Position numbers and translations under genes: made by a program. Below are positions 1-64,000 of a stretch of 64,000 nt of DNA, in pieces. This DNA is from Hyphococcus sp. Lineage in GTDB: Bacteria > Pseudomonadota > Alphaproteobacteria > Caulobacterales > Parvularculaceae. Below the pieces are notes generated by a model. That model was given only the letters and a program-made list of their open reading frames with translations. It was not told the origin of the DNA and ran no database searches. Location: NCBI GenBank assembly GCA_021776245.1, contig JAJFGF010000054.1, forward strand, positions 62,001-126,000, read 5' to 3'. How positions within the stretch are numbered: position 1 is the first letter of the stretch; each line of letters opens with the position of its first letter.

Positions 1-283
1 CCAGATGGATTTCCCAGCCGATGACATAAAAAACGCCCGCGACAGCGGAAATTCCGAGGCCGAGATAGGCTGCGGTGGAAAATTTGATCACCCCGCCAAG
101 TTCCTTGTCACGGTGGCGCTTGATCGCAAAAAAGATCGCCGAAAGTGCGATCAGCATGGTGAGATAGCCGAACCAGTGGGAGGCGCCGGCGCCTTCGCCG
201 CCGCTCATCACCAAACCAATGATCATAACTGCTATTATTACGCTTCCGGCGACGGCGCCGTAGACAACAACTGTTCTAAGCAT
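1..283 (-). CDS. DUF4199 family membrane protein (C-terminus cut by window edge)
   Basis: The reading frame starts at an ATG at 283, behind an AAGGGAA ribosome site, and runs off the left edge, so only the first 94 residues are visible. The visible part has a hydrophobic helix at about residues 4-22 (GAVAGSVIIAVMIIGLVM), a second at about 35-49, a short basic loop (KRHRDKELGG) and a third helix ending in a Tyr-Val-Ile-Gly-Trp-Glu-Ile motif. Helix spacing and the RDKELGG loop match the DUF4199 family of small inner-membrane proteins, whose function is unknown. It is the last visible gene downstream of a VOC protein and a membrane-anchored LuxR-type regulator on the same strand. I recognise the family by pattern only; no biochemical role can be given. 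Confidence 0.75.
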   Translation of the reverse strand, partial: MLRTVVVYGAVAGSVIIAVMIIGLVMSGGEGAGASHWFGYLTMLIALSAIFFAIKRHRDKELGGVIKFSTAAYLGLGISAVAGVFYVIGWEIHL

Positions 284-338
284 AGCTCATTTCCCTTGAA
301 TGATTTTCGGTTTGCGCCAGCGCTTGCAAGCGCGATCC

Positions 339-695
339 TTATTCCGGCGGCTGAAAAATACCCAGCACATTGCCTTCGGGATCTTTGAACCAGGCAAAGC
401 GGCCCTTGCCGCCGGGAATATCGAGAGGGCCGATGGTAATTTTGCCGCCTCCAGCGCGAATTTTGTCGCACGCGGCATTTGCGTCCGCCACTTCCATGTA
501 GAACATGACATATTGATGGGGTTCGTGACCCAGGGCGGTAATGGCGCCGTCAACGCCCTTGTCGGCGCCGGTATTTATGTCTGCGCCATGCTGGTTTTTC
601 TGCGCACCCCAGTCGAAGACTTTTTCGTAAAAGGCGACAGTTTTTGCGCTGTTCTGACAGCCGATTTCAAAGCGCACCACGGCATTGCCCATCAT
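339..695 (-). CDS. VOC (glyoxalase/bleomycin-resistance fold) family protein
   Basis: A 118-residue single-domain protein of the vicinal oxygen chelate superfamily. The N-terminus carries the usual first strand and helix (VRFEIGCQNSAKTVAFYEKV, then FDWG), the middle has a MFYMEVADA strand, and the C-terminus ends with the FKDPEGNVLGIFQ strand that supplies a Glu/Gln-type ligand position in many family members. The first strand has Glu where glyoxalase I would have a metal-binding His or Gln, so a true glyoxalase I activity is unlikely. It is separated from the LuxR-type regulator upstream by about 145 bases and from the DUF4199 protein downstream by 55 bases. Substrate unknown. Confidence 0.85.
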   Translation of the reverse strand: MMGNAVVRFEIGCQNSAKTVAFYEKVFDWGAQKNQHGADINTGADKGVDGAITALGHEPHQYVMFYMEVADANAACDKIRAGGGKITIGPLDIPGGKGRFAWFKDPEGNVLGIFQPPE

Positions 696-840
696 TGTCT
701 CCTCTTCCTGTTAAACCCACAAAAATGAACGTCTAAAGGTTTTTCTCGCACTGTTTAATAAGCGAAAATTGCCCGAAAGCAGCGTCGGCGCTATCGCCCA
801 AAAGGGTGATTTTTGTGAAACGACCGATGTTTTCTTGAGA

Positions 841-1254
841 TCAGGGGATGAGGCGAAGATCTTTTGCCTTGCTGATCGCTTGTGTGCGTCTTGCGACCTC
901 CAGCTTTTCATAGAGCTTCGCGAGATGTGTTTTTATTGTGTTGGGCGAGACGCCCAGTGCGCGCGCTATTTCCTTATTCGACATGCCTTCACCGAGGCGG
1001 GCGAGCACTTCCTGTTCGCGGGCGCTGATGCCGAGATATTTGAGCGCCTGTTGGTTGCGTTCGAAGGCTTCATTGGGCGCTTGACGGTTCAGGCGTCCTC
1101 CCGCCCAAATGCCGAGTGCGGAGAAAAAGACGGCAATCAATATTATGTAAATTTCGGTCGAATACGCGCGCACTGCATATTGGTATTCCAGCCAGTCGAG
1201 AATGAAGGCGCCGAGCGCGAGACCAATAGCGGCGATCGCAATCGTTTTTTTCAC
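841..1254 (-). CDS. Membrane-anchored LuxR-type DNA-binding protein
   Basis: A 137-residue protein with two predicted transmembrane helices at about residues 4-20 and 36-55, then a LuxR/FixJ-type helix-turn-helix at about 72-130 (SAREQEVLARLGEGMSNKEI, with VSPNTIKTHL as recognition helix). There is no receiver or autoinducer domain, so the only possible sensory part is the membrane region. The start is a GTG with GGAG six bases upstream; that GGAG lies in the last codons of coaBC, and only three bases separate the genes, so the two are probably co-transcribed and translationally linked. It is followed by VOC and DUF4199 genes. Inference: a tethered transcription factor that controls itself and its neighbours in response to a membrane signal. 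Confidence 0.85.
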   Translation of the reverse strand: MKKTIAIAAIGLALGAFILDWLEYQYAVRAYSTEIYIILIAVFFSALGIWAGGRLNRQAPNEAFERNQQALKYLGISAREQEVLARLGEGMSNKEIARALGVSPNTIKTHLAKLYEKLEVARRTQAISKAKDLRLIP

Positions 1255-1257
1255 CGC

Positions 1258-2493
1258 TTACTCCGCGGCTTTCACTAGCGTTGGCCCGGCGAGCGCCTTG
1301 GCGATGCGTTCCGCCAGCCGTCTTGCAACCTCGTCTTTGGGCAATTCCGGCCAGGTCTCGTCGCCCTTGTCTGTGATCAAGATAACAGTGTTGAGGGGGC
1401 CGCCCATGGCGCAATGTGCGCCGGGCGATACGTCATTGGCGACAATCCAGTCGCAGCCCTTGCGCCTGCGTTTTGCTTCTGCATGGCCCAAAATATCATC
1501 GGTCTCGGCGGCAAAGCCGACAACGAGACGCGGGCGGCCAGACGTCAATTGTGAAATGGTTTTCAAAATATCCGGGTTTTCTGCAACCGGTATCGCGGTC
1601 AGACCGCCGCGTTCTTTTTTGATCTTGTGATCGGTTTCTATCGACGGCCGGTAATCGGCAACGGCGGCGCAACATATGGCGCAGTCGACAGGAAGCGCCG
1701 CTTTGCTCGCCTCCATCATCTGGCGCGCGGTTTCGACGCGGATGGTTTCAACGCCTGCGGGGACCGTAACGCTGGTCGGTCCTGTCACCAGCACAATTTC
1801 GGCGCCGAGATTTCTGAGCGCTGCGGCAATAGCGTAACCCTGCTTGCCGGACGACCTGTTTGCAATGTAGCGCACTGGATCAATCGGTTCGTGGGTGGGC
1901 CCTGCCGTGATGAGAATGCGTTTACCGGTGAGGGGACCGCGTGCGGTTTTTGAAAAATAGGCTTCGATAGCGTCGGCAATTTCTATGGGCTCGGCCATGC
2001 GTCCGGGGCCATATTCACCGCACGCCATGTCGCCTTCATTGGGCCCGACAAACAAGGCGCCGTCGCTCTTAAGCGTTTTCAAGTTGCGCCGGGTCGCTGC
2101 GTTCTCCCACATCCGGACATTCATTGCCGGCGCAAAAAGCACGGCTTTGTCCGTCGCCATCAGCGCCGTAGAGGCAAGATCATTGGCAGCGCCGTTTGCA
2201 GCTTTGGCCATCAGATCGGCGGTCGCCGGGGCCGCAACCACGAGGTCCGCCGAGCGCGACAATTCGATGTGACCCATCTCGGTCTCATCGGTGAGATCAA
2301 AAAGTTCCGTATGGCATTTTTCACCGGAAAGGCTGGCGACCGAAAGAGGGGTAATAAATTCTGCGCCGGCCTTTGTCAGGATCACCCGGGATTTGACGCC
2401 CCGCCGGGATAACTCGCGGATAAGCTCAAGGCTTTTATAGGCAGCGATGCCGCCGCCGATAATCAGGAGTATGGATTTTTCGCCGTCTGTCAT
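1258..2493 (-). CDS. coaBC: Bifunctional phosphopantothenoylcysteine decarboxylase/phosphopantothenate-cysteine ligase
   Basis: This cytoplasmic enzyme catalyses two consecutive steps of coenzyme A synthesis: CTP-dependent joining of cysteine to 4'-phosphopantothenate, then FMN-dependent decarboxylation to 4'-phosphopantetheine. The N-terminal flavoprotein (CoaC) half shows GGGIAAYKSLELIREL, the HIELSRSADLVVAAPATAD stretch with the catalytic His, and the substrate-binding PAMNVRMW motif. The CoaB half begins near residue 190 with GKRILITAGPTHEPID and the conserved RYIANRSSGKQGYAIA signature. At 411 residues it has normal length. It follows ubiE-ubiB and an unknown gene on the same strand; the usual alphaproteobacterial partner dut is not downstream, its place being taken by the tethered LuxR-type regulator. 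Confidence 0.97.
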   Translation of the reverse strand: MTDGEKSILLIIGGGIAAYKSLELIRELSRRGVKSRVILTKAGAEFITPLSVASLSGEKCHTELFDLTDETEMGHIELSRSADLVVAAPATADLMAKAANGAANDLASTALMATDKAVLFAPAMNVRMWENAATRRNLKTLKSDGALFVGPNEGDMACGEYGPGRMAEPIEIADAIEAYFSKTARGPLTGKRILITAGPTHEPIDPVRYIANRSSGKQGYAIAAALRNLGAEIVLVTGPTSVTVPAGVETIRVETARQMMEASKAALPVDCAICCAAVADYRPSIETDHKIKKERGGLTAIPVAENPDILKTISQLTSGRPRLVVGFAAETDDILGHAEAKRRRKGCDWIVANDVSPGAHCAMGGPLNTVILITDKGDETWPELPKDEVARRLAERIAKALAGPTLVKAAE

Positions 2494-2545
2494 GGGCCAC
2501 TAAATAAGCCGGACGCGGTCTAATGTCACCACAAAGTGGGCGGCG

Positions 2546-3145
2546 TCACGCGATCTGCTCAACCCTGGCCTTTTCGCATAGAGGATAGGCCGCAAGTAGC
2601 GGCTCAATAGCTGCGCGCATCGTCTCGAATGACGGCCCATAGCAATAAAGCGCGGTTTCCTTTGCGCCGTGCCAGTAACCGCGAAAATCACCATCCTCCC
2701 CAATCAGCCGGTCAAGCTCAGCCGTGACATGATTGACGTCGCATTCTTCATAAACCGCATCCGGGAGATCAGCGCCGTTCAAAAAAATGCCAATGCCTTC
2801 ATAAAGGCCAAACGGTATTTCCCGCCCGTCGCTGTCCATAATGAGTTTTGAACCCTTCGGCGCGCCGAGAGATTCGAGGCGATCAATGATCGTGCTTAAA
2901 GTTTCATTCGACGTATTGGCGACACGGATTTCCAGATCGCAAAATTCAATACCGGCAGGTTCGTCAGCGAGCTGCGTGCCGCCGCCGGTGACTTCTCCTA
3001 TCCCCGCAGGGCCGATCGCTTCATCCAGCGGATCCTCAAAATATTCGCCGCGGTCAACCGGTTGCACGCGCGCATTGAGCCGCGCCGTAAGATACTCACT
3101 GGCTTGCTCGTCATTTTTTGTTGCGCCCAAATTGATTCCAAGCAT
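2546..3145 (-). CDS. Conserved hypothetical protein
   Basis: A 199-residue soluble, acidic protein that I do not recognise. ATG at 3145 is preceded by GAGG seven bases upstream. The first 60 residues are polar and Gly-rich (IGPAGIGEVTGGGTQL); the middle has alternating strand and helix segments (EFCDLEIRVAN, TLSTIIDRLESLGAPKGSKL, then a LYEGIGIFLNGADLPDAVYE stretch); the C-terminus is helical. No signal peptide, membrane segment or cofactor motif is visible. It lies between ubiB and coaBC on the same strand with gaps of 81 and 52 bases, so it may belong to that transcription unit. The Gly-rich N-terminal part with an acidic context is reminiscent of small ligand-binding or immunity-type proteins, but that is only an impression. 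Confidence 0.7.
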   Translation of the reverse strand: MLGINLGATKNDEQASEYLTARLNARVQPVDRGEYFEDPLDEAIGPAGIGEVTGGGTQLADEPAGIEFCDLEIRVANTSNETLSTIIDRLESLGAPKGSKLIMDSDGREIPFGLYEGIGIFLNGADLPDAVYEECDVNHVTAELDRLIGEDGDFRGYWHGAKETALYCYGPSFETMRAAIEPLLAAYPLCEKARVEQIA

Positions 3146-3226
3146 TGGCCCGCCTCGTTCAGGTTTTCTTGGCGGGCGATCATGGGGTTAACCGGCAAAC
3201 AAATGATGTGCGCGATGCGCTGTATT

Positions 3227-4765
3227 CTAACGAAAGACGGCAAATATCGTTAAGAGCAACGCCGCGGCGCCCGCAAACCAAAGAGCAATGCGGGTGATGC
3301 CGGTTTTTTGGGGCGGCGGCTGTCTCAAATCGACACGCCCGTCGGCAATCTTTTCAGCCGCTTTACCGATCTCTTCCACATAATGGGGCAGTTGCGGCGC
3401 GATCTCGAGCGCCTTGCGGGTTGCGGTTCGAAGTTTTTCGGCTTGGGCCTGGGGGCCGATCGCCTTGTTAATATAGGCGCGCACGGTAGGCGTCGCCGCC
3501 TCCCACATATCGACTTCCGGATCCAACAGGCGTGCGACCCCTTCGACCGTCACCATTGTGCGTTGCAGGAGCACCAGCTCAGGGCGCAAATGCATGTCAA
3601 ACATCGCGGTGACGTCAAACAATTGTTGCAACACGCGGGACATGTCGACTTGCGCGGCGTTGCGGCCCTGAAGCGGTTCTCCGACCGCACGCAGCGCTTG
3701 CGCAAATGCGTCGATCGAATGATCCCGGGTAATGTAACCGGCGTTAAAATGAACTTCGGCGGTGCGCTTATAATTGCGCGTGATAAACCCATAGATGATT
3801 TCTGCAAAAGTGTGCCGCGCAATCTCATCAAGGCGGCCCATAATGCCGAAATCAATGAGTGCGAGACGCCCTTGATCATCGACGATCAGATTGCCCTGAT
3901 GCATGTCCGCGTGGAAAAAACCTGTATGCAGCGCCTGGGTCAGAAAGACCGAAATGACCAGCCGCGCCAGCTCCTCACGGTTGACGCCGCGCGCATCAAG
4001 GGCCGCCAGATCGCCAAGCGGCGCGCCGTCGATCCATTCCACCGTAAGCACCCGGCGCGAGGAAAGCGGCCAGATGACTTCGGGAATACGCAGGCGCGGC
4101 TCGTCCTTTAGGTTTTCCGCAAGTTCCGAGGCTGCCCCGGCTTCCATTCGGAGATCCAGCTCTATTGCCGCCGAGGCCTTCAATGTTTCGATGAATTGCA
4201 CCGGCTCCATGCGGCGCGCGGCGCTGGAAGCGGATTCGATGTGTCTGGCGGCTCTGGCAAAAGCGCGGAATTCCCGCGCCGCGATGCGCTCGATGGCCGG
4301 ACGCAGGACTTTGACCGCAACCTTGCGGCCGTCTTTCAAGGTCGCCCGATGCGCCTGTGCGATCGAGGCGGCGGCGATCGGCCCCGAAAATTCCGTAAAC
4401 AGATCATCAATTTTCTGACCAAAGGCGGCTTCAATTTCCCGGCGCGCCTCTGCGTCTGAAAAGGCCGGCATTTTATCCTGCAGCCGGCCAAGATCGGCGG
4501 CCATCTCAAAACCGATAATATCGGGCCGTGTCGCCATAAACTGGCCGAGTTTTACATAAGCCGGCCCAAGCCGCTCAAAGGCGAAGGCGAGACGCTCGCC
4601 CGGGCGCTTTGCGCGACCGCGCGCGCCGATCCGTGTGAGAGATCCAAATGCCTGCAACGGGCCCGGCGCCAAATGCGCAAATTCGCGCGGCACAAGCGCA
4701 TCATGGCGCGTTAGTGTCCATCCGGCGCGAACAAGGCGGGCGTAATCTATGAGGGCGGTGAACAT
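3227..4765 (-). CDS. ubiB: UbiB: ABC1-family kinase-like ubiquinone biosynthesis protein
   Basis: UbiB is an atypical kinase/ATPase of the ADCK (ABC1) family needed for ubiquinone synthesis at the inner membrane. Visible landmarks are the KxGQ motif (YVKLGQFMATRPDIIG), the Ala-rich nucleotide loop (AAASIAQAHRATLKDG), the catalytic HADMHQGN loop and the IDFGIMGRLD metal-binding motif. The C-terminus has a hydrophobic helix (RIALWFAGAAALLLTIFAVF) consistent with a membrane anchor. I prefer the ATG at 4765 (512 residues, AGG seven bases upstream) over an upstream TTG inside ubiE. The gene follows ubiE by eight bases, the standard alphaproteobacterial arrangement, so the two are surely co-transcribed. 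Confidence 0.96.
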   Translation of the reverse strand: MFTALIDYARLVRAGWTLTRHDALVPREFAHLAPGPLQAFGSLTRIGARGRAKRPGERLAFAFERLGPAYVKLGQFMATRPDIIGFEMAADLGRLQDKMPAFSDAEARREIEAAFGQKIDDLFTEFSGPIAAASIAQAHRATLKDGRKVAVKVLRPAIERIAAREFRAFARAARHIESASSAARRMEPVQFIETLKASAAIELDLRMEAGAASELAENLKDEPRLRIPEVIWPLSSRRVLTVEWIDGAPLGDLAALDARGVNREELARLVISVFLTQALHTGFFHADMHQGNLIVDDQGRLALIDFGIMGRLDEIARHTFAEIIYGFITRNYKRTAEVHFNAGYITRDHSIDAFAQALRAVGEPLQGRNAAQVDMSRVLQQLFDVTAMFDMHLRPELVLLQRTMVTVEGVARLLDPEVDMWEAATPTVRAYINKAIGPQAQAEKLRTATRKALEIAPQLPHYVEEIGKAAEKIADGRVDLRQPPPQKTGITRIALWFAGAAALLLTIFAVFR

Positions 4766-4773
4766 GTTTTGGC

Positions 4774-5565
4774 CTAAGCCCGCCAACCCGTATGCAGCGC
4801 TGCAACGCCGCCGGTGAGGTTTTCATATTTAACCCGCGCAAAACCGGCTTTTTTGATGCGTGCGGCGAATGCCTCCTGGCCTGGAAATTTACGAATCGAT
4901 TCAACGAGATAGGCGTAAGATTCAGCGTCATTGGCGACTTTCTCACCGAGCCACGGAATGACATTAAAAGAATAGGCGTCGTAAACTTTCTGGAGGCCCT
5001 CGGTTATCGGATGAGAAAACTCAAGGCACAAAAATCGCCCGCCGGGTTTTAAGATTCGCCAAGCCTCTTTTAGCGCTGCATCCATATCCGTCACATTGCG
5101 GATGCCGAAGGCAATTGTGTAGGCATCGGCTTTGCCGCCGTCGAATGGCAGTTTTTCAGCATCGCCGCAAATTCGCGTCAGCTGCTGCGCTGCCGTGTCA
5201 GTCGACATGCGCCCTATGCCAGCGTGCAGCATTTCATAATTGATGTCGCAAATGATGGCGTTTGCCTGCCGCTTTTTATCAGCCGACGGACGGCTATTGG
5301 CGCGCTTTAAAAAGCCAATGGCGACATCTCCGGTGCCGCCGGCGACATCGATAAGGGTCTCGCCGGGCTGCGGCGAGAGCCGGTCAAGCATGACCGATTT
5401 CCATATCCGGTGAACGCCGCCCGACATCAGATCATTCATCAGATCATATCGTCCGGCGACGCTGTCGAAGACATCACGGACAAGCGCCGCCTTTTCGCTG
5501 GTTTTCACCTTGCGAAAGCCAAAGGAGATTTCATCTTCGCCGCGCTGCGTCATAAAAAAAGGCAT
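4774..5565 (-). CDS. ubiE: UbiE: demethylmenaquinone/2-methoxy-6-polyprenyl-benzoquinol methyltransferase
   Basis: A SAM-dependent C-methyltransferase of ubiquinone synthesis. It shows the family signature VFDSVAGRYDLMNDLMSGG, the SAM-binding glycine motif LIDVAGGTGDVAIGF, the acidic post-motif region and the second UbiE signature RILKPGGRFLCLEFSHP, followed by YDAYSFNVIPWLGEKVAND. At 263 residues it matches family length. Two ATGs (5565 and 5553) are possible; neither has a strong ribosome site. It is the first gene of the ubiE-ubiB unit and is divergent from ihfB across about 140 bases, which must hold both promoters. There is no mutM/fpg gene beside it, although that pairing is common in the class. 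Confidence 0.97.
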   Translation of the reverse strand: MPFFMTQRGEDEISFGFRKVKTSEKAALVRDVFDSVAGRYDLMNDLMSGGVHRIWKSVMLDRLSPQPGETLIDVAGGTGDVAIGFLKRANSRPSADKKRQANAIICDINYEMLHAGIGRMSTDTAAQQLTRICGDAEKLPFDGGKADAYTIAFGIRNVTDMDAALKEAWRILKPGGRFLCLEFSHPITEGLQKVYDAYSFNVIPWLGEKVANDAESYAYLVESIRKFPGQEAFAARIKKAGFARVKYENLTGGVAALHTGWRA

Positions 5566-5613
5566 ATCTTGTTGTCGCGCGCAGGAGAAGCGCCTTGACG
5601 CCGCATGGTCCTT

Positions 5614-5642
5614 TTGACAGTGTTAAGCGCTTGAAATAGGGG
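5614..5642 (+). promoter_or_regulatory. Weak candidate promoter for ihfB
   Basis: A perfect TTGACA -35 box is followed, after 17 bases, by TAGGGG, a poor -10. It sits about 65 bases before the ihfB start in the ubiE/ihfB divergent gap. The -35 is convincing but the -10 is not. Confidence 0.25.
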
Positions 5643-5706
5643 GTATTTTCCACCGACCGGCTGCGCTATTCAAAACGCCGGCGCCAATGGGAGACCTGGG
5701 GAAGAG

Positions 5707-6030
5707 ATGATAAAATCAGAACTCGTGCAAAAACTTGCCGACGAAAACCCTAATCTGTTTCATCGCGATATCGAGCGCATAGTCTCCATCGTGTTTCAGG
5801 AGATTACCGATGCGTTGGCGCGCGGCGACCGGGTGGAGCTAAGAGGCTTTGGCGCCTTCTCCGTTAAACATCGACCGGCGCGAACGGGGCGCAATCCGCG
5901 CAGCGGGGAGGCTGTGCAAATTGATGAGAAATGGTCGCCCTTCTTTAAAGCAGGTAAGGAGTTGCGCGACCGGTTGAACGGTAAAGGCCGGTTCTCGTCG
6001 CATGCGGGCGGCGCAGGAACGGCGCCATAA
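5707..6030 (+). CDS. ihfB: Integration host factor subunit beta
   Basis: A 107-residue nucleoid protein of the HU/IHF family that, with IhfA, binds and sharply bends DNA. The family features are clear: an N-terminal helical dimerisation region ([15 protein letters not shown]), the [20 protein letters not shown] strand and arm containing the Pro that intercalates into the minor groove, and the [13 protein letters not shown]-terminal helix. The IHF-beta character is shown by the NPRSGE arm tip and [10 protein letters not shown] Gly/Ala-rich tail of about 15 residues extends beyond the family core. A GAAGAG ribosome site lies just before the ATG. In related genomes ihfB is followed by a LapA-domain gene and trpF; here two extra genes sit in between. 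Confidence 0.95.
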
Positions 6031-6100
6031 TTTTTTCAAAGCGGATGACCGCGGGACGAAAACTGTTTCCCGCGCCAGCGCATAGGAGCGGTTTTTCTCC

Positions 6101-7129
6101 ATGAACGCGCCCGCGCAGCAAAAGCTGCTTGACGATCTGCCGCTCGCTCGAAGTGTCTATCCACACCAATATGATGTTGCGCGTGACCAGCTGCTGTTGG
6201 TGCGGCTCGCAAGCGATGCGCAGGAAAAGGCGAGTTTTCTTGATGACCGGGTGCTTGCGCCAAATATGCCGGGCGCATGGTTTTCCTGGGATCAATTGGC
6301 TCCAGCAAGAGCTAAGCTTACGGACTGTCGACCGCATTATATTTTCCATATGGGTCATTGCGGCTCAACATTGATCTCGCGGTTGATCAGCGCGGCCACG
6401 GAAGCCGTCGCCCTGCGCGAGCCTTTGCCCCTGCGCGCCTTTGCCTTCGACGCAGCGGAAGGCGCTGGCGCGCTTTTGAGCGAGCCGGGTTTTTTTGATC
6501 GGTTTTCGTTTTTTGAGCGCTGCTGGGCGCGTGGCGACAGGCCCGTGATTGTTAAAGCGACCAGCATCTGCACTGATCTTGCCAGTAAAACTGACGCTGA
6601 CGGCGCCCGCGCTTTGTTTCTCTATCAGACGCCGGAGACCCATCTCGCGGCGCTGCTGGCGGGCGCGAACACACTTAATGATTTGCGTGGTTTTGCACAA
6701 ATGCGCCACCGCCGCCTGCGCGCCCGCTCCACGCCGCCGCCCCTGGCTGCATCGAGCCTTGGCGAACTTGCAGCGCAAGTTTGGCTGTGTGAGGCAAGCG
6801 CTGCTGCGGCTGTTCATGATGCTGCCGGCCTGGCGATCATGAATTTTGAAAATTTTCTCGGCGCACCGGCGCTTGAACTTGCAAGGGCGTGCAACCTTTT
6901 TGGACTGACGCCCGGCGAAGGTAAAATAGCGGCGGCGCTCGCCAGCCCGATCATGAAGACCTATTCAAAGGCGCCCGAACATGCCTATTCGCCGACGACC
7001 CGACAGGAAATTATCGCTGATGCGGCCAAAAAATATGGCGATGAAATCCGCCGCGGCGCTGCATATCTTGAGGCCGCCGGGAAAGAAAGCGAGGTAATGG
7101 CGCGCGCGCTGGAATTATTTGCAAACTGA
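6101..7129 (+). CDS. Sulfotransferase-like P-loop protein
   Basis: A 342-residue cytoplasmic protein with no signal peptide. Near residue 84 it has FHMGHCGSTLISRLI, the layout of the 5'-phosphosulfate (PAPS) loop of sulfotransferases, where a Gly-Ser-Thr/Thr turn follows a beta strand. Downstream come a strand ending in PVIVKATS, a FLYQTPETHLAALLAG stretch like the YRDPRD region that contacts the 3'-phosphate, and a helical C-terminal half. No catalytic assignment can be made. The gene is convergent with a PKHD-type hydroxylase (stop codons seven bases apart) and the pair interrupts the ihfB-LapA-trpF order. Sulfotransferase-fold proteins near 2-oxoglutarate oxygenases recur in marine alphaproteobacteria as I recall, but their substrate is unknown. 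Confidence 0.75.
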   Translation: MNAPAQQKLLDDLPLARSVYPHQYDVARDQLLLVRLASDAQEKASFLDDRVLAPNMPGAWFSWDQLAPARAKLTDCRPHYIFHMGHCGSTLISRLISAATEAVALREPLPLRAFAFDAAEGAGALLSEPGFFDRFSFFERCWARGDRPVIVKATSICTDLASKTDADGARALFLYQTPETHLAALLAGANTLNDLRGFAQMRHRRLRARSTPPPLAASSLGELAAQVWLCEASAAAAVHDAAGLAIMNFENFLGAPALELARACNLFGLTPGEGKIAAALASPIMKTYSKAPEHAYSPTTRQEIIADAAKKYGDEIRRGAAYLEAAGKESEVMARALELFAN

Positions 7130-7136
7130 AAAAGGT

Positions 7137-7835
7137 TCAGTTCGACCACATGCGATGCAGGCTGTGGCGGACATGCTCAAGCGTCATGCGATTGTCCCAC
7201 GAAATATTGAAACCTTCGAGCGCCGCCACTTCGTTGAGAAGATAAAGAAGATGGCGCTTGGATTCGTCGATGATCTGGCTTTCCATGAATGTGATCGCAA
7301 CGAGGCGCTCGCCAGAGGTCACGGGCCGCACCTCATGGATCGTGGTTGAGGGATAAATGATCGCCGATCCTGCGGCGCCTTTGATGCTGACCGGCTTGCT
7401 GCCGAGATGGATGGTCAACTCGCCGCCTTCATAAGTTGCAGGTTCGGTGAGGAAAATTGTGCAGGAAATGTCGGATCGAAGCGGCGTCGGGGCCATCGGC
7501 AGATAGGCCGTATCCGGGTGCTTCCCGTATTGCATGCCCGGCTGGTAGCGGCAGATCAGCGGCGGGGCCATCCGCTTGATAAAGGCGAAATTGCGCACTT
7601 CTTCGCTGCGCATCAGCGCCTGACCGAGGATTTGGGTCGATTCCTGATAAGGTTGGCTGGTGTGGTCTATCTGGAGGTTTTTTTTGGTCGTATTATGAGG
7701 ATTGCTGATCCGCCCATCGACAAAATCTGCATCTTTGGCGATTACGTGGAGCCTTTGCAGCTCAGCCGGAGTGAGAATATTTTCGATCTCAGTAAATATG
7801 AAAGCCTCCACTTTCTGGTCCGCGTTGTCTATCAT
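7137..7835 (-). CDS. PKHD-type Fe(II)/2-oxoglutarate dioxygenase (PiuC/YbiX family)
   Basis: A 232-residue cytoplasmic non-heme iron dioxygenase. The double-stranded beta-helix core shows the iron-binding HxD pair in YGKHPDTAYLP, the distal His in IIYPSTTIHEVRPVTSGERL, and the Arg after it (GERL) that would hold 2-oxoglutarate. The CTIFLTEPATYEGGELTIHL strand is diagnostic of the family. YbiX/PiuC proteins are usually encoded beside TonB-dependent siderophore receptors; no such receptor is here. Instead the gene is convergent with a sulfotransferase-like protein and divergent from the LapA-type gene. The segment after the catalytic core (residues 180-232) is helical, as usual for this family. 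Substrate unknown. Confidence 0.92.
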   Translation of the reverse strand: MIDNADQKVEAFIFTEIENILTPAELQRLHVIAKDADFVDGRISNPHNTTKKNLQIDHTSQPYQESTQILGQALMRSEEVRNFAFIKRMAPPLICRYQPGMQYGKHPDTAYLPMAPTPLRSDISCTIFLTEPATYEGGELTIHLGSKPVSIKGAAGSAIIYPSTTIHEVRPVTSGERLVAITFMESQIIDESKRHLLYLLNEVAALEGFNISWDNRMTLEHVRHSLHRMWSN

Positions 7836-7879
7836 CGGGCGGGCGCGGCGCCTACTGACGGGAAAGCACTGAAGTCTTC

Positions 7880-8251
7880 ATGAAGAAATTGCTGTCTAGA
7901 CTGCTCTGGATCCCGCTATTTGCGATAATCGTTTTATTTCTTGTCGCCAACCGGCAGCTTGTCGCGGTCAGCCTGGATCCGTTTAACGCCACAAACCCGG
8001 CGGTAACGACGCCAGCCATGTTTTTATGGGTTTGGCTGATCTTGATCTTTTTTATCGGCTTTGCGGTTGGCGCCTTCGGGATGTGGGTGTCAGGCCGGCA
8101 GCGCCGCCATCAAGCCCGTATGGAGCGGCGCGAGCTGAAAACTATGCGCAAGGAAATGGCGGCGTTGGAAAAACAACGCGCCGAATCCGAAACCGCGCAA
8201 CCGGCGCCAGCGGATGACGCGCTGCCGCTTTTACAGTCGAGCTCGGCGTGA
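7880..8251 (+). CDS. LapA-domain (DUF1049) inner-membrane protein
   Basis: A 123-residue protein with two transmembrane helices (about residues 9-23 and 48-72), a short periplasmic loop, and a charged cytoplasmic tail predicted to form a coiled coil (RMERRELKTMRKEMAALEKQ). This is the layout of LapA/DUF1049 proteins; in E. coli LapA works with LapB in controlling lipopolysaccharide synthesis. The position before trpF, close to ihfB, is conserved in alphaproteobacteria. No lapB-like gene is next to it, and the C-terminus is rich in Ala/Pro. Assigning it to the LPS pathway is inference from the domain. Confidence 0.85.
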   Translation: MKKLLSRLLWIPLFAIIVLFLVANRQLVAVSLDPFNATNPAVTTPAMFLWVWLILIFFIGFAVGAFGMWVSGRQRRHQARMERRELKTMRKEMAALEKQRAESETAQPAPADDALPLLQSSSA

Positions 8252-8261
8252 CCCTGATGCC

Positions 8262-8939
8262 ATGAGCCCACATTCCGTCAAAATCTGCGGTATTACCGAA
8301 ACCCAAACGGCGCTTTCCGCAGCCCGTGCCGGCGCGGATTATCTGGGATTTGTGTTTTTCCGCAAAAGTCCGCGTTTTATCGCTGCGGAAGCTGCGGAAG
8401 AGCTCATCATGGAACTCAAACAAGCAAGCTTTGATGAGGGTTTTGAGTTGCCGAAGCTTGTCGGGCTGTTTGTTGACGCTGGTGAGAAAGAACTCGCCGA
8501 GGCAGCGCCCCTGCTCACCCATTTCCAGTTTCACGGTCACGAAAGTCCGGAACGCTGCGAGGAACTCGGCGTCGCGTTCGCCGTTGAGGTGATCAAGGCG
8601 ATCCCGGTGACCGGCGCCGATGATATTGCTGCGGCAGGCGCCTATGACGGGCCCGCGGACATCCTGCTCTTTGACGCCAAGCCGCCGCCAGGGGCGGGCC
8701 GGCCCGGTGGGCACGGGGCGCCGTTCGACTGGGCCATACTCGAAGGCTACAAGGGCGAGACGTCGTTTCTTGTGGCTGGCGGGCTCAATCCGGATAATGT
8801 GGCTGACGCAATTGCTGCGCAAAAGAACGCTGCAGCATTTTTGGGTGTCGATGTCTCAAGCGGGGTTGAATCCGCACCGGGCGTCAAGGACCTGACTCTG
8901 GTCGAAGCCTTTGTTTCTACAGTAAAAACTGTGAAGTAG
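8262..8939 (+). CDS. trpF: Phosphoribosylanthranilate isomerase
   Basis: Catalyses the Amadori rearrangement of phosphoribosylanthranilate to CdRP in tryptophan synthesis. The 225-residue TIM barrel shows the catalytic Cys in VKICGITE, DYLGFVFFRKSPRF, KLVGLFVDAG, FQFHGHESPE and the catalytic Asp in LLFDAKPPPGAGRPGGHG, followed by FLVAGGLNPDNV. I place the start at ATG 8262 because the family begins directly with the VKICG strand; an upstream in-frame ATG overlaps the LapA-type gene and would add 16 unconserved residues. It lies 10 bases after that gene and is followed by a histidine phosphatase rather than by trpB. Confidence 0.96.
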   Translation: MSPHSVKICGITETQTALSAARAGADYLGFVFFRKSPRFIAAEAAEELIMELKQASFDEGFELPKLVGLFVDAGEKELAEAAPLLTHFQFHGHESPERCEELGVAFAVEVIKAIPVTGADDIAAAGAYDGPADILLFDAKPPPGAGRPGGHGAPFDWAILEGYKGETSFLVAGGLNPDNVADAIAAQKNAAAFLGVDVSSGVESAPGVKDLTLVEAFVSTVKTVK

Positions 8940-8947
8940 GAGTATTT

Positions 8948-9589
8948 ATGGTGCGGTTATTGTGCGCAGCATTGAGTGCAGCAATTTTAACATTTTCCGC
9001 GGCGCGGCCGGCGGTTGCAGAACAGCCGGCGGACAAATCCGCAGCGGTTTTTGACCTGTTGCGCAGCGGCGGCAATGTGCTGGTCATGCGCCATGCCCAT
9101 TCGCCGGGCGGTCAGAAAGCGTCTGTGGGTATGACGGAGGGCTGCAATCTGCAGCCCGGACGTGGGCTGGATGCGGAAGGATTCCATCAGGCGCGCGCCC
9201 TCGGGGAGTTTCTGAAGGACGAGGGCGTTCCGATCCTTAAAGCCTATACCAGCGATATGTGCCGCGCCTGGGATACGGCGCGTCTCACTGCCGGCGGCGC
9301 GCCGGTCACACCGCACCCGTCACAGAAGACGACCGATCCTGAAATCATCGCTGCATTCAAAAAAGAGATTGAGGCTGAATTGGCCGCCAATCCAGACAAG
9401 AACATCATTCTTGCCAGCCATTCCAACATCGCGCCGCTCGATGGGGCGATCGTCCTTGAAGGTGAAGAAGAGTTGCCGGAAGGCGTGATCAACGTCGTGA
9501 CAGCGCCGGCGTGGAAAGGCGTTGGCGGCGGCGTCGTGCGATTAACGCCGCGGGTGAATATCGTATCGCCCGCAGTAACAGTAGATTAG
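8948..9589 (+). CDS. Exported histidine phosphatase (phosphoglycerate-mutase-like) family protein
   Basis: A 213-residue protein with a cleavable signal peptide of about 24 residues ending in AVA-EQ. The mature part has the branch-1 histidine phosphatase signature LVMRHAHSPG, where the His after Arg is the phospho-acceptor (RHA instead of the usual RHG), GLDAEGFHQARALGEFLKD, a CRAWDTARL segment with a conserved Arg, and the second catalytic His in ILASHSNIAPL. It probably acts in the periplasm on a phosphorylated small molecule; substrate unknown. It begins eight bases after trpF and lies between trpF and trpB, where it has no evident link to tryptophan synthesis. Confidence 0.88.
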   Translation: MVRLLCAALSAAILTFSAARPAVAEQPADKSAAVFDLLRSGGNVLVMRHAHSPGGQKASVGMTEGCNLQPGRGLDAEGFHQARALGEFLKDEGVPILKAYTSDMCRAWDTARLTAGGAPVTPHPSQKTTDPEIIAAFKKEIEAELAANPDKNIILASHSNIAPLDGAIVLEGEEELPEGVINVVTAPAWKGVGGGVVRLTPRVNIVSPAVTVD

Positions 9590-9665
9590 CGCCGCTGGAG
9601 CCCGTAAACGAGTTCCGCGCGCTGCCTTTAGAGATCCTGGGCAGCCACAAAATTGACGGCCATAC

Positions 9666-9671
9666 TATAAT
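9666..9671 (+). promoter_or_regulatory. Consensus -10 box, possible trpB promoter
   Basis: A perfect TATAAT lies 57 bases before the trpB start in the 138-base gap after the histidine phosphatase gene. No good -35 stands 16-18 bases upstream, although TTGACG occurs both just before and just after it. The gap itself suggests trpB has its own promoter. Confidence 0.3.
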
Positions 9672-9727
9672 TTTTGACGGGTGCTTACGCCGAATGCGGC
9701 GCAGGACGACGCAGGTGATTTACAATT

Positions 9728-10969
9728 GTGATCAAACCAAACTCCTACCGAACCGGCCCTGACGCCGAAGGCCGCTTTGGCAAATTCGGCGGGCGCTTTG
9801 TCGCCGAGACCCTGATGCCGCTCGTCCTCGCCCTCGAAAAAGAATATGGTAGGGCCAAAAAAGACGAGCAATTTCAAGAGGAACTAAAGCACTACTTAAA
9901 GCATTATGTGGGCAGACCTTCGCCCTTATACTATGCTGAACGGCTGACGGCGTATTGCCGCGAACAGGCTGATCTATCGGGCCCTGCCGGCCAATATGGC
10001 GCGAAAATCTATTTCAAGCGCGACGAGCTCAACCATACCGGCGCCCACAAAATCAATAATTGCATGGGCCAGATATTGCTTGCCCGGCGCATGGGTAAGA
10101 CCCGGATCATCGCCGAGACCGGCGCCGGTCAGCACGGGGTGGCGACGGCGACGGTTTGCGCCCGCTTCGGTCTGCCTTGCATCGTCTATATGGGCGCGAC
10201 CGATGTGGAGCGGCAAAAACCAAATGTGTTCCGGATGAAACTTCTGGGCGCCGAGGTGATCCCCGTGACCTCCGGTAGAGCCACCCTGAAGGACGCAATG
10301 AACGAAGCGTTAAGAGATTGGGTGACGAATGTTGATGACACTTTCTACATCATCGGCACGGCGGCGGGGCCGCACCCCTATCCGGAATTGGTGCGTGATT
10401 TTCAGTCGGTGATCGGCATCGAGGCCAAAGAACAGATGATCGAGGCTGAGGGCCGGCTGCCCGATGCGATCATGGCCTGTATCGGCGGCGGCTCGAATGC
10501 GATTGGCCTTTTCCACCCGTTTTTGGATGATCTCGATACCGAAATCATCGGGGTGGAAGCAGCGGGTTTGGGTGTCTCGACCGATAAGCATGCCGCTTCG
10601 CTGAGCGGCGGTCGTCCGGGCGTGCTGCATGGCAACAGAACCTATCTTTTGCAGGACGCCGACGGGCAGATTCAGGACGCGCATTCGATTTCGGCGGGGC
10701 TCGATTATCCCGGCATCGGCCCTGAACACGCCTGGCTCCACGAATCCGGCCGGGTTGCGTATATTTCAGCCACAGACGACGAAGCCCTGGCGGCCTTCCA
10801 GCTTTGTGCAAAGCTGGAAGGCATCATCCCGGCGCTGGAACCGTCCCACGCACTCGCCCGCGCGATCGACAGGGCGCAGGCAATGTCCCGCGATGAGATT
10901 TTGCTGCTCAATATGTGCGGCCGTGGCGACAAGGATATTTTTTCGGTGATGGAGATTTTGGGGTCGTGA
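9728..10969 (+). CDS. trpB: Tryptophan synthase beta chain
   Basis: Converts indole plus serine to tryptophan, normally in an alpha2-beta2 complex with TrpA. The 413-residue sequence is of the standard TrpB1 type: [16 protein letters not shown] at the N-terminus, the PLP lysine in [13 protein letters not shown], the catalytic Glu in [15 protein letters not shown], the phosphate-binding GGGSNAIG loop and a [11 protein letters not shown]-terminal motif. Translation starts at a GTG at 9728. The gene is followed by a dienelactone hydrolase, not by trpA, and no trpA is present anywhere in the window, so the usual trpFBA order is broken here. Confidence 0.97.
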
Positions 10970-11002
10970 ACGCCCCGTCTCCGGCCAGATGGAGGGACGA
11001 CG

Positions 11003-11887
11003 ATGACACGTAAAAAAGCTGCGGATTTCGATCCGCGATTGCTGGACCTTTTTGACGGCTATGTGCATGGGGCGCTCAACAAGCGGGAATTTTTATCAAA
11101 AGCGTCAGCCTTTGCCGTTGGCGGGATGGGCGCCGCTGCATTATTGCAGGCGCTGCAGCCGGATTATGCGCTGGCCGAGCAGGTGGCGCCGGATGATGCC
11201 GATATCATCACTGAAGAGATCGAATATGCGTCGCCAGATGGGCATGGGACGGTCAAAGGATTAATGGCGAAGCCGGCCAAGCAAGGGCCGTTCGGCGCTG
11301 TGCTCGTTGTCCATGAAAATCGCGGCCTTAATCCGTATATTGAAGATGTTGTCCGCCGCGTTGCAAAAGCGGGCTATCTCGTCTTGGGCCCTGACGGGTT
11401 AACGTCTCTGGGCGGGTATCCGGGCAGTGATGATGAGGGCCGCACAATGCAGCGTTCGCTCGATAGCACAAAGCTTTTGGAAGATTTCTTTGCGGGGTTT
11501 GAACATCTAAAAGGCCACGCAAACAGCACTGGAAAGGTCGGCGCTGTGGGATTTTGCTATGGGGGCGAAGTCTGCAATGCGCTTGCGGTTGCGTATCCGG
11601 AAATGGCCTGTTCCGTTCCGTTTTACGGGCGTCAGGCAGCGGCCGATAACGTTCCTGCAATCGAAGCGCCGCTCTTATTGCATTATGCCGGTAATGACGC
11701 GCGCGTGAATGCAGGCTGGCCAGCCTATGAGGCAGCGCTCAAAGCAAACGGCAAGACATACGAGGCGCATATCTATGAGGGCGCAACTCACGGTTTTCAC
11801 AATGATACGACGCCGCGCTATGATGAAGAAGCGGCGGCGCTCGCCTGGTCGCGAACGCTTGCCTGGTTTGAGCGCTACTTAATCTAA
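11003..11887 (+). CDS. Dienelactone hydrolase family protein, probably exported
   Basis: A 294-residue alpha/beta hydrolase of the dienelactone hydrolase family. The catalytic Cys is in GAVGFCYGGEVC, the Asp in LHYAGNDARVNAG and the His in EGATHGFHNDT, all in the usual order. The first 60 residues precede the catalytic domain: a charged helix, KREFLSKASAFAVGGMGAAALL and an ALAEQ site, resembling a late Tat-type or internal signal segment as found in a group of 'dienelactone hydrolases' with long N-termini. There is an AGGGACG ribosome site. It starts 33 bases after trpB but is not metabolically connected to it. Substrate not predictable; it could hydrolyse small lactones or esters. Confidence 0.9.
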   Translation: MTRKKAADFDPRLLDLFDGYVHGALNKREFLSKASAFAVGGMGAAALLQALQPDYALAEQVAPDDADIITEEIEYASPDGHGTVKGLMAKPAKQGPFGAVLVVHENRGLNPYIEDVVRRVAKAGYLVLGPDGLTSLGGYPGSDDEGRTMQRSLDSTKLLEDFFAGFEHLKGHANSTGKVGAVGFCYGGEVCNALAVAYPEMACSVPFYGRQAAADNVPAIEAPLLLHYAGNDARVNAGWPAYEAALKANGKTYEAHIYEGATHGFHNDTTPRYDEEAAALAWSRTLAWFERYLI

Positions 11888-11943
11888 GCGCCGGGCGCAG
11901 CAGTTTTCTCTAATTTTAGTCTTTATAAAGATTAATACAGATC

Positions 11944-12993
11944 CTAATGGTCATCCCCGTAATGCCGGCCGGCGATCGTGATATCGCCGTCGCCGCTGGT
12001 GCGGATCGAGCCCTCATATTTGCTGATGTAAACGTCGCCGGAACCCTGCACCGAGACATCCGGATTTGTCGCCAGGCCCATATGCTTAAAGTCGCCTGAG
12101 CCGCGGACCCGGACTTTAAGATCGTCGGAACGACCGCCATTGATGACGCTGTCGCCGCTGCCATGGATTGAAACAGTTGTTTTGCCAGCGACGCTGGCGA
12201 GAGAAACATCGCCGGATCCATGGGTCGAGATATCTGCGCCGCTCTTTACATCGCCGGATCTGATGTCGCCGGAGCCGTGAATTTCAAAGCTGCCGGGCCC
12301 TCCCACATGACCGAGAGTGACGTCGCCGGAGCCTGAAATTCGCACATTGGCGCTGCCGGCAATATCGCCGGTGCGGACATCTCCCGAGCCGTGAATAGCG
12401 ATCGCCAGAATGTCAGCCGACCCGGTGATGACATCGCCAGAGCCGTGGATTCCGATATTGAGTTTTTCTGCAACATTGCCGAGTTTTAGATCGGCTGATC
12501 CATGGATGTTGATGTCAGCGGCTTTCATATTGCCGATCTCGCCTTCCACATGGCCTTCATCAACCAGGACATTGCCGCCAATGTCGCCCGCGCTCAGCAA
12601 TGTTACCGCGCTGTCCAAAGAAACATCGGTTCCCTGGGGAACGGAAATAACCAGCTTTGGAAAATCCTGGAGATAAATTTCAAAGGCGCGTTCGTCATTG
12701 CGGCGCCAATTAACGTCGTCCCACCAGCGCGTATCGTCAGGATCTTCGTCGCTCTTGATGGTGAGGATGCCAGCGGAAGCGTTCATGTGAACGGGATAGG
12801 AAGCGTTTTTGCCGTCGGTGATGACCGCGCGCACATTTTTGCTGCGGCTCGTCTTGATCTCGACCGTCCCAATGAAATCTTCGATGACAAGGCCGTCAAT
12901 ATTGCCGAAGTCGCCGGTTTCATCGGCAAAAGCTGATGCTGTCAAAGCAGCCAATGCAACTGAACTTAAAATGGTTTTTGTAAATGCGCCCAT
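11944..12993 (-). CDS. Exported GIN-domain (DUF2807) protein with HGSGD repeats
   Basis: A 349-residue secreted protein with a signal peptide (residues 1-23, cut after ASAFA). The first 150 residues carry a less regular beta region (EDFIGTVEIKTSRS, ISVPQGTDVSLDS). From about residue 165 onward runs a series of roughly 20-residue repeats each holding a His/Arg/Gln-Gly-Ser-Gly-Asp turn: one HGSAD, eight GSGD and a final SGDGD. Such regular beta-strand repeats form a right-handed beta-helix like the head domain of putative autotransporter adhesins (DUF2807, GIN). No translocator domain is fused. Its gene stands alone, convergent with the dienelactone hydrolase. It probably acts in the periplasm or on the cell surface; role unknown. 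Confidence 0.88.
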   Translation of the reverse strand: MGAFTKTILSSVALAALTASAFADETGDFGNIDGLVIEDFIGTVEIKTSRSKNVRAVITDGKNASYPVHMNASAGILTIKSDEDPDDTRWWDDVNWRRNDERAFEIYLQDFPKLVISVPQGTDVSLDSAVTLLSAGDIGGNVLVDEGHVEGEIGNMKAADINIHGSADLKLGNVAEKLNIGIHGSGDVITGSADILAIAIHGSGDVRTGDIAGSANVRISGSGDVTLGHVGGPGSFEIHGSGDIRSGDVKSGADISTHGSGDVSLASVAGKTTVSIHGSGDSVINGGRSDDLKVRVRGSGDFKHMGLATNPDVSVQGSGDVYISKYEGSIRTSGDGDITIAGRHYGDDH

Positions 12994-13153
12994 GGAACCG
13001 GTCCCTTCATTACAAAGATGTTGTTGGTTTCAGAGTGTACGGCCTTGTCAGGGCCGCCACAATCGTCGCAGGCTCGGTTTACCGCAGCGCGGAAACGGGC
13101 CGCCGCGAAAACCATTCGTAAAGCGGCGTTTACGCTTGCGTCATTCACGACTA

Positions 13154-13190
13154 GAACGGCTTACTGACCGCCCTGTCGGGCAAGCCGTTC
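13154..13190 (+). other. Nested inverted repeat upstream of the M20 amidohydrolase gene
   Basis: A perfect nine-base stem (GAACGGCTT with AAGCCGTTC) encloses a second four-base stem (GCCC TGTC GGGC). It ends 57 bases before the M20 start, so it may lie in the 5' untranslated region. No T-run follows, so it is not a terminator. It could be an operator or an RNA fold. Confidence 0.4.
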
Positions 13191-13247
13191 GAGGGTATTG
13201 ATTGGTCGCGTTTTCGAACTGCGAAACCGGGTCTGGAGGGACATTTC

Positions 13248-14573
13248 ATGAAATCCATCATCACCGCATCGCTCGTCATCCTTGGGGCGCTTGGGGTCGC
13301 GGCGCCGTCACTTGCTCAGTCGGGGGCGCAATCAGATCTTCGCGCCGCCATTGCTGCGGATTATGACGAAAATCTTGAAGCGCTGTTTACGCATTTCCAT
13401 GAAAACCCGGAGCTCTCCCATCGTGAGTTTGAAACGTCGAAACGTCTCGCGACTGAAATCCGCGCGCTCGGCTATGACGTCGCTGAAGGGGTCGGCGGCA
13501 CTGGCGTCGTCGCGGTCATGAAAAACGGCGAGGGGCCGACAGTGATGATCCGCGCCGATATGGACGGGCTGCCGGTCAGGGAAGATTCGGGCCTTTCCTA
13601 TATGTCCACCGCAACCCAGGAAGATATCGACGGCATCGTCAAACCGGTGATGCATGCCTGCGGACATGACACGCATATAACATCGCTTGTGGGGACGGCG
13701 CGGCAGATGGCGGCGCGCAAGGACACATGGTCGGGAACGCTCGTGCTTATTGGTCAGCCTGCTGAGGAAAGGATTTCCGGCGCCCGGGATATGCTGGAAG
13801 ACGGACTTTATGAACGCTTCCCGAAACCCGATTACGCCCTGGCCTTTCATGTGTCAGCGAACACGCCCACCGGCCGGATCGAAGCGCCCTTGGGCATCAG
13901 GGCCTCGAGCTCAGACAGCGTCGATATCATCGTCCATGGCGTCGGCGCCCATGGCGCGTCACCGCATAAAGGCGTTGACCCGGTACTCGTCGCCGCCCAG
14001 ATCGTGGTCTCGCTGCAATCGGTTGTCTCGCGCACGATTGCGCCCCAGGAAGCGGGCGTCATTACCGTTGGCGCCATTCACGGCGGGTTCAAGCACAACA
14101 TCATCAGCGACAGGGTCGAAATGCAGCTCACCGTTCGATCCAATAACCCCGAAACCCGGATCAAGCTTCTTGACGCAATCGATCGCGTCGCCGAGGGCGT
14201 TGCTGTCTCCATGGGCGTTCCCAAGAAGCTGATGCCCGAGGTTATTCGGTCCAAAACCGAAACCACGCCGCCGACGATCAATGACCGCGCGACGGCAGAA
14301 TTAATCCGTGCGGCCTTTACCGGGCAGTTGGGCGAAGGGGTTTTGATCGACAAACCGCGCGAGGGCATGGGCGCGGAAGATTTCGCTTATTTTGTTACGC
14401 CGGAAAGCGGCGTCAAAGGCGTCTACTTTAATGTCGGCGGTACGCCGGAGAAAAATGTCGATGACGCGCCGTCACACCATTCGCCCTTATTCAAGATCGA
14501 ACCGGCGCCGGCGATAAAATTAGGCACCGAAGCGATGGTTGTCGCAGCGATGACGCTGTTCAATCAGAACTAG
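13248..14573 (+). CDS. Exported M20-family amidohydrolase
   Basis: A 441-residue zinc amidohydrolase of the M20D group (hippurate hydrolase/aminoacylase type). A signal peptide ends at SLAQS around residue 24. Catalytic landmarks are HENPELSHREFETSK, the metal-binding Asp in MIRADMDGLPVRED, the HACGHDTHI motif, a Glu-Glu pair in QPAEERISGARDML and GMGAEDFAYF near the C-terminus; the lid/dimerisation domain lies between. It should remove an acyl group from an amino acid or hydrolyse a peptide-like amide in the periplasm. The start has GGAGGG seven bases upstream. It stands alone between a structured upstream region and argG. Confidence 0.93.
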   Translation: MKSIITASLVILGALGVAAPSLAQSGAQSDLRAAIAADYDENLEALFTHFHENPELSHREFETSKRLATEIRALGYDVAEGVGGTGVVAVMKNGEGPTVMIRADMDGLPVREDSGLSYMSTATQEDIDGIVKPVMHACGHDTHITSLVGTARQMAARKDTWSGTLVLIGQPAEERISGARDMLEDGLYERFPKPDYALAFHVSANTPTGRIEAPLGIRASSSDSVDIIVHGVGAHGASPHKGVDPVLVAAQIVVSLQSVVSRTIAPQEAGVITVGAIHGGFKHNIISDRVEMQLTVRSNNPETRIKLLDAIDRVAEGVAVSMGVPKKLMPEVIRSKTETTPPTINDRATAELIRAAFTGQLGEGVLIDKPREGMGAEDFAYFVTPESGVKGVYFNVGGTPEKNVDDAPSHHSPLFKIEPAPAIKLGTEAMVVAAMTLFNQN

Positions 14574-14628
14574 CGCCCAGACGCTTGGCGCGCTATGTGC
14601 TGCGTTGCAGCATGAGGAGCGCTGAGCC

Positions 14629-15852
14629 ATGCCTGACAAAAAAGACATCAACAAAGTCGTCCTCGCCTATTCCGGCGGGCTCGATACTTCGGTGATCCTG
14701 AAATGGCTGCAGGTGGAATATGACTGCGAGGTCGTCACCTTCACCGCCGATCTAGGGCAGGGGGACGAATTGGAGCCGGCGCGGCGCAAGGCCGAACGGG
14801 CTGGCGTCAAAGAGATCTATATCGAGGATCTGCGCGAGGAATTTGTTCGCGATTTCGTTTTTCCGATGTTTCGCGCCAATGCGGTTTATGAAGGGCTCTA
14901 TCTTCTCGGCACCTCAATCGCTCGGCCGCTGATCGCCAAACGGCTTGTTGAAATCGCGGCGCAGACCGGCGCCGATGCGATTTCTCACGGCGCCACCGGC
15001 AAAGGCAACGATCAGGTGCGGTTCGAGCTAAACGCCTATGCGCTCAATCCCGATATTCATGTGATTGCGCCCTGGCGGGAGTGGGATTTGAACTCCCGCG
15101 AGAAGTTGATTGCCTGGGCGGAAAAACATCAGATCGAAATTCCAAAAGACAAGCGCGGCGAAGCGCCATTTTCGGTCGACGCCAATCTTCTCCATACCTC
15201 GTCCGAGGGTAAGGTTTTGGAAGATCCGGCAAAAATGGCGCCGGATTATGTTTATCAGCGTACTGAGGACCCGGAGAGGGCGCCTGACGAAGCCGAAAAC
15301 GTCGAGATCGGATTTGAGCGCGGCGATGCTGTTGCCGTCAATGGCGAAAAGCTGTCGCCGGCGGATTTGTTGGCGCGCCTCAATGCGCTGGGCGGCAAAC
15401 ACGGCGTTGGACGGCTTGACCTTGTGGAAAACCGCTTTGTCGGCATGAAATCGCGCGGCGTTTATGAGACCCCTGGCGGAACAATATTGCTTGCGGCGCA
15501 TCGGGGAATTGAACAGATCACCCTTGATCGCGGCGCTGCGCATCTCAAAGACGAACTGATGCCGCGCTATGCAGAGTTGATTTATAATGGCTTCTGGTTT
15601 GCGCCCGAGCGCGAAATGCTCCAGGCGGCGATCGATAAAAGCCAGGAGTATGTGGCCGGGCTTGTGAGAGTAAAACTCTATAAGGGTTCGGCAAATGTGG
15701 TTGGCCGCGAATCCGCGCATACGATCTATTCTGAAGCCCATGTGACCTTTGAAGAGGATGCGGTTTACAATCAGAAAGACGCTGAAGGATTTATTCGCCT
15801 TAACGCTTTGCGCCTGAAGCTTCTTGCGCGGCGAAACCAGACGATAGGCTGA
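14629..15852 (+). CDS. argG: Argininosuccinate synthase
   Basis: Joins citrulline and aspartate at the expense of ATP in arginine synthesis. The 407-residue sequence shows the N-type PP-loop [15 protein letters not shown], the [15 protein letters not shown] signature, the [14 protein letters not shown] segment and [14 protein letters not shown], all characteristic of the family. A GAGGAGCGC ribosome site precedes the ATG. It stands immediately upstream of ppa (gap of four bases). Pyrophosphatase removes the PPi that ArgG releases, so co-transcription makes metabolic sense, though this reading is inference. Confidence 0.98.
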
Positions 15853-15856
15853 TGCA

Positions 15857-16381
15857 ATGGACCTTTCGAAAATAGAAATCGGCGTTAATCCGCCTACGGA
15901 TGTAAATGTTGTCATTGAGGTGCCGCTCGGCGGCGACGCTATTAAATACGAAATCGACAAACCTTCCGGCGCGATGTTCGTCGACCGTTTTTTATATACG
16001 GACATGCGTTATCCCTGTAATTACGGCTTTATTCCTCATACGCTTGCTGATGATGGCGATCCGGTTGACATTATGGTTGTCGGCAATCGCCCGCTCTTTC
16101 CCGGCGCGGTTGTCGGCGCACGGCCGATTGGCGTTTTGCTGATGGAAGATGAGGCGGGACTTGACGAAAAGATTCTGGCCGTCCCGGCGCCGCGGCTGAC
16201 GCGTTATTATTCGAAGATCGATCATTATACCGATCTTCCGGAGATCTTAATCGAGCGGATCAGCCACTTTTTTGCGCATTACAAGGATTTGGAACCCGAT
16301 AAATGGGTGAAGCTGGTAGGCTGGCGCCCGCCTGCGGAGGCCGAGGCTTTGATCCTCAAAGGTGTTGAAGCGGCTAAATAA
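15857..16381 (+). CDS. ppa: Inorganic pyrophosphatase
   Basis: A soluble family I pyrophosphatase of 174 residues that hydrolyses PPi to phosphate. It has the expected EVPLGGDAIKYEIDKPSGAM segment, YPCNYGFIPHT and the acidic metal-binding motif DDGDPVDIMVV (three Asp), then YSKIDHYTDLPE and the conserved KDLEPDKWVK loop. It starts four bases after argG and its last eight bases overlap the 3' end of a convergent DsbA-like gene. Confidence 0.98.
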   Translation: MDLSKIEIGVNPPTDVNVVIEVPLGGDAIKYEIDKPSGAMFVDRFLYTDMRYPCNYGFIPHTLADDGDPVDIMVVGNRPLFPGAVVGARPIGVLLMEDEAGLDEKILAVPAPRLTRYYSKIDHYTDLPEILIERISHFFAHYKDLEPDKWVKLVGWRPPAEAEALILKGVEAAK

Positions 16382-16985
16382 AATCTGCGGCAATAGCGGC
16401 GTCGATCTGGGCAAGGCGGTCCTTGCCGAAATACATTTTATCGCCGACAAAAAAAGCAGGCAATCCGAAAACGCCGCGGGCAACCGCTTCGCTGGTATTG
16501 TCGATCAGCGCTTTTTTCACCTCAGGGCTTTGTGATTTTGCAAGAAGGGCTTGGGCGTTGAGCCCCGCTCCCGATAGCACTGAGGCAACGATCTCAGGCT
16601 CGTTCATGTTTTTGCCGTCTTCCCAGATGGCCGCCAGGACAGCATCTCTATAAGTCTTCTCGCAGTTTTCGGTTTTCGCAGCGATCAGCCCACGCATCAG
16701 CGCCAGCGTGTTGATCGGAAAATGCGGATTGAATGTAAATCGATCAAGCTCATGCTCTGTGCAGAAGCGGCGTATCTCCAGCATTTCATAATCAAGCTTT
16801 CCTTTGACGCCGGCAAACGCCGCCATTGGCGGCCGGTTTCCTGTCGCTTTGAAAATGCCGCCAAGCAGGCAAGGAACCAGTTTGATATCCGCCTTCGATA
16901 ATGCCTCGAATGACCCCAGCGCTTTATAAGCGAGATAGCAATTGGGGCTCGCGAAATCGAAAATAAATTCTAGTGTCCTTGTCAT
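16374..16985 (-). CDS. DsbA-fold 2-hydroxychromene-2-carboxylate isomerase-like protein
   Basis: A 203-residue thioredoxin-fold protein of the kappa-class GST/HCCA isomerase type. The N-terminal strand and active-site turn read FIFDFASPNCYLAYKAL, with the catalytic Ser in the place of the first DsbA Cys, followed by VPCLLGGIFKATGNRPP. The C-terminal thioredoxin part contains AVARGVFGLPAFFVGD with the cis-Pro. HCCA isomerases use glutathione in naphthalene degradation, but most family members lie outside such pathways and have unknown substrates. The gene is four bases downstream of an SDR gene on the same strand and probably forms a two-gene unit with it. Confidence 0.88.
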   Translation of the reverse strand: MTRTLEFIFDFASPNCYLAYKALGSFEALSKADIKLVPCLLGGIFKATGNRPPMAAFAGVKGKLDYEMLEIRRFCTEHELDRFTFNPHFPINTLALMRGLIAAKTENCEKTYRDAVLAAIWEDGKNMNEPEIVASVLSGAGLNAQALLAKSQSPEVKKALIDNTSEAVARGVFGLPAFFVGDKMYFGKDRLAQIDAAIAADFI

Positions 16986-16989
16986 TGGC

Positions 16990-17730
16990 TCACCATTCCT
17001 CCGCCCACGGTCTTAAGTCCAGCTCATGGGTCCAGGCTGACCGGCCCTGTTTCCACAGCCAGACATAATTGCGGGCGATTTCATCGGGATTTAATATCTC
17101 GTCGCGGGCGAGGCGCACGTTGATATCAGAGAAGTTTTCGCGCGCGAAGGCGCCGTCAATGACGCCGTCGATAATCACATGGGCGACATGGACCCCTTTG
17201 GGACCGAGTTCTCGCGCCATGGACTGCGCCAATGCGCGCAGCGAATGTTTGGCGCTGGCGAAAGCTGAGAAATGCGCGGCCCCGCGCTTGCTTGCGGTGG
17301 CGCCGGTAAAAAGGATGGTTCCGCGCCCGCGCGGGGTCATCACTTTGGCCGCCTCGCGTCCTGCCAGAAACCCCGCCAGGGCCGCCATCTCCCAGACTTT
17401 GGAAAAGACGCGCGTAGTGGTTTCGGTGATCGGAAACCAGACATTCGCGCCGATATTGAAAACAACAATTTCCAGCGGCCCGATTTCCGTTTCTATCCGT
17501 TCCACCAGTTTGGCGACCGCAGTTTCCTCACGGGCGTCGAGACCGAAGGCCTGTGCCTGATGCCCGGCGTCTCGGATAGATTGGGCGAGGGCTTCTAATT
17601 GTTCCATGTGCCGCGGCCGGCGGGTGACGCATAAGGTCAGCCCTTCGGCGGCAAACGCTCTGGCGAGGGCGGCGCCCAGCCCATCTCCGGCGCCAACGAT
17701 CAGACAGGTTTTGCCAGGATGAGGAGCCAT
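16990..17730 (-). CDS. SDR family protein lacking the catalytic tyrosine
   Basis: A 246-residue Rossmann-fold protein. The nucleotide loop is IVGAGDGLGAALARAFA, a degenerate TGxxxGxG; the FNIGANVWFPI stretch occupies the NAG position. At the active site the family YxxxK is replaced by Phe-Ala-Ser-Ala-Lys (AHFSAFASAKHSLRAL), so the proton-donating Tyr is missing while the Lys remains. The C-terminal half (MARELGPKGVHVAHVIIDG) is well conserved within a subgroup of SDR proteins having the same FASAK motif, so this is not decay. It may have altered chemistry or a binding role. It is the upstream partner of the HCCA-isomerase-like gene. Confidence 0.88.
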   Translation of the reverse strand: MAPHPGKTCLIVGAGDGLGAALARAFAAEGLTLCVTRRPRHMEQLEALAQSIRDAGHQAQAFGLDAREETAVAKLVERIETEIGPLEIVVFNIGANVWFPITETTTRVFSKVWEMAALAGFLAGREAAKVMTPRGRGTILFTGATASKRGAAHFSAFASAKHSLRALAQSMARELGPKGVHVAHVIIDGVIDGAFARENFSDINVRLARDEILNPDEIARNYVWLWKQGRSAWTHELDLRPWAEEW

Positions 17731-17897
17731 ATTGAACCTTTCGTGAAAAATGATCGCCAGCCACAGCCTGCGCCGTCAAGCGCCGCACGCAGCAGCCATC
17801 TCGCCAATTTTAACCCTTTTTTAACCATCCGCTTCGGGTTATGCTGATCCAGTCCGGCTGGCGCGTATCGCCGGCGTGGACGCAGCGAGGGGTCGAT

Positions 17898-18287
17898 ATG
17901 CGTAATTTCAATATCGAGGCGGTGTTCGGGGGCATTTTGGCGCTCGTTGTCTTGTCTGTGGCGATCTATGCGGCCGCGAACACAACATTCGGCAATAATG
18001 GCGGGTCTTCCGGCGGCGGATCGACGACCGTGACAACGGTTTCGTCCGGCGCTGCGCCGACGCTCACCGCGACCGGCGGTCAGGATTTGATTTGCCAATG
18101 CTATGATGAAGCCTTTCAGCTTGCTGGCAAAACGCAGGTTCTCTCGCCTGAATACCGCACTGGTTTTGAGCAATGCCGGGCGCGCGGCGGGGTTGACGGC
18201 GGCGACGCCTGGACTGCGGGCTGGAATGCGCGGCTTTCGGCAAAACCCTATGAAGCGAGCTGCCGCGCTTATAAACGGCGGCGTTGA
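17898..18287 (+). CDS. Small membrane-anchored Cys-containing protein
   Basis: A 129-residue protein starting at ATG 17898, seven bases after GAGGGG. It has one N-terminal transmembrane helix (about residues 8-26, VFGGILALVVLSVAIYAA), a flexible Gly/Ser/Thr linker, and a C-terminal domain of about 65 residues with four Cys: a Cys-x-Cys pair (DLICQCYDEAF), then FEQCRARGG and YEASCRAYKRRR. If the anchor is a signal anchor with the domain outside, the four Cys could form two disulfides. I do not recognise the family. It stands alone, divergent from the SDR gene and convergent with the YciI gene. Four well-spaced Cys and a good ribosome site argue it is real. Confidence 0.7.
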   Translation: MRNFNIEAVFGGILALVVLSVAIYAAANTTFGNNGGSSGGGSTTVTTVSSGAAPTLTATGGQDLICQCYDEAFQLAGKTQVLSPEYRTGFEQCRARGGVDGGDAWTAGWNARLSAKPYEASCRAYKRRR

Positions 18288-18300
18288 CGCCTCTTTTCGC

Positions 18301-18594
18301 TCATTTGGCTGTTATATTGGCTTTCACTATCAGATATGGCCGTATTTCCACCTGCTCAAACAATCCGGCGAGAGCGTAGGGATCATTGTCTGCAAAGTGC
18401 TTTGCGGCGTCCTTGTCCTGAGCGGAAATGATTAACATGCTGCCTTCCGGATTGCCTTCTTCGTCAAGCGTCGGACCCGCTAACAGCACCGGATTTTCCG
18501 ACTTTGCCACATAATCAAGATGCGCGGCGCGCGTCGCTTTGCGCAGCGCCAGGCCGGCTTTTTTGTCACGGCAAAGAAGAATGAATTCCGGCAT
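18301..18594 (-). CDS. YciI family protein
   Basis: A 97-residue ferredoxin-fold YciI/YCII domain protein. The pattern is a first strand (EFILLCRDKKAGLALR), the His-Leu-Asp pair typical of YciI active sites (AAHLDYVAKS), VLLAGPTLDEEGNPEGSMLI, the AKHFADNDPYALAGLFEQVE helix and a last strand (IRPYLIVKA). The function of YciI proteins is mostly unknown; the Asp-His pair suggests an enzyme. Its ATG overlaps the gpsA stop by one base, an association conserved in alphaproteobacteria. Confidence 0.92.
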   Translation of the reverse strand: MPEFILLCRDKKAGLALRKATRAAHLDYVAKSENPVLLAGPTLDEEGNPEGSMLIISAQDKDAAKHFADNDPYALAGLFEQVEIRPYLIVKANITAK

Positions 18595-19604
18595 TATTTT
18601 GTTTCCGATTTAAATGGGCGGGCGAGCAGATCGGCGATGAGATCGTCAATGGTTTTCGCGCCGCTGACGAGGGCGGCGACGGCAGCGCAGACCGGCATTT
18701 CGACACCGGCTCTGGCTGCGAGATTGGTTACCGCTTCTGCGCTGGCAACGCCTTCGCTCACGCTGTTGCGCTCGGCTAGTATCTCCGCGAGCGGTCTGCC
18801 TTTGCCAAGCTCAAGGCCCAGCGACATGTTTCGCGATTGCGGCGAGGAGGCTGTGAGGATGAGATCGCCCAGGCCGGATAATCCGGCCATGGTTTGAGCG
18901 TCGGCGCCGAGCGCCAATCCGAGCCGCTGAAATTCGGCAAAGCCGCGCGCGATCAATGCCGCCCGTGCGCTCTCGCCAAGTCCCTTTCCCTCGACCGCGC
19001 CGGCGGCGATCGCGAGGACATTCTTGACCGCACCGCCGAGCTCGGCGCCGATAAGGTCATCGCTGAGGTATGGCCGGAAATGCGGCGCGCCAATGGTTGC
19101 GATCCAGCGCCTGCCAAGGGTCTGATCAGCGCAAGCCAGCGTCACTGCTGTCGGCATTCCCCGGGCGACGTCCAGGGCAAAGCTTGGCCCCGATAGAACG
19201 GCGGGTAAGGCTTGAGGCCATACCTCCGTGAGAGCCTCAGTCATCAACAAGCCGGTCTCGCGCTCAATGCCTTTTGAGCATAGCGCGACGGGTATTGGCG
19301 CCTGCACAATTTGCCGTAGCTCATCAAAGATCGCGCGTGCAAATTGCGCTGGAACGACAAAGAGTATGGCTTCGCAGGATGCAGCCATACTGAGATCCGC
19401 AGTCGCCCTCAATGCTGACGACAGTTTCACGCCTGCCAGGAATTCGGAATTCTCATTGGATTCGGTGATCGCACAGGCGACATGGGCCTCCCGCGACCAA
19501 AGCGTCGTTGCTATCCTATTTGTCGCGCACAGATTTGCGAGCGCTGTGCCCCAGGCGCCGCCGCCGATCACTGCAACGGAAGTAAAAGGTTGAGCGCTTT
19601 CCAT
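18594..19604 (-). CDS. gpsA: NAD(P)-dependent glycerol-3-phosphate dehydrogenase
   Basis: Makes sn-glycerol-3-phosphate from dihydroxyacetone phosphate for phospholipid synthesis. The 336-residue protein shows the Rossmann loop VIGGGAWGTALANLCA, the catalytic lysine in ELGGAVKNVLAIAAG, VLSGPSFALDVARGMPTAV and SRNMSLGLELGKG. It is co-transcribed with the YciI gene. In many alphaproteobacteria tsaD lies directly upstream; here a 1.8-kb patch with TetR and Rrf2 regulators separates them. Confidence 0.97.
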   Translation of the reverse strand: MESAQPFTSVAVIGGGAWGTALANLCATNRIATTLWSREAHVACAITESNENSEFLAGVKLSSALRATADLSMAASCEAILFVVPAQFARAIFDELRQIVQAPIPVALCSKGIERETGLLMTEALTEVWPQALPAVLSGPSFALDVARGMPTAVTLACADQTLGRRWIATIGAPHFRPYLSDDLIGAELGGAVKNVLAIAAGAVEGKGLGESARAALIARGFAEFQRLGLALGADAQTMAGLSGLGDLILTASSPQSRNMSLGLELGKGRPLAEILAERNSVSEGVASAEAVTNLAARAGVEMPVCAAVAALVSGAKTIDDLIADLLARPFKSETK

Positions 19605-19618
19605 GGAATATTTGCCGG

Positions 19619-19658
19619 TTGACGAATGAACAATTTATATATTAATTACTGTTAAACC
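19619..19658 (+). promoter_or_regulatory. AT-rich gpsA/TetR divergent promoter and possible operator
   Basis: The 65-base gap between gpsA and the TetR gene holds TTGACG, then an AT-only block (AATTTATATATTAATT, itself nearly palindromic) flanked by AACA and TGTT as an inverted pair. This would suit a promoter with a TetR operator. The -10 placement is ambiguous. Confidence 0.3.
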
Positions 19659-19669
19659 GCCGGGCCGAC

Positions 19670-20314
19670 ATGCCAACAGAACATCTGGATGAAACCGCAA
19701 AACAAATACTTCACGCCGCGAGCCGGCGATTTTTGCATTACGGTTACGGCAAAACGACCATGTCCGAGATCGCGACGGACTGCAATATGTCCACCGGCAA
19801 CCTTTACCGGTATTTTGCCTCTAAACTTGACATCGCGGAAAGCTTTGTACGTGAGCTCCGCCGGGAACAGATTGCACGCTTGCGCGCGGTGCTCGACGCC
19901 CCGGCCAGCACGCCTGCGGAGAAATTGCGTCAATTCTTTCTCCTGAAATTTAAGCTTGCCTATGAGCGATTTCATGACAAACCCAAAGCCTATGAACTGT
20001 CGAGCGAGCTTATCACGGAACGGCCAAAAGTGGCGCTTGAATGGGAGAACGCTGAAGGCCGGGTATTGGCCGAGATCCTGATGTCCGGCAATGACGACGG
20101 CAGTTTCGCCATAGAGAACGTGTCCAACACCGCAAAAATATTGCAGGACTCCGGGTATCGTTTCACCAGCCCGGCGGTCTTTCATGAGGGCGAGTTTGAT
20201 GAGCTGGCCGCGGAGCTCAATGGGGTCATTGACCTGATGCTGGATGGATTTGCCTGGCGCGCCGCGAAGAGCCCGACGGCCAGCAAGTCCGTTGCCTCGA
20301 GCTCAATTAGCTAA
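19670..20314 (+). CDS. TetR family transcriptional regulator
   Basis: A 214-residue regulator. The N-terminal DNA-binding domain is clear (AKQILHAASRRFLHYGYGKT, then MSEIATDCNMSTGNLYRYFA), with the STGNLYRYFASK recognition helix and following DIAESFV. The C-terminal ligand/dimer domain (residues 65-214) is helical and includes FHDKPKAYELSSELITERPK, as in a widespread alphaproteobacterial TetR subgroup. It is divergent from gpsA across an AT-rich 65-base gap and there is no obvious ribosome site before the ATG. Its target is unknown; autoregulation is likely. Confidence 0.92.
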   Translation: MPTEHLDETAKQILHAASRRFLHYGYGKTTMSEIATDCNMSTGNLYRYFASKLDIAESFVRELRREQIARLRAVLDAPASTPAEKLRQFFLLKFKLAYERFHDKPKAYELSSELITERPKVALEWENAEGRVLAEILMSGNDDGSFAIENVSNTAKILQDSGYRFTSPAVFHEGEFDELAAELNGVIDLMLDGFAWRAAKSPTASKSVASSSIS

Positions 20315-20467
20315 GTTAACGCAATATTATATCGCTTATTGCCGGGAATTCCCGCTCTCCGTGGCTGCGGATCCTGCAAAAATTGAAGAAATCCCAATGA
20401 TTTAGCGGCTCTGACGTCTATGATAGAATTTATGGTTCAAAAAAATGAATACTTAGCACAATGTTCA

Positions 20468-20496
20468 TTGACAATTCTTCAATGGGCCCTTATCTC
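20468..20496 (+). promoter_or_regulatory. Candidate sigma-70 promoter for the 38-residue peptide/RNA transcript
   Basis: A perfect TTGACA and a TATCTC box are separated by exactly 17 bases. The predicted start would lie about 100 bases before the small ORF, giving a leader that contains a CCTCCCC run at 20542-20548. Confidence 0.5.
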
Positions 20497-20603
20497 CCCG
20501 CTATCGCTGATGGAGACAGCGCCGCCACCGGACGGAGCGAACCTCCCCAAGCATCAAGAACAAGAAACGATCTATTGATCAGAATGAAAAGAGAGACCAA
20601 GCC

Positions 20604-20720
20604 ATGACCACATTTCGTAATTTTGCCGTCCAGGCCGGCGCCACCCTCGCTCTCGCGGGCGGACTGGGCGTCATTTTGTTTGCATTCGCCGAATACGCCA
20701 CCCGCGGCGTTATCGCGTAA
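20604..20720 (+). CDS. 38-residue membrane peptide
   Basis: A short frame from ATG 20604 to TAA 20718-20720. The peptide begins MTTFRNFAVQAG, has one hydrophobic helix at about residues 8-29 rich in Ala, Gly and Leu, and ends EYATRGVIA. A purine-rich GAAAAGAGAG stands about nine bases upstream. A promoter with perfect -35 lies 130 bases before it, and a C-rich structured stretch with a strong terminator follows. Reality as a protein is supported by the ribosome-site spacing and the compact transmembrane composition, not by known homologs. It could equally be the coding leader of a small RNA transcript. Confidence 0.55.
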   Translation: MTTFRNFAVQAGATLALAGGLGVILFAFAEYATRGVIA

Positions 20721-20840
20721 CGCGAAACTTCGAACCCCTGATCGCTGCGGCGTCGTCCCCTCCCCCCTGTTAGGACGCACCTCCCTAAGCCGCAGCGATT
20801 TACCCGGCGCGGAAGCTGTCCCTCAGCTTCCGCGCTTTTT
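20721..20840 (+). ncRNA. Candidate small RNA with C-rich (anti-Shine-Dalgarno) loops
   Basis: Directly after the 38-residue ORF, an 11-base stem (20741-20751 with 20789-20799) encloses an inner stem (CGTCC/GGACG) whose 14-base loop reads CCTCCCCCCTGTTA, and a side single strand ACCTCCCT at 20780-20786. A rho-independent terminator ends the transcript. Exposed CCUCC motifs between stems are the mark of the alphaproteobacterial 'cuckoo'/CcsR-type sRNAs, which are likewise processed from the 3' part of a small-ORF mRNA. The fold was derived by eye and homology to those RNAs is not shown. Confidence 0.45.
20807..20840 (+). terminator. Strong rho-independent terminator
   Basis: A perfect 12-base stem (GCGCGGAAGCTG with CAGCTTCCGCGC), a five-base TCCCT loop and five T residues. 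It terminates the small-peptide/sRNA transcript. Confidence 0.9.
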
Positions 20841-20992
20841 ATTGGCTGGCGCCGCTGGAATCGTTCTGGTCTGTAACCGCCTTAGGTACAAATCGCGACT
20901 TCAGGAAGTACGCGAGGCCTCATTAGCTGTTAACCGGCCTTTAAACGTATCAACCGTAATTACAGAATGGAGTTATGATTGCGAGGTCGCGT

Positions 20993-21424
20993 ATGGCGGC
21001 GTTCACAAGATTTGCCCTGGGCGTTCATATCCTTGCATTGCTCGCGTCCAAGCGTGATGGCGCCATGACGTCACAAACCATTGCCGCGAGCGCAAACACC
21101 AATCCCGCTTTCATCCGGCGGTTATTGGCGAAATTGAACAAAGCTGGCCTGATCAAATCGCAGCCGGGCAAAGGCGGCGGCAGCCAGCTCGCCAAAGGTC
21201 CAAAAAAGATCTCGCTGCTTGATATTTTCGAAGCGGTTGAGGCTGGCCGCATTGTTGCGGCGCCGAAAACATTCCCGGAAAACGGATGCTATGTGGCTGC
21301 CAATCTGGCGCCGGTTTTTCGCGACTTTACCAGCGATGCGGAAGTCGCATTTTTCTCAAGTCTTTCAGATGTTTCGCTGAAGCAAGTGGTGAAGAGCCTG
21401 AAAACCGCCGCAGCCAGGTCGTGA
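20993..21424 (+). CDS. Rrf2 family transcriptional regulator without Fe-S cysteines
   Basis: A 143-residue winged-helix regulator. Key stretches are FTRFALGVHILALLASKRDG, ASANTNPAFIRRLLAKLNKA (recognition helix) and the wing GLIKSQPGKGGGSQLAK, then ISLLDIFEAVE. Iron-sulfur Rrf2 proteins such as IscR and NsrR have three Cys in the region after the wing; here only one is present (ENGCYVA), so a cluster is unlikely and it resembles the YwnA-type branch. I choose ATG 20993 because GAGG lies six bases upstream; an ATG at 20975 has a ribosome site too close to it. It is downstream of the sRNA terminator and convergent with tsaD. Confidence 0.85.
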   Translation: MAAFTRFALGVHILALLASKRDGAMTSQTIAASANTNPAFIRRLLAKLNKAGLIKSQPGKGGGSQLAKGPKKISLLDIFEAVEAGRIVAAPKTFPENGCYVAANLAPVFRDFTSDAEVAFFSSLSDVSLKQVVKSLKTAAARS

Positions 21425-21426
21425 TT

Positions 21427-22536
21427 TCATGCTTTTGGACCTTTGCGTCCACCGCCGATTTTTCCGCCGTCCGGCGGCATAGCCAGCGGCCATCTGGCGC
21501 GTGGGGCCATGGCGAAGGCCTGTTCGGCGGGCAGGGTTATTCCGGCGGCGAGCCGGGCAGCCCCCGCCCAGGCGATCATGGCGCCATTGTCGGTGCAATA
21601 TTTCGGCGGCGGAACGATCAGCCTCCAGGATTTCTCCGTACATAACTCCTGCAGCATTTGTTTAATGGCAACATTCGCGGCAACGCCCCCGGCAACCACA
21701 AGCCGCGGCGCCGTTTCCGTTGTTTCGACCATGTTCATGGCATTTGCCGTCCGCTGAGCCAGGTGACGCGCCGCCGCATATTGAAACGACGCAGCAAGAT
21801 CCGCGATATCCTGACCGGTAGGGCCGATAAGACCCTCCGCGGCTTCGCGTACGGCTGTCTTCATCCCGGAGAATGAAAAATCACAGCCAGCTCGCTTTTC
21901 AAGCGGTTTCGGGAACTTGAATCGGTCGGTACAACCGCCAACAGCGGCCTCCTGAATCCTGGGTCCGCCGGGTTGACCCAGCCCAAGAAGCTTTGCGGTT
22001 TTGTCAAACGACTCGCCCGCCGCGTCGTCGATCGTCGTGCCCATACGCCGGTATTGCCCTGGGCCTGCGACCCACAAGAGCTGGGTATGGCCGCCAGAAA
22101 TAAGCAATAAGAGATAAGGAAAGGCGGCGTCCTCGGTCATACCCGCGGATAAGGCATGGCCTTCGAGGTGATTGATCGGGACGAGCCGCAATCCATGAGC
22201 AAGGCACAATGCCTTTGCTGTGGTCAGGCCCACCATCACACCGCCGACGAGACCGGGGCCGGCGGTCGCAGCGACCGCATCGAGTTCGTCGAAAGTTATA
22301 CCGGATTTCGTAACTGCCCTGCGTACAGTTGCGTCAATCCGTTCTACGTGACTTCGCGCCGCGATTTCGGGGACGATGCCCCCATAGGCCGCGTGATCGT
22401 CATGCTCGGTCCAAACTTCGTTGGAAAGAATTTCGCAGCCGCCGTCCTCGGAACGGCGGACGATTGCCGCGGCGGTATCATCACAGCTCGTTTCGATCCC
22501 TAAAACGAGAAAACAGCTTTTTTCGGCGGCGGGCAA
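21427..22536 (-). CDS. tsaD: tRNA N6-adenosine threonylcarbamoyltransferase
   Basis: Transfers threonylcarbamoyl to A37 of ANN-decoding tRNAs, with TsaB and TsaE. Motifs: LVLGIETSCDDTAAAIV, the metal-binding His pair in INHLEGHALSAG, LLISGGHTQLL and the late VAGGVAANVAIKQ. I place the start at TTG 22536 (369 residues) since AGGA lies nine bases upstream and the protein then starts just before the first conserved strand; a TTG at 22614 gives 26 unconserved residues and no ribosome site. It is divergent from hemC, a conserved alphaproteobacterial arrangement. Confidence 0.94.
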   Translation of the reverse strand: MPAAEKSCFLVLGIETSCDDTAAAIVRRSEDGGCEILSNEVWTEHDDHAAYGGIVPEIAARSHVERIDATVRRAVTKSGITFDELDAVAATAGPGLVGGVMVGLTTAKALCLAHGLRLVPINHLEGHALSAGMTEDAAFPYLLLLISGGHTQLLWVAGPGQYRRMGTTIDDAAGESFDKTAKLLGLGQPGGPRIQEAAVGGCTDRFKFPKPLEKRAGCDFSFSGMKTAVREAAEGLIGPTGQDIADLAASFQYAAARHLAQRTANAMNMVETTETAPRLVVAGGVAANVAIKQMLQELCTEKSWRLIVPPPKYCTDNGAMIAWAGAARLAAGITLPAEQAFAMAPRARWPLAMPPDGGKIGGGRKGPKA

Positions 22537-22644
22537 TTTGCGAATTCCTGCAGGACTGGTTAGGGCGTTTTCGAGATAACCTGGTTCCCGGTTTATCGTC
22601 CGGAAACGCCTCAATGATCATTAGCGGATCTCTGGCCGGAAGGT

Positions 22645-22766
22645 CATCGCAAAAGCGATGAACGCGCCCTCGTAAAAAGCCTCGCTTTTTACTCTTGAAA
22701 TACGCTAGGCGCTTGGACAGCAAAAGACCGCCACAATGCAAGGGTGAAGCGCCTAATATTTCACCC
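22645..22766 (+). other. Three successive hairpins in the hemC leader/tsaD-hemC divergent gap
   Basis: Between tsaD and hemC lie CATCGC-AAAA-GCGATG (22645-22660), GTAAAAAGC-CTC-GCTTTTTAC (22672-22692, a perfect nine-base stem), and GGGTGAA/TTCACCC (22742-22748 with 22760-22766). The middle one has T5 inside its stem and looks like a short terminator or attenuator for hemC-directed transcription; the third one would sit 28 bases before the hemC start. No known riboswitch class was recognised. Confidence 0.4.
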
Positions 22767-22794
22767 GGGTATCGTTCCGAAAGCGAAACAGTAT

Positions 22795-23757
22795 ATGAAA
22801 TTAAAGCCGTTCACCATCGCCAGTCGCCAGTCGCCGCTGGCGCAAGCGCAGGCGCGCCAAATTCAAAGTTTGTTAGGTGAAGCGTTGGCAATTGCACCCG
22901 ATGAGTTTGACCTCGTTTTGCCGATTGCGACTTTTGTTACCGCAGGCGACAAAAATCTTTCCGGTTCGCTTGCGGAAATTGGCGGTAAGGGTCTGTTTAC
23001 CAAGGAAATTGAGGAAGCGCTGCTGTCCGGCGCGGCGCGTTTTGCGGTTCATTCGATGAAGGATATGCCGGCAATTTCCCCTGAGGGCCTTGTCACCGCA
23101 GCCATTCCAGCGCGCGAAGACCCCAGGGACTGTTTTCTCAGTTTCGTGGCGCAAGAGCCCTGGGAATTGCCGCAGAACGCAACGATCGGCGCCGCGTCGG
23201 TTCGGCGGATTGCGCAAATCCTTCACCGCCGGCCGGATTTGAAGCCGCAAACGTTGCGCGGCAATGTCGGAACTCGCCTGGAAAAACTCAAAAACCGAGA
23301 GGCTGACGCAACTTTCCTCGCCCTTGCCGGACTGAAACGGCTCGGCCTGGCGCAAGAGGCCGTCAAAATTATGCCTGTGGAAGACATGTTGCCCGCAGTG
23401 GGCCAGGGCGCGCTTTGTATTCAGGCGCAGGCCGAGGATGAAGAAGCGCTCGCGCTCGCCGCAAAGATTTCCTGCGCGAAGTCAACTCTTTGTGTCGCCG
23501 TCGAGCGGGCATTTCTGGCCGCGCTCGACGGTTCGTGCCGCACGCCGATAGCCGGATTGGCGATTATTGACGCCGGCAATGTCTGGTTTCGCGGCGAATT
23601 ATTGTCTCTCGACGGCGCGGACCGGTTTTGCGTCGAGCGGCGTTTTAGTCTCGATGCGGATGATATAGATGGCGCTGAAAAGTGCGGATTGCAGGCTGCT
23701 GAAGAATTGCGGACCAAAGCCGGGTCTGATTTTATGAAAAAGATCCAGCAATTATGA
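22795..23757 (+). CDS. hemC: Hydroxymethylbilane synthase (porphobilinogen deaminase)
   Basis: Polymerises four porphobilinogens to hydroxymethylbilane in tetrapyrrole synthesis. The 320-residue protein has IASRQSPLAQAQARQIQ, GGKGLFTKEIEEALL, HSMKDMPA, the RGNVGTRLEKL substrate-binding arm and the dipyrromethane cofactor Cys in ALDGSCRTPIAGLA. I start at ATG 22795, where the first conserved strand begins; a GTG at 22744 would add 17 unconserved residues. It is first in the hemC-hemD-mitofilin-HemY operon and its stop overlaps hemD by four bases. Confidence 0.97.
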   Translation: MKLKPFTIASRQSPLAQAQARQIQSLLGEALAIAPDEFDLVLPIATFVTAGDKNLSGSLAEIGGKGLFTKEIEEALLSGAARFAVHSMKDMPAISPEGLVTAAIPAREDPRDCFLSFVAQEPWELPQNATIGAASVRRIAQILHRRPDLKPQTLRGNVGTRLEKLKNREADATFLALAGLKRLGLAQEAVKIMPVEDMLPAVGQGALCIQAQAEDEEALALAAKISCAKSTLCVAVERAFLAALDGSCRTPIAGLAIIDAGNVWFRGELLSLDGADRFCVERRFSLDADDIDGAEKCGLQAAEELRTKAGSDFMKKIQQL

Positions 23758-24479
23758 AGGTGCTCGTGACGCGGCCGGAACCTGACGCGGCGGCATTTGC
23801 TGAACGATGCCGGCGCGCCGGTTTGACGCCTGTCATTGCGCCGCTGATGCATATCTCGATTGAGAAAAAGCCAATAGATTTTGGCGGAATTGGCGCCCTC
23901 GCCTTTACATCAGCAAATGGCGTGCGTGCATTTTCCACGTCACATGAAGCGCGCGGTCTGGCGGTTTTTGCGGTTGGCGGCGCTACGGGTGATGAGGCGC
24001 TGGCAGCAGGTTTTGACGATGTCTCTATTGCGGACGGCGACATCGAATCGCTGACGTCGCTCATTGATCAGCGCCGCGGGCGTCTCACTGGCGCTGTTTT
24101 GCAGATTGCCGGCGCACACCGCGCGGGCGATCTCGTCAACGAGCTGAGGTTGCGAGGCCTGGAAGCGCGCCGAGAGGTGCTTTACACTGCGAACGCTGTC
24201 GATTTTTTACCCGAAAATGCACGCGCGGCGCTTGTCGCCAGTAATCCGGTTGAGTGGGTGTCCTTCTTTTCGCCCAGGACAGCAGCCTTGTTTCTGGCGC
24301 TTGTCAGAAAATCAGGCATCGAGGACCGCCTGCGTTTGATTCGAGCAGCGTGTTTGAGTGAAGCGATCGCAGATGCATTTGCCGGAACGCTCTGGAAATC
24401 GGTTGAAATAGCGGCGCGCCGGGATGTGGATGCTGTCATCACCGCTATTACAGGACATGCGCGGCATGGCCGCGCTTGA
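23754..24479 (+). CDS. hemD: Uroporphyrinogen-III synthase
   Basis: Cyclises hydroxymethylbilane with inversion of ring D. The 241-residue protein shows the typical weak family conservation: an N-terminal VLVTRPEPDAAAFAERC, ALAFTSANGVRAF, AVGGATGDEAL, LQIAGAHRAGDLVNELR and EWVSFFSPRTAALFLALV near the C-terminus. The ATGA overlap with hemC implies translational coupling. Identification rests on both motifs and position. Confidence 0.95.
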   Translation: MKVLVTRPEPDAAAFAERCRRAGLTPVIAPLMHISIEKKPIDFGGIGALAFTSANGVRAFSTSHEARGLAVFAVGGATGDEALAAGFDDVSIADGDIESLTSLIDQRRGRLTGAVLQIAGAHRAGDLVNELRLRGLEARREVLYTANAVDFLPENARAALVASNPVEWVSFFSPRTAALFLALVRKSGIEDRLRLIRAACLSEAIADAFAGTLWKSVEIAARRDVDAVITAITGHARHGRA

Positions 24480-24543
24480 GCGCAGGTGTATAGGTCCTTA
24501 TCTATTGTTGGGTATGGGGCGTCATCGTTGAGGAGCATCGCCT

Positions 24544-26193
24544 GTGGCGGATGAAAGCAGTAAACCAGACGAGCCGGCCGCAAATGCCGGCGCCGACATT
24601 CCCGAAATTGAGGCGGAAATCGTTGAGGAGGATGCAGCGTCTGCGCATGAAAGCGCCTTTACGGATAGCGAAACAATCGCCAATCCCGCGGACGTCGAGG
24701 CCGAAGCCAAGCCCTCCCCAAAAAGAATGCCGTTTACGCCTGGCGTCATTTTGTTTTTTGCCTTTGCCGCGTTTGCGCTGCTCGTATTTGCAGTGTGGCG
24801 TCTGCAGGGACCGGACAAAACGCCGGTTGCAGAAGCGCAGCAACATGAGGAAGAAGCCCCCCCGATTGATAACGCCCCGAAAGAAACGGATGTTCCTGAA
24901 ATCAACAAAAACGAAGATCCTGCGCATGCGTCTGATTTTGCCGTAAATGTGACCGACGAAGCTGCAGATGATATTGATGCCGCCAATACAGAATCCGCTG
25001 GCGCCGCCCCAATTGGCGCCGGTCGGAGCAAAATTGAAAACAGCCAAATCGCGGAATCAAAAGACACGATGAGTGATCTCGGTGCGATTCCTGATTCTGC
25101 CACTCGAAGCGAGATGTTTTTACCGCCACTGGGATCGGATAAGGCGAAAATAGACGGTAATCATGGGCTGCAACAGACCGCGAAAGACGCCTATAGCGCG
25201 GCTGATCCGACAACCGGCTCAACATTGCCGGAAAATAACGGCGAAGCGGCGCTGCCTTTAACAGATGCGGCGCCAGCATTCGAAGTTGAAGACAGCGAAG
25301 CGAACAGAGCTGCGCAAAACCAATCCGGTGCTGATCAACAGCCTCTTGCGACGGTTGGCCACGATGGCCAAGCGGGCGCATCTGAAAGCAAATTCGCGGC
25401 GGCAGCGGGCCAAACGCCGCCAGCGCCTGGCGGAGTTGAAGAAAACGCGAAATTGCTGAACGACATCGCGGGCCTAAAGCAAAGCTTTGAGGCTGAAAAA
25501 GCGCAGCTGACTATGGCGCTGGAAGATGAACGCCAGCGCAACGCTAATCAGCGTGAAGAAATTGAAGTCTTGCGCCGCGATTTCCAGGCGGCGCTCAATG
25601 CGCGCGACGACCAGGCCAATGCGGAACTCCGGGAATTACGCGAGCGCATCAACAAAATTCGAAATGACGAAATCACGCCCATTGCGCGCCAGATTGCCGG
25701 CGCTGCCGCCCTGAAGTCGCTGGAACGCGCATTTGGCGAAGGGCGCCCGTTTGTCGCTGAACTCGATACATTCGAACAAGCGGCGCCGGGCGCTCCGGCG
25801 GTCGTGATCTTGCGCAAATTTGCCGGCGCCGGCATTGTTCCTATGCGAAATCTCAAAGATCGTTTTGGGGCCGCCGCCAGCAAGGCTCTTGCGGCGGCGC
25901 GAAAAGAACAGGCAAATGGCGTGGCCGCCGCCCTGATCGCTCAAGCGCAAAATATCATTACGATCCGGCCCGCGAAACCACGATCAGGCGCCGCGCCGGG
26001 CGCTGTCATCTCGCGGGCCGAATATGCAGTTGAAAATAACGATCTTGCCGGCGCGCTTGCTGAACTCGAAAATTTGCCGTCAGCTGCCCGTGATGCGATG
26101 ACGCCCTGGATCAGAGATGCGCAAGCGCGCAATGAGGTCGTATCGGCGATGGACGATCTTAACAATCTGGTTTTCGGCGCATTGTCGCAATAG
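24544..26193 (+). CDS. Mitofilin/Mic60-family inner-membrane protein
   Basis: A 549-residue protein, the bacterial relative of Mic60, which shapes mitochondrial cristae; in alphaproteobacteria it is thought to shape intracytoplasmic membranes. An acidic N-terminus is followed by one transmembrane helix (about residues 67-86), a long low-complexity acidic/Ala-rich region (90-290), a coiled coil (about 300-375, with EAEKAQLTMALEDERQRNAN) and a C-terminal mitofilin domain (SLERAFGEGRPFVAELDTFE onward). The start is a GTG at 24544. It lies between hemD and a HemY-type gene (nine bases downstream), the conserved order that links Mic60 to heme synthesis genes in this class. Confidence 0.92.
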   Translation: MADESSKPDEPAANAGADIPEIEAEIVEEDAASAHESAFTDSETIANPADVEAEAKPSPKRMPFTPGVILFFAFAAFALLVFAVWRLQGPDKTPVAEAQQHEEEAPPIDNAPKETDVPEINKNEDPAHASDFAVNVTDEAADDIDAANTESAGAAPIGAGRSKIENSQIAESKDTMSDLGAIPDSATRSEMFLPPLGSDKAKIDGNHGLQQTAKDAYSAADPTTGSTLPENNGEAALPLTDAAPAFEVEDSEANRAAQNQSGADQQPLATVGHDGQAGASESKFAAAAGQTPPAPGGVEENAKLLNDIAGLKQSFEAEKAQLTMALEDERQRNANQREEIEVLRRDFQAALNARDDQANAELRELRERINKIRNDEITPIARQIAGAAALKSLERAFGEGRPFVAELDTFEQAAPGAPAVVILRKFAGAGIVPMRNLKDRFGAAASKALAAARKEQANGVAAALIAQAQNIITIRPAKPRSGAAPGAVISRAEYAVENNDLAGALAELENLPSAARDAMTPWIRDAQARNEVVSAMDDLNNLVFGALSQ

Positions 26194-26202
26194 CAGGACC
26201 CA

Positions 26203-27723
26203 ATGATCCGTATATTGATATTTGTACTAAGCGCAATTTTAATCGTTGGCGCCATATCCCTGTTTGCCAGTCTGGACAGTCACATAACAGGTGAGGTCTT
26301 CGGTTGGAAATTCGACGCTCATCCGGGCTGGATAATTGGCGGGCTTTTCTTTTTGCTGTTTGTCGTCGGTTATCTGACGCATTTCATCAAAAATCTCCTG
26401 GCGATGCCGGCAAAAATAAGGGCTAGCGAGCGCGAAGCGCGCCGCACGCGCGGCGTCGCGGCATTGACGCGCGGCCTTGAAGCGGTCGCTGCCGGCGATG
26501 CGCCAGGTGCAGTTCATCATGCGAAAATTGCCCGCAATCATCTCGACGATGTCGCCCTGACGCGATTGTTGACGGCGCAGGCGGCGCAAATCAGCGGCGA
26601 CGAAACGACTGCGCGCGATAGTTTTTCAGGCATGCTCGAGGCGCCGGAAACCGAGTTTCTCGGTTTAAAAGGACTATTTCTTCAAGCGATGAAGGCTGGG
26701 GATCAGAAGGCGGCGCAAGGCTTTGCCGAACGTGCATTTCGTTTGCGACCGAACGCACGCTGGGCGTTCGATTCTGTGTTCGACCTTGGGCTTGATCGCG
26801 GCGCCTGGCGGGAAACGCGCGAGGCTGTCGCGCAGGCGCGTCGCAATAATGTTCTCCCTGCTGAAAATGCCGATCGCGCCACAGCCGCCCTGTTGACTGC
26901 GGACGCTTATGCCGCCTCATTGAGCGGCGATCAGAAAAATGCGCTGGAAGAAGCAAAAGCTGCGCTGAAGCTTGCGCCGGGGTTTACGCCGGCGGCGTTG
27001 CTTGCCGCCCGGCTGTTTGCGGAGAATGGAAAACCCGGCAAAGCCGCCAAGACAATAGAGGCGGCGTTTTCTGTTGCGCCGCATCCCGCTCTCATCAAGG
27101 CTTATGATGTTCTCTATGCCGATGAAGCCGTCGAAAAGCGGGCCGATCTTTTGCGTAAGCTTTCAGATAAGAACAGCGCGTCCCGCGAAGCGATCCTACT
27201 GAAAGCGCGCGCTGATAATCTGACCGGCGATTGGGCCGGTGCGATATCGGCTCTGGAACCGCTGCTGGCGCAAGCGCCGACGGCAGCCGAATTTTCGTTG
27301 ATTGCTGACGCTGTTGCGGGGCGAGAGGGTGTTGATGCGGCGCGGGTTTGGCTGGAGCGCGCTGCAAATGCGCCGCGCGATCCGCGGCCCGGCGCTGACG
27401 GCGAATTTCATTTTACGCGTGAAGGGTGGGCGCAAATGGTGCGGGAATATATGCAGCATCAACGTCTTGCACCGCCGCCATTGGAAGAAATCTCGCTCGG
27501 CATGTCCGCGGACGAAATAAAATTGCTGATAGCGCCGCCAATTGTTGATGCTGGGCCCGACGAAGAGCCAGCGCCGGTCGATGCGCCGTCAATTCCACAA
27601 GTTGAACCGGCAACAAACCCTGGCGACGACGCGCCTGTCGCTGCCGCCGAAGACGACGACGACCATATCCACAATGACGAAGAGGCCGAACGCGCTGCGG
27701 CCGCCGCTCGAATTGTGTCATAG
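26203..27723 (+). CDS. HemY N-terminal domain / TPR membrane protein
   Basis: A 506-residue protein with two N-terminal transmembrane helices (about residues 3-22 and 42-65), a basic stretch (KIRASEREARRTRG), and then TPR-like repeats through most of the rest (for example AKIARNHLDDVALTRLLTAQ, ALEEAKAALKLAPGFTPAAL). An acidic, proline-rich tail ends in a run of Asp and Glu. HemY in this sense is not protoporphyrinogen oxidase but a conserved membrane protein of unknown function encoded with hemC/hemD. It is last in the four-gene operon and its stop lies three bases from the convergent acyl-CoA synthetase gene. Confidence 0.92.
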   Translation: MIRILIFVLSAILIVGAISLFASLDSHITGEVFGWKFDAHPGWIIGGLFFLLFVVGYLTHFIKNLLAMPAKIRASEREARRTRGVAALTRGLEAVAAGDAPGAVHHAKIARNHLDDVALTRLLTAQAAQISGDETTARDSFSGMLEAPETEFLGLKGLFLQAMKAGDQKAAQGFAERAFRLRPNARWAFDSVFDLGLDRGAWRETREAVAQARRNNVLPAENADRATAALLTADAYAASLSGDQKNALEEAKAALKLAPGFTPAALLAARLFAENGKPGKAAKTIEAAFSVAPHPALIKAYDVLYADEAVEKRADLLRKLSDKNSASREAILLKARADNLTGDWAGAISALEPLLAQAPTAAEFSLIADAVAGREGVDAARVWLERAANAPRDPRPGADGEFHFTREGWAQMVREYMQHQRLAPPPLEEISLGMSADEIKLLIAPPIVDAGPDEEPAPVDAPSIPQVEPATNPGDDAPVAAAEDDDDHIHNDEEAERAAAAARIVS

Positions 27724-27725
27724 GG

Positions 27726-29480
27726 CTATTCAGCGGCGTTTTTGATTTCTTCACCGTCGTCATTTGCGGCGACTGACTGCGTTTTTTCAGGGTTGGCGAT
27801 TTCGTTCGCCGCTGTTTCTTTTGCTACTTTTTCCGCGCGCTTGCGCGCGGCTTTTTCTTCGGCCGCACGTCTTTTAAGTTCTTGTTTAGTCGGTTCCGCC
27901 GCCGGTTCAGCAGGTTGCGCCGCTGCAATCAAGGCTTCCTCGGCGATGGTTTTAATCGTCAAAAAGTCGATCTTTCCGGTGCCGAGAACCGGCACTTCGT
28001 CGACTTCAATAATTTTTTTCGGCACGGAGATTTCAGGAACCCCATGTGATTGCGCCCAGGCAAGCAAGAGGCTTCGCGACGCGTCCTTACGGTCTGTCAC
28101 CAGAATAATCTGTTCGCCTTTTTTGGGATCGGGGAGAATTGCAGCGGCGTGAAGATTATCCGGCCAAACTGCCGAGGCGCAGTTTTCAACCACCGCAAGG
28201 GAAACCATTTCGCCGCCAATTTTCGCAAAGCGTTTTAAACGCCCGCGGATCGACACATAGCCTTCATCGTCGATAAAGACGATGTCGCCTGTATCATGCC
28301 AGCCATCTGTCAGCGGCAAAATCACACCGGGATTTTCCGGTGAAAGATAACCCTTCATCACATTAAGGCCGCGAACATGAAGCCGTCCCGCATTTTCGAG
28401 GCCCTCGACAGGGTCGAGACGCGCTTCGATCCCGGGAAGCAACTGGCCGACCGTGCCTGAGCGAATATCACCGGGCTGATTGGCGGCGAGGACCGGCGAG
28501 CCTTCAGTGACGCCGTAGCCTTCGAGCACTTCAAAACCAAAGCGTTTTTCCGCGGCCTGGCGGGTTTCGTCACGCACGCGCTCCGCGCCGCAAACGGCGA
28601 TGCGCAAAGATGACATGCCGCCATCATCGCTGGCGCGCATATATTGAGAGAGAAATGTGTCAGTTGCGAAAAGAACCGTCGATCCCGTTTCAAAAATTCG
28701 CTTTGGGATGATTTTCGTTTGCAAGGGCGATGGATGAAACACAACCGGGTGACCGTTAAGGATCGGCCACAGCGCGCCTGCTGTCAGGCCGTAACAGTGA
28801 AAGGTCGGCAAAGGATTGAAAAATTTATCCGATGGTTCAAGCACCACATGCGCAGAAATTTGTTCTATATTCGCGACGATGTTGCGATGTGACAGAACAA
28901 CGCCTTTGGGCGCGCCTTCGGTGCCTGAGGTAAATAGAATAACGCCGGGCTCTTCCGGGTCAGAGTTTGCGGAAAACAAAACCGGCAGGATCGGACCGAT
29001 GATCGCAAGCGCTTTATCGCGCGGCTGCACCTGGGTTTTGACGTCTTCAAGGTAAACAATATCAACGGCTTCAGATAATTCACCGATCAGTTTTTCGAGA
29101 TTGGCCAGCTCAACAAATTTCTTTGCCGTAACAATGCGGCGAACTTGCGCTGCTTTGCACGCTGCCAGGAGGTTTTTCGATCCTGAGGTGAAATTGAGCA
29201 TTGCGGGCACGCGGCCACGCGACAAAAGAGCGAAAAGCGAAATAATGGCGCCTGCCCCGGTGGGCAGCAGGATGCCGACACGTTCTTTTTTTTCGGTCAT
29301 GCGCCCAATTGCGCCGCCGAGGGCGAAGGAGGCCCGGGTGATATCCTGGAAGGTAAAGTCCTTTCCATCGCCGTCGGTGACCGCAACGGTTTTGGCGCCG
29401 TTTTTTCGTGCGCTTTCAAGATAAGCCTGGAAAATTGCGCGCCTTGACCGGCGCTCAATACGTTTAATCGGATCGCCCAT
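27726..29480 (-). CDS. Acyl-CoA/acyl-ACP synthetase (Aas C-terminal-like AMP-forming ligase)
   Basis: A 584-residue ANL-superfamily enzyme that activates a fatty acid via acyl-AMP. Motifs: VILFTSGTEGAPKGVVLSH (P-loop), PTFHCYGLTAGALWPI, GYGVTEGSPVLAANQ, DGWHDTGDIVFIDDEGY, RLKRFAKIGGEMVS and the adenylation Lys in PVLGTGKIDF. The HCYGLT motif and phosphate context fit the ligase half of E. coli Aas (2-acyl-GPE acyltransferase/acyl-ACP synthetase). The acyltransferase half is absent, but a PlsC-like gene occurs nine kilobases further on. Residues 515-584 form an unusual Lys/Arg/Glu/Ala-rich tail, probably helical and without a known role. Confidence 0.88.
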   Translation of the reverse strand: MGDPIKRIERRSRRAIFQAYLESARKNGAKTVAVTDGDGKDFTFQDITRASFALGGAIGRMTEKKERVGILLPTGAGAIISLFALLSRGRVPAMLNFTSGSKNLLAACKAAQVRRIVTAKKFVELANLEKLIGELSEAVDIVYLEDVKTQVQPRDKALAIIGPILPVLFSANSDPEEPGVILFTSGTEGAPKGVVLSHRNIVANIEQISAHVVLEPSDKFFNPLPTFHCYGLTAGALWPILNGHPVVFHPSPLQTKIIPKRIFETGSTVLFATDTFLSQYMRASDDGGMSSLRIAVCGAERVRDETRQAAEKRFGFEVLEGYGVTEGSPVLAANQPGDIRSGTVGQLLPGIEARLDPVEGLENAGRLHVRGLNVMKGYLSPENPGVILPLTDGWHDTGDIVFIDDEGYVSIRGRLKRFAKIGGEMVSLAVVENCASAVWPDNLHAAAILPDPKKGEQIILVTDRKDASRSLLLAWAQSHGVPEISVPKKIIEVDEVPVLGTGKIDFLTIKTIAEEALIAAAQPAEPAAEPTKQELKRRAAEEKAARKRAEKVAKETAANEIANPEKTQSVAANDDGEEIKNAAE

Positions 29481-29571
29481 GATCTGCCTTCTGTCCCTGC
29501 ACCCCCGGTTATTTTAGGGTAAAGGGACCGGTTTTAACAGGCTGCGCCTCGCGCTTTGAGAAAATGGCTAT

Positions 29572-30267
29572 TTAACCGGCGCCGTCAATTTCCGCAGCAA
29601 TCATGCGGGCTGCAGCGGCGGGATCCGGCGCGTTGATGATCGGGCGTCCCACAACTAGGAAATCCGCGCCTGCGTGAATGGCGTCAGCTGGCGTGACGAT
29701 CCTTTTTTGGTCATCGGCGTTCGCGCCAGCGGGGCGCACGCCTGGCGTTACGATCTCCAGGGCATCGCCAAATCGAGCCTTGATGGCGGCCGCTTCCCGG
29801 GCAGAGGCGACAACGCCGTCGGCGCCCGCCTCCGCGGCAAATTCCGCGCGTTTTAAAACCAGATCGGCAAGCGGCGTTGTAATGCCTGTTCGTGTGAGCG
29901 CCGTCTGATCGAGGCTGGTCAAGACGGTGACGGCGAGTATTTTTAATCGCGGATTATCGCCACGTCCGGCGACGGCGCCTTTCAAAACATCAGGTTCTGC
30001 ATGAACCGTCAAAAAGTCGCCGCCAAGGCGGCAGGCGCTTTTGACGCCGCGCTCCACGGTGGCGCCGATATCGTGAAATTTAAAATCGAGAAATATTTTT
30101 TTTCCAGCGGTGCCAAGTCGTGCAGCAAGATCGATCCCGCCGATGGAAAGCAGCTGATATCCAATCTTGTAAAAGACGCCGTCATTACCGAGCGAGTCGA
30201 TAATTTTTTCCGCGTCCGCGACGGCAGGCAGGTCGAGCGCAATAATCAATTTATCGGCGGCGGTCAT
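29572..30267 (-). CDS. pyrF: Orotidine 5'-phosphate decarboxylase
   Basis: Decarboxylates OMP to UMP in pyrimidine synthesis. The 231-residue TIM barrel shows IIALDLPAVADAEKI, the catalytic Lys-Asp array FLDFKFHDIGATVERGV, ILAVTVLTSLDQTAL, VVASAREAAAIK, IVTPGVRPAGANADDQKRIV and the phosphate-binding FLVVGRPIINAPDP. Its ATG overlaps the nth stop by four bases, so the two are translationally coupled, which is not a widely conserved pairing. Confidence 0.97.
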   Translation of the reverse strand: MTAADKLIIALDLPAVADAEKIIDSLGNDGVFYKIGYQLLSIGGIDLAARLGTAGKKIFLDFKFHDIGATVERGVKSACRLGGDFLTVHAEPDVLKGAVAGRGDNPRLKILAVTVLTSLDQTALTRTGITTPLADLVLKRAEFAAEAGADGVVASAREAAAIKARFGDALEIVTPGVRPAGANADDQKRIVTPADAIHAGADFLVVGRPIINAPDPAAAARMIAAEIDGAG

Positions 30268-31040
30268 TTTTTACCTTTGGCCTTTTTCCTTGCAGGCTTT
30301 GCCGATGAGCGAAGCGCTGGTTTTGACCGCATGCGTTTAGCGCTTTTCTTGCCGGCAGTCTTGACTTTTTTCTTTGCAGCTCTTTTTTCGCCGGGCGGCG
30401 GCGACTTATCCTTGAACTGGCAAATATCGGCAATTTCGCAGCGCCAGCATTCCGGCGTGCGTGCTTTGCAGACATATCGCCCATGCAGAATCAGCCAGTG
30501 ATGCGCATGTTGGATGAATTGCCGGGGCGTAATTTTTTCGAGCCCCAATTCCACTGCAAGGGTCGTATTGCCAGGCGCGAGGCCCGTTCTGTTCGATACG
30601 CGAAAAATATGCGTATCGACAGCGATTGTCGGTTGGCCGAAGGCGACATTGCAAACCACATTAGCGGTTTTGCGCCCGACGCCGGGAAGCTTTTCGAGGC
30701 TCTCTCGGTTTTCCGGCACTTTGCCGTCGAAATCGTCGATCAGCATTTGCGATAAGGCGATAACGTTCTTGGCTTTGTTACGCCAAAGTCCAATTGTCTT
30801 GATGAGTTCGCCCAATTTCTTTTCGCCAAGCGCAACCATTTTTTGCGGCGTATCGGCGATGGGAAAGAGGTTTGCCGTCGCCTTGTTGACGCCGACATCG
30901 GTCGCCTGGGCGGAAAGCGCGACAGCGACGACGAGGGTGTAAGGATCCTTGTAGGATAATTCGGTGCTTGGCGCCGGGTTGACGGCCGCGAGTTTTTGGT
31001 AAAGGAGCGCGGCTTCCTCTTTTTTTAATTTGCGCGGCAT
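30264..31040 (-). CDS. nth: Endonuclease III with basic C-terminal tail
   Basis: A base-excision-repair glycosylase/AP lyase that removes oxidised pyrimidines. The helix-hairpin-helix motif is LEKLPGVGRKTANVV with the catalytic Lys, the catalytic Asp follows in TIAVDTHIFRVSNR, and the [4Fe-4S] ligands are Cys-x6-Cys-x2-Cys-x5-Cys (CKARTPECWRCEIADIC). I start at ATG 31040 (258 residues; GGAG six bases upstream); an adjacent ATG at 31043 is the alternative, while a far upstream start adds an unconserved leader. The C-terminal 45 residues are Lys/Ala/Arg-rich, beyond the family's usual end, and could bind DNA. Confidence 0.96.
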   Translation of the reverse strand: MPRKLKKEEAALLYQKLAAVNPAPSTELSYKDPYTLVVAVALSAQATDVGVNKATANLFPIADTPQKMVALGEKKLGELIKTIGLWRNKAKNVIALSQMLIDDFDGKVPENRESLEKLPGVGRKTANVVCNVAFGQPTIAVDTHIFRVSNRTGLAPGNTTLAVELGLEKITPRQFIQHAHHWLILHGRYVCKARTPECWRCEIADICQFKDKSPPPGEKRAAKKKVKTAGKKSAKRMRSKPALRSSAKPARKKAKGKK

Positions 31041-31265
31041 CATTGTCTCCGGCCGAGTAGCTTGCGCGGACTTTAGCGTGATCGCATGGCAGGTAAAGCA
31101 CGCCCGTGACGGCCTGGTGAAGTGTTGGCTGTTGCCTTGATCGCCTATGCGCGGCATTCTTCTGCGCCGGTCGTCAGGCGGCCTTGCCTGACTTTTCGGT
31201 TAAGCCTTGGATTGGTTTTGCCGTTGGGCTAAAGCAGCGGACAGCATCGCAGCGGATTTCATTGT

Positions 31266-31841
31266 ATGGGCTTGTTTTATCTGATCATAATTGCAGCGTT
31301 GATCGTGATGGGCGTTGTCTACTGGCGCTGGCAGGAGAAAATAAAAGCCGAAGTCGCTGAAGGATCAGCCATCGAATGGGCGCATTTTCAAAAAAATGAA
31401 CCGGAGTTTCTCGAAGGCGTCAGCGAGAAGCGATTTCGTGAGCTTTACGCCCGCGTGCATACGCCTCGTTTTCCTGGTTATGCACTGGCGACTGTCGCAA
31501 CCTTTTTTGTTTCTCTGCCTGTGACGTTCGCGGCGCTTTCGGCGTTGCTCATCGGCCTGCAAGCTTTTGGCGCCATTCCCGAGCCAGTTGAGGTCGTCGA
31601 GCAGATGTCGCTTGAAGGCGGAGAGATCAAGATATTGGGCAAGACAATTGACGAAAAGAGCCGATATGAAATGGCGTTATATTATGTCGGCGATATTGCG
31701 GGGTTTTATTATTTTTTCGGCGTTTTGGCCGTCTGGCTTTTGATTGTGGCGTTTTATATGCGCCGATATCATGCGCGCCGTCCCGGTTATTTGCGAGATG
31801 AGATTATCCGGTCACGCGATGCTTCACAGGAAAGTGTTTGA
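31266..31841 (+). CDS. Conserved membrane protein of unknown function
   Basis: A 191-residue protein with an N-terminal helix (residues 3-20), a polar cytoplasmic stretch of about 45 residues, a helix at about 73-98 (ALATVATFFVSLPVTFAALS and on), an acidic loop (VEVVEQMSLEGGEIKILGKT) and a last helix around 148-168 (YYFFGVLAVWLLIVAFYMRR). I cannot name its family; as I recall such proteins accompany gloA in alphaproteobacteria. Its TGA overlaps the gloA ATG by one base (TGATG), which shows translational coupling to glyoxalase I, but no functional link can be deduced. Confidence 0.75.
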   Translation: MGLFYLIIIAALIVMGVVYWRWQEKIKAEVAEGSAIEWAHFQKNEPEFLEGVSEKRFRELYARVHTPRFPGYALATVATFFVSLPVTFAALSALLIGLQAFGAIPEPVEVVEQMSLEGGEIKILGKTIDEKSRYEMALYYVGDIAGFYYFFGVLAVWLLIVAFYMRRYHARRPGYLRDEIIRSRDASQESV

Positions 31842-32281
31842 TGCAATATCTTCATACGATGGTGCGGGTTCGAAACCTTGATGAGTCGCTGGATTTTTAT
31901 TGCAACAAGCTGGGTCTTTGCGAAATCAATCGATATGACAACAAAGAAGGCCGCTTTACGCTGGTGTTTCTTGCGGCGCCTGATGATGTCGAACGCTCAA
32001 AAATGGAAAACGCGCCGTTTATTGAGCTTACCCATAATTGGGATCAGGAAGAATATTCCGGCGGCCGCAATTTTGGCCATCTCGCCTACCGGGTCGATGA
32101 TATCTACGCCTTATGTGCGCGCTTAATGGGGGCTGGCGTTGTCATTAATCGCCCTCCGCGCGACGGCCACATGGCGTTTGTCCGCTCACCCGACGGAATT
32201 TCGATTGAGCTGCTGCAAAAGGGCGAATCCTTGCCGCCTGCTGAACCCTGGGCGGGGATGGAAAACACCGGTTCATGGTGA
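31841..32281 (+). CDS. gloA: Lactoylglutathione lyase (glyoxalase I)
   Basis: Converts the methylglyoxal-glutathione hemithioacetal to S-lactoylglutathione. The 146-residue VOC protein shows MQYLHTMVRVRNLDESLDFY with the first metal His, a Glu in FIELTHNWD, the second His in FGHLAYRVDDIYA and the catalytic Glu in GISIELLQKGE, giving the His-Glu-His-Glu metal site. GYSGG-type EEYSGGRNFGHLA is typical. Translation is coupled to the preceding membrane protein; the start is the ATG inside TTGATG. Confidence 0.95.
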   Translation: MQYLHTMVRVRNLDESLDFYCNKLGLCEINRYDNKEGRFTLVFLAAPDDVERSKMENAPFIELTHNWDQEEYSGGRNFGHLAYRVDDIYALCARLMGAGVVINRPPRDGHMAFVRSPDGISIELLQKGESLPPAEPWAGMENTGSW

Positions 32282-32323
32282 CGCCGCATTTGGTTATCGC
32301 TTCTTTAACGCAAGCTGTAAGAT

Positions 32324-32336
32324 AAACGAATCGTTT
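32324..32336 (+). promoter_or_regulatory. Palindrome before the ABC exporter operon
   Basis: AAACGA-A-TCGTTT is a perfect 13-base dyad ending 17 bases before the exporter start. It could be an operator; no binding protein can be named. Confidence 0.3.
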
Positions 32337-32353
32337 CGTCGCAGGGCAGATTA

Positions 32354-33322
32354 ATGCCGGAAAAAGCCGTATCCTTAGATAGCGTCACGAAACGATACGG
32401 GGCCTTTACGGCTGTCGATAATCTTTCATTTGATGTGGCGAAGGGCGAAATCTACGGCTTTCTTGGACCGAATGGCGCCGGCAAAACGACGACCCTTAGA
32501 ATGATGCTTGATATCATTCAGCCGAGCGCAGGCGCGGTCACGGTTCTCGGATCCAGTTCCGCGATCGCTGTCAGACGACGGATTGGGTACCTGCCCGAAG
32601 AGCGCGGCCTTTATCGAAAAATGAAGGCCGTCGATTCAATTGCCTATTTTTCTCAGCTGCGCGGTCTGCCGCGTGCGGCGGCAAAGGCCCGCGCCTATCA
32701 ATTGCTTGAGCAATTCGGTCTCGAAAAGTTCGCGAAATCGAAAAACGAAGCGCTGTCGAAAGGCATGGCGCAAAAAGTCCAGCTATTGGCGACCATTGCC
32801 CATGAGCCGGAACTACTGATCCTTGATGAACCTTTTTCCGGGCTTGACCCGATCAACCAGCAGACGCTCGAAGACCTCATCCGGGAACAGCGGCGCAATG
32901 GACGCACGATTATTTTTTCGACCCATGTGATGCAGCATGCTGAGCGCCTATGCGACCGGTTTTTGATCATTGCCGATGGAAAAAAACGCTTTGAAGGAAC
33001 GCTGGCGCAGGCGCGCGAGAATTTTGCGCGCCGCATTCATGTGCGGACAAAGACGCATGCTGCCGCACTTGAAAAAATGCCCGGCGTTGTCGCGCTGCGC
33101 GTTGAAAATAATCCATCAACCGGCGGAGAGAGTTCGTTTGAGATAGAACTTGCGAACGAGGCTGATCCGCAGGCGTTTTTGAAAGAAGCAGTGAATGCGG
33201 GCGTTGAATTGTCTCGTTTCGAGCAAGCGGGCGCCAATTTGCATGATATTTTTGTCGCACTTGCGGGAGACGCCGCAGCGCCCTCGGAAACTTCGCCGCC
33301 GGCGCTGGAGGCTGCGGAATGA
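32354..33322 (+). CDS. ABC exporter ATP-binding protein (NatA-like, with DUF4162 C-terminus)
   Basis: A 322-residue ATPase subunit. Walker A is FLGPNGAGKTTTLRMM, the signature motif is degenerate (LSKGMAQKVQLLATIA in place of LSGGQ), Walker B is LLILDEPFSGLDPIN, and the switch His is in TIIFSTHVMQHAERL. The C-terminal 90 residues are the DUF4162-type domain found in NatA-like ATPases. It overlaps by four bases the next gene, a NatB-like permease, and the two form an efflux ABC system, perhaps for Na+ or a drug; substrate unknown. Starts ten bases from an AGGGCAG ribosome site. Confidence 0.93.
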   Translation: MPEKAVSLDSVTKRYGAFTAVDNLSFDVAKGEIYGFLGPNGAGKTTTLRMMLDIIQPSAGAVTVLGSSSAIAVRRRIGYLPEERGLYRKMKAVDSIAYFSQLRGLPRAAAKARAYQLLEQFGLEKFAKSKNEALSKGMAQKVQLLATIAHEPELLILDEPFSGLDPINQQTLEDLIREQRRNGRTIIFSTHVMQHAERLCDRFLIIADGKKRFEGTLAQARENFARRIHVRTKTHAAALEKMPGVVALRVENNPSTGGESSFEIELANEADPQAFLKEAVNAGVELSRFEQAGANLHDIFVALAGDAAAPSETSPPALEAAE

Positions 33323-34848
33323 CGCAGATCCTTTTGATCGCCTGGCGCGAATATAAGCAATATATCCTGTCTCGAGGATTCCTGCTTTTTTTGATTATGT
33401 TTCCCCTGGCGCTGATCGCCGCCGGCGCCGCGCTCGGCCTTCTGGAAAGAAACAAGCCGATCCGCACATTCGTCATTTATGATGAGACCGGTATCTATAC
33501 AGATGAAATAGACCAGGAAATCGAGCGGCAGCAATTGTTGATGGCGATATCAGCGTGGGATGGATATCTCGGGGTCAACGCCAAATTTGATCAAAATTCG
33601 GCGCAAAAAATTCCGGCGCCATTCGGCCCCGCCGCAGTTCATGATCGGCGCGCCGCCGCATTTATTGAAGCAGGCGGCTTTGATGCGGCGCAAATCGCGG
33701 TTGCACCTTTCTTAAAGCCTGGCGCCCAAAATTTCTCGATGCCGCGCACGGTATTTCAGCGCCTGGCGCTGCCCGACGACGTTGCAGCGTCGGCGGGTTT
33801 GGCAGAAGCGGAAGCAGGGCTGCGCCCTTATCTTCTCGGTGAACGCCAGATAAATCTGCCCGAGCGCGGCGGCGCCAATTTATTTGCAGCATTGCTGATT
33901 CCGAAGGAATTTGGGGCCGGTGATAGTGGAGAACCGGCGCAATATTGGAGCCGTAACCTGACCGACAACTCGCTCGAAGCGCTTGTGACGTCAGCGCTCA
34001 ATATGGCGCTTCGCCGTGAGGTGGTTATCGGGCATGGGCTGCCGCAAGAGATGCTTGATGAGATCGCAGCAATTCACGCGCCAATGAATTCCTATCGCCC
34101 TGACAAAGCGGCAGAGGATGCGCAGCTCGATATTCAGGATCGGATCGAAACGGCCTTGCCGGCGCTTCTTACCTATATGTTGCTCGTGATCATTTTTGGC
34201 GTTGGAAATTTGCTTCTGACCAACACGATCGAAGAACGCTCGAATAAGATCGTCGAGATTCTGCTGTCGTCAGTGACTGCGGATCAACTGATGATTGGAA
34301 AGCTTCTTGGCATTGCCGCCGTCGGTCTTACCATGCCGTCAATTTTTCTTTTCGGGGGCGTCGCAGTTTCGTCGACGATGACGATTGGCGGCAACAATAT
34401 GATGGATCTCGCGATAACGTCGCTTTTTTCTTCGCCCTTGCTGCTCATCTACCTTTTTTACTTTTTGTGCGCTTATGCAATCTTCGCGATGATGTTTCTG
34501 GCGATCGGCGCAGTTTCCAATTCATTGCAGGATGCGCAGTCCTATATGGGCCCGGTGATGCTTCTGGTTTTTGCGCCATTGCCGTTTATGCCGATGGTAT
34601 TTCAAAATCCGAATGGCGTTGTTGCCTCGGTGCTGACCTGGATTCCCGTCTATACGCCCTATGCGGTGATGATGCGGGCGGCGGCCGACCCGCCAATCTG
34701 GGAAATCATCGGCGCGACCGCTTTGATGCTCGCTTTTGCGACTTTTCTTGCGCGGATCATGGGCCGCATATTCCGTCAGGCTATTTTGCAGGCGTCACCG
34801 CCCAAAATGCGCGACGTTTGGAGGCTTGCAAGCAGCGAGGCCAACTAA
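33319..34848 (+). CDS. ABC-2 permease (NatB-like)
   Basis: A 509-residue ABC-2 membrane subunit. It has an N-terminal helix (RGFLLFLIMFPLALIAAGAAL), a large extracytoplasmic domain of about 230 residues, and five to six helices toward the C-terminus (LPALLTYMLLVIIFGVGNLL, and later VMLLVFAPLPFMPMVF). The cytoplasmic motif TIEERSNKIVEILLSSVTAD and QLMIGKLLGIAAVGL are the family's coupling helix signature. The four-base overlap with the ATPase gene shows they are one exporter. Substrate unknown. Confidence 0.93.
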   Translation: MTQILLIAWREYKQYILSRGFLLFLIMFPLALIAAGAALGLLERNKPIRTFVIYDETGIYTDEIDQEIERQQLLMAISAWDGYLGVNAKFDQNSAQKIPAPFGPAAVHDRRAAAFIEAGGFDAAQIAVAPFLKPGAQNFSMPRTVFQRLALPDDVAASAGLAEAEAGLRPYLLGERQINLPERGGANLFAALLIPKEFGAGDSGEPAQYWSRNLTDNSLEALVTSALNMALRREVVIGHGLPQEMLDEIAAIHAPMNSYRPDKAAEDAQLDIQDRIETALPALLTYMLLVIIFGVGNLLLTNTIEERSNKIVEILLSSVTADQLMIGKLLGIAAVGLTMPSIFLFGGVAVSSTMTIGGNNMMDLAITSLFSSPLLLIYLFYFLCAYAIFAMMFLAIGAVSNSLQDAQSYMGPVMLLVFAPLPFMPMVFQNPNGVVASVLTWIPVYTPYAVMMRAAADPPIWEIIGATALMLAFATFLARIMGRIFRQAILQASPPKMRDVWRLASSEAN

Positions 34849-34854
34849 ATTCTG

Positions 34855-35049
34855 TTAGTGACTGGCGTCCTCTTTGCGGCGATAGATAAACTTGCGGTCA
34901 CAATAACCGCATTCCGCCTCGCCGTCTTCCAGCGAATACCAGACGACAGGATGGCCCAATGCGCCGCCGCCGCCATCGCAGGAAATGCGCAAATCCTCCA
35001 CATAAATTGTTTCCGGCGCCGGTGTCGCGGGCGGTTTTTCCTGAACCAT
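34855..35049 (-). CDS. Zinc-finger (CHCC, NDUFS6-like) protein
   Basis: A 64-residue protein related to zf-CHCC proteins and the complex I accessory subunit NDUFS6. The pattern of zinc ligands is Cys in LRISCDGGGG, His in LGHPVVWYSLE and the Cys-x2-Cys pair in AECGYCDRKFIYRR. I choose ATG 35049, which has GGGTGA seven bases upstream, over an upstream start giving 11 extra residues with two more Cys. It lies alone, convergent with the ABC permease. Bacterial homologs in alphaproteobacteria are presumed to have a role in complex I assembly, by analogy to mitochondria. Confidence 0.88.
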   Translation of the reverse strand: MVQEKPPATPAPETIYVEDLRISCDGGGGALGHPVVWYSLEDGEAECGYCDRKFIYRRKEDASH

Positions 35050-35205
35050 AATCGTCACCCAGTTACAAAGATCACATTGCATTGCAGGGACCGGCTGAAT
35101 TCGTCAAGAGTGCCGCGGTTGATCGCAAAGCAGCGATTGGCCAAAAGTTGTGTTGGCGTGGTAAGGCGGCGCAACTGGAAACGCCACTGAAAACGAGAAC
35201 GCGCC

Positions 35206-36159
35206 ATGGCCGGCAATAGCCCATCGACAGAATATGCAATTGCTGCCAGCGGCGTGCGCAAAACCTATACGGGCGCCAAAAAGTCACCCCCGAAAGAAGC
35301 GCTCAATGGCATTGATATCTGCGTCAAAAGGGGCTCGATATTCGGATTGCTCGGACCAAATGGCGCGGGCAAATCGACCTTTATCAACATTCTCGCGGGT
35401 CTTGTTCGAAAATCCGCCGGGCAGGTTTCGGTCTGGGGATTTGATATCGACAAAAACCCGCGCCAGGCGCGGGCGTCGCTTGGCGTCGTTCCGCAGGAAA
35501 TCAACATGGATGTTTTTTTTACGCCCAAAGAAGGTCTTGAAATTCAGGCCGGTCTTTATGGCGTGCCAAAGGAAAAGCGCCGCACCATGGAAATTCTATC
35601 CGCGCTCGGGCTTTCTGACAAAGCAAACTCTTATGTCAGGCAACTTTCCGGCGGTATGAAACGTCGGCTTCTTGTCGCCAAAGCGATGGTGCATTCGCCG
35701 CCCATCCTTATCCTTGATGAACCGACTGCCGGCGTTGATATCGAACTACGCAAGCAATTGTGGGACTATGTGCTGGAGTTGCACGCAACTGGCGTTACGA
35801 TTGTTCTGACAACGCATTATCTCGAGGAAGCGCAGGAGCTTTGTGAGGAAATTGCCATTGTACACGAAGGAAATGTTGTGGCTTGCAAGCCAACTGAAGA
35901 ACTGATTGCGTCGCTTGACCGCAAGTCACTAATGGTGACGCCGGTCGAGGCGGTCGCTGTTGCGCCTGATCTGGCGCCCTTTCACGCGGAGCTTAGACCG
36001 GACGGCCGCCTCGCAATCCCCTATCAGCCAAGCAAAGCGCAAGTCGCTGAAATTCTCGCGCGCTTATCGGCCGCCGGAATTGGCGTAAAGGATCTCTCAA
36101 CGGTCGAATCAGATCTCGAAGATGTGTTTCTTGAGTTGACATACCGGGCGGTAAGCTAG
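35206..36159 (+). CDS. Orphan ABC-2-type transporter ATP-binding protein
   Basis: A 317-residue ATPase. Walker A is GLLGPNGAGKSTFINILAGL, the Q-loop follows VVPQEINMDVFFTPKE, the signature motif is VRQLSGGMKRRLLVAKAMV, Walker B is ILILDEPTAGVDIELR and the switch His is in VLTTHYLEEAQELC. The motif spacing and C-terminal region (about 80 residues) are those of drug/antibiotic-type ABC-2 exporters. No permease gene adjoins it: the next gene is a convergent acyltransferase and the previous one is the small zinc-finger gene. The partner is presumably elsewhere in the genome. Confidence 0.92.
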   Translation: MAGNSPSTEYAIAASGVRKTYTGAKKSPPKEALNGIDICVKRGSIFGLLGPNGAGKSTFINILAGLVRKSAGQVSVWGFDIDKNPRQARASLGVVPQEINMDVFFTPKEGLEIQAGLYGVPKEKRRTMEILSALGLSDKANSYVRQLSGGMKRRLLVAKAMVHSPPILILDEPTAGVDIELRKQLWDYVLELHATGVTIVLTTHYLEEAQELCEEIAIVHEGNVVACKPTEELIASLDRKSLMVTPVEAVAVAPDLAPFHAELRPDGRLAIPYQPSKAQVAEILARLSAAGIGVKDLSTVESDLEDVFLELTYRAVS

Positions 36160-36180
36160 GAAGCGTTCCGATATTGTTGC

Positions 36181-37071
36181 TTATTCCGTGACAAGCGGCC
36201 GCCATGGGGCGGCGCTTTCGCCGTGGCTTGCGGCGTGTTCACGCAATGCTGCGGCGACAATTGGCGCGTCGCCTTTCAGGGCGTCGGGCGCGATCGGCGC
36301 GCCGAATGTGATCTTGTAGGTTTTGCCCTTTTTATTGAGCAATTCATGGAACAACGTGATGTCGCGCAATTCTGTATTCAGTTTCCAGAACCAGTAATAC
36401 AGCCATGAATTGCGCGCTTCGATATGCGCCGGGACAATTGGGCAATCATATTTTCGGGCAAAGATAGCAACCGACGGCAGCCATGCCTGTTCGGTCAATT
36501 TTCTTTGCTCATTCATAAAAGCAAGGCGCCCCGATGGGAACAATACCACGCATTTTTCGTCGTTAAACGCTTTGATTGCGCTCACCAGCGTTTCACGCGA
36601 ACGCAAGATCGTCCGTTTTTCCGGCGCCCATTCGACTGGAATGATCATCTCTGAAATTCCCGGCGCCGCCCGCAAGGCGTCGCGATTGGCGAAAAACGTC
36701 ATATCACTGCGGCGGTTCTTAATAGCGTCGAACATTGCAGCCCCATCAGGGATGCCGGTGGGATGGGTCGACGCAATTAAAACGCGTCCGTGTTTTGGTA
36801 TGTTTTTCTGGCCCGCGACCTCGATATTGAGGTGCAATAGATCGCTGATGTAATCGAATACGCCGCGCGCCGATAAATTCGCAACCGCGTCAGCCATCTT
36901 CACGGCAGGGCCATGCAAAAGCAGCGGGTATAAAATTGCCCGATAAAGCGGCCAAAGCGGCGAATGAATTAGTTTCTGGGCCCGCTCCTCGATGAGCACG
37001 TCAACAATGTGTTTTCCGGGTGTGCCGATATCCATTGTTTGTGCTGTGACAGGCATTTGCGGCAAATCCAT
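36181..37071 (-). CDS. PlsC-like lysophospholipid/glycerolipid acyltransferase
   Basis: A 296-residue acyltransferase of the PlsC superfamily. The catalytic block reads IASTHPTGIPDGAAMF, in which His and Asp are five residues apart (HPTGIPD) instead of the usual four; the FPSGRLAFMNEQRK block corresponds to motif III (FPEG-type) and PIVPAHIEARN to motif IV. There is no strong membrane helix apart from the hydrophobic stretch WPLYRAILYPLLLHG. I recall a 'HPTGIxDG' acyltransferase group among alphaproteobacteria with the same spacing, so it is likely active. It may acylate a glycerolipid in the inner membrane; substrate unknown. Confidence 0.82.
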   Translation of the reverse strand: MDLPQMPVTAQTMDIGTPGKHIVDVLIEERAQKLIHSPLWPLYRAILYPLLLHGPAVKMADAVANLSARGVFDYISDLLHLNIEVAGQKNIPKHGRVLIASTHPTGIPDGAAMFDAIKNRRSDMTFFANRDALRAAPGISEMIIPVEWAPEKRTILRSRETLVSAIKAFNDEKCVVLFPSGRLAFMNEQRKLTEQAWLPSVAIFARKYDCPIVPAHIEARNSWLYYWFWKLNTELRDITLFHELLNKKGKTYKITFGAPIAPDALKGDAPIVAAALREHAASHGESAAPWRPLVTE

Positions 37072-37134
37072 CGGCTGTGCGGCTCCAACGCGCTATCTCG
37101 GACGTCAATTGCCTGTTTTTAGGCGCGTTTTCTC

Positions 37135-38418
37135 ATGCTATCAAAACACGACATGGAAAATCTTAAAAATCTTATTGAATTGGCGGCGTCTGGCGATGCG
37201 GCCGCGCAATATCGACTGGCGGCGCATTATGATCGCTCAGGCAAGCAAGCTGAAGCGCGCCAATGGACGGAAAAAGCCGCTGCCGCAGGCCATCCGGGGG
37301 CGCTTTATACCCAGGCGACGCAATTGCTGTCGGCAAAACCTGAAGACATGTGCATAGGCGAGGCCGTCACCATGCTGAGCCTCGCCGCTGACGCGGGCGG
37401 CGCCGCAGCGTTGCGCCAGCTGGCGGTGTTATCGGCGCTTGGTCTCGGGGTTGAGCGCAATTGGAAAAGTGCAGTCGCGCGCCTTGCCCAGGCAGCGCGT
37501 TTGGGCCATCCGGCGGCGATGCGTGAGCTTGCTGTTCTCGCTGCGATAGGCGGCGATCGGCAGACAAGTGCTGCGCTGTTGCGAGAAGCAGCCGTCAACG
37601 GAGATTGGATCGCAATCTATCTTGCGCTGCGCCGAGGCGACGTTTTGAGCGATGAAGAAGGCAAGGGCCTTGCGATAAAAATGCGCGGCGCAGGCGTGCC
37701 GCTCGCACAACGATTAAGCGATCCCGATGGCAAAAGCGGCGCAGCGCAGGAGGTTGATTTTCGTGAAATCACGGCCGCGGCAGCGAAGGTCGATCCGGCA
37801 GCCTGCATTGGCGAAGCCAAAACGTTAAATACCGACCCCGCTATTGTTCATTTCGAAAACGCTCTGACGGTTGAAGAATGCGATTACATTATTTGCGCTT
37901 CTGCCGCCCTGTTGACGCCGTCGAAAGTTGTGAATCCGGAAAAAAGCAAAGCTGATCATGCGCAATACCGCACCTCGGACGGCGCCATGTTCGGGCTATT
38001 GGATCTCGACCTGACATTAATCGCGATCTATGCCCGGCTTGCGCAAATTGCCGGCGTGCCGTTTGAAAACTGCGAATTAATGGGGATATTACGTTACGCG
38101 CCTGGTCAGGAATATTTTCCGCATCATGATTTTCTGCCGGAAGACGCTGAGGACTATTCCGAAGTTAAACGATCCGGGCAGCGCATCCGCACGTTGCTGA
38201 TTTCCCTGAACGACGATTATGACGGCGGCGAAACAACTTTTCCAAAGCTTGATGTTTCACTGCGCGGCGCTCCGGGAGATGCGTTTCTTTTTCACAATAC
38301 GGATGATCAGGAAAAGCCATACCCCAAATCCCTGCACGCAGGCGCGCCGGTCAAGTCGGGCGAAAAATGGCTCCTGACATTGTGGTGCCGGGCGCGGCCG
38401 TTCTGGTTTTGGGTCTAG
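37135..38418 (+). CDS. Sel1-repeat/prolyl 4-hydroxylase-like Fe(II)/2OG dioxygenase fusion
   Basis: A 427-residue two-part protein. Residues 1-200 hold about five Sel1/TPR-type repeats (AASGDAAAQYRLAAHYDRSG, AADAGGAAALRQLAVLSALG, and others), a protein-binding scaffold. Residues 220-427 are a P4Hc dioxygenase: LMGILRYAPGQEYFPHHDFL with the iron-binding HxD, DDYDGGETTFPKLD, GDAFLFHNTDD, distal His in KSLHAGAPVKSGEKW and the Lys that binds 2-oxoglutarate. Such fusions suggest a hydroxylase recruited to a protein substrate. It stands alone; no substrate gene is adjacent. Confidence 0.9.
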   Translation: MLSKHDMENLKNLIELAASGDAAAQYRLAAHYDRSGKQAEARQWTEKAAAAGHPGALYTQATQLLSAKPEDMCIGEAVTMLSLAADAGGAAALRQLAVLSALGLGVERNWKSAVARLAQAARLGHPAAMRELAVLAAIGGDRQTSAALLREAAVNGDWIAIYLALRRGDVLSDEEGKGLAIKMRGAGVPLAQRLSDPDGKSGAAQEVDFREITAAAAKVDPAACIGEAKTLNTDPAIVHFENALTVEECDYIICASAALLTPSKVVNPEKSKADHAQYRTSDGAMFGLLDLDLTLIAIYARLAQIAGVPFENCELMGILRYAPGQEYFPHHDFLPEDAEDYSEVKRSGQRIRTLLISLNDDYDGGETTFPKLDVSLRGAPGDAFLFHNTDDQEKPYPKSLHAGAPVKSGEKWLLTLWCRARPFWFWV

Positions 38419-38428
38419 AGTGTGATCA

Positions 38429-38456
38429 GGCGACAAACAGGAATCGAACCGATGAT
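38429..38456 (-). other. tRNA T-arm-like fragment
   Basis: On the minus strand the sequence GGTTCGATTCCTG, the core of a tRNA T-loop, is followed by TTTGTCGCC. No matching stem or anticodon/D-arm is present on either side, so this is at most a remnant, for instance of an attachment site or of a lost tRNA. Confidence 0.25.
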
Positions 38457-38482
38457 CTAGGCCAGCGCGGTATATTTCTGCT

Positions 38483-38734
38483 TCAGGTTTTTTCGTCGGC
38501 TTTGTCGCGATAGGGTTCACTCGCAAGATGCAGCGTCAGAAATGATCCGGCGATGAGAAATGCGACCGCCGCAATGCCGCCGCCATTATTGCCCAGCCAG
38601 TTGCCGACGGCGCATACCAATGACACCACAAGATACGGCGCAAGCGGCGGGTCTTCATGGCGAAACCGCAGAAAAAAAAGTCCGGCGGTTACGATGAAGA
38701 GCACAACTGACAACAGGTCAAAAATCGTTTCCAA
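38483..38734 (-). CDS. Small membrane protein (possibly XrtV-system-accessory-like)
   Basis: An 83-residue protein with three short hydrophobic segments (LLSVVLFIVTAGLFFL, YLVVSLVCAVGNWLG, GIAAVAFLIAGSFLTLHL) and a charged tail. The METIFDLLSVV start and the NWLGNNGGG motif resemble small proteins annotated as XrtV sorting-system accessory proteins, but no exosortase gene is in the window, so this is a weak suggestion. It is convergent with the Sel1/P4H gene and stands upstream of no other minus-strand gene within 100 bases. Confidence 0.6.
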   Translation of the reverse strand: METIFDLLSVVLFIVTAGLFFLRFRHEDPPLAPYLVVSLVCAVGNWLGNNGGGIAAVAFLIAGSFLTLHLASEPYRDKADEKT

Positions 38735-38838
38735 AATGCATCCTGCGCCAAAGAAAGAGCTTTGGCTTTGTTCAGGATGTGACTCTGGGCGAACGGGATT
38801 AACAACGCCTTATGGCGCGTGGTTAATCAATCTTTAAA

Positions 38839-38878
38839 AAAACAGCGCCCTTTTCGATAATGAGAAGCGCGCTGTTTT
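38839..38878 (-). terminator. Terminator of the M28 peptidase gene
   Basis: A ten-base stem (AAAACAGCGC with GCGCTGTTTT) with flanking T/A runs on both sides, 22-61 bases after the peptidase stop. On the minus strand the stem is followed by further T residues. Confidence 0.75.
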
Positions 38879-38899
38879 GTTTCTTTACGGATAATCGGC

Positions 38900-40615
38900 T
38901 TATTCGCCGCCGCGTTGGGCGTCGCGCAAGGCGCGAAATTCATTGCCGTCATACCAATTAGGCCAATCATCGGAATAGGCGATGGCGGCGCCCGTTTCGT
39001 ACAGAACTTCTACGGTGTCGGTCATTCCGCTCATGTCCCAGCTGTCATTATATTCATCGGAAGGCGCATGATAGCGATTGGCTGTATAGGCTTCGCCGAA
39101 CGCTCGGCCGGCGTCTTCACCGCCTTCACGCAAATCAATGCCGCTATCGGCATAGAGCATCGGCACGCCCTTTTTCGCCAGAGAAATATGATCGGAACGA
39201 TAAAAATACCCTTTTTCAGGTTCAGCATCCGGCCTGAGATATCGGTGATGATTTTCAGCGGCAGTTTTCAGAATGTCTTCCAGTTGCGACGCGCCGTAAC
39301 CGACAACAATAATATCTTTGGCCGGCGGCGATGGCAGCACGGCGTCAATGTTGATGCCGCCAACGATTTGAGCGAGCGGCACCGGCGGATCTTCCGCCAT
39401 ATAGGCCGACCCTAAAAGGCCGGATTCCTCGGCGGTCACCGCTGCAAATAAAACCGAGCGGGCCGGGCGTTCTTCATTGTTGGAAAATCGCTCGGCAATT
39501 TCCAGCAAGGCCGCGATGCCCGTCGCGTTATCAACGGCGCCGTTAAAAATCTTATCCTCGCCTTCCTGCGTAGGATTGACACCAAGATGATCCCAATGCC
39601 CCATATAAAGGACGTATTCGTCAGGGTGCTCGGCCCCTGGCAGGACGCCGACAACATTTGCGTCTTCGCTGCGCCGGATTGTTTGAGCGAGATTTGCAGA
39701 CGCGGTAAGGCCAGTCATCGGCGCAGGCGTGAAATCAGTCGAAATGGCCGCTGACTGAAGCGCATCAAGATCGAGACCTGCAGCTGTAAGAAGCTCGCGC
39801 GCGGTATCATTGGTAATCCAGCCTTCTGCAACGACCCGGCTCGCGCCATTGTCCGGGCGTTGAAGGTCAAGTTGCGGTCCCGACCATGACCCTTCAACGA
39901 CGCCCCACCCATAGGCGGCCGGCGCCGTACCGTGAATGATAATAGCGGCAGCTGCGCCCTGACGCGCTGCTTCCTCATATTTGTAGGTCCAGCGGCCGTA
40001 ATAAGTCATCGCGTTGCCGTTAAAGAGATCCGGATCTTGCGTTGCAAAGCCAGGATCATTGACCAGCATCACAACAGTCTTGCCGGTGACATCGACGCCT
40101 TCGTAATCATTCCAGCCATATTCCGGCGCCACAACGCCGTAGCCGACAAACACCATGTCGCTATTTTCAAACGAAACATTTTCTTCAACGCGTTTGGTCC
40201 AGAAAACCGCTTCGGTTTTGTAACCAAGTTCCCGCGTGGCGCCGTTGATATTGACGCGAAAATAGGATTGTGACGGATCAAGGGTCGATTCGACCATGGG
40301 CACATTCTGGAAATAACTTCCATTGACAGGCTCAAGCCCAAGCCGCTCATATTCGCCGGCGATATATTTGCGCGCTTTTTCACCTCCTGGAGTTGTCGGA
40401 GCCCGGCCTTCAAATTCATCTGAGGCGAGGATCTGGATATGGCGCGCCAAGTCGGCCCCGGTAATAGCGCCCGGACCGTCATCAGCTACAGTTGAAACTG
40501 CCCCATCCGCTGCCGGCGATTGTGCATCAGCCCCTGCGTTTTCGGCGTCCTTCCCGCAAGCGCTGAGAAAAATGAATGCCGAAGCCGTGAGCCCCAAAAG
40601 CGCGAATTTCTTCAT
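38900..40615 (-). CDS. M28-family zinc peptidase, predicted lipoprotein
   Basis: A 571-residue protein with a lipoprotein signal peptide (residues 1-21, lipobox FLSAC). It has a PA-like insert and an M28 catalytic domain: VLYMGHWDHLGV (metal His/Asp), FNGAVDNATGIAALLEIAE (bridging Asp), AAVTAEESGLLGSAYMAEDP (Glu-Glu catalytic and metal), GGINIDAVLP and FYRSDHISLAKKGVPMLYAD (metal His). The start is ATG 40615, with GGGAGG seven bases upstream. It should cleave peptides or aminoacyl groups in the periplasm. The gene is monocistronic, divergent from pckA and followed by a good terminator. Confidence 0.94.
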   Translation of the reverse strand: MKKFALLGLTASAFIFLSACGKDAENAGADAQSPAADGAVSTVADDGPGAITGADLARHIQILASDEFEGRAPTTPGGEKARKYIAGEYERLGLEPVNGSYFQNVPMVESTLDPSQSYFRVNINGATRELGYKTEAVFWTKRVEENVSFENSDMVFVGYGVVAPEYGWNDYEGVDVTGKTVVMLVNDPGFATQDPDLFNGNAMTYYGRWTYKYEEAARQGAAAAIIIHGTAPAAYGWGVVEGSWSGPQLDLQRPDNGASRVVAEGWITNDTARELLTAAGLDLDALQSAAISTDFTPAPMTGLTASANLAQTIRRSEDANVVGVLPGAEHPDEYVLYMGHWDHLGVNPTQEGEDKIFNGAVDNATGIAALLEIAERFSNNEERPARSVLFAAVTAEESGLLGSAYMAEDPPVPLAQIVGGINIDAVLPSPPAKDIIVVGYGASQLEDILKTAAENHHRYLRPDAEPEKGYFYRSDHISLAKKGVPMLYADSGIDLREGGEDAGRAFGEAYTANRYHAPSDEYNDSWDMSGMTDTVEVLYETGAAIAYSDDWPNWYDGNEFRALRDAQRGGE

Positions 40616-40814
40616 CAAAAAGCCTCCCAAAAACAGTTAACCGGCATGTCGCACGCAGTCTTCGGCTGTGCAAGCCGGAAACCGGCGGGAATCAGTCTTC
40701 CGCGCCTGTTCATGGCCCGATTTTTGGATTAATAGCCCGCAGCGGCCAGTTTCGGGGCGCATTTTTCGGAATGCCCGCGATGTTTCGATTCCGTGGGGTT
40801 TGGGAGGAAAATTG

Positions 40815-42407
40815 ATGAGTGTTTCTGTTTCGACGGCGCATCGCGCTGCGAGCTGTTTTGACGATTGTGCGCCTGACAAATTGGCTGATCTTTCCGCCGC
40901 CGCACTTTACCAGTTAGCCGTTGCACGGGGCGAAGGTGACGTGGCCAAAGACGGGCCATTGGTCGTTAAGACGGGCGAGCACACCGGCCGTTCGGCGCAG
41001 GATAAATTCATCGTTCGCCACACCGAGATTGAAAACAAAATCTGGTGGGACGCCAACAAGGACATAACGCCCGAGCAATTTGACCGCCTTCACCGCGACA
41101 TGCTTGCCTATGCAAGTGAACGCGATTTGATCAGGCAGAATTTACGCGGCGGCGCAGATAAGGATTACGCGATTAATGTTCGCGTTTTTACTGAATTTGC
41201 CTGGCACAGCCTTTTCATTCAGCATCTTTTGGTGCGCCCGCCGATGTCTGAACGCGGCGGCGATCCGGATTTCACGATCGTCGATTTGCCAGGTTTTGAA
41301 GCTGACCCTTCGGTTCACGGCTGCGCCTCAAAAACGGTAATCGCTGTGGATTTCGTGCGCCGCATGGTGCTCATTGGCGGCACCTCCTATGCAGGCGAAA
41401 TGAAGAAATCGGTCTTTACGATTCTTAATTTTCTGCTGCCTGAAGAAAATGTGATGCCGATGCATTGCTCGGTCAATGTCGGCGCCGGCGCCGATCCGGC
41501 GATCTTTTTTGGGCTGTCAGGCACCGGTAAAACAACTTTGTCCGCTGACCCCAAACGAACATTGATCGGCGACGACGAGCATGGCTGGGGGCCGAACGGA
41601 TTATTTAATTTTGAAGGCGGTTGTTACGCAAAAATGATCCGCCTTTCGCCGTCCGCTGAACCGGAAATTTATGCGACGACAAAGCGTTTTGGCACCGTTC
41701 TCGAAAATGTCGTCATGGACCCGGCGACGCGCGAACTTGATCTGGACGATGCGGCTTTGGCGGAAAATTCCCGCGGAGCCTATCCGATCCATTTTATCCC
41801 GAATGCCAGTATTGAGGGGCGAACGGGCCACCCGAAAAATATTATTATGCTGACCTGCGATGCGTTTGGCGTGATGCCGCCGATCGCGAAACTGACACCG
41901 GCGCAAGCGATGTACATGTTTCTTTCCGGCTATACGGCGAAAGTTGCAGGCACTGAAAAAGGTCTCGGCAAAGAACCGCAGGCGACGTTTTCAACCTGCT
42001 TTGGGGCGCCCTTTATGCCGCGTCACCCGTCCGAATACGGCAAACTCCTTGGTGAGTTGATTGATCGGCATGGCGTTGATTGCTGGTTGGTCAGCACAGG
42101 CTGGACGGGCGGACCTCATGGCGAGGGCAAGCGTATGCCGATAAAAGAAACCCGCGCGCTGCTTGCAGCGGCGCTCAATGGATCGCTAAATACAGCGCCG
42201 ATGACCACAGATCCGATTTTTGGTTTCAGCGTGCCTACAAAAGTCGCCGGTGTCGACGAAAGAATATTGACGCCGCGCAATACCTGGGATGATCCCGCCG
42301 GTTATGACGCCCAGGCGCAAAAACTCGCCGCCATGTTCATCGAGAATTTCAAGATTTACGAGGCCTATGTCAGCGACGCCGTCAAGTCGGGGGGGCCGAT
42401 GCAATAA
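40815..42407 (+). CDS. pckA: Phosphoenolpyruvate carboxykinase (ATP)
   Basis: Converts oxaloacetate to phosphoenolpyruvate for gluconeogenesis. The 530-residue protein has the RSAQDKFIV start region, the [20 protein letters not shown] kinase loop, [19 protein letters not shown] (metal Asp), the conserved Lys in GAFTGHTKVAGTEK-like [11 protein letters not shown] and [16 protein letters not shown] start at ATG 40815, since GGAGG lies eight bases upstream; an upstream in-frame start would add 49 unconserved residues. Divergent from the M28 gene across a 199-base gap that must contain its promoter. Confidence 0.98.
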
Positions 42408-42447
42408 GGCGCCAAGTCTTGCTTGTTTCTAACAATCGAGGGTTATC

Positions 42448-43071
42448 TCAAGCCTCGGTGTCCACATGGGCGCCGGGCGCTTCGCCGCCTGATGATTGAG
42501 CAGCGCCGTTTGAAACCGTCACCATTGCCGCGCGCAAAACGCGGTCGCCGATCGTAAAGCCCGCCTGCGCGACATCGACGACATGACCCGTTGGCACTGT
42601 TTCGCTCGGCACTTGCGCGACCGCCTGATGCAGATGTGGATCGAACTTTTCGCCCTCTGGAAAGACGCGCTGCACGCCATGACGCTCAAACACGTTAAAC
42701 AGCTCTTTTTCTGTCATGCGCAGGCCGGCGATCAGACCGGAGATAGCCTCGTCGCTTGTCGCCGGCTGGCTTTCGTCCCCTGCGGCGCGCAATGCGCGCT
42801 CAAAATTATCGGCTACCGCCAGAAGGTCACGTGTGAAACCCGCGATTGCATAGCGGCTGGCGTCGAGCTTTTCGCGCCCGGCCCGCCGCCGCGTATTTTC
42901 GAGTTCAGCGGCCAGACGCAAGACACGGTCGTTTAGCTGCGCGATTTCATCCTGCGCAGCGCTCGCTGCGCCGGCGGCTTCATCACGTTCATCGAACGGC
43001 GCATCGCCATCGATCTCGGCGTTGTCATCGCCGGATTGGTCGGCGTTCGGCGGATAATCATGTTCACTCAT
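42448..43071 (-). CDS. grpE: GrpE nucleotide exchange factor
   Basis: Co-chaperone that releases ADP from DnaK. The 207-residue protein has an acidic disordered N-terminus, the long dimeric coiled coil (ALAAELENTRRRAGREKLDA-type LRLAAELENTRRRAGREK), the LLAVADNFERALRAAG segment and the C-terminal beta domain signature (MTEKELFNVFERHGVQRVFP, FDPHLHQAVAQVPSE). It is encoded 60 bases after hrcA on the same strand, a standard alphaproteobacterial heat-shock arrangement, while dnaK/dnaJ are elsewhere. Confidence 0.98.
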   Translation of the reverse strand: MSEHDYPPNADQSGDDNAEIDGDAPFDERDEAAGAASAAQDEIAQLNDRVLRLAAELENTRRRAGREKLDASRYAIAGFTRDLLAVADNFERALRAAGDESQPATSDEAISGLIAGLRMTEKELFNVFERHGVQRVFPEGEKFDPHLHQAVAQVPSETVPTGHVVDVAQAGFTIGDRVLRAAMVTVSNGAAQSSGGEAPGAHVDTEA

Positions 43072-43131
43072 GGCCCTGCTTTTTTGTCAGTGGTCTGCTT
43101 GCTAGCGTGCGCATGTACGCGCGGCGGTGGA

Positions 43132-44163
43132 TTATTTCAACATCCGTGACACTACTTCAGCTGTGTAATCGACGATTGGGACCACTTTGGCGTAATTTAG
43201 CCGAGTCGGGCCGACGACTCCCAAAACGCCAACAATTTTGCGGGTTTCGTCACGATAGGGCGCCACGATCACTGATGACCCCGAAAGCGAAAAAAGCCGA
43301 TTTTCTGAGCCGATAAAGACCTTCACCCCTTCACCGTCCCGGGCCGCTGTCAGGGCGTCGATTACATCGCGTTTTTGCTCGAGATCATCGAGGAGCATGC
43401 GGATGCGTTCGAGATCCTGCTCGGCGGCGTCGTCGAGAAGATGCCCGCGCCCGCGTACGATAAGAGTGACATCACTACTACCGCCGGCAATTTCGGCAAC
43501 GCCCTGGCGCACCAGTTTGCCGGTCAAAAGATCAAGCTCGGCGCGATTGGTCTCGACTTCGTCCAGAATGCTCGCGCGCATCTCATGGAGACTGCGGCCG
43601 TTAAGCCTCGCATTAAGGTAATTGCCGGCCGCAATTAACGCAGACGCGGGTAAATTGACCGGCGTCTCAATGACGCGGTTTTCCACCCGGCCATCTTCAA
43701 AAACAATGATGACAAGCGCTTTACCCGGCCCCGTGCTGACAAAGTCGATATGGCGCAAAGGCGCATCGGTTTTTTGCGTAACGATAAGGCTGGCTGTCTG
43801 CGTCAGGCCCGACAGCCGCGAGGCCGCCTCTTCCAGCAGGTTCTCGATATTGCCGGCGGATTTCTCTGCCTCAATCGCGCGGCGTTCTTCGGGCGTTAAA
43901 TGGCCAACTTGCATCAAGCCATCGACAAATAGCCTTAACCCAAGTTCCGTCGGCAATCGCCCTGCAGAGATATGCGGTGAATGGAGCAGACCCACATCCG
44001 TAAGATCGGCCATTACATTGCGAATTGTCGCCGCAGAGACCGATATTTCAGAATCATTACTGAGCGTGCGCGAGCCAATAGGCTCGCCGGTCGTCAAATA
44101 TGTTTCAACAAGGCGGCGGAAAATCTCGCGAGAGCGTTGATCGATGTCATTTAGAACATTCAT
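43132..44163 (-). CDS. hrcA: Heat-inducible transcription repressor HrcA
   Basis: Winged-helix repressor of class I heat-shock genes that binds the CIRCE operator. The 343-residue protein shows the N-terminal REIFRRLVETYLTTGEPIGS, SAATIRNVMADLTDVGLLHS and SPHISAGRLPTELGLRLFVD, and a C-terminal GAF-like part ending in ETRKIVGVLGVVGPTRLNYA with VVPIVDYTAEVVSRML. I start at ATG 44163, matching the normal HrcA N-terminus; a longer frame gives 67 unconserved residues. No clear CIRCE copy is visible before hrcA or grpE, so targets are probably elsewhere. Confidence 0.96.
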   Translation of the reverse strand: MNVLNDIDQRSREIFRRLVETYLTTGEPIGSRTLSNDSEISVSAATIRNVMADLTDVGLLHSPHISAGRLPTELGLRLFVDGLMQVGHLTPEERRAIEAEKSAGNIENLLEEAASRLSGLTQTASLIVTQKTDAPLRHIDFVSTGPGKALVIIVFEDGRVENRVIETPVNLPASALIAAGNYLNARLNGRSLHEMRASILDEVETNRAELDLLTGKLVRQGVAEIAGGSSDVTLIVRGRGHLLDDAAEQDLERIRMLLDDLEQKRDVIDALTAARDGEGVKVFIGSENRLFSLSGSSVIVAPYRDETRKIVGVLGVVGPTRLNYAKVVPIVDYTAEVVSRMLK

Positions 44164-44295
44164 AGGCACTAGATAGGGTGCTTTCTTGCTGATTTCAGAA
44201 AAATAACACTGATCAGCTACAAGCCAAGAGGCGAGAAAGCTCGACAAGCCTGCCGGGCGGGCGGTAGGTACGCTCCCATAAATCTGGAGATATGT

Positions 44296-45006
44296 ATGAG
44301 ACCGTCCGGCCGCGCCTTTAATGAACTTCGCGCCATATCCTTTGAACCCGGCTACGCCAAGCACGCAGAAGGGTCATGCCTCATTAAATTTGGTGAAACC
44401 CATGTTTTGTGCACAGCAAGCTGGGACGAAACGACGCCGCCATGGTTGCGCGGCGGCGGTCGCGGCTGGGTAACGGCGGAGTATGGCATGTTGCCGCGGT
44501 CTACCGGCGGGCGGATGAAACGTGAGGCCAAACGCGGGCAATCCGGCCGCACCCAGGAAATTCAGCGTCTGATAGGCCGGTCCTTACGCGCTGTTGTCGA
44601 TCTCAAAGCGCTTGGGGAAAGGCAAATTCTGCTTGATTGCGATGTTATTCAGGCCGACGGCGGCACGCGTACGGCCTCGGTGACAGGGGCATGGGTGGCG
44701 ATGAACCAATGCTGTGAATGGGCGGTCAAGCAGGGGATCATCAAATCCAATCCCGTCCAAGACAGGGTTGCGGCGATATCCTGCGGTCTGGTCGCCGGCG
44801 CTCCGGCTCTTGATCTGGATTATGATGAGGATTCTACCGCGCAGGCAGACGCCAATTTTGTAATCACTGGATCGGGCGGGCTGGTTGAAATTCAGGCGAC
44901 CGCCGAAGGCGATCCTTTTTCCGACGAACAGTTCGCTGCTTTATTGGGGCTCGCGAAAGAAGGCTGTATGACGCTGGCGAATATGCAGGGCGAAGTTTCT
45001 AACTAG
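44296..45006 (+). CDS. rph: Ribonuclease PH
   Basis: A phosphorolytic 3'-5' exoribonuclease that trims tRNA 3' ends. The 236-residue sequence starts [20 protein letters not shown] and shows [70 protein letters not shown] (Asp ligands) and [13 protein letters not shown]. It is divergent from hrcA across about 130 bases, a conserved arrangement. The usual rdgB and hemW genes do not follow; the next thing downstream is a decayed glycosyltransferase fragment. Confidence 0.98.
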
Positions 45007-45151
45007 AATTTTGCGCTCAACCGCGTGACCGGTATTCGGCAAGACCGATGCTGCAGCATTATCGTCAGCGTGCTTTGATTGTCGCGGGCGTCTCTCCGCA
45101 TTGTGCAACCATAGATACCAGAGAACAATGCGATTCAGCGTTCATCGTTAA

Positions 45152-45670
45152 TGCAACTGCATCAAGCGCTGCGCAGGCGCGCATCTCAACGCCTTTACGC
45201 TTTTAGGCAAAAATATCGCCGCAGGCTGCACAATGGATGACGCGCCGTCATGCGCCGAAGCCGAAGCCAGGTTGAGCTACCCCCGTGGCGCCGCCATGGC
45301 GTTTTGAAAAGACTATCTCGATATCGCCGGATATCTCGATGAACGATTTTTTCTTTACTATGAGGAAGCAGATTGGGCGCTGCGCGGCGGGCCGTCGCGG
45401 CGACCTGTCTGGGCGCCGTCGGCAATTGTCTGTCATCGCCACGGGATGGCCGCGGGAAGTCGCATTGAGCATGGCCGGCGATCGCCATTGTCGGACTACC
45501 ACATGGCGCGTTCGCGCATGCTTTTTGCTCTCCAATGGCGTCCATTGACGCTGCCATTGTTGTTAATTGGCGGCGTCATGCAGGCGGCGCGGCGGCTCTT
45601 GCGCGGCCATTGGCGTCAGGCCGCCGCCGTTATGTCCGGGAGTCTTCCTGGCGCCCCAAAAACGCAGTAG
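45152..45670 (+). pseudogene. Decayed 3' portion of a family 2 glycosyltransferase
   Basis: One frame preserves the C-terminal half of a GT2 rhamnosyltransferase-type enzyme: LSYPRGAAMAF, then an in-frame TGA at 45305-45307 (likely from a CGA Arg codon), then KDYLDIAGYLDERFFLYYEE and ADWALR, VWAPSAIVCHRHG, SPLSDYHMARSRMLFALQ, and a C-terminal hydrophobic stretch (LTLPLLLIGGVMQAARRLL). The DERFFLYYEE block is the well-conserved signature of these enzymes. The N-terminal catalytic half, with the GT-A DxD region, is missing: the frame is closed by TAA at 45149. It stands alone in an 890-base stretch without an intact gene; nothing else is recognisable in 45007-45151 or 45671-45896. Confidence 0.8.
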
Positions 45671-45896
45671 ATGAATTGTGTCAACGATAAAATCATCAGG
45701 ATACAAATCGATCGCTATTTTGGAGTACGGCGCGCCGTTCGGGCGGGGCTCGGTTACTGCCGACCGCTTGACAACGCGCAGCCTTGGGCCAAGAAAAGCG
45801 CCAGGCGATACTTTGCCATTTTGACTGCGCCCAATTGATTGGCCACAGCAATGAAGCATGATAGGCGACAGAGCCGCAAATATTCGAAAAGAAAAC

Positions 45897-47342
45897 ATGG
45901 TTCAGGACCAAAACCCGCAGCCGACTAATCCGCCCGCGCCAGGTGAAGGCGATGACGGCGGCTCGACACTGGAAACGCTCGTTGGCGCCGATACCGTTCG
46001 CGAGAAAATCGCGGAGTTTGTCAATTCGCTGCAGGGGCAGATGTTAACGCCGGGCCTTGCCATTGAGGCGGCGTTATTGGTGACAGCGTTGGCGCCAGCG
46101 GCGCTCTTTGGCCCGCAACTCCGAAAATTTATCCAGGGGCAAATTGCGCCGCGCGCGCCTTACGGCGTGATTCGCCGCGCCGCCAACGCTTTTGCGCATC
46201 TTGCAACGCCCATTGCGCTTTTTATTGTCCTGCAGTCCGGCGTTCTAATCCTGCAGGCTTTTGGAAGCTCAACCGGGCTGGTGTCGGCAGCCGTTAGCCT
46301 GCTGACCGCATGGATCGTGATCAGGCTCGTCACGCTGGTGATCAGATCCCCCTTTTGGTCGCGATTTGCATTTTATGTGGCCTGGCCGCTGGCGGCGCTC
46401 GACGCCTTCGGCGTTCTGGACGATGTTGTTCGCCAGCTAGAGGCATTCGCCGTTCCGATCGGCACGGACAGCAGCGGCGCAGCCCAGATATTTTCAGCCC
46501 TTGATTTTATTCGAACACTGATCATTTTCGGCGTGCTCTTTTGGGGCGCAAGCTTTGTCAATCATCTGGTCAAAGGCCGCGTCAATGCGATTGACGAGCT
46601 GACTGTCTCATTCAAGGCGTTGCTGTCGAAGATCCTGGATATCCTTTTACCGATTATTGCGCTGGTGGCGGCGTTGCAGTTTGTTGGTTTTCCATTCGGC
46701 ACACTCGCAATTTTCGGCGGCGCTGTCGGTCTTGGCATTGGCCTTGGCATGCAGCGTACTGTGTCGAATTTCTTCGCCGGCTTTACGCTTATCGCTGACA
46801 AGTCAATCAAACCTGGCGACGTCATTGAGATTGGCGGTACCTATGGCTGGGTCACGCAAATGAATGCGCGATATGTTTCCATCAGAACACGAGACGGTAC
46901 GGATCATCTAGTGCCCAATGACAAGTTTATTGAAGAGGGCGTTGTCAATTGGTCCCACGCCGACCGGACTGTTCGATTGCATGCTGCTTTTGGCGTATCA
47001 TACCGCACCAAAGACCTCCGTAAACTGACCAAGATGGCCGAGGAGGCTGCGCTTCGTGTTGACCGTGTGATAAAAACGCCTTCCCCGCGATGCAACCTTG
47101 TCGAATTTGGCGACAGTGCGATCAATTTCGATTTGCGCTTCTGGATCAGCGATCCGGCCAACGGCACGGCGAATATCCGGAGTGAGGTTATGTTGGCGGT
47201 CTGGGAGCTGCTCGCTGAAAACAACATCGAAGTCCCGTTCCCGCAGCGCGATATTCATATTAAGTCCGCGCCTGAAGGCGGTCATTTTGCTGTTGAAGCC
47301 AATAATCTCGCGGATGCGTCAAGGACTCGTGACCAAAGCTAA
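45897..47342 (+). CDS. MscS-family mechanosensitive channel
   Basis: A 481-residue small-conductance mechanosensitive channel. After a Pro-rich N-terminus come about five transmembrane helices (for example GLAIEAALLVTALAPAALFG and LDILLPIIALVAALQFVGF), the pore-lining TM3 glycine-rich FGGAVGLGIGLGMQRTVSNF, and the MscS beta domain (SIKPGDVIEIGGTYGWVTQM, with VPNDKFIEEGVVNWS), then the C-terminal alpha/beta domain. I start at ATG 45897; an in-frame ATG at 45858 is also possible. It protects cells from hypo-osmotic shock. No adjacent partner gene. Confidence 0.93.
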   Translation: MVQDQNPQPTNPPAPGEGDDGGSTLETLVGADTVREKIAEFVNSLQGQMLTPGLAIEAALLVTALAPAALFGPQLRKFIQGQIAPRAPYGVIRRAANAFAHLATPIALFIVLQSGVLILQAFGSSTGLVSAAVSLLTAWIVIRLVTLVIRSPFWSRFAFYVAWPLAALDAFGVLDDVVRQLEAFAVPIGTDSSGAAQIFSALDFIRTLIIFGVLFWGASFVNHLVKGRVNAIDELTVSFKALLSKILDILLPIIALVAALQFVGFPFGTLAIFGGAVGLGIGLGMQRTVSNFFAGFTLIADKSIKPGDVIEIGGTYGWVTQMNARYVSIRTRDGTDHLVPNDKFIEEGVVNWSHADRTVRLHAAFGVSYRTKDLRKLTKMAEEAALRVDRVIKTPSPRCNLVEFGDSAINFDLRFWISDPANGTANIRSEVMLAVWELLAENNIEVPFPQRDIHIKSAPEGGHFAVEANNLADASRTRDQS

Positions 47343-47420
47343 CATTTGTTCGTCTTCCCAGACAGCCTTATGCGGCCTATAATCCGCCGGGCGATGAAGT
47401 ATGAGCGTTCGGAGGAGACC

Positions 47421-47975
47421 ATGTACAGACATTTTATTATCGGCGCGGCTGCAATTCTTTTGGCGGCGTGCGCAACGGCGACGCCTTATGGGCCGGCTTC
47501 GGAAGGGGGTGGCTACGGTTTTTCTGAGCAGCAGGTTGAGCAAAATCGTTTTCGCATCACCTTTCGCGGCAATTCCGTTACCAGCCGGGAAACAGTAGAG
47601 AACGCACTTTTGTACCGCGCTGCTGAGCTGACAGTGCAGCGGGGGTTTGATCATTTCATTGTTGTTGAAAACGACACTGAGGCCCGTACATCATATAGCG
47701 GATCGTCATACCCGGCATTTTACGGGCGTTATGGATATGGCCATCCATTTCATCGCCCGGGCTACGCCTTCCCTTATTACGCTTATGGGTTTGGCTGGGG
47801 ATATCCCTATGATTCCTACACGCGTGAAATAACGCGATATTCCGCAGTGGCGTTTGTGACGATGCATAAAGGCCCGAAATCGGATGACAATCCGCAAGCC
47901 TTTAATGCGCGTGAAGTGATGACGAATCTTGGTCCGTTTGTTCTTGGTCCTCAACCGGCCGCCGACGGCTACTGA
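47421..47975 (+). CDS. CC0125/CC1285-type lipoprotein
   Basis: A 184-residue predicted lipoprotein: the signal peptide MYRHFIIGAAAILLAACATA has a lipobox LLAAC. The rest begins with a region rich in Gly, Tyr and Ser (YGPASEGGGYGFSEQQVEQN), followed by FRITFRGNSVTSRETVENAL, LYRAAELTVQRGFDHFIVVE and a Tyr/Gly/Pro-rich stretch (PAFYGRYGYGHPFHRPG). This profile is that of the CC0125/CC1285 family of alphaproteobacterial lipoproteins, which have no known role. GGAGGAG lies six bases before the ATG. Convergent with the PilZ gene. Confidence 0.88.
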   Translation: MYRHFIIGAAAILLAACATATPYGPASEGGGYGFSEQQVEQNRFRITFRGNSVTSRETVENALLYRAAELTVQRGFDHFIVVENDTEARTSYSGSSYPAFYGRYGYGHPFHRPGYAFPYYAYGFGWGYPYDSYTREITRYSAVAFVTMHKGPKSDDNPQAFNAREVMTNLGPFVLGPQPAADGY

Positions 47976-47983
47976 GACTTCGA

Positions 47984-48565
47984 TCAGACGACGCGCAGAA
48001 CAGTTTTCTCCGTGTCGCGCATCGCATCGTAGACTACGACAAAGCCGCGCGGCGTGTGACGTACAATAACGCCGCGCTGGCGGCCCACGAAAATAGAGGC
48101 GCCGACGGGCGGACGGCGCGGCGCGTCAACGGAAACACCGTCTACGGATGTATTGATAATTTTGACAAACAACGACGACCCATCCGGGAGACGGCAGACC
48201 ATGCGGGAATCCGGATCGCGATGACGCGGCGCCGTGCGGCGGTCCGCGAGCCCCTCGGCAAAATCTGGGTTGGTCAGCAGCATCAGTTGCTCGGTCAACA
48301 ATCCGCGCCGGCGTTTTGACAGGATGAAGGAGATCGCTATCCCGTCAGGAAAGTTGCGTGCGACCGTTCCTTCAATGATATCAAGGCCTTTGATGTGGAT
48401 AACAGCCGCGTCGCCAACAACTGTTTTCGCTTCTGTGATAAGCGCCATGTCTCCAGGCGAGATATTGATCAGCCGCCCTTCATATTCATCAACAACATTA
48501 ATGACGATACGCGCCGGAAGGTTAAGGCTGACCCGCTTATATCGTCGTGCGTCGCTGCTTGTCAT
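47984..48565 (-). CDS. Tandem PilZ-domain protein
   Basis: A 193-residue protein with two PilZ-like domains. The first (residues 6-95) has RRYKRVSLNLPARIVI, an RxxxR c-di-GMP-binding lead, followed by EGRLINISPGDMALI (D/NxSxxG-like). The second (residues 105-190) has DRRTAPRHRDPDSRMVCRL and SLFVKIINTSVDGVSVDAP, the NxSxxG-type motif. The first has a clear arginine pair; the second has Asn-Thr-Ser with Asp-Gly after it. It would bind c-di-GMP as a receptor with unknown output. Convergent with the lipoprotein gene, divergent from the peptidase gene. Confidence 0.9.
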   Translation of the reverse strand: MTSSDARRYKRVSLNLPARIVINVVDEYEGRLINISPGDMALITEAKTVVGDAAVIHIKGLDIIEGTVARNFPDGIAISFILSKRRRGLLTEQLMLLTNPDFAEGLADRRTAPRHRDPDSRMVCRLPDGSSLFVKIINTSVDGVSVDAPRRPPVGASIFVGRQRGVIVRHTPRGFVVVYDAMRDTEKTVLRVV

Positions 48566-48765
48566 TCGTCAAATCCCCAGCCGTCTAAATCCCCGAACCC
48601 CCAAAATAAGGGCCACAGCTCAAATACTTCTCTAAACTTCAAGTTACATTTTTAGCTTTGTGCCTGATTGCCCGGCTTTGATCGCCGGTATTTGCAGACC
48701 GGGCGAGGGATTGTATGGTTAACGCGGGCGCGCTCAACGCAATCACGCGAGGGAGTCTCAGGAAA

Positions 48766-50865
48766 ATGTTAAAAGAAATTGCCGGGGCCGCAATCGCGGC
48801 CGCAATGATCGATACCGCGATCGCCCAGAATGATCCGTATATTTGGCTGGAAGAAATCGAGGGCGAAGAAGCGCTTGATTGGGTTCGCGCGCAAAATGCG
48901 CAGTCGCTCAGTGAGCTTGAGGCCGATCCAAGATTTGATGATCTCTACACTGAGGCGTTGTCGGTCCTGACATCAGATGCGCGGCTGCCGCTTGGCGCGA
49001 TTCATCATGGCGATGTTTATAATTTCTGGCAGGACGATGAACATATTCGCGGCGTATGGCGTCGCGCCAGCGTTGATAGTTATCGGACTGGGGAGCCAGC
49101 TTGGGAAATTGTTCTCGACATAGACGCGCTGGCGGAAGCGGAAGATGAAAACTGGATACGCGGCTCCACTTCCTGTTTGTCGCCGGCCTATGAACATTGC
49201 ATGGTGGAGCTTTCCTACGGTGGGAAAGACGCGGGCGTCTGGCGGGAATTCAATACGAAAACCAAAGCTTTTGTAGAGAACGGTTTTTTTATTCCCGAAG
49301 CAAAATCATCTGTCGCCTGGATTGATAAAGACACACTTGTTGTTGGAACCGATTGGGGCGAGGGTGCGCTGACGGATTCCGGCTATGCGCGCGAAATACG
49401 AATCTGGAAACGCGGCGAAGCCCTCAATGAAGCTGCGCCATATTTTACCGGCGAAAAAACAGATGTTAGTGTCTCCGCGCAGGTCGAGCAAACTGATGAT
49501 GGACCCATCAAATTTGTGCGGCGTTCAGTTACTTTTTTTGAAAGAGAATATTTTATCGATATTGGCGCCGGCGATGTCGTTAAGGCGCCACTGCCGCTGA
49601 AGGCGAGTTTTCAGGGCGTGCTCGACGGGTCCGCCGTATTTTTGCTGCGCGAGCCGTGGGCATTTGACGGCGCGAATTACGCACAAGGCACTCTTATCGC
49701 CTACGACCTTGCAACAAAAAAAGCTGAACTGATTTTCCAGACAAGCGACGCTCAGTCGATTGAGGGCATCGGTGTGGGCAAGACCAACATTGTTGTGCAA
49801 TATCTTGAGGATGTTTCCGGAAAAGCCGCCCGCTTCTCGCGCACCCGGACCGGAAAGTGGAAATCAAAAGAAATCAATCTTCCGGCGAATGGGGTGGTTG
49901 AGCTGGTTTCCGCCGGCGGCGGAACAGATGACGCTATGCTTTCTTTTGAGAGCATGACAACCCCAGACTCGCTTTTTTATGTTTCGGCCAAAAACAAAGT
50001 TTCAAAGATATTTGAAACGCCGCCATTTTTTGATGCGACGGGAATTTCCGTAGAGCAACGATTCGCAACATCAAACGACGGCGCACAAATCCCTTATTTT
50101 GTTATGGGTCAGGATTCCGTATTGAAACAAGGTAACGCGCCAACCATTCAATATGGTTATGGCGGTTTTCTCATTCCTATTTTGCCGGTCTATTACAACG
50201 ACCCTGCGCGCCCGCAAAACGGCGCCCTCGCAGGTCTCTCTTGGGTTAAACGCGGCGGCGTCATGGTGCTTTCAAATATTCGCGGCGGCTCGGAATATGG
50301 TCCCCGCTGGCACGAGGCGGCGCTGAAAGAAAACCGCCAGCGCGGTTTTGACGACTTTATTGCAATATCTGAACACCTCATTGAAACGGGCGTCACGTCG
50401 CCGGAAAAGCTCGGCGCAATCGGACGTTCCAATGGCGGATTGTTGATGGGCGCAATATTGACCCAACGACCTGAACTCTATGCTGCAATCGATATCGGCG
50501 TGCCTTTGTTTGATATGAAGCGCTACAACAAACTTCTCGCTGGCGCATCCTGGATGGGCGAATATGGCAACCCCGACATTCCAGAGGAGTGGGCCTACAT
50601 TTCGCAATATTCTCCCTATCAAAAATTGGCGGCGGATGCGGGATATCCAAAAGTTCTGTTTTATACTTCAACCAAAGACGATCGCGTTCATCCCGGCCAT
50701 GCGCGCAAAGCTGCAGCAAAAATGGCCGATCTCGGCTACGATTTTTACTACTACGAAAACATTGAGGGCGGTCATGGCGGGACGGCAAATCAGGAACAGC
50801 TCGCCCATAGAACGGCGCTTGAATATGTTTATTTCGTCCGTCAGCTGATGGGCCAAGCTGAGTAG
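48766..50865 (+). CDS. Exported prolyl oligopeptidase (S9A)
   Basis: A 699-residue serine peptidase that cleaves after Pro in short peptides. It has a signal peptide (residues 1-21, ending AIAQN), a beta-propeller region (residues 40-400) and the catalytic domain: YGYGGFLIPILPVYYND, the nucleophile Ser in GAIGRSNGGLLMGAIL, the Asp in TSTKDDRVHPGHARKA and the His in ENIEGGHGGTANQ. The start is ATG 48766 with AGGAAA before it; an upstream ATG lacks a ribosome site. Alone on this strand; 149 bases divide it from the divergent PilZ gene. Confidence 0.95.
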   Translation: MLKEIAGAAIAAAMIDTAIAQNDPYIWLEEIEGEEALDWVRAQNAQSLSELEADPRFDDLYTEALSVLTSDARLPLGAIHHGDVYNFWQDDEHIRGVWRRASVDSYRTGEPAWEIVLDIDALAEAEDENWIRGSTSCLSPAYEHCMVELSYGGKDAGVWREFNTKTKAFVENGFFIPEAKSSVAWIDKDTLVVGTDWGEGALTDSGYAREIRIWKRGEALNEAAPYFTGEKTDVSVSAQVEQTDDGPIKFVRRSVTFFEREYFIDIGAGDVVKAPLPLKASFQGVLDGSAVFLLREPWAFDGANYAQGTLIAYDLATKKAELIFQTSDAQSIEGIGVGKTNIVVQYLEDVSGKAARFSRTRTGKWKSKEINLPANGVVELVSAGGGTDDAMLSFESMTTPDSLFYVSAKNKVSKIFETPPFFDATGISVEQRFATSNDGAQIPYFVMGQDSVLKQGNAPTIQYGYGGFLIPILPVYYNDPARPQNGALAGLSWVKRGGVMVLSNIRGGSEYGPRWHEAALKENRQRGFDDFIAISEHLIETGVTSPEKLGAIGRSNGGLLMGAILTQRPELYAAIDIGVPLFDMKRYNKLLAGASWMGEYGNPDIPEEWAYISQYSPYQKLAADAGYPKVLFYTSTKDDRVHPGHARKAAAKMADLGYDFYYYENIEGGHGGTANQEQLAHRTALEYVYFVRQLMGQAE

Positions 50866-50953
50866 GCGTAGATTGGGTCGATTGCGTTGAATGCCGGAAC
50901 CCGGCTAGGGTGCCGGCGGCAATTGAATGCAAGCTGAGAAGGGGCGCAGTCGT

Positions 50954-52372
50954 ATGGCCTGGTGGTTTGAAATTAAACTCTGGAAGCGCGTCTTCCTTGG
51001 CCTTGCCCTTGGCGTCGTCTTCGGGATTTCAGTAACTCAGATCATGGGCATAGAGGCTGGCGGCGCGTTGCTGACCGACATCAAAATTGTCGGCGACATA
51101 TTCATCGCGTTGATCCGTCTGGTGATCATTCCATTGATTTTTATGACCTTGGTCGCCGGCGTGCTCGCTCTTGGGGACCCGTCCAAGCTTGGGACGATCG
51201 GCCTAAAGACGATTTTTCTTTATTTGACGACGACATTTTTCGCCAATATTATCGGCCTCGCCATGGGAACCGTTTTTCGCCCGGGCGCCGGCGTTGATCT
51301 TGGCGGCGCCGAGCCGCGTGTTGTTGCATCCCAGGCTGCAGGCATCGGCGATCGCATTCTTGGCATGATTACCAAAAACCCGTTTGAGAAATTCCTCTCA
51401 GGCGACCCGATGACCTTAATTCTCACGGCCTTGTTGATCGCAACGGCGGTCTTTGTTGTATGGCGGGCGAAGGATGAAGATGGCAAAAAAGGCCCCGGGC
51501 CGATCTTTTTCCTTGCCCTGTTCTCGCTCGGGATCGCAATGGCGTCCGGCGATATTCTGGTGGTGATCTTTACCGCCCTGGTTTTTGGCATTGTGGTTTT
51601 GTTTCTTGGGGCAACCGGTGAGGCGATTTCGCGGTTCTTCACCTATGCCTCGGACAAGGTTTTGGGCGTCACGCAGATCATCATGGAGCTTGCGCCTTTC
51701 GGCGTGTTCGCGCTTATCGCCTGGGTGATCGGCACCAGGGGCGTTGAAACCTTCACCGCAATTTTCTGGCTGGCAATGGCGGTCTATCTCGGCTGCTTCA
51801 TCCACATGGCGCTGGTCTATGGCGGGATCATCAAGTTTGGCCTCAAACTGCCCTTCATCAATTTCTTCCGAGGTATCCTTGATGCGCAAATGGTCGCCTA
51901 TTCAACCTCGTCTTCTTCCGCGACCCTGCCGGTGACGATCTCAAACGTCACCCGCAATCTCGGGGTTTCAAAATCCGTTGCAGGGTCGGTGCTGCCGCTT
52001 GGCTCGACCATCAACATGGACGGGACAGCGCTCTATCTTGGGATCGTTGCGCTCTTTACCGCTCAAGCTTTTGGTTACACCCTTGAGCCGCATCATTATC
52101 TGTTAATTGCCGTAACCGCGGCCCTTGTTTCTATTGGCGCTGCGGGGATTCCGTCGGCGTCGCTCTTCCTGCTGGCGACGGTTTTGGAAGTCTTCGATGT
52201 CACGCCTGAACATACAGCGCTTGTGGTCGGCTTTATCTTCCCGTTTGACCGGCTCCTCGACATGATGCGCACGGTCGTCAACGTCACCGGGGATGCGGCC
52301 GTGGCGACCACTGTCGCCAGATGGGAACATGAGCTCGACGAGGATGTGTTCCGCTCAAAGGCTAAGCAATAA
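50954..52372 (+). CDS. Dicarboxylate/amino-acid:cation symporter (DAACS)
   Basis: A 472-residue secondary transporter of the GltP/DctA superfamily, with eight helices and two re-entrant loops. Landmarks are IALIRLVIIPLIFMTLVAG, the first hairpin's Ser-rich tip STSSSSATLPVTISNV, the LPLGSTINMDGTALYLGIVA motif (NMDGT, ligand/cation site) and ASLFLLATVLEVFDVTPEHT. A Gly-rich insertion (around residues 120-145) is longer than in GltP. ATG 50954 is preceded by AAGGGG. Substrates could be glutamate, aspartate or C4-dicarboxylates. Confidence 0.95.
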   Translation: MAWWFEIKLWKRVFLGLALGVVFGISVTQIMGIEAGGALLTDIKIVGDIFIALIRLVIIPLIFMTLVAGVLALGDPSKLGTIGLKTIFLYLTTTFFANIIGLAMGTVFRPGAGVDLGGAEPRVVASQAAGIGDRILGMITKNPFEKFLSGDPMTLILTALLIATAVFVVWRAKDEDGKKGPGPIFFLALFSLGIAMASGDILVVIFTALVFGIVVLFLGATGEAISRFFTYASDKVLGVTQIIMELAPFGVFALIAWVIGTRGVETFTAIFWLAMAVYLGCFIHMALVYGGIIKFGLKLPFINFFRGILDAQMVAYSTSSSSATLPVTISNVTRNLGVSKSVAGSVLPLGSTINMDGTALYLGIVALFTAQAFGYTLEPHHYLLIAVTAALVSIGAAGIPSASLFLLATVLEVFDVTPEHTALVVGFIFPFDRLLDMMRTVVNVTGDAAVATTVARWEHELDEDVFRSKAKQ

Positions 52373-52556
52373 GCTGTGGTTTTTAATAATGCTGTGAACG
52401 TGGTTTGGAAGAATTCGCCCAGCACTTGTGTGCGGCGAACAAAGAAACGTTGATGCGCGTTATTATACAGGCGCTGCGCATCAATATTCGCCCTCGAAGA
52501 AAAACTGTTCAAACCCAGGCCGGTGTAGTAAGAGTGCGCTCTTCGTCGAGGGGCGT

Positions 52557-53681
52557 ATGCGCACAATTTTTATGTTGTCCGGATTGGCGCTGATCACGTT
52601 GATTGTCGGTTTCTTCCCTCAGCCGCTGGTCAAGCCGGATTGGAAAACAGCATACGAAAAAGCGATTTCCGTCCGGGATTGCGCTGCGGCGAGTCGCATT
52701 ATAGAGATTCTTGGGGCGGCTGGATTCTGGCGTGAGGCCGGAGAGGCGGAATTTCAAAACAAAAGACAAAACCGCTGTGATGCGGGCGCATTGGCGGAGC
52801 ATAACACAGGAAGGGATTCCATCTTCCATACAGATTCGGATGGATATGTTTCCCGCAATTTTCTTGACGAGGATTGGCGCTCATCCTTTTTCGGATCGCG
52901 GGTTTACTTTTGGCGCGGTCGAACAAAACTGAAAATGTCCGACGTTGTAAACGCAGCCAATCGCGACGCCAGAGAAACGCTTCGCCAATGTATTAACAAA
53001 GTGGGATCCATCGCAAACGGGCTGCCCAATTATGACCTTTTGAATTACGCGTTGAACAACCCGAAAATATCATCCGATCAAATCTCAAAGATTGCGCGGG
53101 AACAACAAGCACAATGTCAAAGGCAACTTTTGGCGGCGCTAAAAGTTATGAAAGTCGCGGCAAGGACGCCGGAGGATCGGGCGGCAATCACGCTCTATGC
53201 TTTTCCAGTGGCTTTGCTAAAGGAGACCGCCCCTGATCAGGCGCCGCTGCTGGCATCCATATTTGACGATTTAACGTTAGAGGAATATCGGCTCGCGCGC
53301 CCAGACACCCAATGGTCCGAGGGGGAGCAACTTGCTGGCTTCGCTTGCCGGGACGACCCGCTGGCGGAACAAATGTTGATTTACACAATTCAATGTGCGG
53401 ATGAGGCGAAAGCGTTTCTCCGGTTTGACCAAACGGGCGCCGCCTTGCGCGCCGTCTACTATGCCCGTCGGGCGCAGCGGCTTGGCTGGCGAGATGTTCA
53501 AGCCGCAGAGGATCTCGCCAAAGTGCATCTGACGGAGGAGTGTTTTTCGGCGATTGTCGAGATGGAGGCGCGGGACGCTGGCGATAATACAGATCCTCGA
53601 GATTTTGACAGGCCGATCTGGCCGGCAAATTCAGGCGAGGTCTGTTTTAGCGAAGTACTTACGAAGACAGAGGCACAATGA
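52557..53681 (+). CDS. Unknown exported or membrane-anchored protein
   Basis: A 374-residue protein, with one hydrophobic N-terminal helix (MRTIFMLSGLALITLIVGFF) and a mostly helical body resembling Sel1/TPR-like repeats (AYEKAISVRDCAAASRIIEI, LGWRDVQAAEDLAKVHL). Several Cys are scattered (about nine), consistent with a disulfide-bearing periplasmic domain. GAGGGG precedes the ATG. Its ATGA overlap with the downstream esterase gene shows a two-gene unit. I do not recognise the family; the repeats are an impression from helix periodicity, not proof. Confidence 0.75.
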   Translation: MRTIFMLSGLALITLIVGFFPQPLVKPDWKTAYEKAISVRDCAAASRIIEILGAAGFWREAGEAEFQNKRQNRCDAGALAEHNTGRDSIFHTDSDGYVSRNFLDEDWRSSFFGSRVYFWRGRTKLKMSDVVNAANRDARETLRQCINKVGSIANGLPNYDLLNYALNNPKISSDQISKIAREQQAQCQRQLLAALKVMKVAARTPEDRAAITLYAFPVALLKETAPDQAPLLASIFDDLTLEEYRLARPDTQWSEGEQLAGFACRDDPLAEQMLIYTIQCADEAKAFLRFDQTGAALRAVYYARRAQRLGWRDVQAAEDLAKVHLTEECFSAIVEMEARDAGDNTDPRDFDRPIWPANSGEVCFSEVLTKTEAQ

Positions 53682-54538
53682 AAGTTATTGATGTTGTGGC
53701 GACGGTGGTAGTGTCAATTTTGGCGTTCTTGATTTCAAACGTCACAATAGCCGCGTCTGCGGAAACTGCACTCGCTGCCGCTTCGCCCGTCTCGATTGGT
53801 TCGCAATACACAATTCGGTCCGAAATTCTGGGCGCCGATCGCAACATCACAGCCTATCTGCCGGCGAGTTATGACGCATCCGAAAAGAAATATCCGGTGC
53901 TCTATCTCGTCGATGGCGGTGTCGCACAGGACTATCATCCGATTACGGGTCTTGCTTCTCTTGCCGGCCTCACAGGCATGATGCGTGAGTTTATCGTTGT
54001 CGGTGTTGAAACAGTAAATCGTCGCTACGAGCTGACCTCGCCATCGTCCCGCGCGCGGGATCTTGAAGTTGCGGATCCCAATGGCGGATCAGCGGATTTT
54101 CGCCGGTTCATGCTTGAAGAAGTCAGGCCGGCAGTAAACACTGCTTTTCGCACGACTGGCGAAACGGCAATCATTGGTGAGTCGGTTGCCGGGGTTTTTA
54201 TCGCTGAAACGTTTCTGACTGCGCCGGAAAGTTTTGATCATTATATCAGTGTCAGCCTGTCCATGTGGTGGGACGATATGGGGCTCGCGAAATCTGCACC
54301 CGAACTTCTTGAAGGCCATGATTATGCGGGCGCGAAATCTTTCTATCTGACCGTGGCCGATGAGGGTGGTGAGCATCGCGAAGGCGTTGACAAGCTGGTC
54401 GCCGCACTCGAGGCGACAACACCCGAGGGCCTCACATGGTGGTATGAACCCATGGAAGGTGAGCACCACCATACGATCTATAATCCGGCGTCTTTGAAGG
54501 CGTTGCGCCTGATTTTCGCGCCGGAACCAGCGAAATAG
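53678..54538 (+). CDS. Exported alpha/beta hydrolase (esterase D/Fes-like)
   Basis: A 286-residue hydrolase with a signal peptide (residues 1-28). The sequence follows the putative-esterase (esterase D, IroE, Fes) pattern: NITAYLPASYDASEKKYPVL, LYLVDGGVAQDYHP, a nucleophile elbow TAIIGESVAGVFIAETFL (GESVAG instead of GxSxGG), FDHYISVSLSMWWDD and a final His-rich EGEHHHTIYNP with the catalytic His. It overlaps the preceding unknown gene by four bases. Many relatives hydrolyse ester bonds of siderophores or formylated metabolites; substrate unknown. Confidence 0.9.
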   Translation: MKVIDVVATVVVSILAFLISNVTIAASAETALAAASPVSIGSQYTIRSEILGADRNITAYLPASYDASEKKYPVLYLVDGGVAQDYHPITGLASLAGLTGMMREFIVVGVETVNRRYELTSPSSRARDLEVADPNGGSADFRRFMLEEVRPAVNTAFRTTGETAIIGESVAGVFIAETFLTAPESFDHYISVSLSMWWDDMGLAKSAPELLEGHDYAGAKSFYLTVADEGGEHREGVDKLVAALEATTPEGLTWWYEPMEGEHHHTIYNPASLKALRLIFAPEPAK

Positions 54539-54683
54539 GCTGACTGGCTTGCAATCCGGGCTGCAGGCCCGTATATCCGCGCCCGATCAACGGAAAGTTC
54601 AGCTTCTTTCCGCGTTTACCGGCACGACCCCCTATATGACAGGGGCGGGGCCGGGGATGCACCGCCGCCGGGGTAACACCCTC

Positions 54684-54825
54684 GCGGCGGCAAACGGTGT
54701 TTGACGCCGCGAGGATTTTGGTTTGCGGGCCTTCGCCCGCGTGTGCGGCGGGCAACGGCGTTTAGCGCCGCAAGGGTTTTTGTTGGCGGGCTTTGCCCGC
54801 GAGAGCGGCGGCAGATGCCGCGCTG
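54684..54825 (+). repeat. Two-and-a-third tandem copies of a 61-base hairpin unit
   Basis: Unit 1 (54684-54744) and unit 2 (54745-54804) are about 80 percent identical and a third copy is cut after 21 bases. Each unit begins GCGGCGG and contains a GACGCCGC- or GCGCCGC-type dyad and the hairpin GCGGGC-CTTC-GCCCGC or GCGGGC-TTT-GCCCGC. This is the look of a short palindromic REP/BIME-like repeat. It fills most of the 303-base gap between the esterase gene and the cupin gene, about 20 bases before the cupin start. Confidence 0.75.
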
Positions 54826-54841
54826 ATATTGAGGATTTGGA

Positions 54842-55159
54842 TTGGATTATCGCCTCGCCTTTGATGACGTGAACTGGGAACCGACCCTTGATGGGACGGC
54901 CCGCCTGAAGCGTATCGTCCATGGCGGCAAGGTTTTTCGGCAGGTGGAGCTGACGCCGACAACAGTGCATGCCCATTGGTGTGAGATTGGTCATGTGGGC
55001 ATGATCGTCGAAGGCGACCTTGAAGTGGATTTTGACGGCGACAAGATCAACTTTCACGCGGGCGACGCCATTTCAATTCCTCATGGCGCGAATGACCGTC
55101 ACCGGCCGCGCGCGCTGTCAGACCGCGTGGTCATGTTTCTCATCGAAGACGAGGCGTAA
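54842..55159 (+). CDS. Cupin-domain protein (upstream of ffh)
   Basis: A 105-residue single cupin. The first motif is VHAHWCEIGHVGMIVEGDLE (His-x-His with a Cys, then Glu and His) and the second reads FHAGDAISIPHGANDRHR, with His residues that could bind a metal. It starts at a TTG with GAGGA six or seven bases upstream, directly after the tandem repeat. Its stop lies three bases before ffh. Another cupin lies on the far side of ffh (56689), with the same [11 protein letters not shown] block, so the two are likely paralogs. Substrate unknown. Confidence 0.85.
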   Translation: MDYRLAFDDVNWEPTLDGTARLKRIVHGGKVFRQVELTPTTVHAHWCEIGHVGMIVEGDLEVDFDGDKINFHAGDAISIPHGANDRHRPRALSDRVVMFLIEDEA

Positions 55160-55162
55160 CTG

Positions 55163-56692
55163 ATGTTTGAAAGCTTAAGCGACCGGTTAGGCTCTGTCTT
55201 TGAGAAACTGCGAGGCAAAGGCGCGCTCGAAGAAAAAGACGTCAACGAGGCCCTGCGCGAAGTGCGCGTAGCGCTGCTCGAAGCCGACGTCGCGCTGCCG
55301 GTCGCCAAGGATTTTATCTCGAAAGTCAGGGAACGCGCTGTCGGCGCCGAAGTCCTGCGCTCGGTGACGCCAGGCCAGCAGGTCGTCAAGATCGTTCACG
55401 ACGCCCTGGTCGACATGCTCGGTGGTGACGCTGACGCGGCCCTGAGTTTTGCAACTACGCCGCCTGCGGCGATCATGATGGTCGGCCTGCAGGGCTCCGG
55501 TAAGACGACATCGACCGCAAAGATTGCACTGCGTCTGCAAAAGCGTGACAAAAAACGCGTGTTGATGGCGTCACTCGATACGCGCCGCCCGGCTGCGCAG
55601 GAACAGCTGCAAATTCTTGGCGAGCAAACCGACGTTAAAACCCTGCCAATCATTGCCGGACAATCGCCGCGAGACATCGCCAATCGGGCGATGGAGGCCG
55701 GCCGCCTGGGCGGCTACGACGTTGTCATGCTTGATACGGCGGGACGGCTTTCCATCGATGAGCAATTGATGACGGAAATCGCCGATATCGCCGGCGCCGT
55801 GAATCCGATCGAGACGCTGCTCGTTGTCGATGCGCTGACCGGTCAGGATGCGGTGCAGACGGCTGAAAAATTTAAGGCGCGTGTGCCGGTCACTGGTGTT
55901 GTGATGACCCGGATCGACGGCGACGCGCGCGGCGGCGCGGCGCTGTCCATGCGTGCTGTTACCGGCGCGCCGATCAAGTTTGTCGGCATAGGCGAAAAAA
56001 TCGACGCGCTCGACACCTTCGAACCGGACCGCATGGCGGGCCGTATTCTCGGTATGGGCGACATTGTTTCCCTGGTTGAAAAAGCCAGCGAGGAAATGGA
56101 TGTCGCGAAGGCCAAAAAAGCCGCGAAGAAAATGGCCAAGGGCGAGTTCGACATGGACGATCTCGCCGACCAGTTTCGCCAGATGCGCAAGATGGGCGGC
56201 ATGGGCGCCATTCTCGGCATGATGCCCGGCATGGGCAAAATGAAAAAGGCGATGGATAAAGCCGGCGGCCTTGATGACAAAGAGATTGTCCATCAGGAGG
56301 CGATCATCAGCTCCATGACGAAAAAGGAGCGCAAGTCGCCGAAAGTCCTCAACGCCAGCCGTAAAAAACGCATCGCCAAAGGGTCGGGCACGTCAGTTCA
56401 GGAGATCAACAAGCTGATCAAGGCCCACCGACAGATGGCCGACATGATGAAGAAGATGGGCAAGGGCGGCATGAAGGGTATGGCGCAGCAGCTTGCCGGA
56501 ATGGGCGGCATGCCTGGCGGGATGGGCGCCATGCCGGGCGGCGGCGATGCAGCAGCGCTCCTCAAAGACGCCGGCGGCGGCGCGGGCCAGACGCCTGACG
56601 ATGTTGATTTTGACGCCATCGAAAAAGCGCTTTCCGGTCAGGCGCCCATGCCCCCGGGCTTGGGGCTGCCGGGTCTGGGGCGGAAGAAATGA
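55163..56692 (+). CDS. ffh: Signal recognition particle protein (SRP54/Ffh)
   Basis: GTPase that binds signal peptides and 4.5S RNA to target ribosomes to the membrane. The 509-residue protein has the N domain (FESLSDRLGSVFEKLRGKGA), G1 MVGLQGSGKTTSTAKIA, G2/G3 region with VVMLDTAGRLSIDEQL, G4 TRIDGDARGGAAL and the M domain with RNA-binding RKSPKVLNASRKKRIAKGSG and a Met-rich signal-binding C-terminus (GGMPGGMGAMPGGG). Normal length. It overlaps the second cupin by four bases and is preceded by the first with a three-base gap, so three genes form one operon reading into rpsP. Confidence 0.98.
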   Translation: MFESLSDRLGSVFEKLRGKGALEEKDVNEALREVRVALLEADVALPVAKDFISKVRERAVGAEVLRSVTPGQQVVKIVHDALVDMLGGDADAALSFATTPPAAIMMVGLQGSGKTTSTAKIALRLQKRDKKRVLMASLDTRRPAAQEQLQILGEQTDVKTLPIIAGQSPRDIANRAMEAGRLGGYDVVMLDTAGRLSIDEQLMTEIADIAGAVNPIETLLVVDALTGQDAVQTAEKFKARVPVTGVVMTRIDGDARGGAALSMRAVTGAPIKFVGIGEKIDALDTFEPDRMAGRILGMGDIVSLVEKASEEMDVAKAKKAAKKMAKGEFDMDDLADQFRQMRKMGGMGAILGMMPGMGKMKKAMDKAGGLDDKEIVHQEAIISSMTKKERKSPKVLNASRKKRIAKGSGTSVQEINKLIKAHRQMADMMKKMGKGGMKGMAQQLAGMGGMPGGMGAMPGGGDAAALLKDAGGGAGQTPDDVDFDAIEKALSGQAPMPPGLGLPGLGRKK

Positions 56693-57066
56693 CCCTGTCG
56701 ACACAAACCATTTTGAAACGTTTCGAAGCGCCCGACGAGCTGCGCGAATTTCCCAAGGGCAAATTCGAGCTTGTTGAAATTGGCGGCATGACCATCGGCC
56801 GCGCGACCTATCAGCCTGGTTGGAAATGGTCCGAAGATGTCGGCAAGGCCATGGGCAAAGCGTTTTGCGAGGTCGAACATGTGGGCATGGTCGTTTCCGG
56901 CTGCGCTACGGCGGCGATGAAAGACGGCGAAACGCAAGAGATGCGCGCCGGTGATATTTTTTACGTCCCAACTCATCCCCATGACAGCTGGGTGGTTGGC
57001 GACGAGCCTTACGTCTCGCTCCATTTTTTGGGCGCCGACAAATACACGACGAAAACATCTGATTAG
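56689..57066 (+). CDS. Cupin-domain protein (downstream of ffh)
   Basis: A 125-residue cupin. Motif 1 is [20 protein letters not shown] and motif 2 [20 protein letters not shown], with His residues (PTHPHDSW) that may ligate metal. It closely resembles the cupin before ffh (both have a Glu-x-x/His-Val-Gly-Met block and an AGD-xx-xP second motif), so the operon holds two related cupins. Its ATGA overlap with ffh indicates translational coupling. Rich in Trp/Pro near residue 40 ([16 protein letters not shown]). It is 17 bases before rpsP. Confidence 0.88.
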
Positions 57067-57083
57067 GAAAAAGGAAAACCACG

Positions 57084-57506
57084 ATGTCACTGAAGATCAG
57101 ACTTGCACGGGGCGGCGCGAAGAAACGCCCTTATTATTCGATTGTAGTCGCTGATTCACGCAATCCTCGCGATGGGCGTTTCATTGAGAAAATCGGCAGC
57201 TATAATCCGTTGCTCGCCAAAACCGACGAGAAGCGCATTCAATATGATGAAGAGCGCGTCAGGCATTGGATCGGCGTCGGCGCCAAGCCGACCGATCGCG
57301 TCGCACGCTTTCTGTCCGTAAACGGACTATATGACTGGAAAGCCGGCAACAATCCGAATAAGGCGAAACCCGGTCAAAAAGCCCAGGATCGCGAGCAGGA
57401 AAAGCAAGACAAGATTGAGGCCGCAAAAGCCGCTGCTGAAGAAGCCGCTGCAGCGCCGGCTGAAGAAGCAGCCGCTGAAACCACCGAAGAAGCCGCCGCC
57501 GAATAA
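57084..57506 (+). CDS. rpsP: 30S ribosomal protein S16
   Basis: A small-subunit protein (bS16) needed for 30S assembly. The 140-residue sequence starts [20 protein letters not shown] and has [20 protein letters not shown] and [21 protein letters not shown], all diagnostic. Beyond about residue 85 is an Ala/Glu-rich tail, a common alphaproteobacterial extension. AAAGGAAAA precedes the ATG. The usual rimM-trmD-rplS genes do not follow; a terminator and an unrelated operon do. Confidence 0.98.
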
Positions 57507-57526
57507 GCTGGTTCGGTTTGAGGTAG

Positions 57527-57557
57527 GGCGAAGGCCAATCCGGGCCTTACGCCTTTT
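57527..57557 (+). terminator. Terminator after rpsP
   Basis: GGCGAAGGCC pairs with GGCCTTACGCC (one bulged A), loop AATCCG, then TTTT. It ends the cupin-ffh-cupin-rpsP unit. Confidence 0.7.
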
Positions 57558-57722
57558 GCCTTTCCAAAAGGCTGCCGCGATAATTTCTGTCGCGCAGTTA
57601 AGATTTTCTCCGGTTGCGCGTCGCTTTCGGTTTTGTCGTTGACACGACCGCGCCGCGTCCGCCATGATGGCGGCGCGGGCAAACAGCGGACGCCCGCCCA
57701 GACGGCAATCCCGTCCAAGATC

Positions 57723-57748
57723 CGCTCCGATCCTGATGGATAGGAGCG
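57723..57748 (+). promoter_or_regulatory. Hairpin that buries the ribosome site of the 59-residue ORF
   Basis: CGCTCCGATCC and GGATAGGAGCG form an 11-base stem (one mismatch) with a TGAT loop. The AGGAG ribosome site of the next ORF (57743-57746 area) is in the 3' arm, so translation would need the stem to open, as in RNA thermometers or leader switches. Fold drawn by eye. Confidence 0.4.
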
Positions 57749-57755
57749 CGTGAGG

Positions 57756-57935
57756 ATGGAAAACAGTTTCAATAAATTATTCCGAAGCTTGGCCGACTAT
57801 CGACGGCCCTGGTTCCCGTCACTTCGGCGTCGCCACGTTGAAGAATTCCTGGCGAAACAAGCAAATTTTATTTGCGATGACTGGACCATCGCGGCGCGCG
57901 ACGATCGCCGCCTGCTGGCGCGGAGAGCGTCATGA
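57756..57935 (+). CDS. 59-residue basic protein, first gene of the ocd-chrA operon
   Basis: A 59-residue polar protein rich in Arg and aromatic residues (NSFNKLFRSLADYRRPWFPS, LRRRHVEEFLAKQANFICDD). Its stop overlaps the ornithine cyclodeaminase start by four bases (ATGA), and an AGGAG ribosome site sits about ten bases upstream within a hairpin, so it is probably translated. No signal or membrane segment. Function unknown; could be a small regulatory or leader-type peptide for the operon. Confidence 0.6.
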   Translation: MENSFNKLFRSLADYRRPWFPSLRRRHVEEFLAKQANFICDDWTIAARDDRRLLARRAS

Positions 57936-58927
57936 TCGGTTCCGTTCTCTTGCTCACACGCAAAGATGTCGCGTCTTTGATGAAACATGCTGACTATTTA
58001 TCAGCCGTTGAAGCGGCGTTTCGCGCTGACAAGGAAGGCCGTGCGGCTTCACCGATGCCGATGCATATCGACGGCGACGGCGGCGTTTTTCATGCAAAAG
58101 GCGCCGCATTAATCGACGGCGGGGCTTATGTGGCTTTGAAGTTCAACGGTAATTTTCCGCAAAACTCAGAACGCTTTGGATTGCCGACCATACAAGGCGC
58201 GATCTTTCTTTGCGATGCCGGCAATGGATCGCTCCTCGCTATTTTCGATTCAATTGAAGTGACGCTCATGAGAACCGCAGCGGCAAGTGCGCTCGCCGCA
58301 AAACATCTAGCCCGCAAGGATGCGCGCATTCTATCCATTTGCGGCTGCGGCGATCAGGGTCGGGTTCAGGCTGCGGCGCTTTCGGAAGTGATTTCGTTTG
58401 AAAAAGCCTATGCGTGGGATATCGACGCCGGCAAGGCGGTCGCTTTTGCCCGAGAGATGGGAAAAACTTTGGGATTTAAATTCCAATGCGTAGAGGATTG
58501 CCGGGCCGCGACGATTGCAGCGGATGTGATCGTCACAGCGACAACGGCAGCACAACCCTTTTTGACGCTATCCGATGTGGCGCCCGGCGCGTTTGTGGCG
58601 GCTGTCGGCGCTGACAGTCCGCACAAGAATGAAATTGCACCGGCGCTGATGGCGGCGGCGAAAATTATTGTTGACGTCCTGGGACAATGCGCGGAGATGG
58701 GCGATCTTCGCGCGGCAATCGCTGCCGGCGCCATTGCGCCGGACGATGTCTATGCTGATCTTGGCGACATCGTTACCGGCTGCAAGCCGGGACGGCAATC
58801 GTCGCGCGATATCATCATCTTTGATTCAACCGGGACAGCGCTGCAGGATGTTGCGAGCGCTGCGCGCGCCTATGAACGCGCTGTCGCGGCGGGCTCGGGT
58901 CAAATGATTGCGCTGGGCGCGTTATGA
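57932..58927 (+). CDS. Ornithine cyclodeaminase/mu-crystallin family protein
   Basis: A 331-residue NAD-dependent enzyme family that makes proline or acts as a ketimine/amino-acid oxidoreductase. N-terminal half binds substrate (PMPMHIDGDGGVFHAKGAAL, ALKFNGNFPQNSERFGLPTI, IFDSIEVTLMRTAAASALAA); the Rossmann loop is ILSICGCGDQGRVQAAALSE, and DVLGQCAEMGDLRAAIAAGA follows. The conserved Arg/Lys/Asp pattern is kept. It is coupled to both the small ORF before it and chrA after it by ATGA overlaps. Exact substrate uncertain. Confidence 0.92.
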   Translation: MIGSVLLLTRKDVASLMKHADYLSAVEAAFRADKEGRAASPMPMHIDGDGGVFHAKGAALIDGGAYVALKFNGNFPQNSERFGLPTIQGAIFLCDAGNGSLLAIFDSIEVTLMRTAAASALAAKHLARKDARILSICGCGDQGRVQAAALSEVISFEKAYAWDIDAGKAVAFAREMGKTLGFKFQCVEDCRAATIAADVIVTATTAAQPFLTLSDVAPGAFVAAVGADSPHKNEIAPALMAAAKIIVDVLGQCAEMGDLRAAIAAGAIAPDDVYADLGDIVTGCKPGRQSSRDIIIFDSTGTALQDVASAARAYERAVAAGSGQMIALGAL

Positions 58928-60210
58928 CGGACGCCGGGCAATCAATCTCCCTCAAGGCGTTGACATTGCAGAGTTTCAAAATCGGATGCCTTGGATTTGG
59001 CGGACCTGCCGGTCAGATATCGTTGATGCACCGCATTTTTGTCGACGAAAAAAAATGGATCGATGCGCCGCGATATCTTCACGCCTTGAACTTTTGCATG
59101 TTGCTGCCTGGTCCAGAGGCGCAGCAACTCGCCGTCTATGTTGGCTGGCTTTCGCGCGGGATTATTGGCGGTCTGATTGCCGGCGCCCTATTTGTTCTCC
59201 CCGGTGCATTTTTTATTTTTGCATTGTCATGGGTCTATGCAACGCAAAGTGATCTTGCCGTCATGATGGCGCTTTTTTATGGCGTCAAAGCGTCTGTGCT
59301 GGCGATCGTCGCAGAGGCGCTCCTAAAGATCGGCAAACGAGCGCTGATACGCCGCATTGATTTCATCATCGCCGCCGCTGCCTTTCTTGCCTTGTTTTTC
59401 TTCGGCATTCCGTTTCCGTTTGTGGTGCTCTCCGCAGCGTTTCTTGGCGCAATGCTGGCGCGCAGCGAGGCTGTGGTCAGCGCCGATCCGTCGCCGACGG
59501 CGCCGTCGCAGCCTCAAACCAACGCCCTGATCGCAGCAATTATTTGGTTGGCGTTATGGCTCGGCCCGGTTGCGCTTTCGGCGGCGCTTTTGGGCGGCGA
59601 TCACATTATTACGCGCGTCGGCTGGCTTTTCAGTCAGCTTGCCGTCGTTACGTTCGGCGGCGCCTATGCGGTGCTTGCCTATCTTCAGCAACAGGCAGTT
59701 GAAATTGAAAGCTGGCTTACGGCGGCGCAAATGATCGATGGTCTTGGCCTGGCGGAAACAACGCCGGGCCCGCTTGTGTTGGTCAATCAATTTGTCGGAT
59801 TCCTCGCCGGATGGAATGCGTCCGGAGGGCTCGGACTAGCGGCTGCCTGCGCGTTGATGGCAAGCTGGTGCACCTTTGCGCCGTCATATCTTTGGATTTT
59901 CGCAGGCGCGCCCTTTGCAGAAAATTTGCGCCACAATCGTTACGCAGCAGGCGCTCTCAACGCGATTACGGCGGCAGTGCTCGGCGTGGTCGCAAATCTC
60001 GCTTTGTGGTTTGCAATCCATATCGTCTTCACGCGCGCAGCGCCGATGGAAACAATTTGGGGCCATGTGATTGCTGCGCCGGTCTTGCCAGGCATTGACC
60101 CTCTCGCGGCGGGGATCGCTGGCATTGCCGCCATCGCGCTCATTCGCTTCAAGGCGAATATTCTTGTGGTGATTATTTTATGCAGCCTTGGCGGTCTGGC
60201 GTTACACTAG
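58924..60210 (+). CDS. chrA: Chromate transporter ChrA
   Basis: A 428-residue long-chain chromate ion transporter (CHR family) with two homologous halves. The first half begins SFKIGCLGFGGPAGQISLMH and has LNFCMLLPGPEAQQLAVYVG; the second half repeats a FGGAYAVLAYLQQQAVEIES and LGLAETTPGPLVLVNQFVGF. About twelve hydrophobic helices are present. It exports chromate/sulfate-like anions, giving chromate resistance, and stands four bases inside the ornithine cyclodeaminase gene's end. No chrB regulator is present. Confidence 0.93.
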   Translation: MTDAGQSISLKALTLQSFKIGCLGFGGPAGQISLMHRIFVDEKKWIDAPRYLHALNFCMLLPGPEAQQLAVYVGWLSRGIIGGLIAGALFVLPGAFFIFALSWVYATQSDLAVMMALFYGVKASVLAIVAEALLKIGKRALIRRIDFIIAAAAFLALFFFGIPFPFVVLSAAFLGAMLARSEAVVSADPSPTAPSQPQTNALIAAIIWLALWLGPVALSAALLGGDHIITRVGWLFSQLAVVTFGGAYAVLAYLQQQAVEIESWLTAAQMIDGLGLAETTPGPLVLVNQFVGFLAGWNASGGLGLAAACALMASWCTFAPSYLWIFAGAPFAENLRHNRYAAGALNAITAAVLGVVANLALWFAIHIVFTRAAPMETIWGHVIAAPVLPGIDPLAAGIAGIAAIALIRFKANILVVIILCSLGGLALH

Positions 60211-60251
60211 CGTTTGCTATGCTTTCTTGACGTTCTAAGCGACCATCAAAG

Positions 60252-61364
60252 TTACGCGAGGGCTTGTGTCAGATCGGCAACCAGATCATCGACATGCTCG
60301 AGACCGACCGAGAGGCGTAACAGAGCTTCCGGCGTCGTCGTCCCGGGGCCTTCGAGAGATGCGCGATGCTCAACGAGGCTTTCCACACCGCCAAGACTGG
60401 TGGCGTTGATAAAAAGCCTGAGCTTTGAGGCAGCCTTGAGCGCCGCATTGCGCCCGCCTTTGAGTTCGAAAGAGACCATGCCGCCCCCGGCTTTCATCTG
60501 GCGCCGGGCGATGGCGCAACCTGGGCTTTTTTCAAGCCATGGGTATCGGACAGCCGCCACCGCCGGGTGGTTGTTTAGCATCGCGGCGATAGTCTCTGCG
60601 TTACGGCAATGCTGCTCCATTCGGCAATAGAGCGTTTGTATTCCACGCGAAATCAGCCAGGCGTTAAACGGCGCCAGCACACCGCCTGTCAGGGTGCGGA
60701 ATTTCCCAAGGCTTTCGGCAAATGCATGATCGTCGCGCACGACAATCGCACCGCCCTGAACGTCGCTGTGACCACCCATATATTTTGTCGCCGAATGAAG
60801 AACATAGTCGGCGCCGAGCGCGAGCGGGTTTTGCAACGCTGGCGTTGCAAATGTGTTATCGACGATCACTTTGGCGCCGGCGCCTGCGGCCATCGCCGCG
60901 ACCTTTTGAATATCAATCAGATCGATTTTGGGATTGGACGGCGTTTCGAGCCAGACCAGCGCTGCTTCTTTCGAAAGCGCCGCCGCACTCGCCTCCGGGT
61001 CGCAAAAATCCACAAAGTCGACACTCACCCCGCGCTTGGGCAAATCCTCTCGGGCGAGTGTCTTCACATCGAAATAAAGATCATTGTGGAGAACCGCTCG
61101 CGCGCCCGATGGCAGCGACATCAACATCGCTGCCGCCGCCGCCATGCCTGAGGAAAACGCAATGCCCGCGACGCCGCCTTCAAGCGCTGCAATGCGCGCT
61201 TCAAAATCGCTGACATTTGGATTGTCGTGGCGGACATAAATGTAGCCGTTGATCGGTTCATTTGCCGGCCCATGCTGATAGGTCGTGGATAGATGGATCG
61301 GCGGCGCCACAGCGCCGTCGCGTCGGGTCACTGGCTGGTGGATCGCAATAGTTTCCGGTTTCAT
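60252..61364 (-). CDS. Cys/Met-metabolism PLP-dependent enzyme (cystathionine gamma-synthase/lyase type)
   Basis: A 370-residue fold-type I PLP enzyme. Motifs: IHLSTTYQHGPANEPINGYI, GGVAGIAFSSGMAAAAAMLM, IVDNTFATPALQNPLALGAD, the PLP lysine in LHSATKYMGGHSDVQGGAIV, and the C-terminal LGGVESLVEHRASLEGPGTT and RLSVGLEHVDDLVADLTQAL. The start is ATG 61364 with GAGGAG nine bases upstream. It could be cystathionine gamma-synthase, gamma-lyase or methionine gamma-lyase; sequence alone does not decide. Monocistronic and convergent with chrA. Confidence 0.92.
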   Translation of the reverse strand: MKPETIAIHQPVTRRDGAVAPPIHLSTTYQHGPANEPINGYIYVRHDNPNVSDFEARIAALEGGVAGIAFSSGMAAAAAMLMSLPSGARAVLHNDLYFDVKTLAREDLPKRGVSVDFVDFCDPEASAAALSKEAALVWLETPSNPKIDLIDIQKVAAMAAGAGAKVIVDNTFATPALQNPLALGADYVLHSATKYMGGHSDVQGGAIVVRDDHAFAESLGKFRTLTGGVLAPFNAWLISRGIQTLYCRMEQHCRNAETIAAMLNNHPAVAAVRYPWLEKSPGCAIARRQMKAGGGMVSFELKGGRNAALKAASKLRLFINATSLGGVESLVEHRASLEGPGTTTPEALLRLSVGLEHVDDLVADLTQALA

Positions 61365-61556
61365 AGGCGCCAACTCCTCAATGTCTCTAGTTGTATCCTG
61401 CCCGGAACTTCGTCTCTACCTCTAATCATCATGGGCAATCGCGCGGCGCCGCCTCAATTGTCGCGATTATCCTTGCCCCTTGGGGGCAGGCCCGACTAAT
61501 CTCCCCCAAATTTTGAGCAGGCGCGGCCATCGCGCGGCAATCAGGGGTTTGGCGGC

Positions 61557-63035
61557 ATGAATTTAGAAGCGTTTTACGAGCTGGTCGACAACATCAGCGG
61601 CTTTATCTGGGGCGGATATTGGGGCTTTTTGCCGGACGGCAAAGAAAACCAGATCATGCCATTGGCGCCAATGGTGTTTGTCCTCCTCGGTACTGGCCTC
61701 TATTTCATGATCCGCTTGAAAGCCCTGCCGATCCGCCGGCTCATTCCAGCCTTTGTGAATCTTTTCACCGGCAGCCGCAAAGCAAGCACGGATCCGGACG
61801 CTAAAGGTGAAATCACGCCGTGGAATGCGCTCTCGACGGCTTTGTCCGGTCAGGTCGGCACCGGTAATCTTGCTGGCGTTGCAACCGCGATTACCCTTGG
61901 TGGGCCGGGCGCGATCTTCTGGATGTGGGTAACCGCGGTTTTCGGCATGGCGGCGGCTTTTGCGGAATCCAGTCTTGCTGTGAAATTCCGAGAACAACAT
62001 CCCGATGGCCATATCCATGGCGGGCCGATGTTCTACATCAAGAATGGCCTCAGCAAGAAATGGACTTGGCTGGCGATCTTTTTCGCCGTTGGCACTGTTT
62101 TTTCCGCCATTGTCACTGGCAATATGACCCAGGCAAATTCAATCGCTACGGCCATTGAAGCGGCAACGGCTGATACTGCAATGCCGGTTGAGACATGGAT
62201 GTCGGGCCTTGTGATTGCGGTGCTTGCTTTCATCGTCATTATCGGCGGCATAAAATCAATCGGTTCAGTCGCTGGTAAAGTCGTGCCGGCCATGGCGCTG
62301 GGCTATATATTGACTGCAATCGTTATGCTCATTCTCAACGCCGAGCATGTGCCGGCGGCGTTTATGATGATTTTCAGCCATGCATTCGGGCTCGAACAGG
62401 CGACTGGCGGCATTGTCGGATACTCTGTTTTGCAGGCAATCCGTTTTGGCGTCGACCGCGGACTATTTTCCAATGAGGCCGGACAGGGATCGACCGCGAT
62501 CGCCCACGCTGCCGCCAAAACCGACGATCCCGTCAAGCAGGGCGAGATCGCCATGCTTGGAACATTCATCGACACCATTGTGATCTGCACCATGACAGCG
62601 CTGGTGATCCTGTCGGTGCAGGGCGAGTTTGCGTCTGGCGCGGGTACTGTGGAATACGCATGGCAGTCGACAACGCTTCAGGCTGCCCAGGTAACAACGG
62701 CAGTATTTAACCAGGGCTTGCCGCTTCAGATTTTTGGCGTTCCGCTAGGCGGCATTCTGATTGCATTCGCGCTATCTCTGTTTGCTTTCACGACAATTCT
62801 CGGCTGGTCCTATTACATGGAGCAGGCGGTTACGTATTTGGTCGGAGACTGGGCGGCCAAACCAATGCGCTTTGTCTGGGTCGGCATGGTGTTTGTCGGC
62901 GCCCTGCAACAGATCGATTTTGTCTGGAAGCTCGGCGGTATAGCCAATGCCTCGATGGCGTTCCCGAACCTGATTGCGATATTGCTGTTGAGTTCAGTGG
63001 TTGTCGCCATGGCGCGGGAAAAGGGACGAATATAG
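61557..63035 (+). CDS. Alanine/glycine:cation symporter (AGCS/AlsT)
   Basis: A 492-residue transporter with about ten helices. Signature stretches are WNALSTALSGQVGTGNLAGV, GGPGAIFWMWVTAVFGMAAA, FGVDRGLFSNEAGQGSTAIA and FAFTTILGWSYYMEQAVTYL, all conserved in Na+/alanine symporters. It starts with ATG 61557, preceded by a GGTTTGGCGGC region without strong ribosome site. Divergent from the PLP enzyme. Uptake of alanine or glycine with Na+ is likely. Confidence 0.95.
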   Translation: MNLEAFYELVDNISGFIWGGYWGFLPDGKENQIMPLAPMVFVLLGTGLYFMIRLKALPIRRLIPAFVNLFTGSRKASTDPDAKGEITPWNALSTALSGQVGTGNLAGVATAITLGGPGAIFWMWVTAVFGMAAAFAESSLAVKFREQHPDGHIHGGPMFYIKNGLSKKWTWLAIFFAVGTVFSAIVTGNMTQANSIATAIEAATADTAMPVETWMSGLVIAVLAFIVIIGGIKSIGSVAGKVVPAMALGYILTAIVMLILNAEHVPAAFMMIFSHAFGLEQATGGIVGYSVLQAIRFGVDRGLFSNEAGQGSTAIAHAAAKTDDPVKQGEIAMLGTFIDTIVICTMTALVILSVQGEFASGAGTVEYAWQSTTLQAAQVTTAVFNQGLPLQIFGVPLGGILIAFALSLFAFTTILGWSYYMEQAVTYLVGDWAAKPMRFVWVGMVFVGALQQIDFVWKLGGIANASMAFPNLIAILLLSSVVVAMAREKGRI

Positions 63036-63141
63036 GCGCGCGATACGCCGGGAATTGCGGCGTTACATTATGTGATCCGGCGTCTGTTGCCTGCCGCTTT
63101 CGGGGCAGGCTATGGTTGAGGCAAGTTATGGGAAAAGTGCA

Positions 63142-63831
63142 GTGAAGCGAGTTTGTGCGTTTGCGATATTGTCGGCGATGGCTTTGCCGGGAGCGGCAAT
63201 CGCGCAAGATGCGGTTGATGACGGCATCTATGTCCGCGTTGCAGCCGGCGCGGCGTTTGTCTCGGATTTTGAGCAGGATATTACCTACAATCCAAATCTG
63301 GTTTTCGCGATCGCGCCGCCGTCGCGACAGACCCTTGCAATTGGGGAAGGATTAACAGCAGCCGTTGCGCTCGGATTTGATTACGCTGACGGGATCCGTA
63401 CAGAACTCGAATATCGTTATGCGAAAACCGATATCGACAGTGTGACTGTCGGCGGCGGCTTTGCTTCGGACATGACATCATTTCCCGATGTCGACGTTAA
63501 GGCGCAATTGGTGATGGCCAACTTTTATTTCGATTTCGCCAATGACAGCCCATTTACGCCTTTCATTGGCGGCGGCGTCGGTGGCGCTTTTGTGACTAAT
63601 GAGGCTGGCGACACTGATGCGGCATTGGCGCTTCAAGGCCGCGCGGGCGTCTCCTATGATCTCGGCGACGGCGTTTCGTTCAGTACGGAGTATATTTATC
63701 TGCGGTCCAATGAATTGTCCTATGGGCCGACCGACGATGATTTTGCGCCAGCGGGACCGTTTGAATCGCGTATTGACGGTGACCGTTATCAATCATCATC
63801 GATGATGCTTTCCTTTCGCAAGAAATTCTAG
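63142..63831 (+). CDS. Outer-membrane beta-barrel protein
   Basis: A 229-residue protein with signal peptide (residues 1-22, ending AIAQDA). It has alternating amphipathic beta strands (YVRVAAGAAFVSDFEQDITY, ALGFDYADGIRTELEYRY, VMANFYFDFANDSPFTPFIG, GVSFSTEYIYLRSNE) and a C-terminal strand ending YQSSSMMLSFRKKF with the C-terminal Phe recognised by the BAM complex. An eight-stranded OmpA/OmpW-type barrel (Opa-like porin family) is likely. I choose the GTG at 63142 (GGGA eight bases upstream); an in-frame ATG at 63112 is also possible. Confidence 0.88.
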   Translation: MKRVCAFAILSAMALPGAAIAQDAVDDGIYVRVAAGAAFVSDFEQDITYNPNLVFAIAPPSRQTLAIGEGLTAAVALGFDYADGIRTELEYRYAKTDIDSVTVGGGFASDMTSFPDVDVKAQLVMANFYFDFANDSPFTPFIGGGVGGAFVTNEAGDTDAALALQGRAGVSYDLGDGVSFSTEYIYLRSNELSYGPTDDDFAPAGPFESRIDGDRYQSSSMMLSFRKKF

Positions 63832-63846
63832 GACAGGCGCTACGCC

Positions 63847-64000
63847 ATGTCTCTTGAACTTTATCTCACCTTCGTCGCGGCCTCGGCGCTGTTGATCCTG
63901 ACGCCTGGGCCGATGGTCGCCTTTATTGTGGCGACGACATTGTCGCGCGGTTTGCGCCAGGGGCTTGTCGCGGTGGCCGGCTCGGCGATTGCATCGGCGA
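63847..64000 (+). CDS. LysE family translocator (N-terminus, cut by window edge)
   Basis: Only the first 51 residues are visible: MSLELYLTFVAASALLILTP and GPMVAFIVATTLSRGLRQGL, typical of RhtB/LysE amino-acid exporters, with the LTPGP motif between the first helix and the next. Fifteen bases separate it from the outer-membrane protein gene. Substrate unknown. Confidence 0.88.
   Translation, partial: MSLELYLTFVAASALLILTPGPMVAFIVATTLSRGLRQGLVAVAGSAIASA

Follow-up and report, generated by a model that had tools for sequence, protein, structure and literature searches.

A gene for a small membrane peptide, whose 3′ end forms a conserved RNA with C-rich loops, was identified in the window (the whole 64,000-nt stretch of DNA analysed here, from a 4.14 Mb genome in 76 contigs that belongs to the Hyphococcus/Marinicaulis group of Parvularculaceae). 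Promoter, open reading frame (ORF), CCUCC stem and C-rich-loop terminator recurred as one unit in 34 genomes from three genera. All 34 copies share one layout, in which a palindrome on the −35 box is followed by a leader, the small ORF, the C-rich stem and the terminator, and this unit is far above chance. We lean toward reading the whole as a TetR-repressed dual gene, which would encode a membrane micropeptide and a 3′ sRNA of the anti-Shine-Dalgarno type. An earlier note on this DNA had described a small-membrane-peptide gene followed by a CCUCC-loop RNA, and that core stood, while its RsmA- or RNase-linked role and its leader motif did not. It had also missed what likely controls the gene: a TetR operator, conserved and overlapping the −35 box, and a TetR gene just upstream that co-occurs with the locus.

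To survey the distribution of the locus, we used blastn, which found it in 20 of 27 congeners (the window itself excluded), and R1, a covariance model made from 21 sequences. R1 gave a strong match in 25 of 28 congeners, including four outside the model set (G013, G024, G002 and G017), and it also found the locus in eight of nine genomes of genus g6 and in the single g5 genome. There was no R1 match in genera g3, g4, g7, g8 and g9, and the one weak match in g2, located where a receptor-like gene ends, was spurious. Second RNA matches in G015, G063, G003, G005 and G028 were the 3′ ends of other genes or terminator only, and a 23-base match in G058 (L022) was a chance similarity within a coding gene. 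One locus (L105) was left out of counts of 33 because its small ORF overlaps the model match. True loss is an unsafe reading for G020, where gpsA was not found, and for G018, where gpsA was only 41% identical and the genome is 76% complete; in G005 and G064, the region was broken off at contig ends. As a separate observation, G015 carries a second R1-like hairpin (L113:2446-2545) with a UUCCUCCC loop and a CUCCCCC terminator loop at the 3′ end of an unrelated ORF.

In genera without the tetR/RNA pair, gpsA and tsaD were neighbours, with about 10–300 bases between the matched parts, and in the others the pair, often with an Rrf2 gene, filled this gap. Such a pattern would fit either a single ancestral insertion or loss of the pair from the other genera. 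In the window, the Rrf2-family regulator lies downstream of the locus (20975–21424); many relatives have it and some lack it. Control of this gene in cis was rejected, as Rrf2 is absent from several unit-bearing genomes and the terminator intervenes. Elsewhere in the window, an Rfam chrB-b RNA (RF03086) was found at 57675–57725 with 48.2 bits, above its gathering score.

The small ORF (20604–20720, plus strand) has 38 codons and encodes the single-transmembrane peptide MTTFRNFAVQAGATLALAGGLGVILFAFAEYATRGVIA, as the earlier note had read it. Among 28 close pairs, pN (0.01–0.19) was lower than pS (0.12–0.78) in every one, indicating purifying selection. When 21 peptide sequences were aligned, L, A, A-T and G positions were invariant. 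All measured copies were 38–40 aa long, with one hydrophobic segment and a best 19-residue hydropathy of at least 1.7 (mean 2.0). Matches from an HMM search were counted toward coding status as well. Relatives found with the peptide are named as Marinicaulis (now Hyphococcus), Parvularcula or Parvularculaceae. No Pfam or NCBIfam family scored above cut-off for the 38-aa peptide. In g6 the peptide was rewritten (e.g., MITTNASSFGVRFALAMFLSAVIAGGYLTAIGYLNPGFIA) and had diverged almost past recognition, and it still had one transmembrane segment and purifying selection; the operator, the C-rich loops and the terminator loop were retained there. Judged from these patterns of substitution and length, the ORF almost certainly codes for a protein.

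The promoter at 20468–20496 (plus strand) is conserved across relatives and consists of a −35 box TTGACA (20468–20473), a 17-base spacer and a −10 box TATCTC (20491–20496). The elements and spacing given in the earlier note were present, with the correction that TATCTC is a poor fit to TATAAT; a generic sigma-70 scan called no promoter at the locus. Across relatives, the −10 box followed the pattern TAnnTn, in which the T, the A and the fifth-position T were invariant in 33 aligned promoters, and because of this conservation, the promoter is very likely real. An operator-like palindrome of 26 bp, AATGAA-N14-TTCATT (20444–20469, no strand assigned), overlaps the −35 box. TGAA was located 18 bases ahead of TTCATTGAC in 32 of the 33 promoters, and the palindrome arms carried 1.5–1.7 bits per position, whereas the sequence upstream had 0.43 and the spacer 0.62. 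The exact N14 palindrome occurred once in the genome, at this promoter. A mismatch search found that the next best sites all carried at least two mismatches, so a TetR regulon outside the locus was rejected and TetR is likely a local regulator.

The predicted controller of the locus is the TetR-family gene at 19670–20314 (plus strand; TetR_N and TetR_C_27, Pfam E 1e-12). The closest PDB matches of its product were KstR2 (E ~1e-10), and no characterised member was close. An orthologue was present in all genomes with the RNA and in none without it, a perfect co-occurrence, and tetR adjoined the peptide-RNA locus in 33 of 34 loci. In the exception, G065 (L107), a rearrangement puts the TetR gene 13 kb off while operator, TetR and peptide-RNA gene are all retained, so that nature has itself put the regulatory link to the test. 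A promoter palindrome and an adjacent, co-occurring TetR gene, as in a TetR-regulated gene, were thus both found, with binding as a prediction, and TetR very probably controls the peptide-RNA gene. Repression would be the natural reading of its effect, as the palindrome overlaps the −35 box by two bases, the operator position being the basis for it. Upstream alignments also revealed a half-palindrome, TGAAC..., in the tetR promoter (19627–19648, plus strand), a possible autoregulatory site. It has the 14-base spacing of the main operator, with a right half that is degenerate in the window; the TGAAC half-site is conserved, and the full TGAA-N14-TTCA occurs in some species, which suggests that tetR may be autoregulated.

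Immediately past the stop codon of the ORF, the fold of 20721–20840 reached −55 kcal/mol, with z = −7.0 relative to dinucleotide-shuffled sequences. The structured RNA (20740–20800, plus strand), defined by fold and covariation, has an outer helix (20740–20751/20789–20800) and an inner helix (20752–20758/20773–20780). On the same strand lie the apical C-rich loop CCTCCCCCCTG (20759–20769), which is C-rich and mostly unpaired in homologues, and the 3′ bulge CCTCCCTA (20780–20787). The bulge is the most conserved anti-Shine-Dalgarno-like element, with CCTCCC in nearly all 34 sequences and a core whose unpaired probability is about 1 in the predicted fold. The strong terminator of the earlier note was confirmed at 20806–20836 with a T run; taken to 20840 (plus strand), this intrinsic terminator has a 13-bp stem, a C-rich loop and the T run.

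Covariation in relatives was strong. Across the 34 sequences, changes on both sides were observed at all 10 model pairs of the outer helix, at three of four of the inner helix and at six of 12 of the terminator helix, which was 98.5% paired. In the 34-sequence model alignment, which is fitted to the covariance model and hence biased toward its structure, 96.0% of pairing cells were paired, compared to 82.0% in shuffles and 34–45% when slid, and 19 of 26 pairs had changes on both sides. The double-change cells numbered 128 against 33 expected, and none of 500 shuffles reached the observed values for pairing, both-side changes or double changes. RNAalifold on a plain MAFFT alignment again recovered both the outer helix and that of the terminator, and 14 of 22 pairs showed double changes. 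From this covariation, selection on the RNA structure is virtually certain. A conserved ORF and a conserved RNA structure, the two marks of a dual-function RNA, were both found, and the promoter and terminator positions predict a single transcript for them.

The helices vary by compensation and the C-rich elements stay CCUCC-like. CCUCC was present in all 34 copies, with two or more in 24, and the CCUCCUCCC motif in none of them. Six-mers containing CCUCC or CUCCC had a mean unpaired probability of 0.90 across the 34 homologues, so the loops are exposed in the folding model as first proposed, and the objection that they might be paired fails. The third motif that the earlier note had pointed out, CCTCCCC in the leader (20541–20547), is present; it largely pairs when the full-length RNA is folded, is absent from other leaders and thus private to the window, which leaves a role for it in the design unsupported.

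These patterns bear on whether the peptide could be the sole product, with the hairpin and terminator protecting the mRNA or ending transcription and the C-rich loops having no partner. Purifying selection on the peptide is clear, it is always accompanied by the hairpin, and terminators are common at 3′ ends, all of which would suit such a gene. It explains poorly, however, why loops and bulge keep CCUCC while both helices change by compensation, why each copy has two or three separate single-stranded C-rich elements, and why these elements were retained in g6 while the peptide strongly diverged. We therefore regard a peptide-only gene as improbable. Still less probable is a toxin-like membrane peptide of the type I (TisB) kind, silenced by the TetR repressor and the RNA structure. 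The size and single transmembrane segment of the peptide agree with those of TisB/Ldr-like toxins, the operator is tight, and family f4 carries similar peptides of 30 aa in many tandem copies. Against this, neither an antisense RNA gene nor a complementary partner was noticed in an unsystematic look, the predicted fold does not sequester the start region, and the gene is a single copy with conserved inheritance at a fixed chromosomal site.

For the favoured dual gene, we propose that the TetR protein encoded next door would bind the palindrome and repress, and that its ligand would free the operator so that the transcript is produced. The peptide would insert into the inner membrane and probably modulate a membrane protein, and the 3′ part would serve as a trans-acting sRNA, in the form either of the whole mRNA or of a 3′ fragment processed from it. 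The CCUCC core is that of the 16S anti-Shine-Dalgarno sequence, and the redundant CCUCC elements, in mimicking it, could pair with ribosome-binding sites of the GGGAGG type and so reduce translation from a group of mRNAs. It is plausible that the RNA acts on ribosome-binding sites, with parallels in NfeR1 and sX13, and by this analogy we favour anti-Shine-Dalgarno action in trans by a modest degree. A GC-rich 3′ end can give rise to C-rich loops as well, which counts against the sRNA reading. Inhibition of the start of the own peptide by the loops is unlikely in the folding model, since the start region has no strong Shine-Dalgarno sequence and is largely unpaired. Nothing was found in favour of the RsmA-like or RNase-linked regulation suggested earlier; CsrA/RsmA binds GGA, not CCUCC. 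In the window genome, AGGGAGG-N4-9-ATG occurred 18 times, compared to three for the reversed control, and about 12 of the 18 sites precede real genes. The genes led by AGGGAGG include those for two TonB-dependent receptors, two Band_7 proteins, an MFS transporter and a histidine kinase, and are candidate targets only.

Weaker R1 matches were found in other families of the order. In family f3 (genus g11), two species (L125 and L127) have, at the identical place directly 3′ of a small multi-transmembrane ORF, a C-rich-loop hairpin (e.g., CCUCUCCCCCCUCC) and a C-rich-loop terminator. In f4, mainly in genus g22, many of the weaker matches were units of a 30-aa one-transmembrane peptide (L117–L131, e.g., L118:2055-2225 and 5806-5958) with the consensus MTKxxSxxAAxVLFAPVAxAxLxQAAQIVA. 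The last codons of this peptide form the 5′ arm of a C-rich-loop hairpin, a terminator that is often C-rich-looped comes next, and a GCATCC-N-GCATCT element recurs ahead of many copies. A profile of the peptide found 1–24 copies per genome in 21 f4 genomes (24 in G139, 23 in G211 and 17 in G123), often in tandem at about 130 bp, and none outside f4 among the 200 genomes searched. The f4 unit is apparently undescribed, its resemblance to the window locus may be convergence rather than homology, and the f4 arrays are the strongest lead from the survey. Tentatively, and at slightly less than even chance in our judgement, there may be an order-wide class of dual genes, in which a one-transmembrane micropeptide is joined to a 3′ C-rich-loop anti-Shine-Dalgarno RNA, single-copy and TetR-switched in Parvularculaceae and in up to 24 tandem and dispersed copies in f4. 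If true, this class would be a peptide-plus-riboregulator system without earlier description.

To our knowledge, no gene like that of the window is known in this bacterial group. The gene is compact and genus-wide, selection on the peptide as well as on the RNA is cleanly evidenced, and it has a dedicated regulator; it suggests that the coupling of a membrane micropeptide with an anti-Shine-Dalgarno loop arose or persisted outside DUF1127/CcsR loci. A joint role of peptide and RNA in one stress or transport response becomes testable.

We compared the locus with known sRNA families. Rfam gave no match at the gathering threshold, only weak sub-threshold sRNA matches, and the locus is undescribed in Rfam and in the literature found, as the earlier note had supposed. 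The ar7, ar14, CcsR1 and sX13 models each scored less than half their gathering scores, and the suhB/mmgR model gave 12–16 bits against 41.

In layout, the locus resembles CcsR1–4/CIN1 (cuckoo) of Rhodobacter, in the definition of papers that cite the original description. In one of these (PMC10253847), a small ORF is followed by CCUCC-motif RNAs, which are cut from the small-protein transcript, and a terminator. The cuckoo ORF is a DUF1127 protein (the RNA-binding CcaF1) under an RpoH promoter, whereas the locus here has a one-transmembrane peptide, a TetR operator and a shorter CCUCC(C) in all copies, and lacks CCUCCUCCC. No DUF1127 match was found for the ORF or in the entire window genome, as the earlier note's separation from this type would require, so CIN1 is not simply elsewhere in the genome. 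NfeR1/ar14 of rhizobia resembles the locus in its redundant, unpaired anti-Shine-Dalgarno motifs in hairpins with variable stems, and three such motifs block the ntrB start region (PMC10746234). Its three hairpins each carry CCUCCUCCC, it is controlled by LsrB/NtrC, and a peptide ORF is not mentioned there, whereas the locus here has one motif stem and a terminator. In Xanthomonas, the C-rich loops of sX13 repress mRNAs that have a G-rich motif close to their start (PMC3771888); the architecture and lineage of sX13 differ from those of the locus, and the consulted portion of that paper notes no micropeptide ORF. The hairpin and terminator hairpin of ar7/EcpR1 of Rhizobiales are like those of the locus, but the conserved ar7 loop UCCGCCGCAUCU (PMC4414408) is absent from the window RNA. 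SisA–D/ar8 of Caulobacter are alphaproteobacterial relatives with an anti-Shine-Dalgarno 10-mer (PMC12559287) and form a separate family.

True, if divergent, membership of the locus in the cuckoo/CcsR or ar14 families is very unlikely: here too CCUCC loops follow a small ORF by the same logic, and there is weak Rfam likeness, but the scores lie far below gathering for ar14 (RF02344; 27.4 for the g6 member L108, not among the matches listed for the window RNA, against 58.8), CcsR1 (RF02791; 11.3 for the window and 18.7 for L108, against 65.3), ar7 (RF02342; 24.5 bits for the window, where a search over 151 bases gave E 0.002, against 60) and sX13 (RF02232; 24.2 for the window and 22.3 bits, against 50), and there is one stem with loop and bulge instead of two or three motif-bearing hairpins. 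By sequence comparison, the locus is of the kind that joins a small ORF to a C-rich-loop RNA, and it is set apart from the ar7, ar14, CcsR1 and sX13 families by these sub-threshold scores together with the absence of DUF1127.
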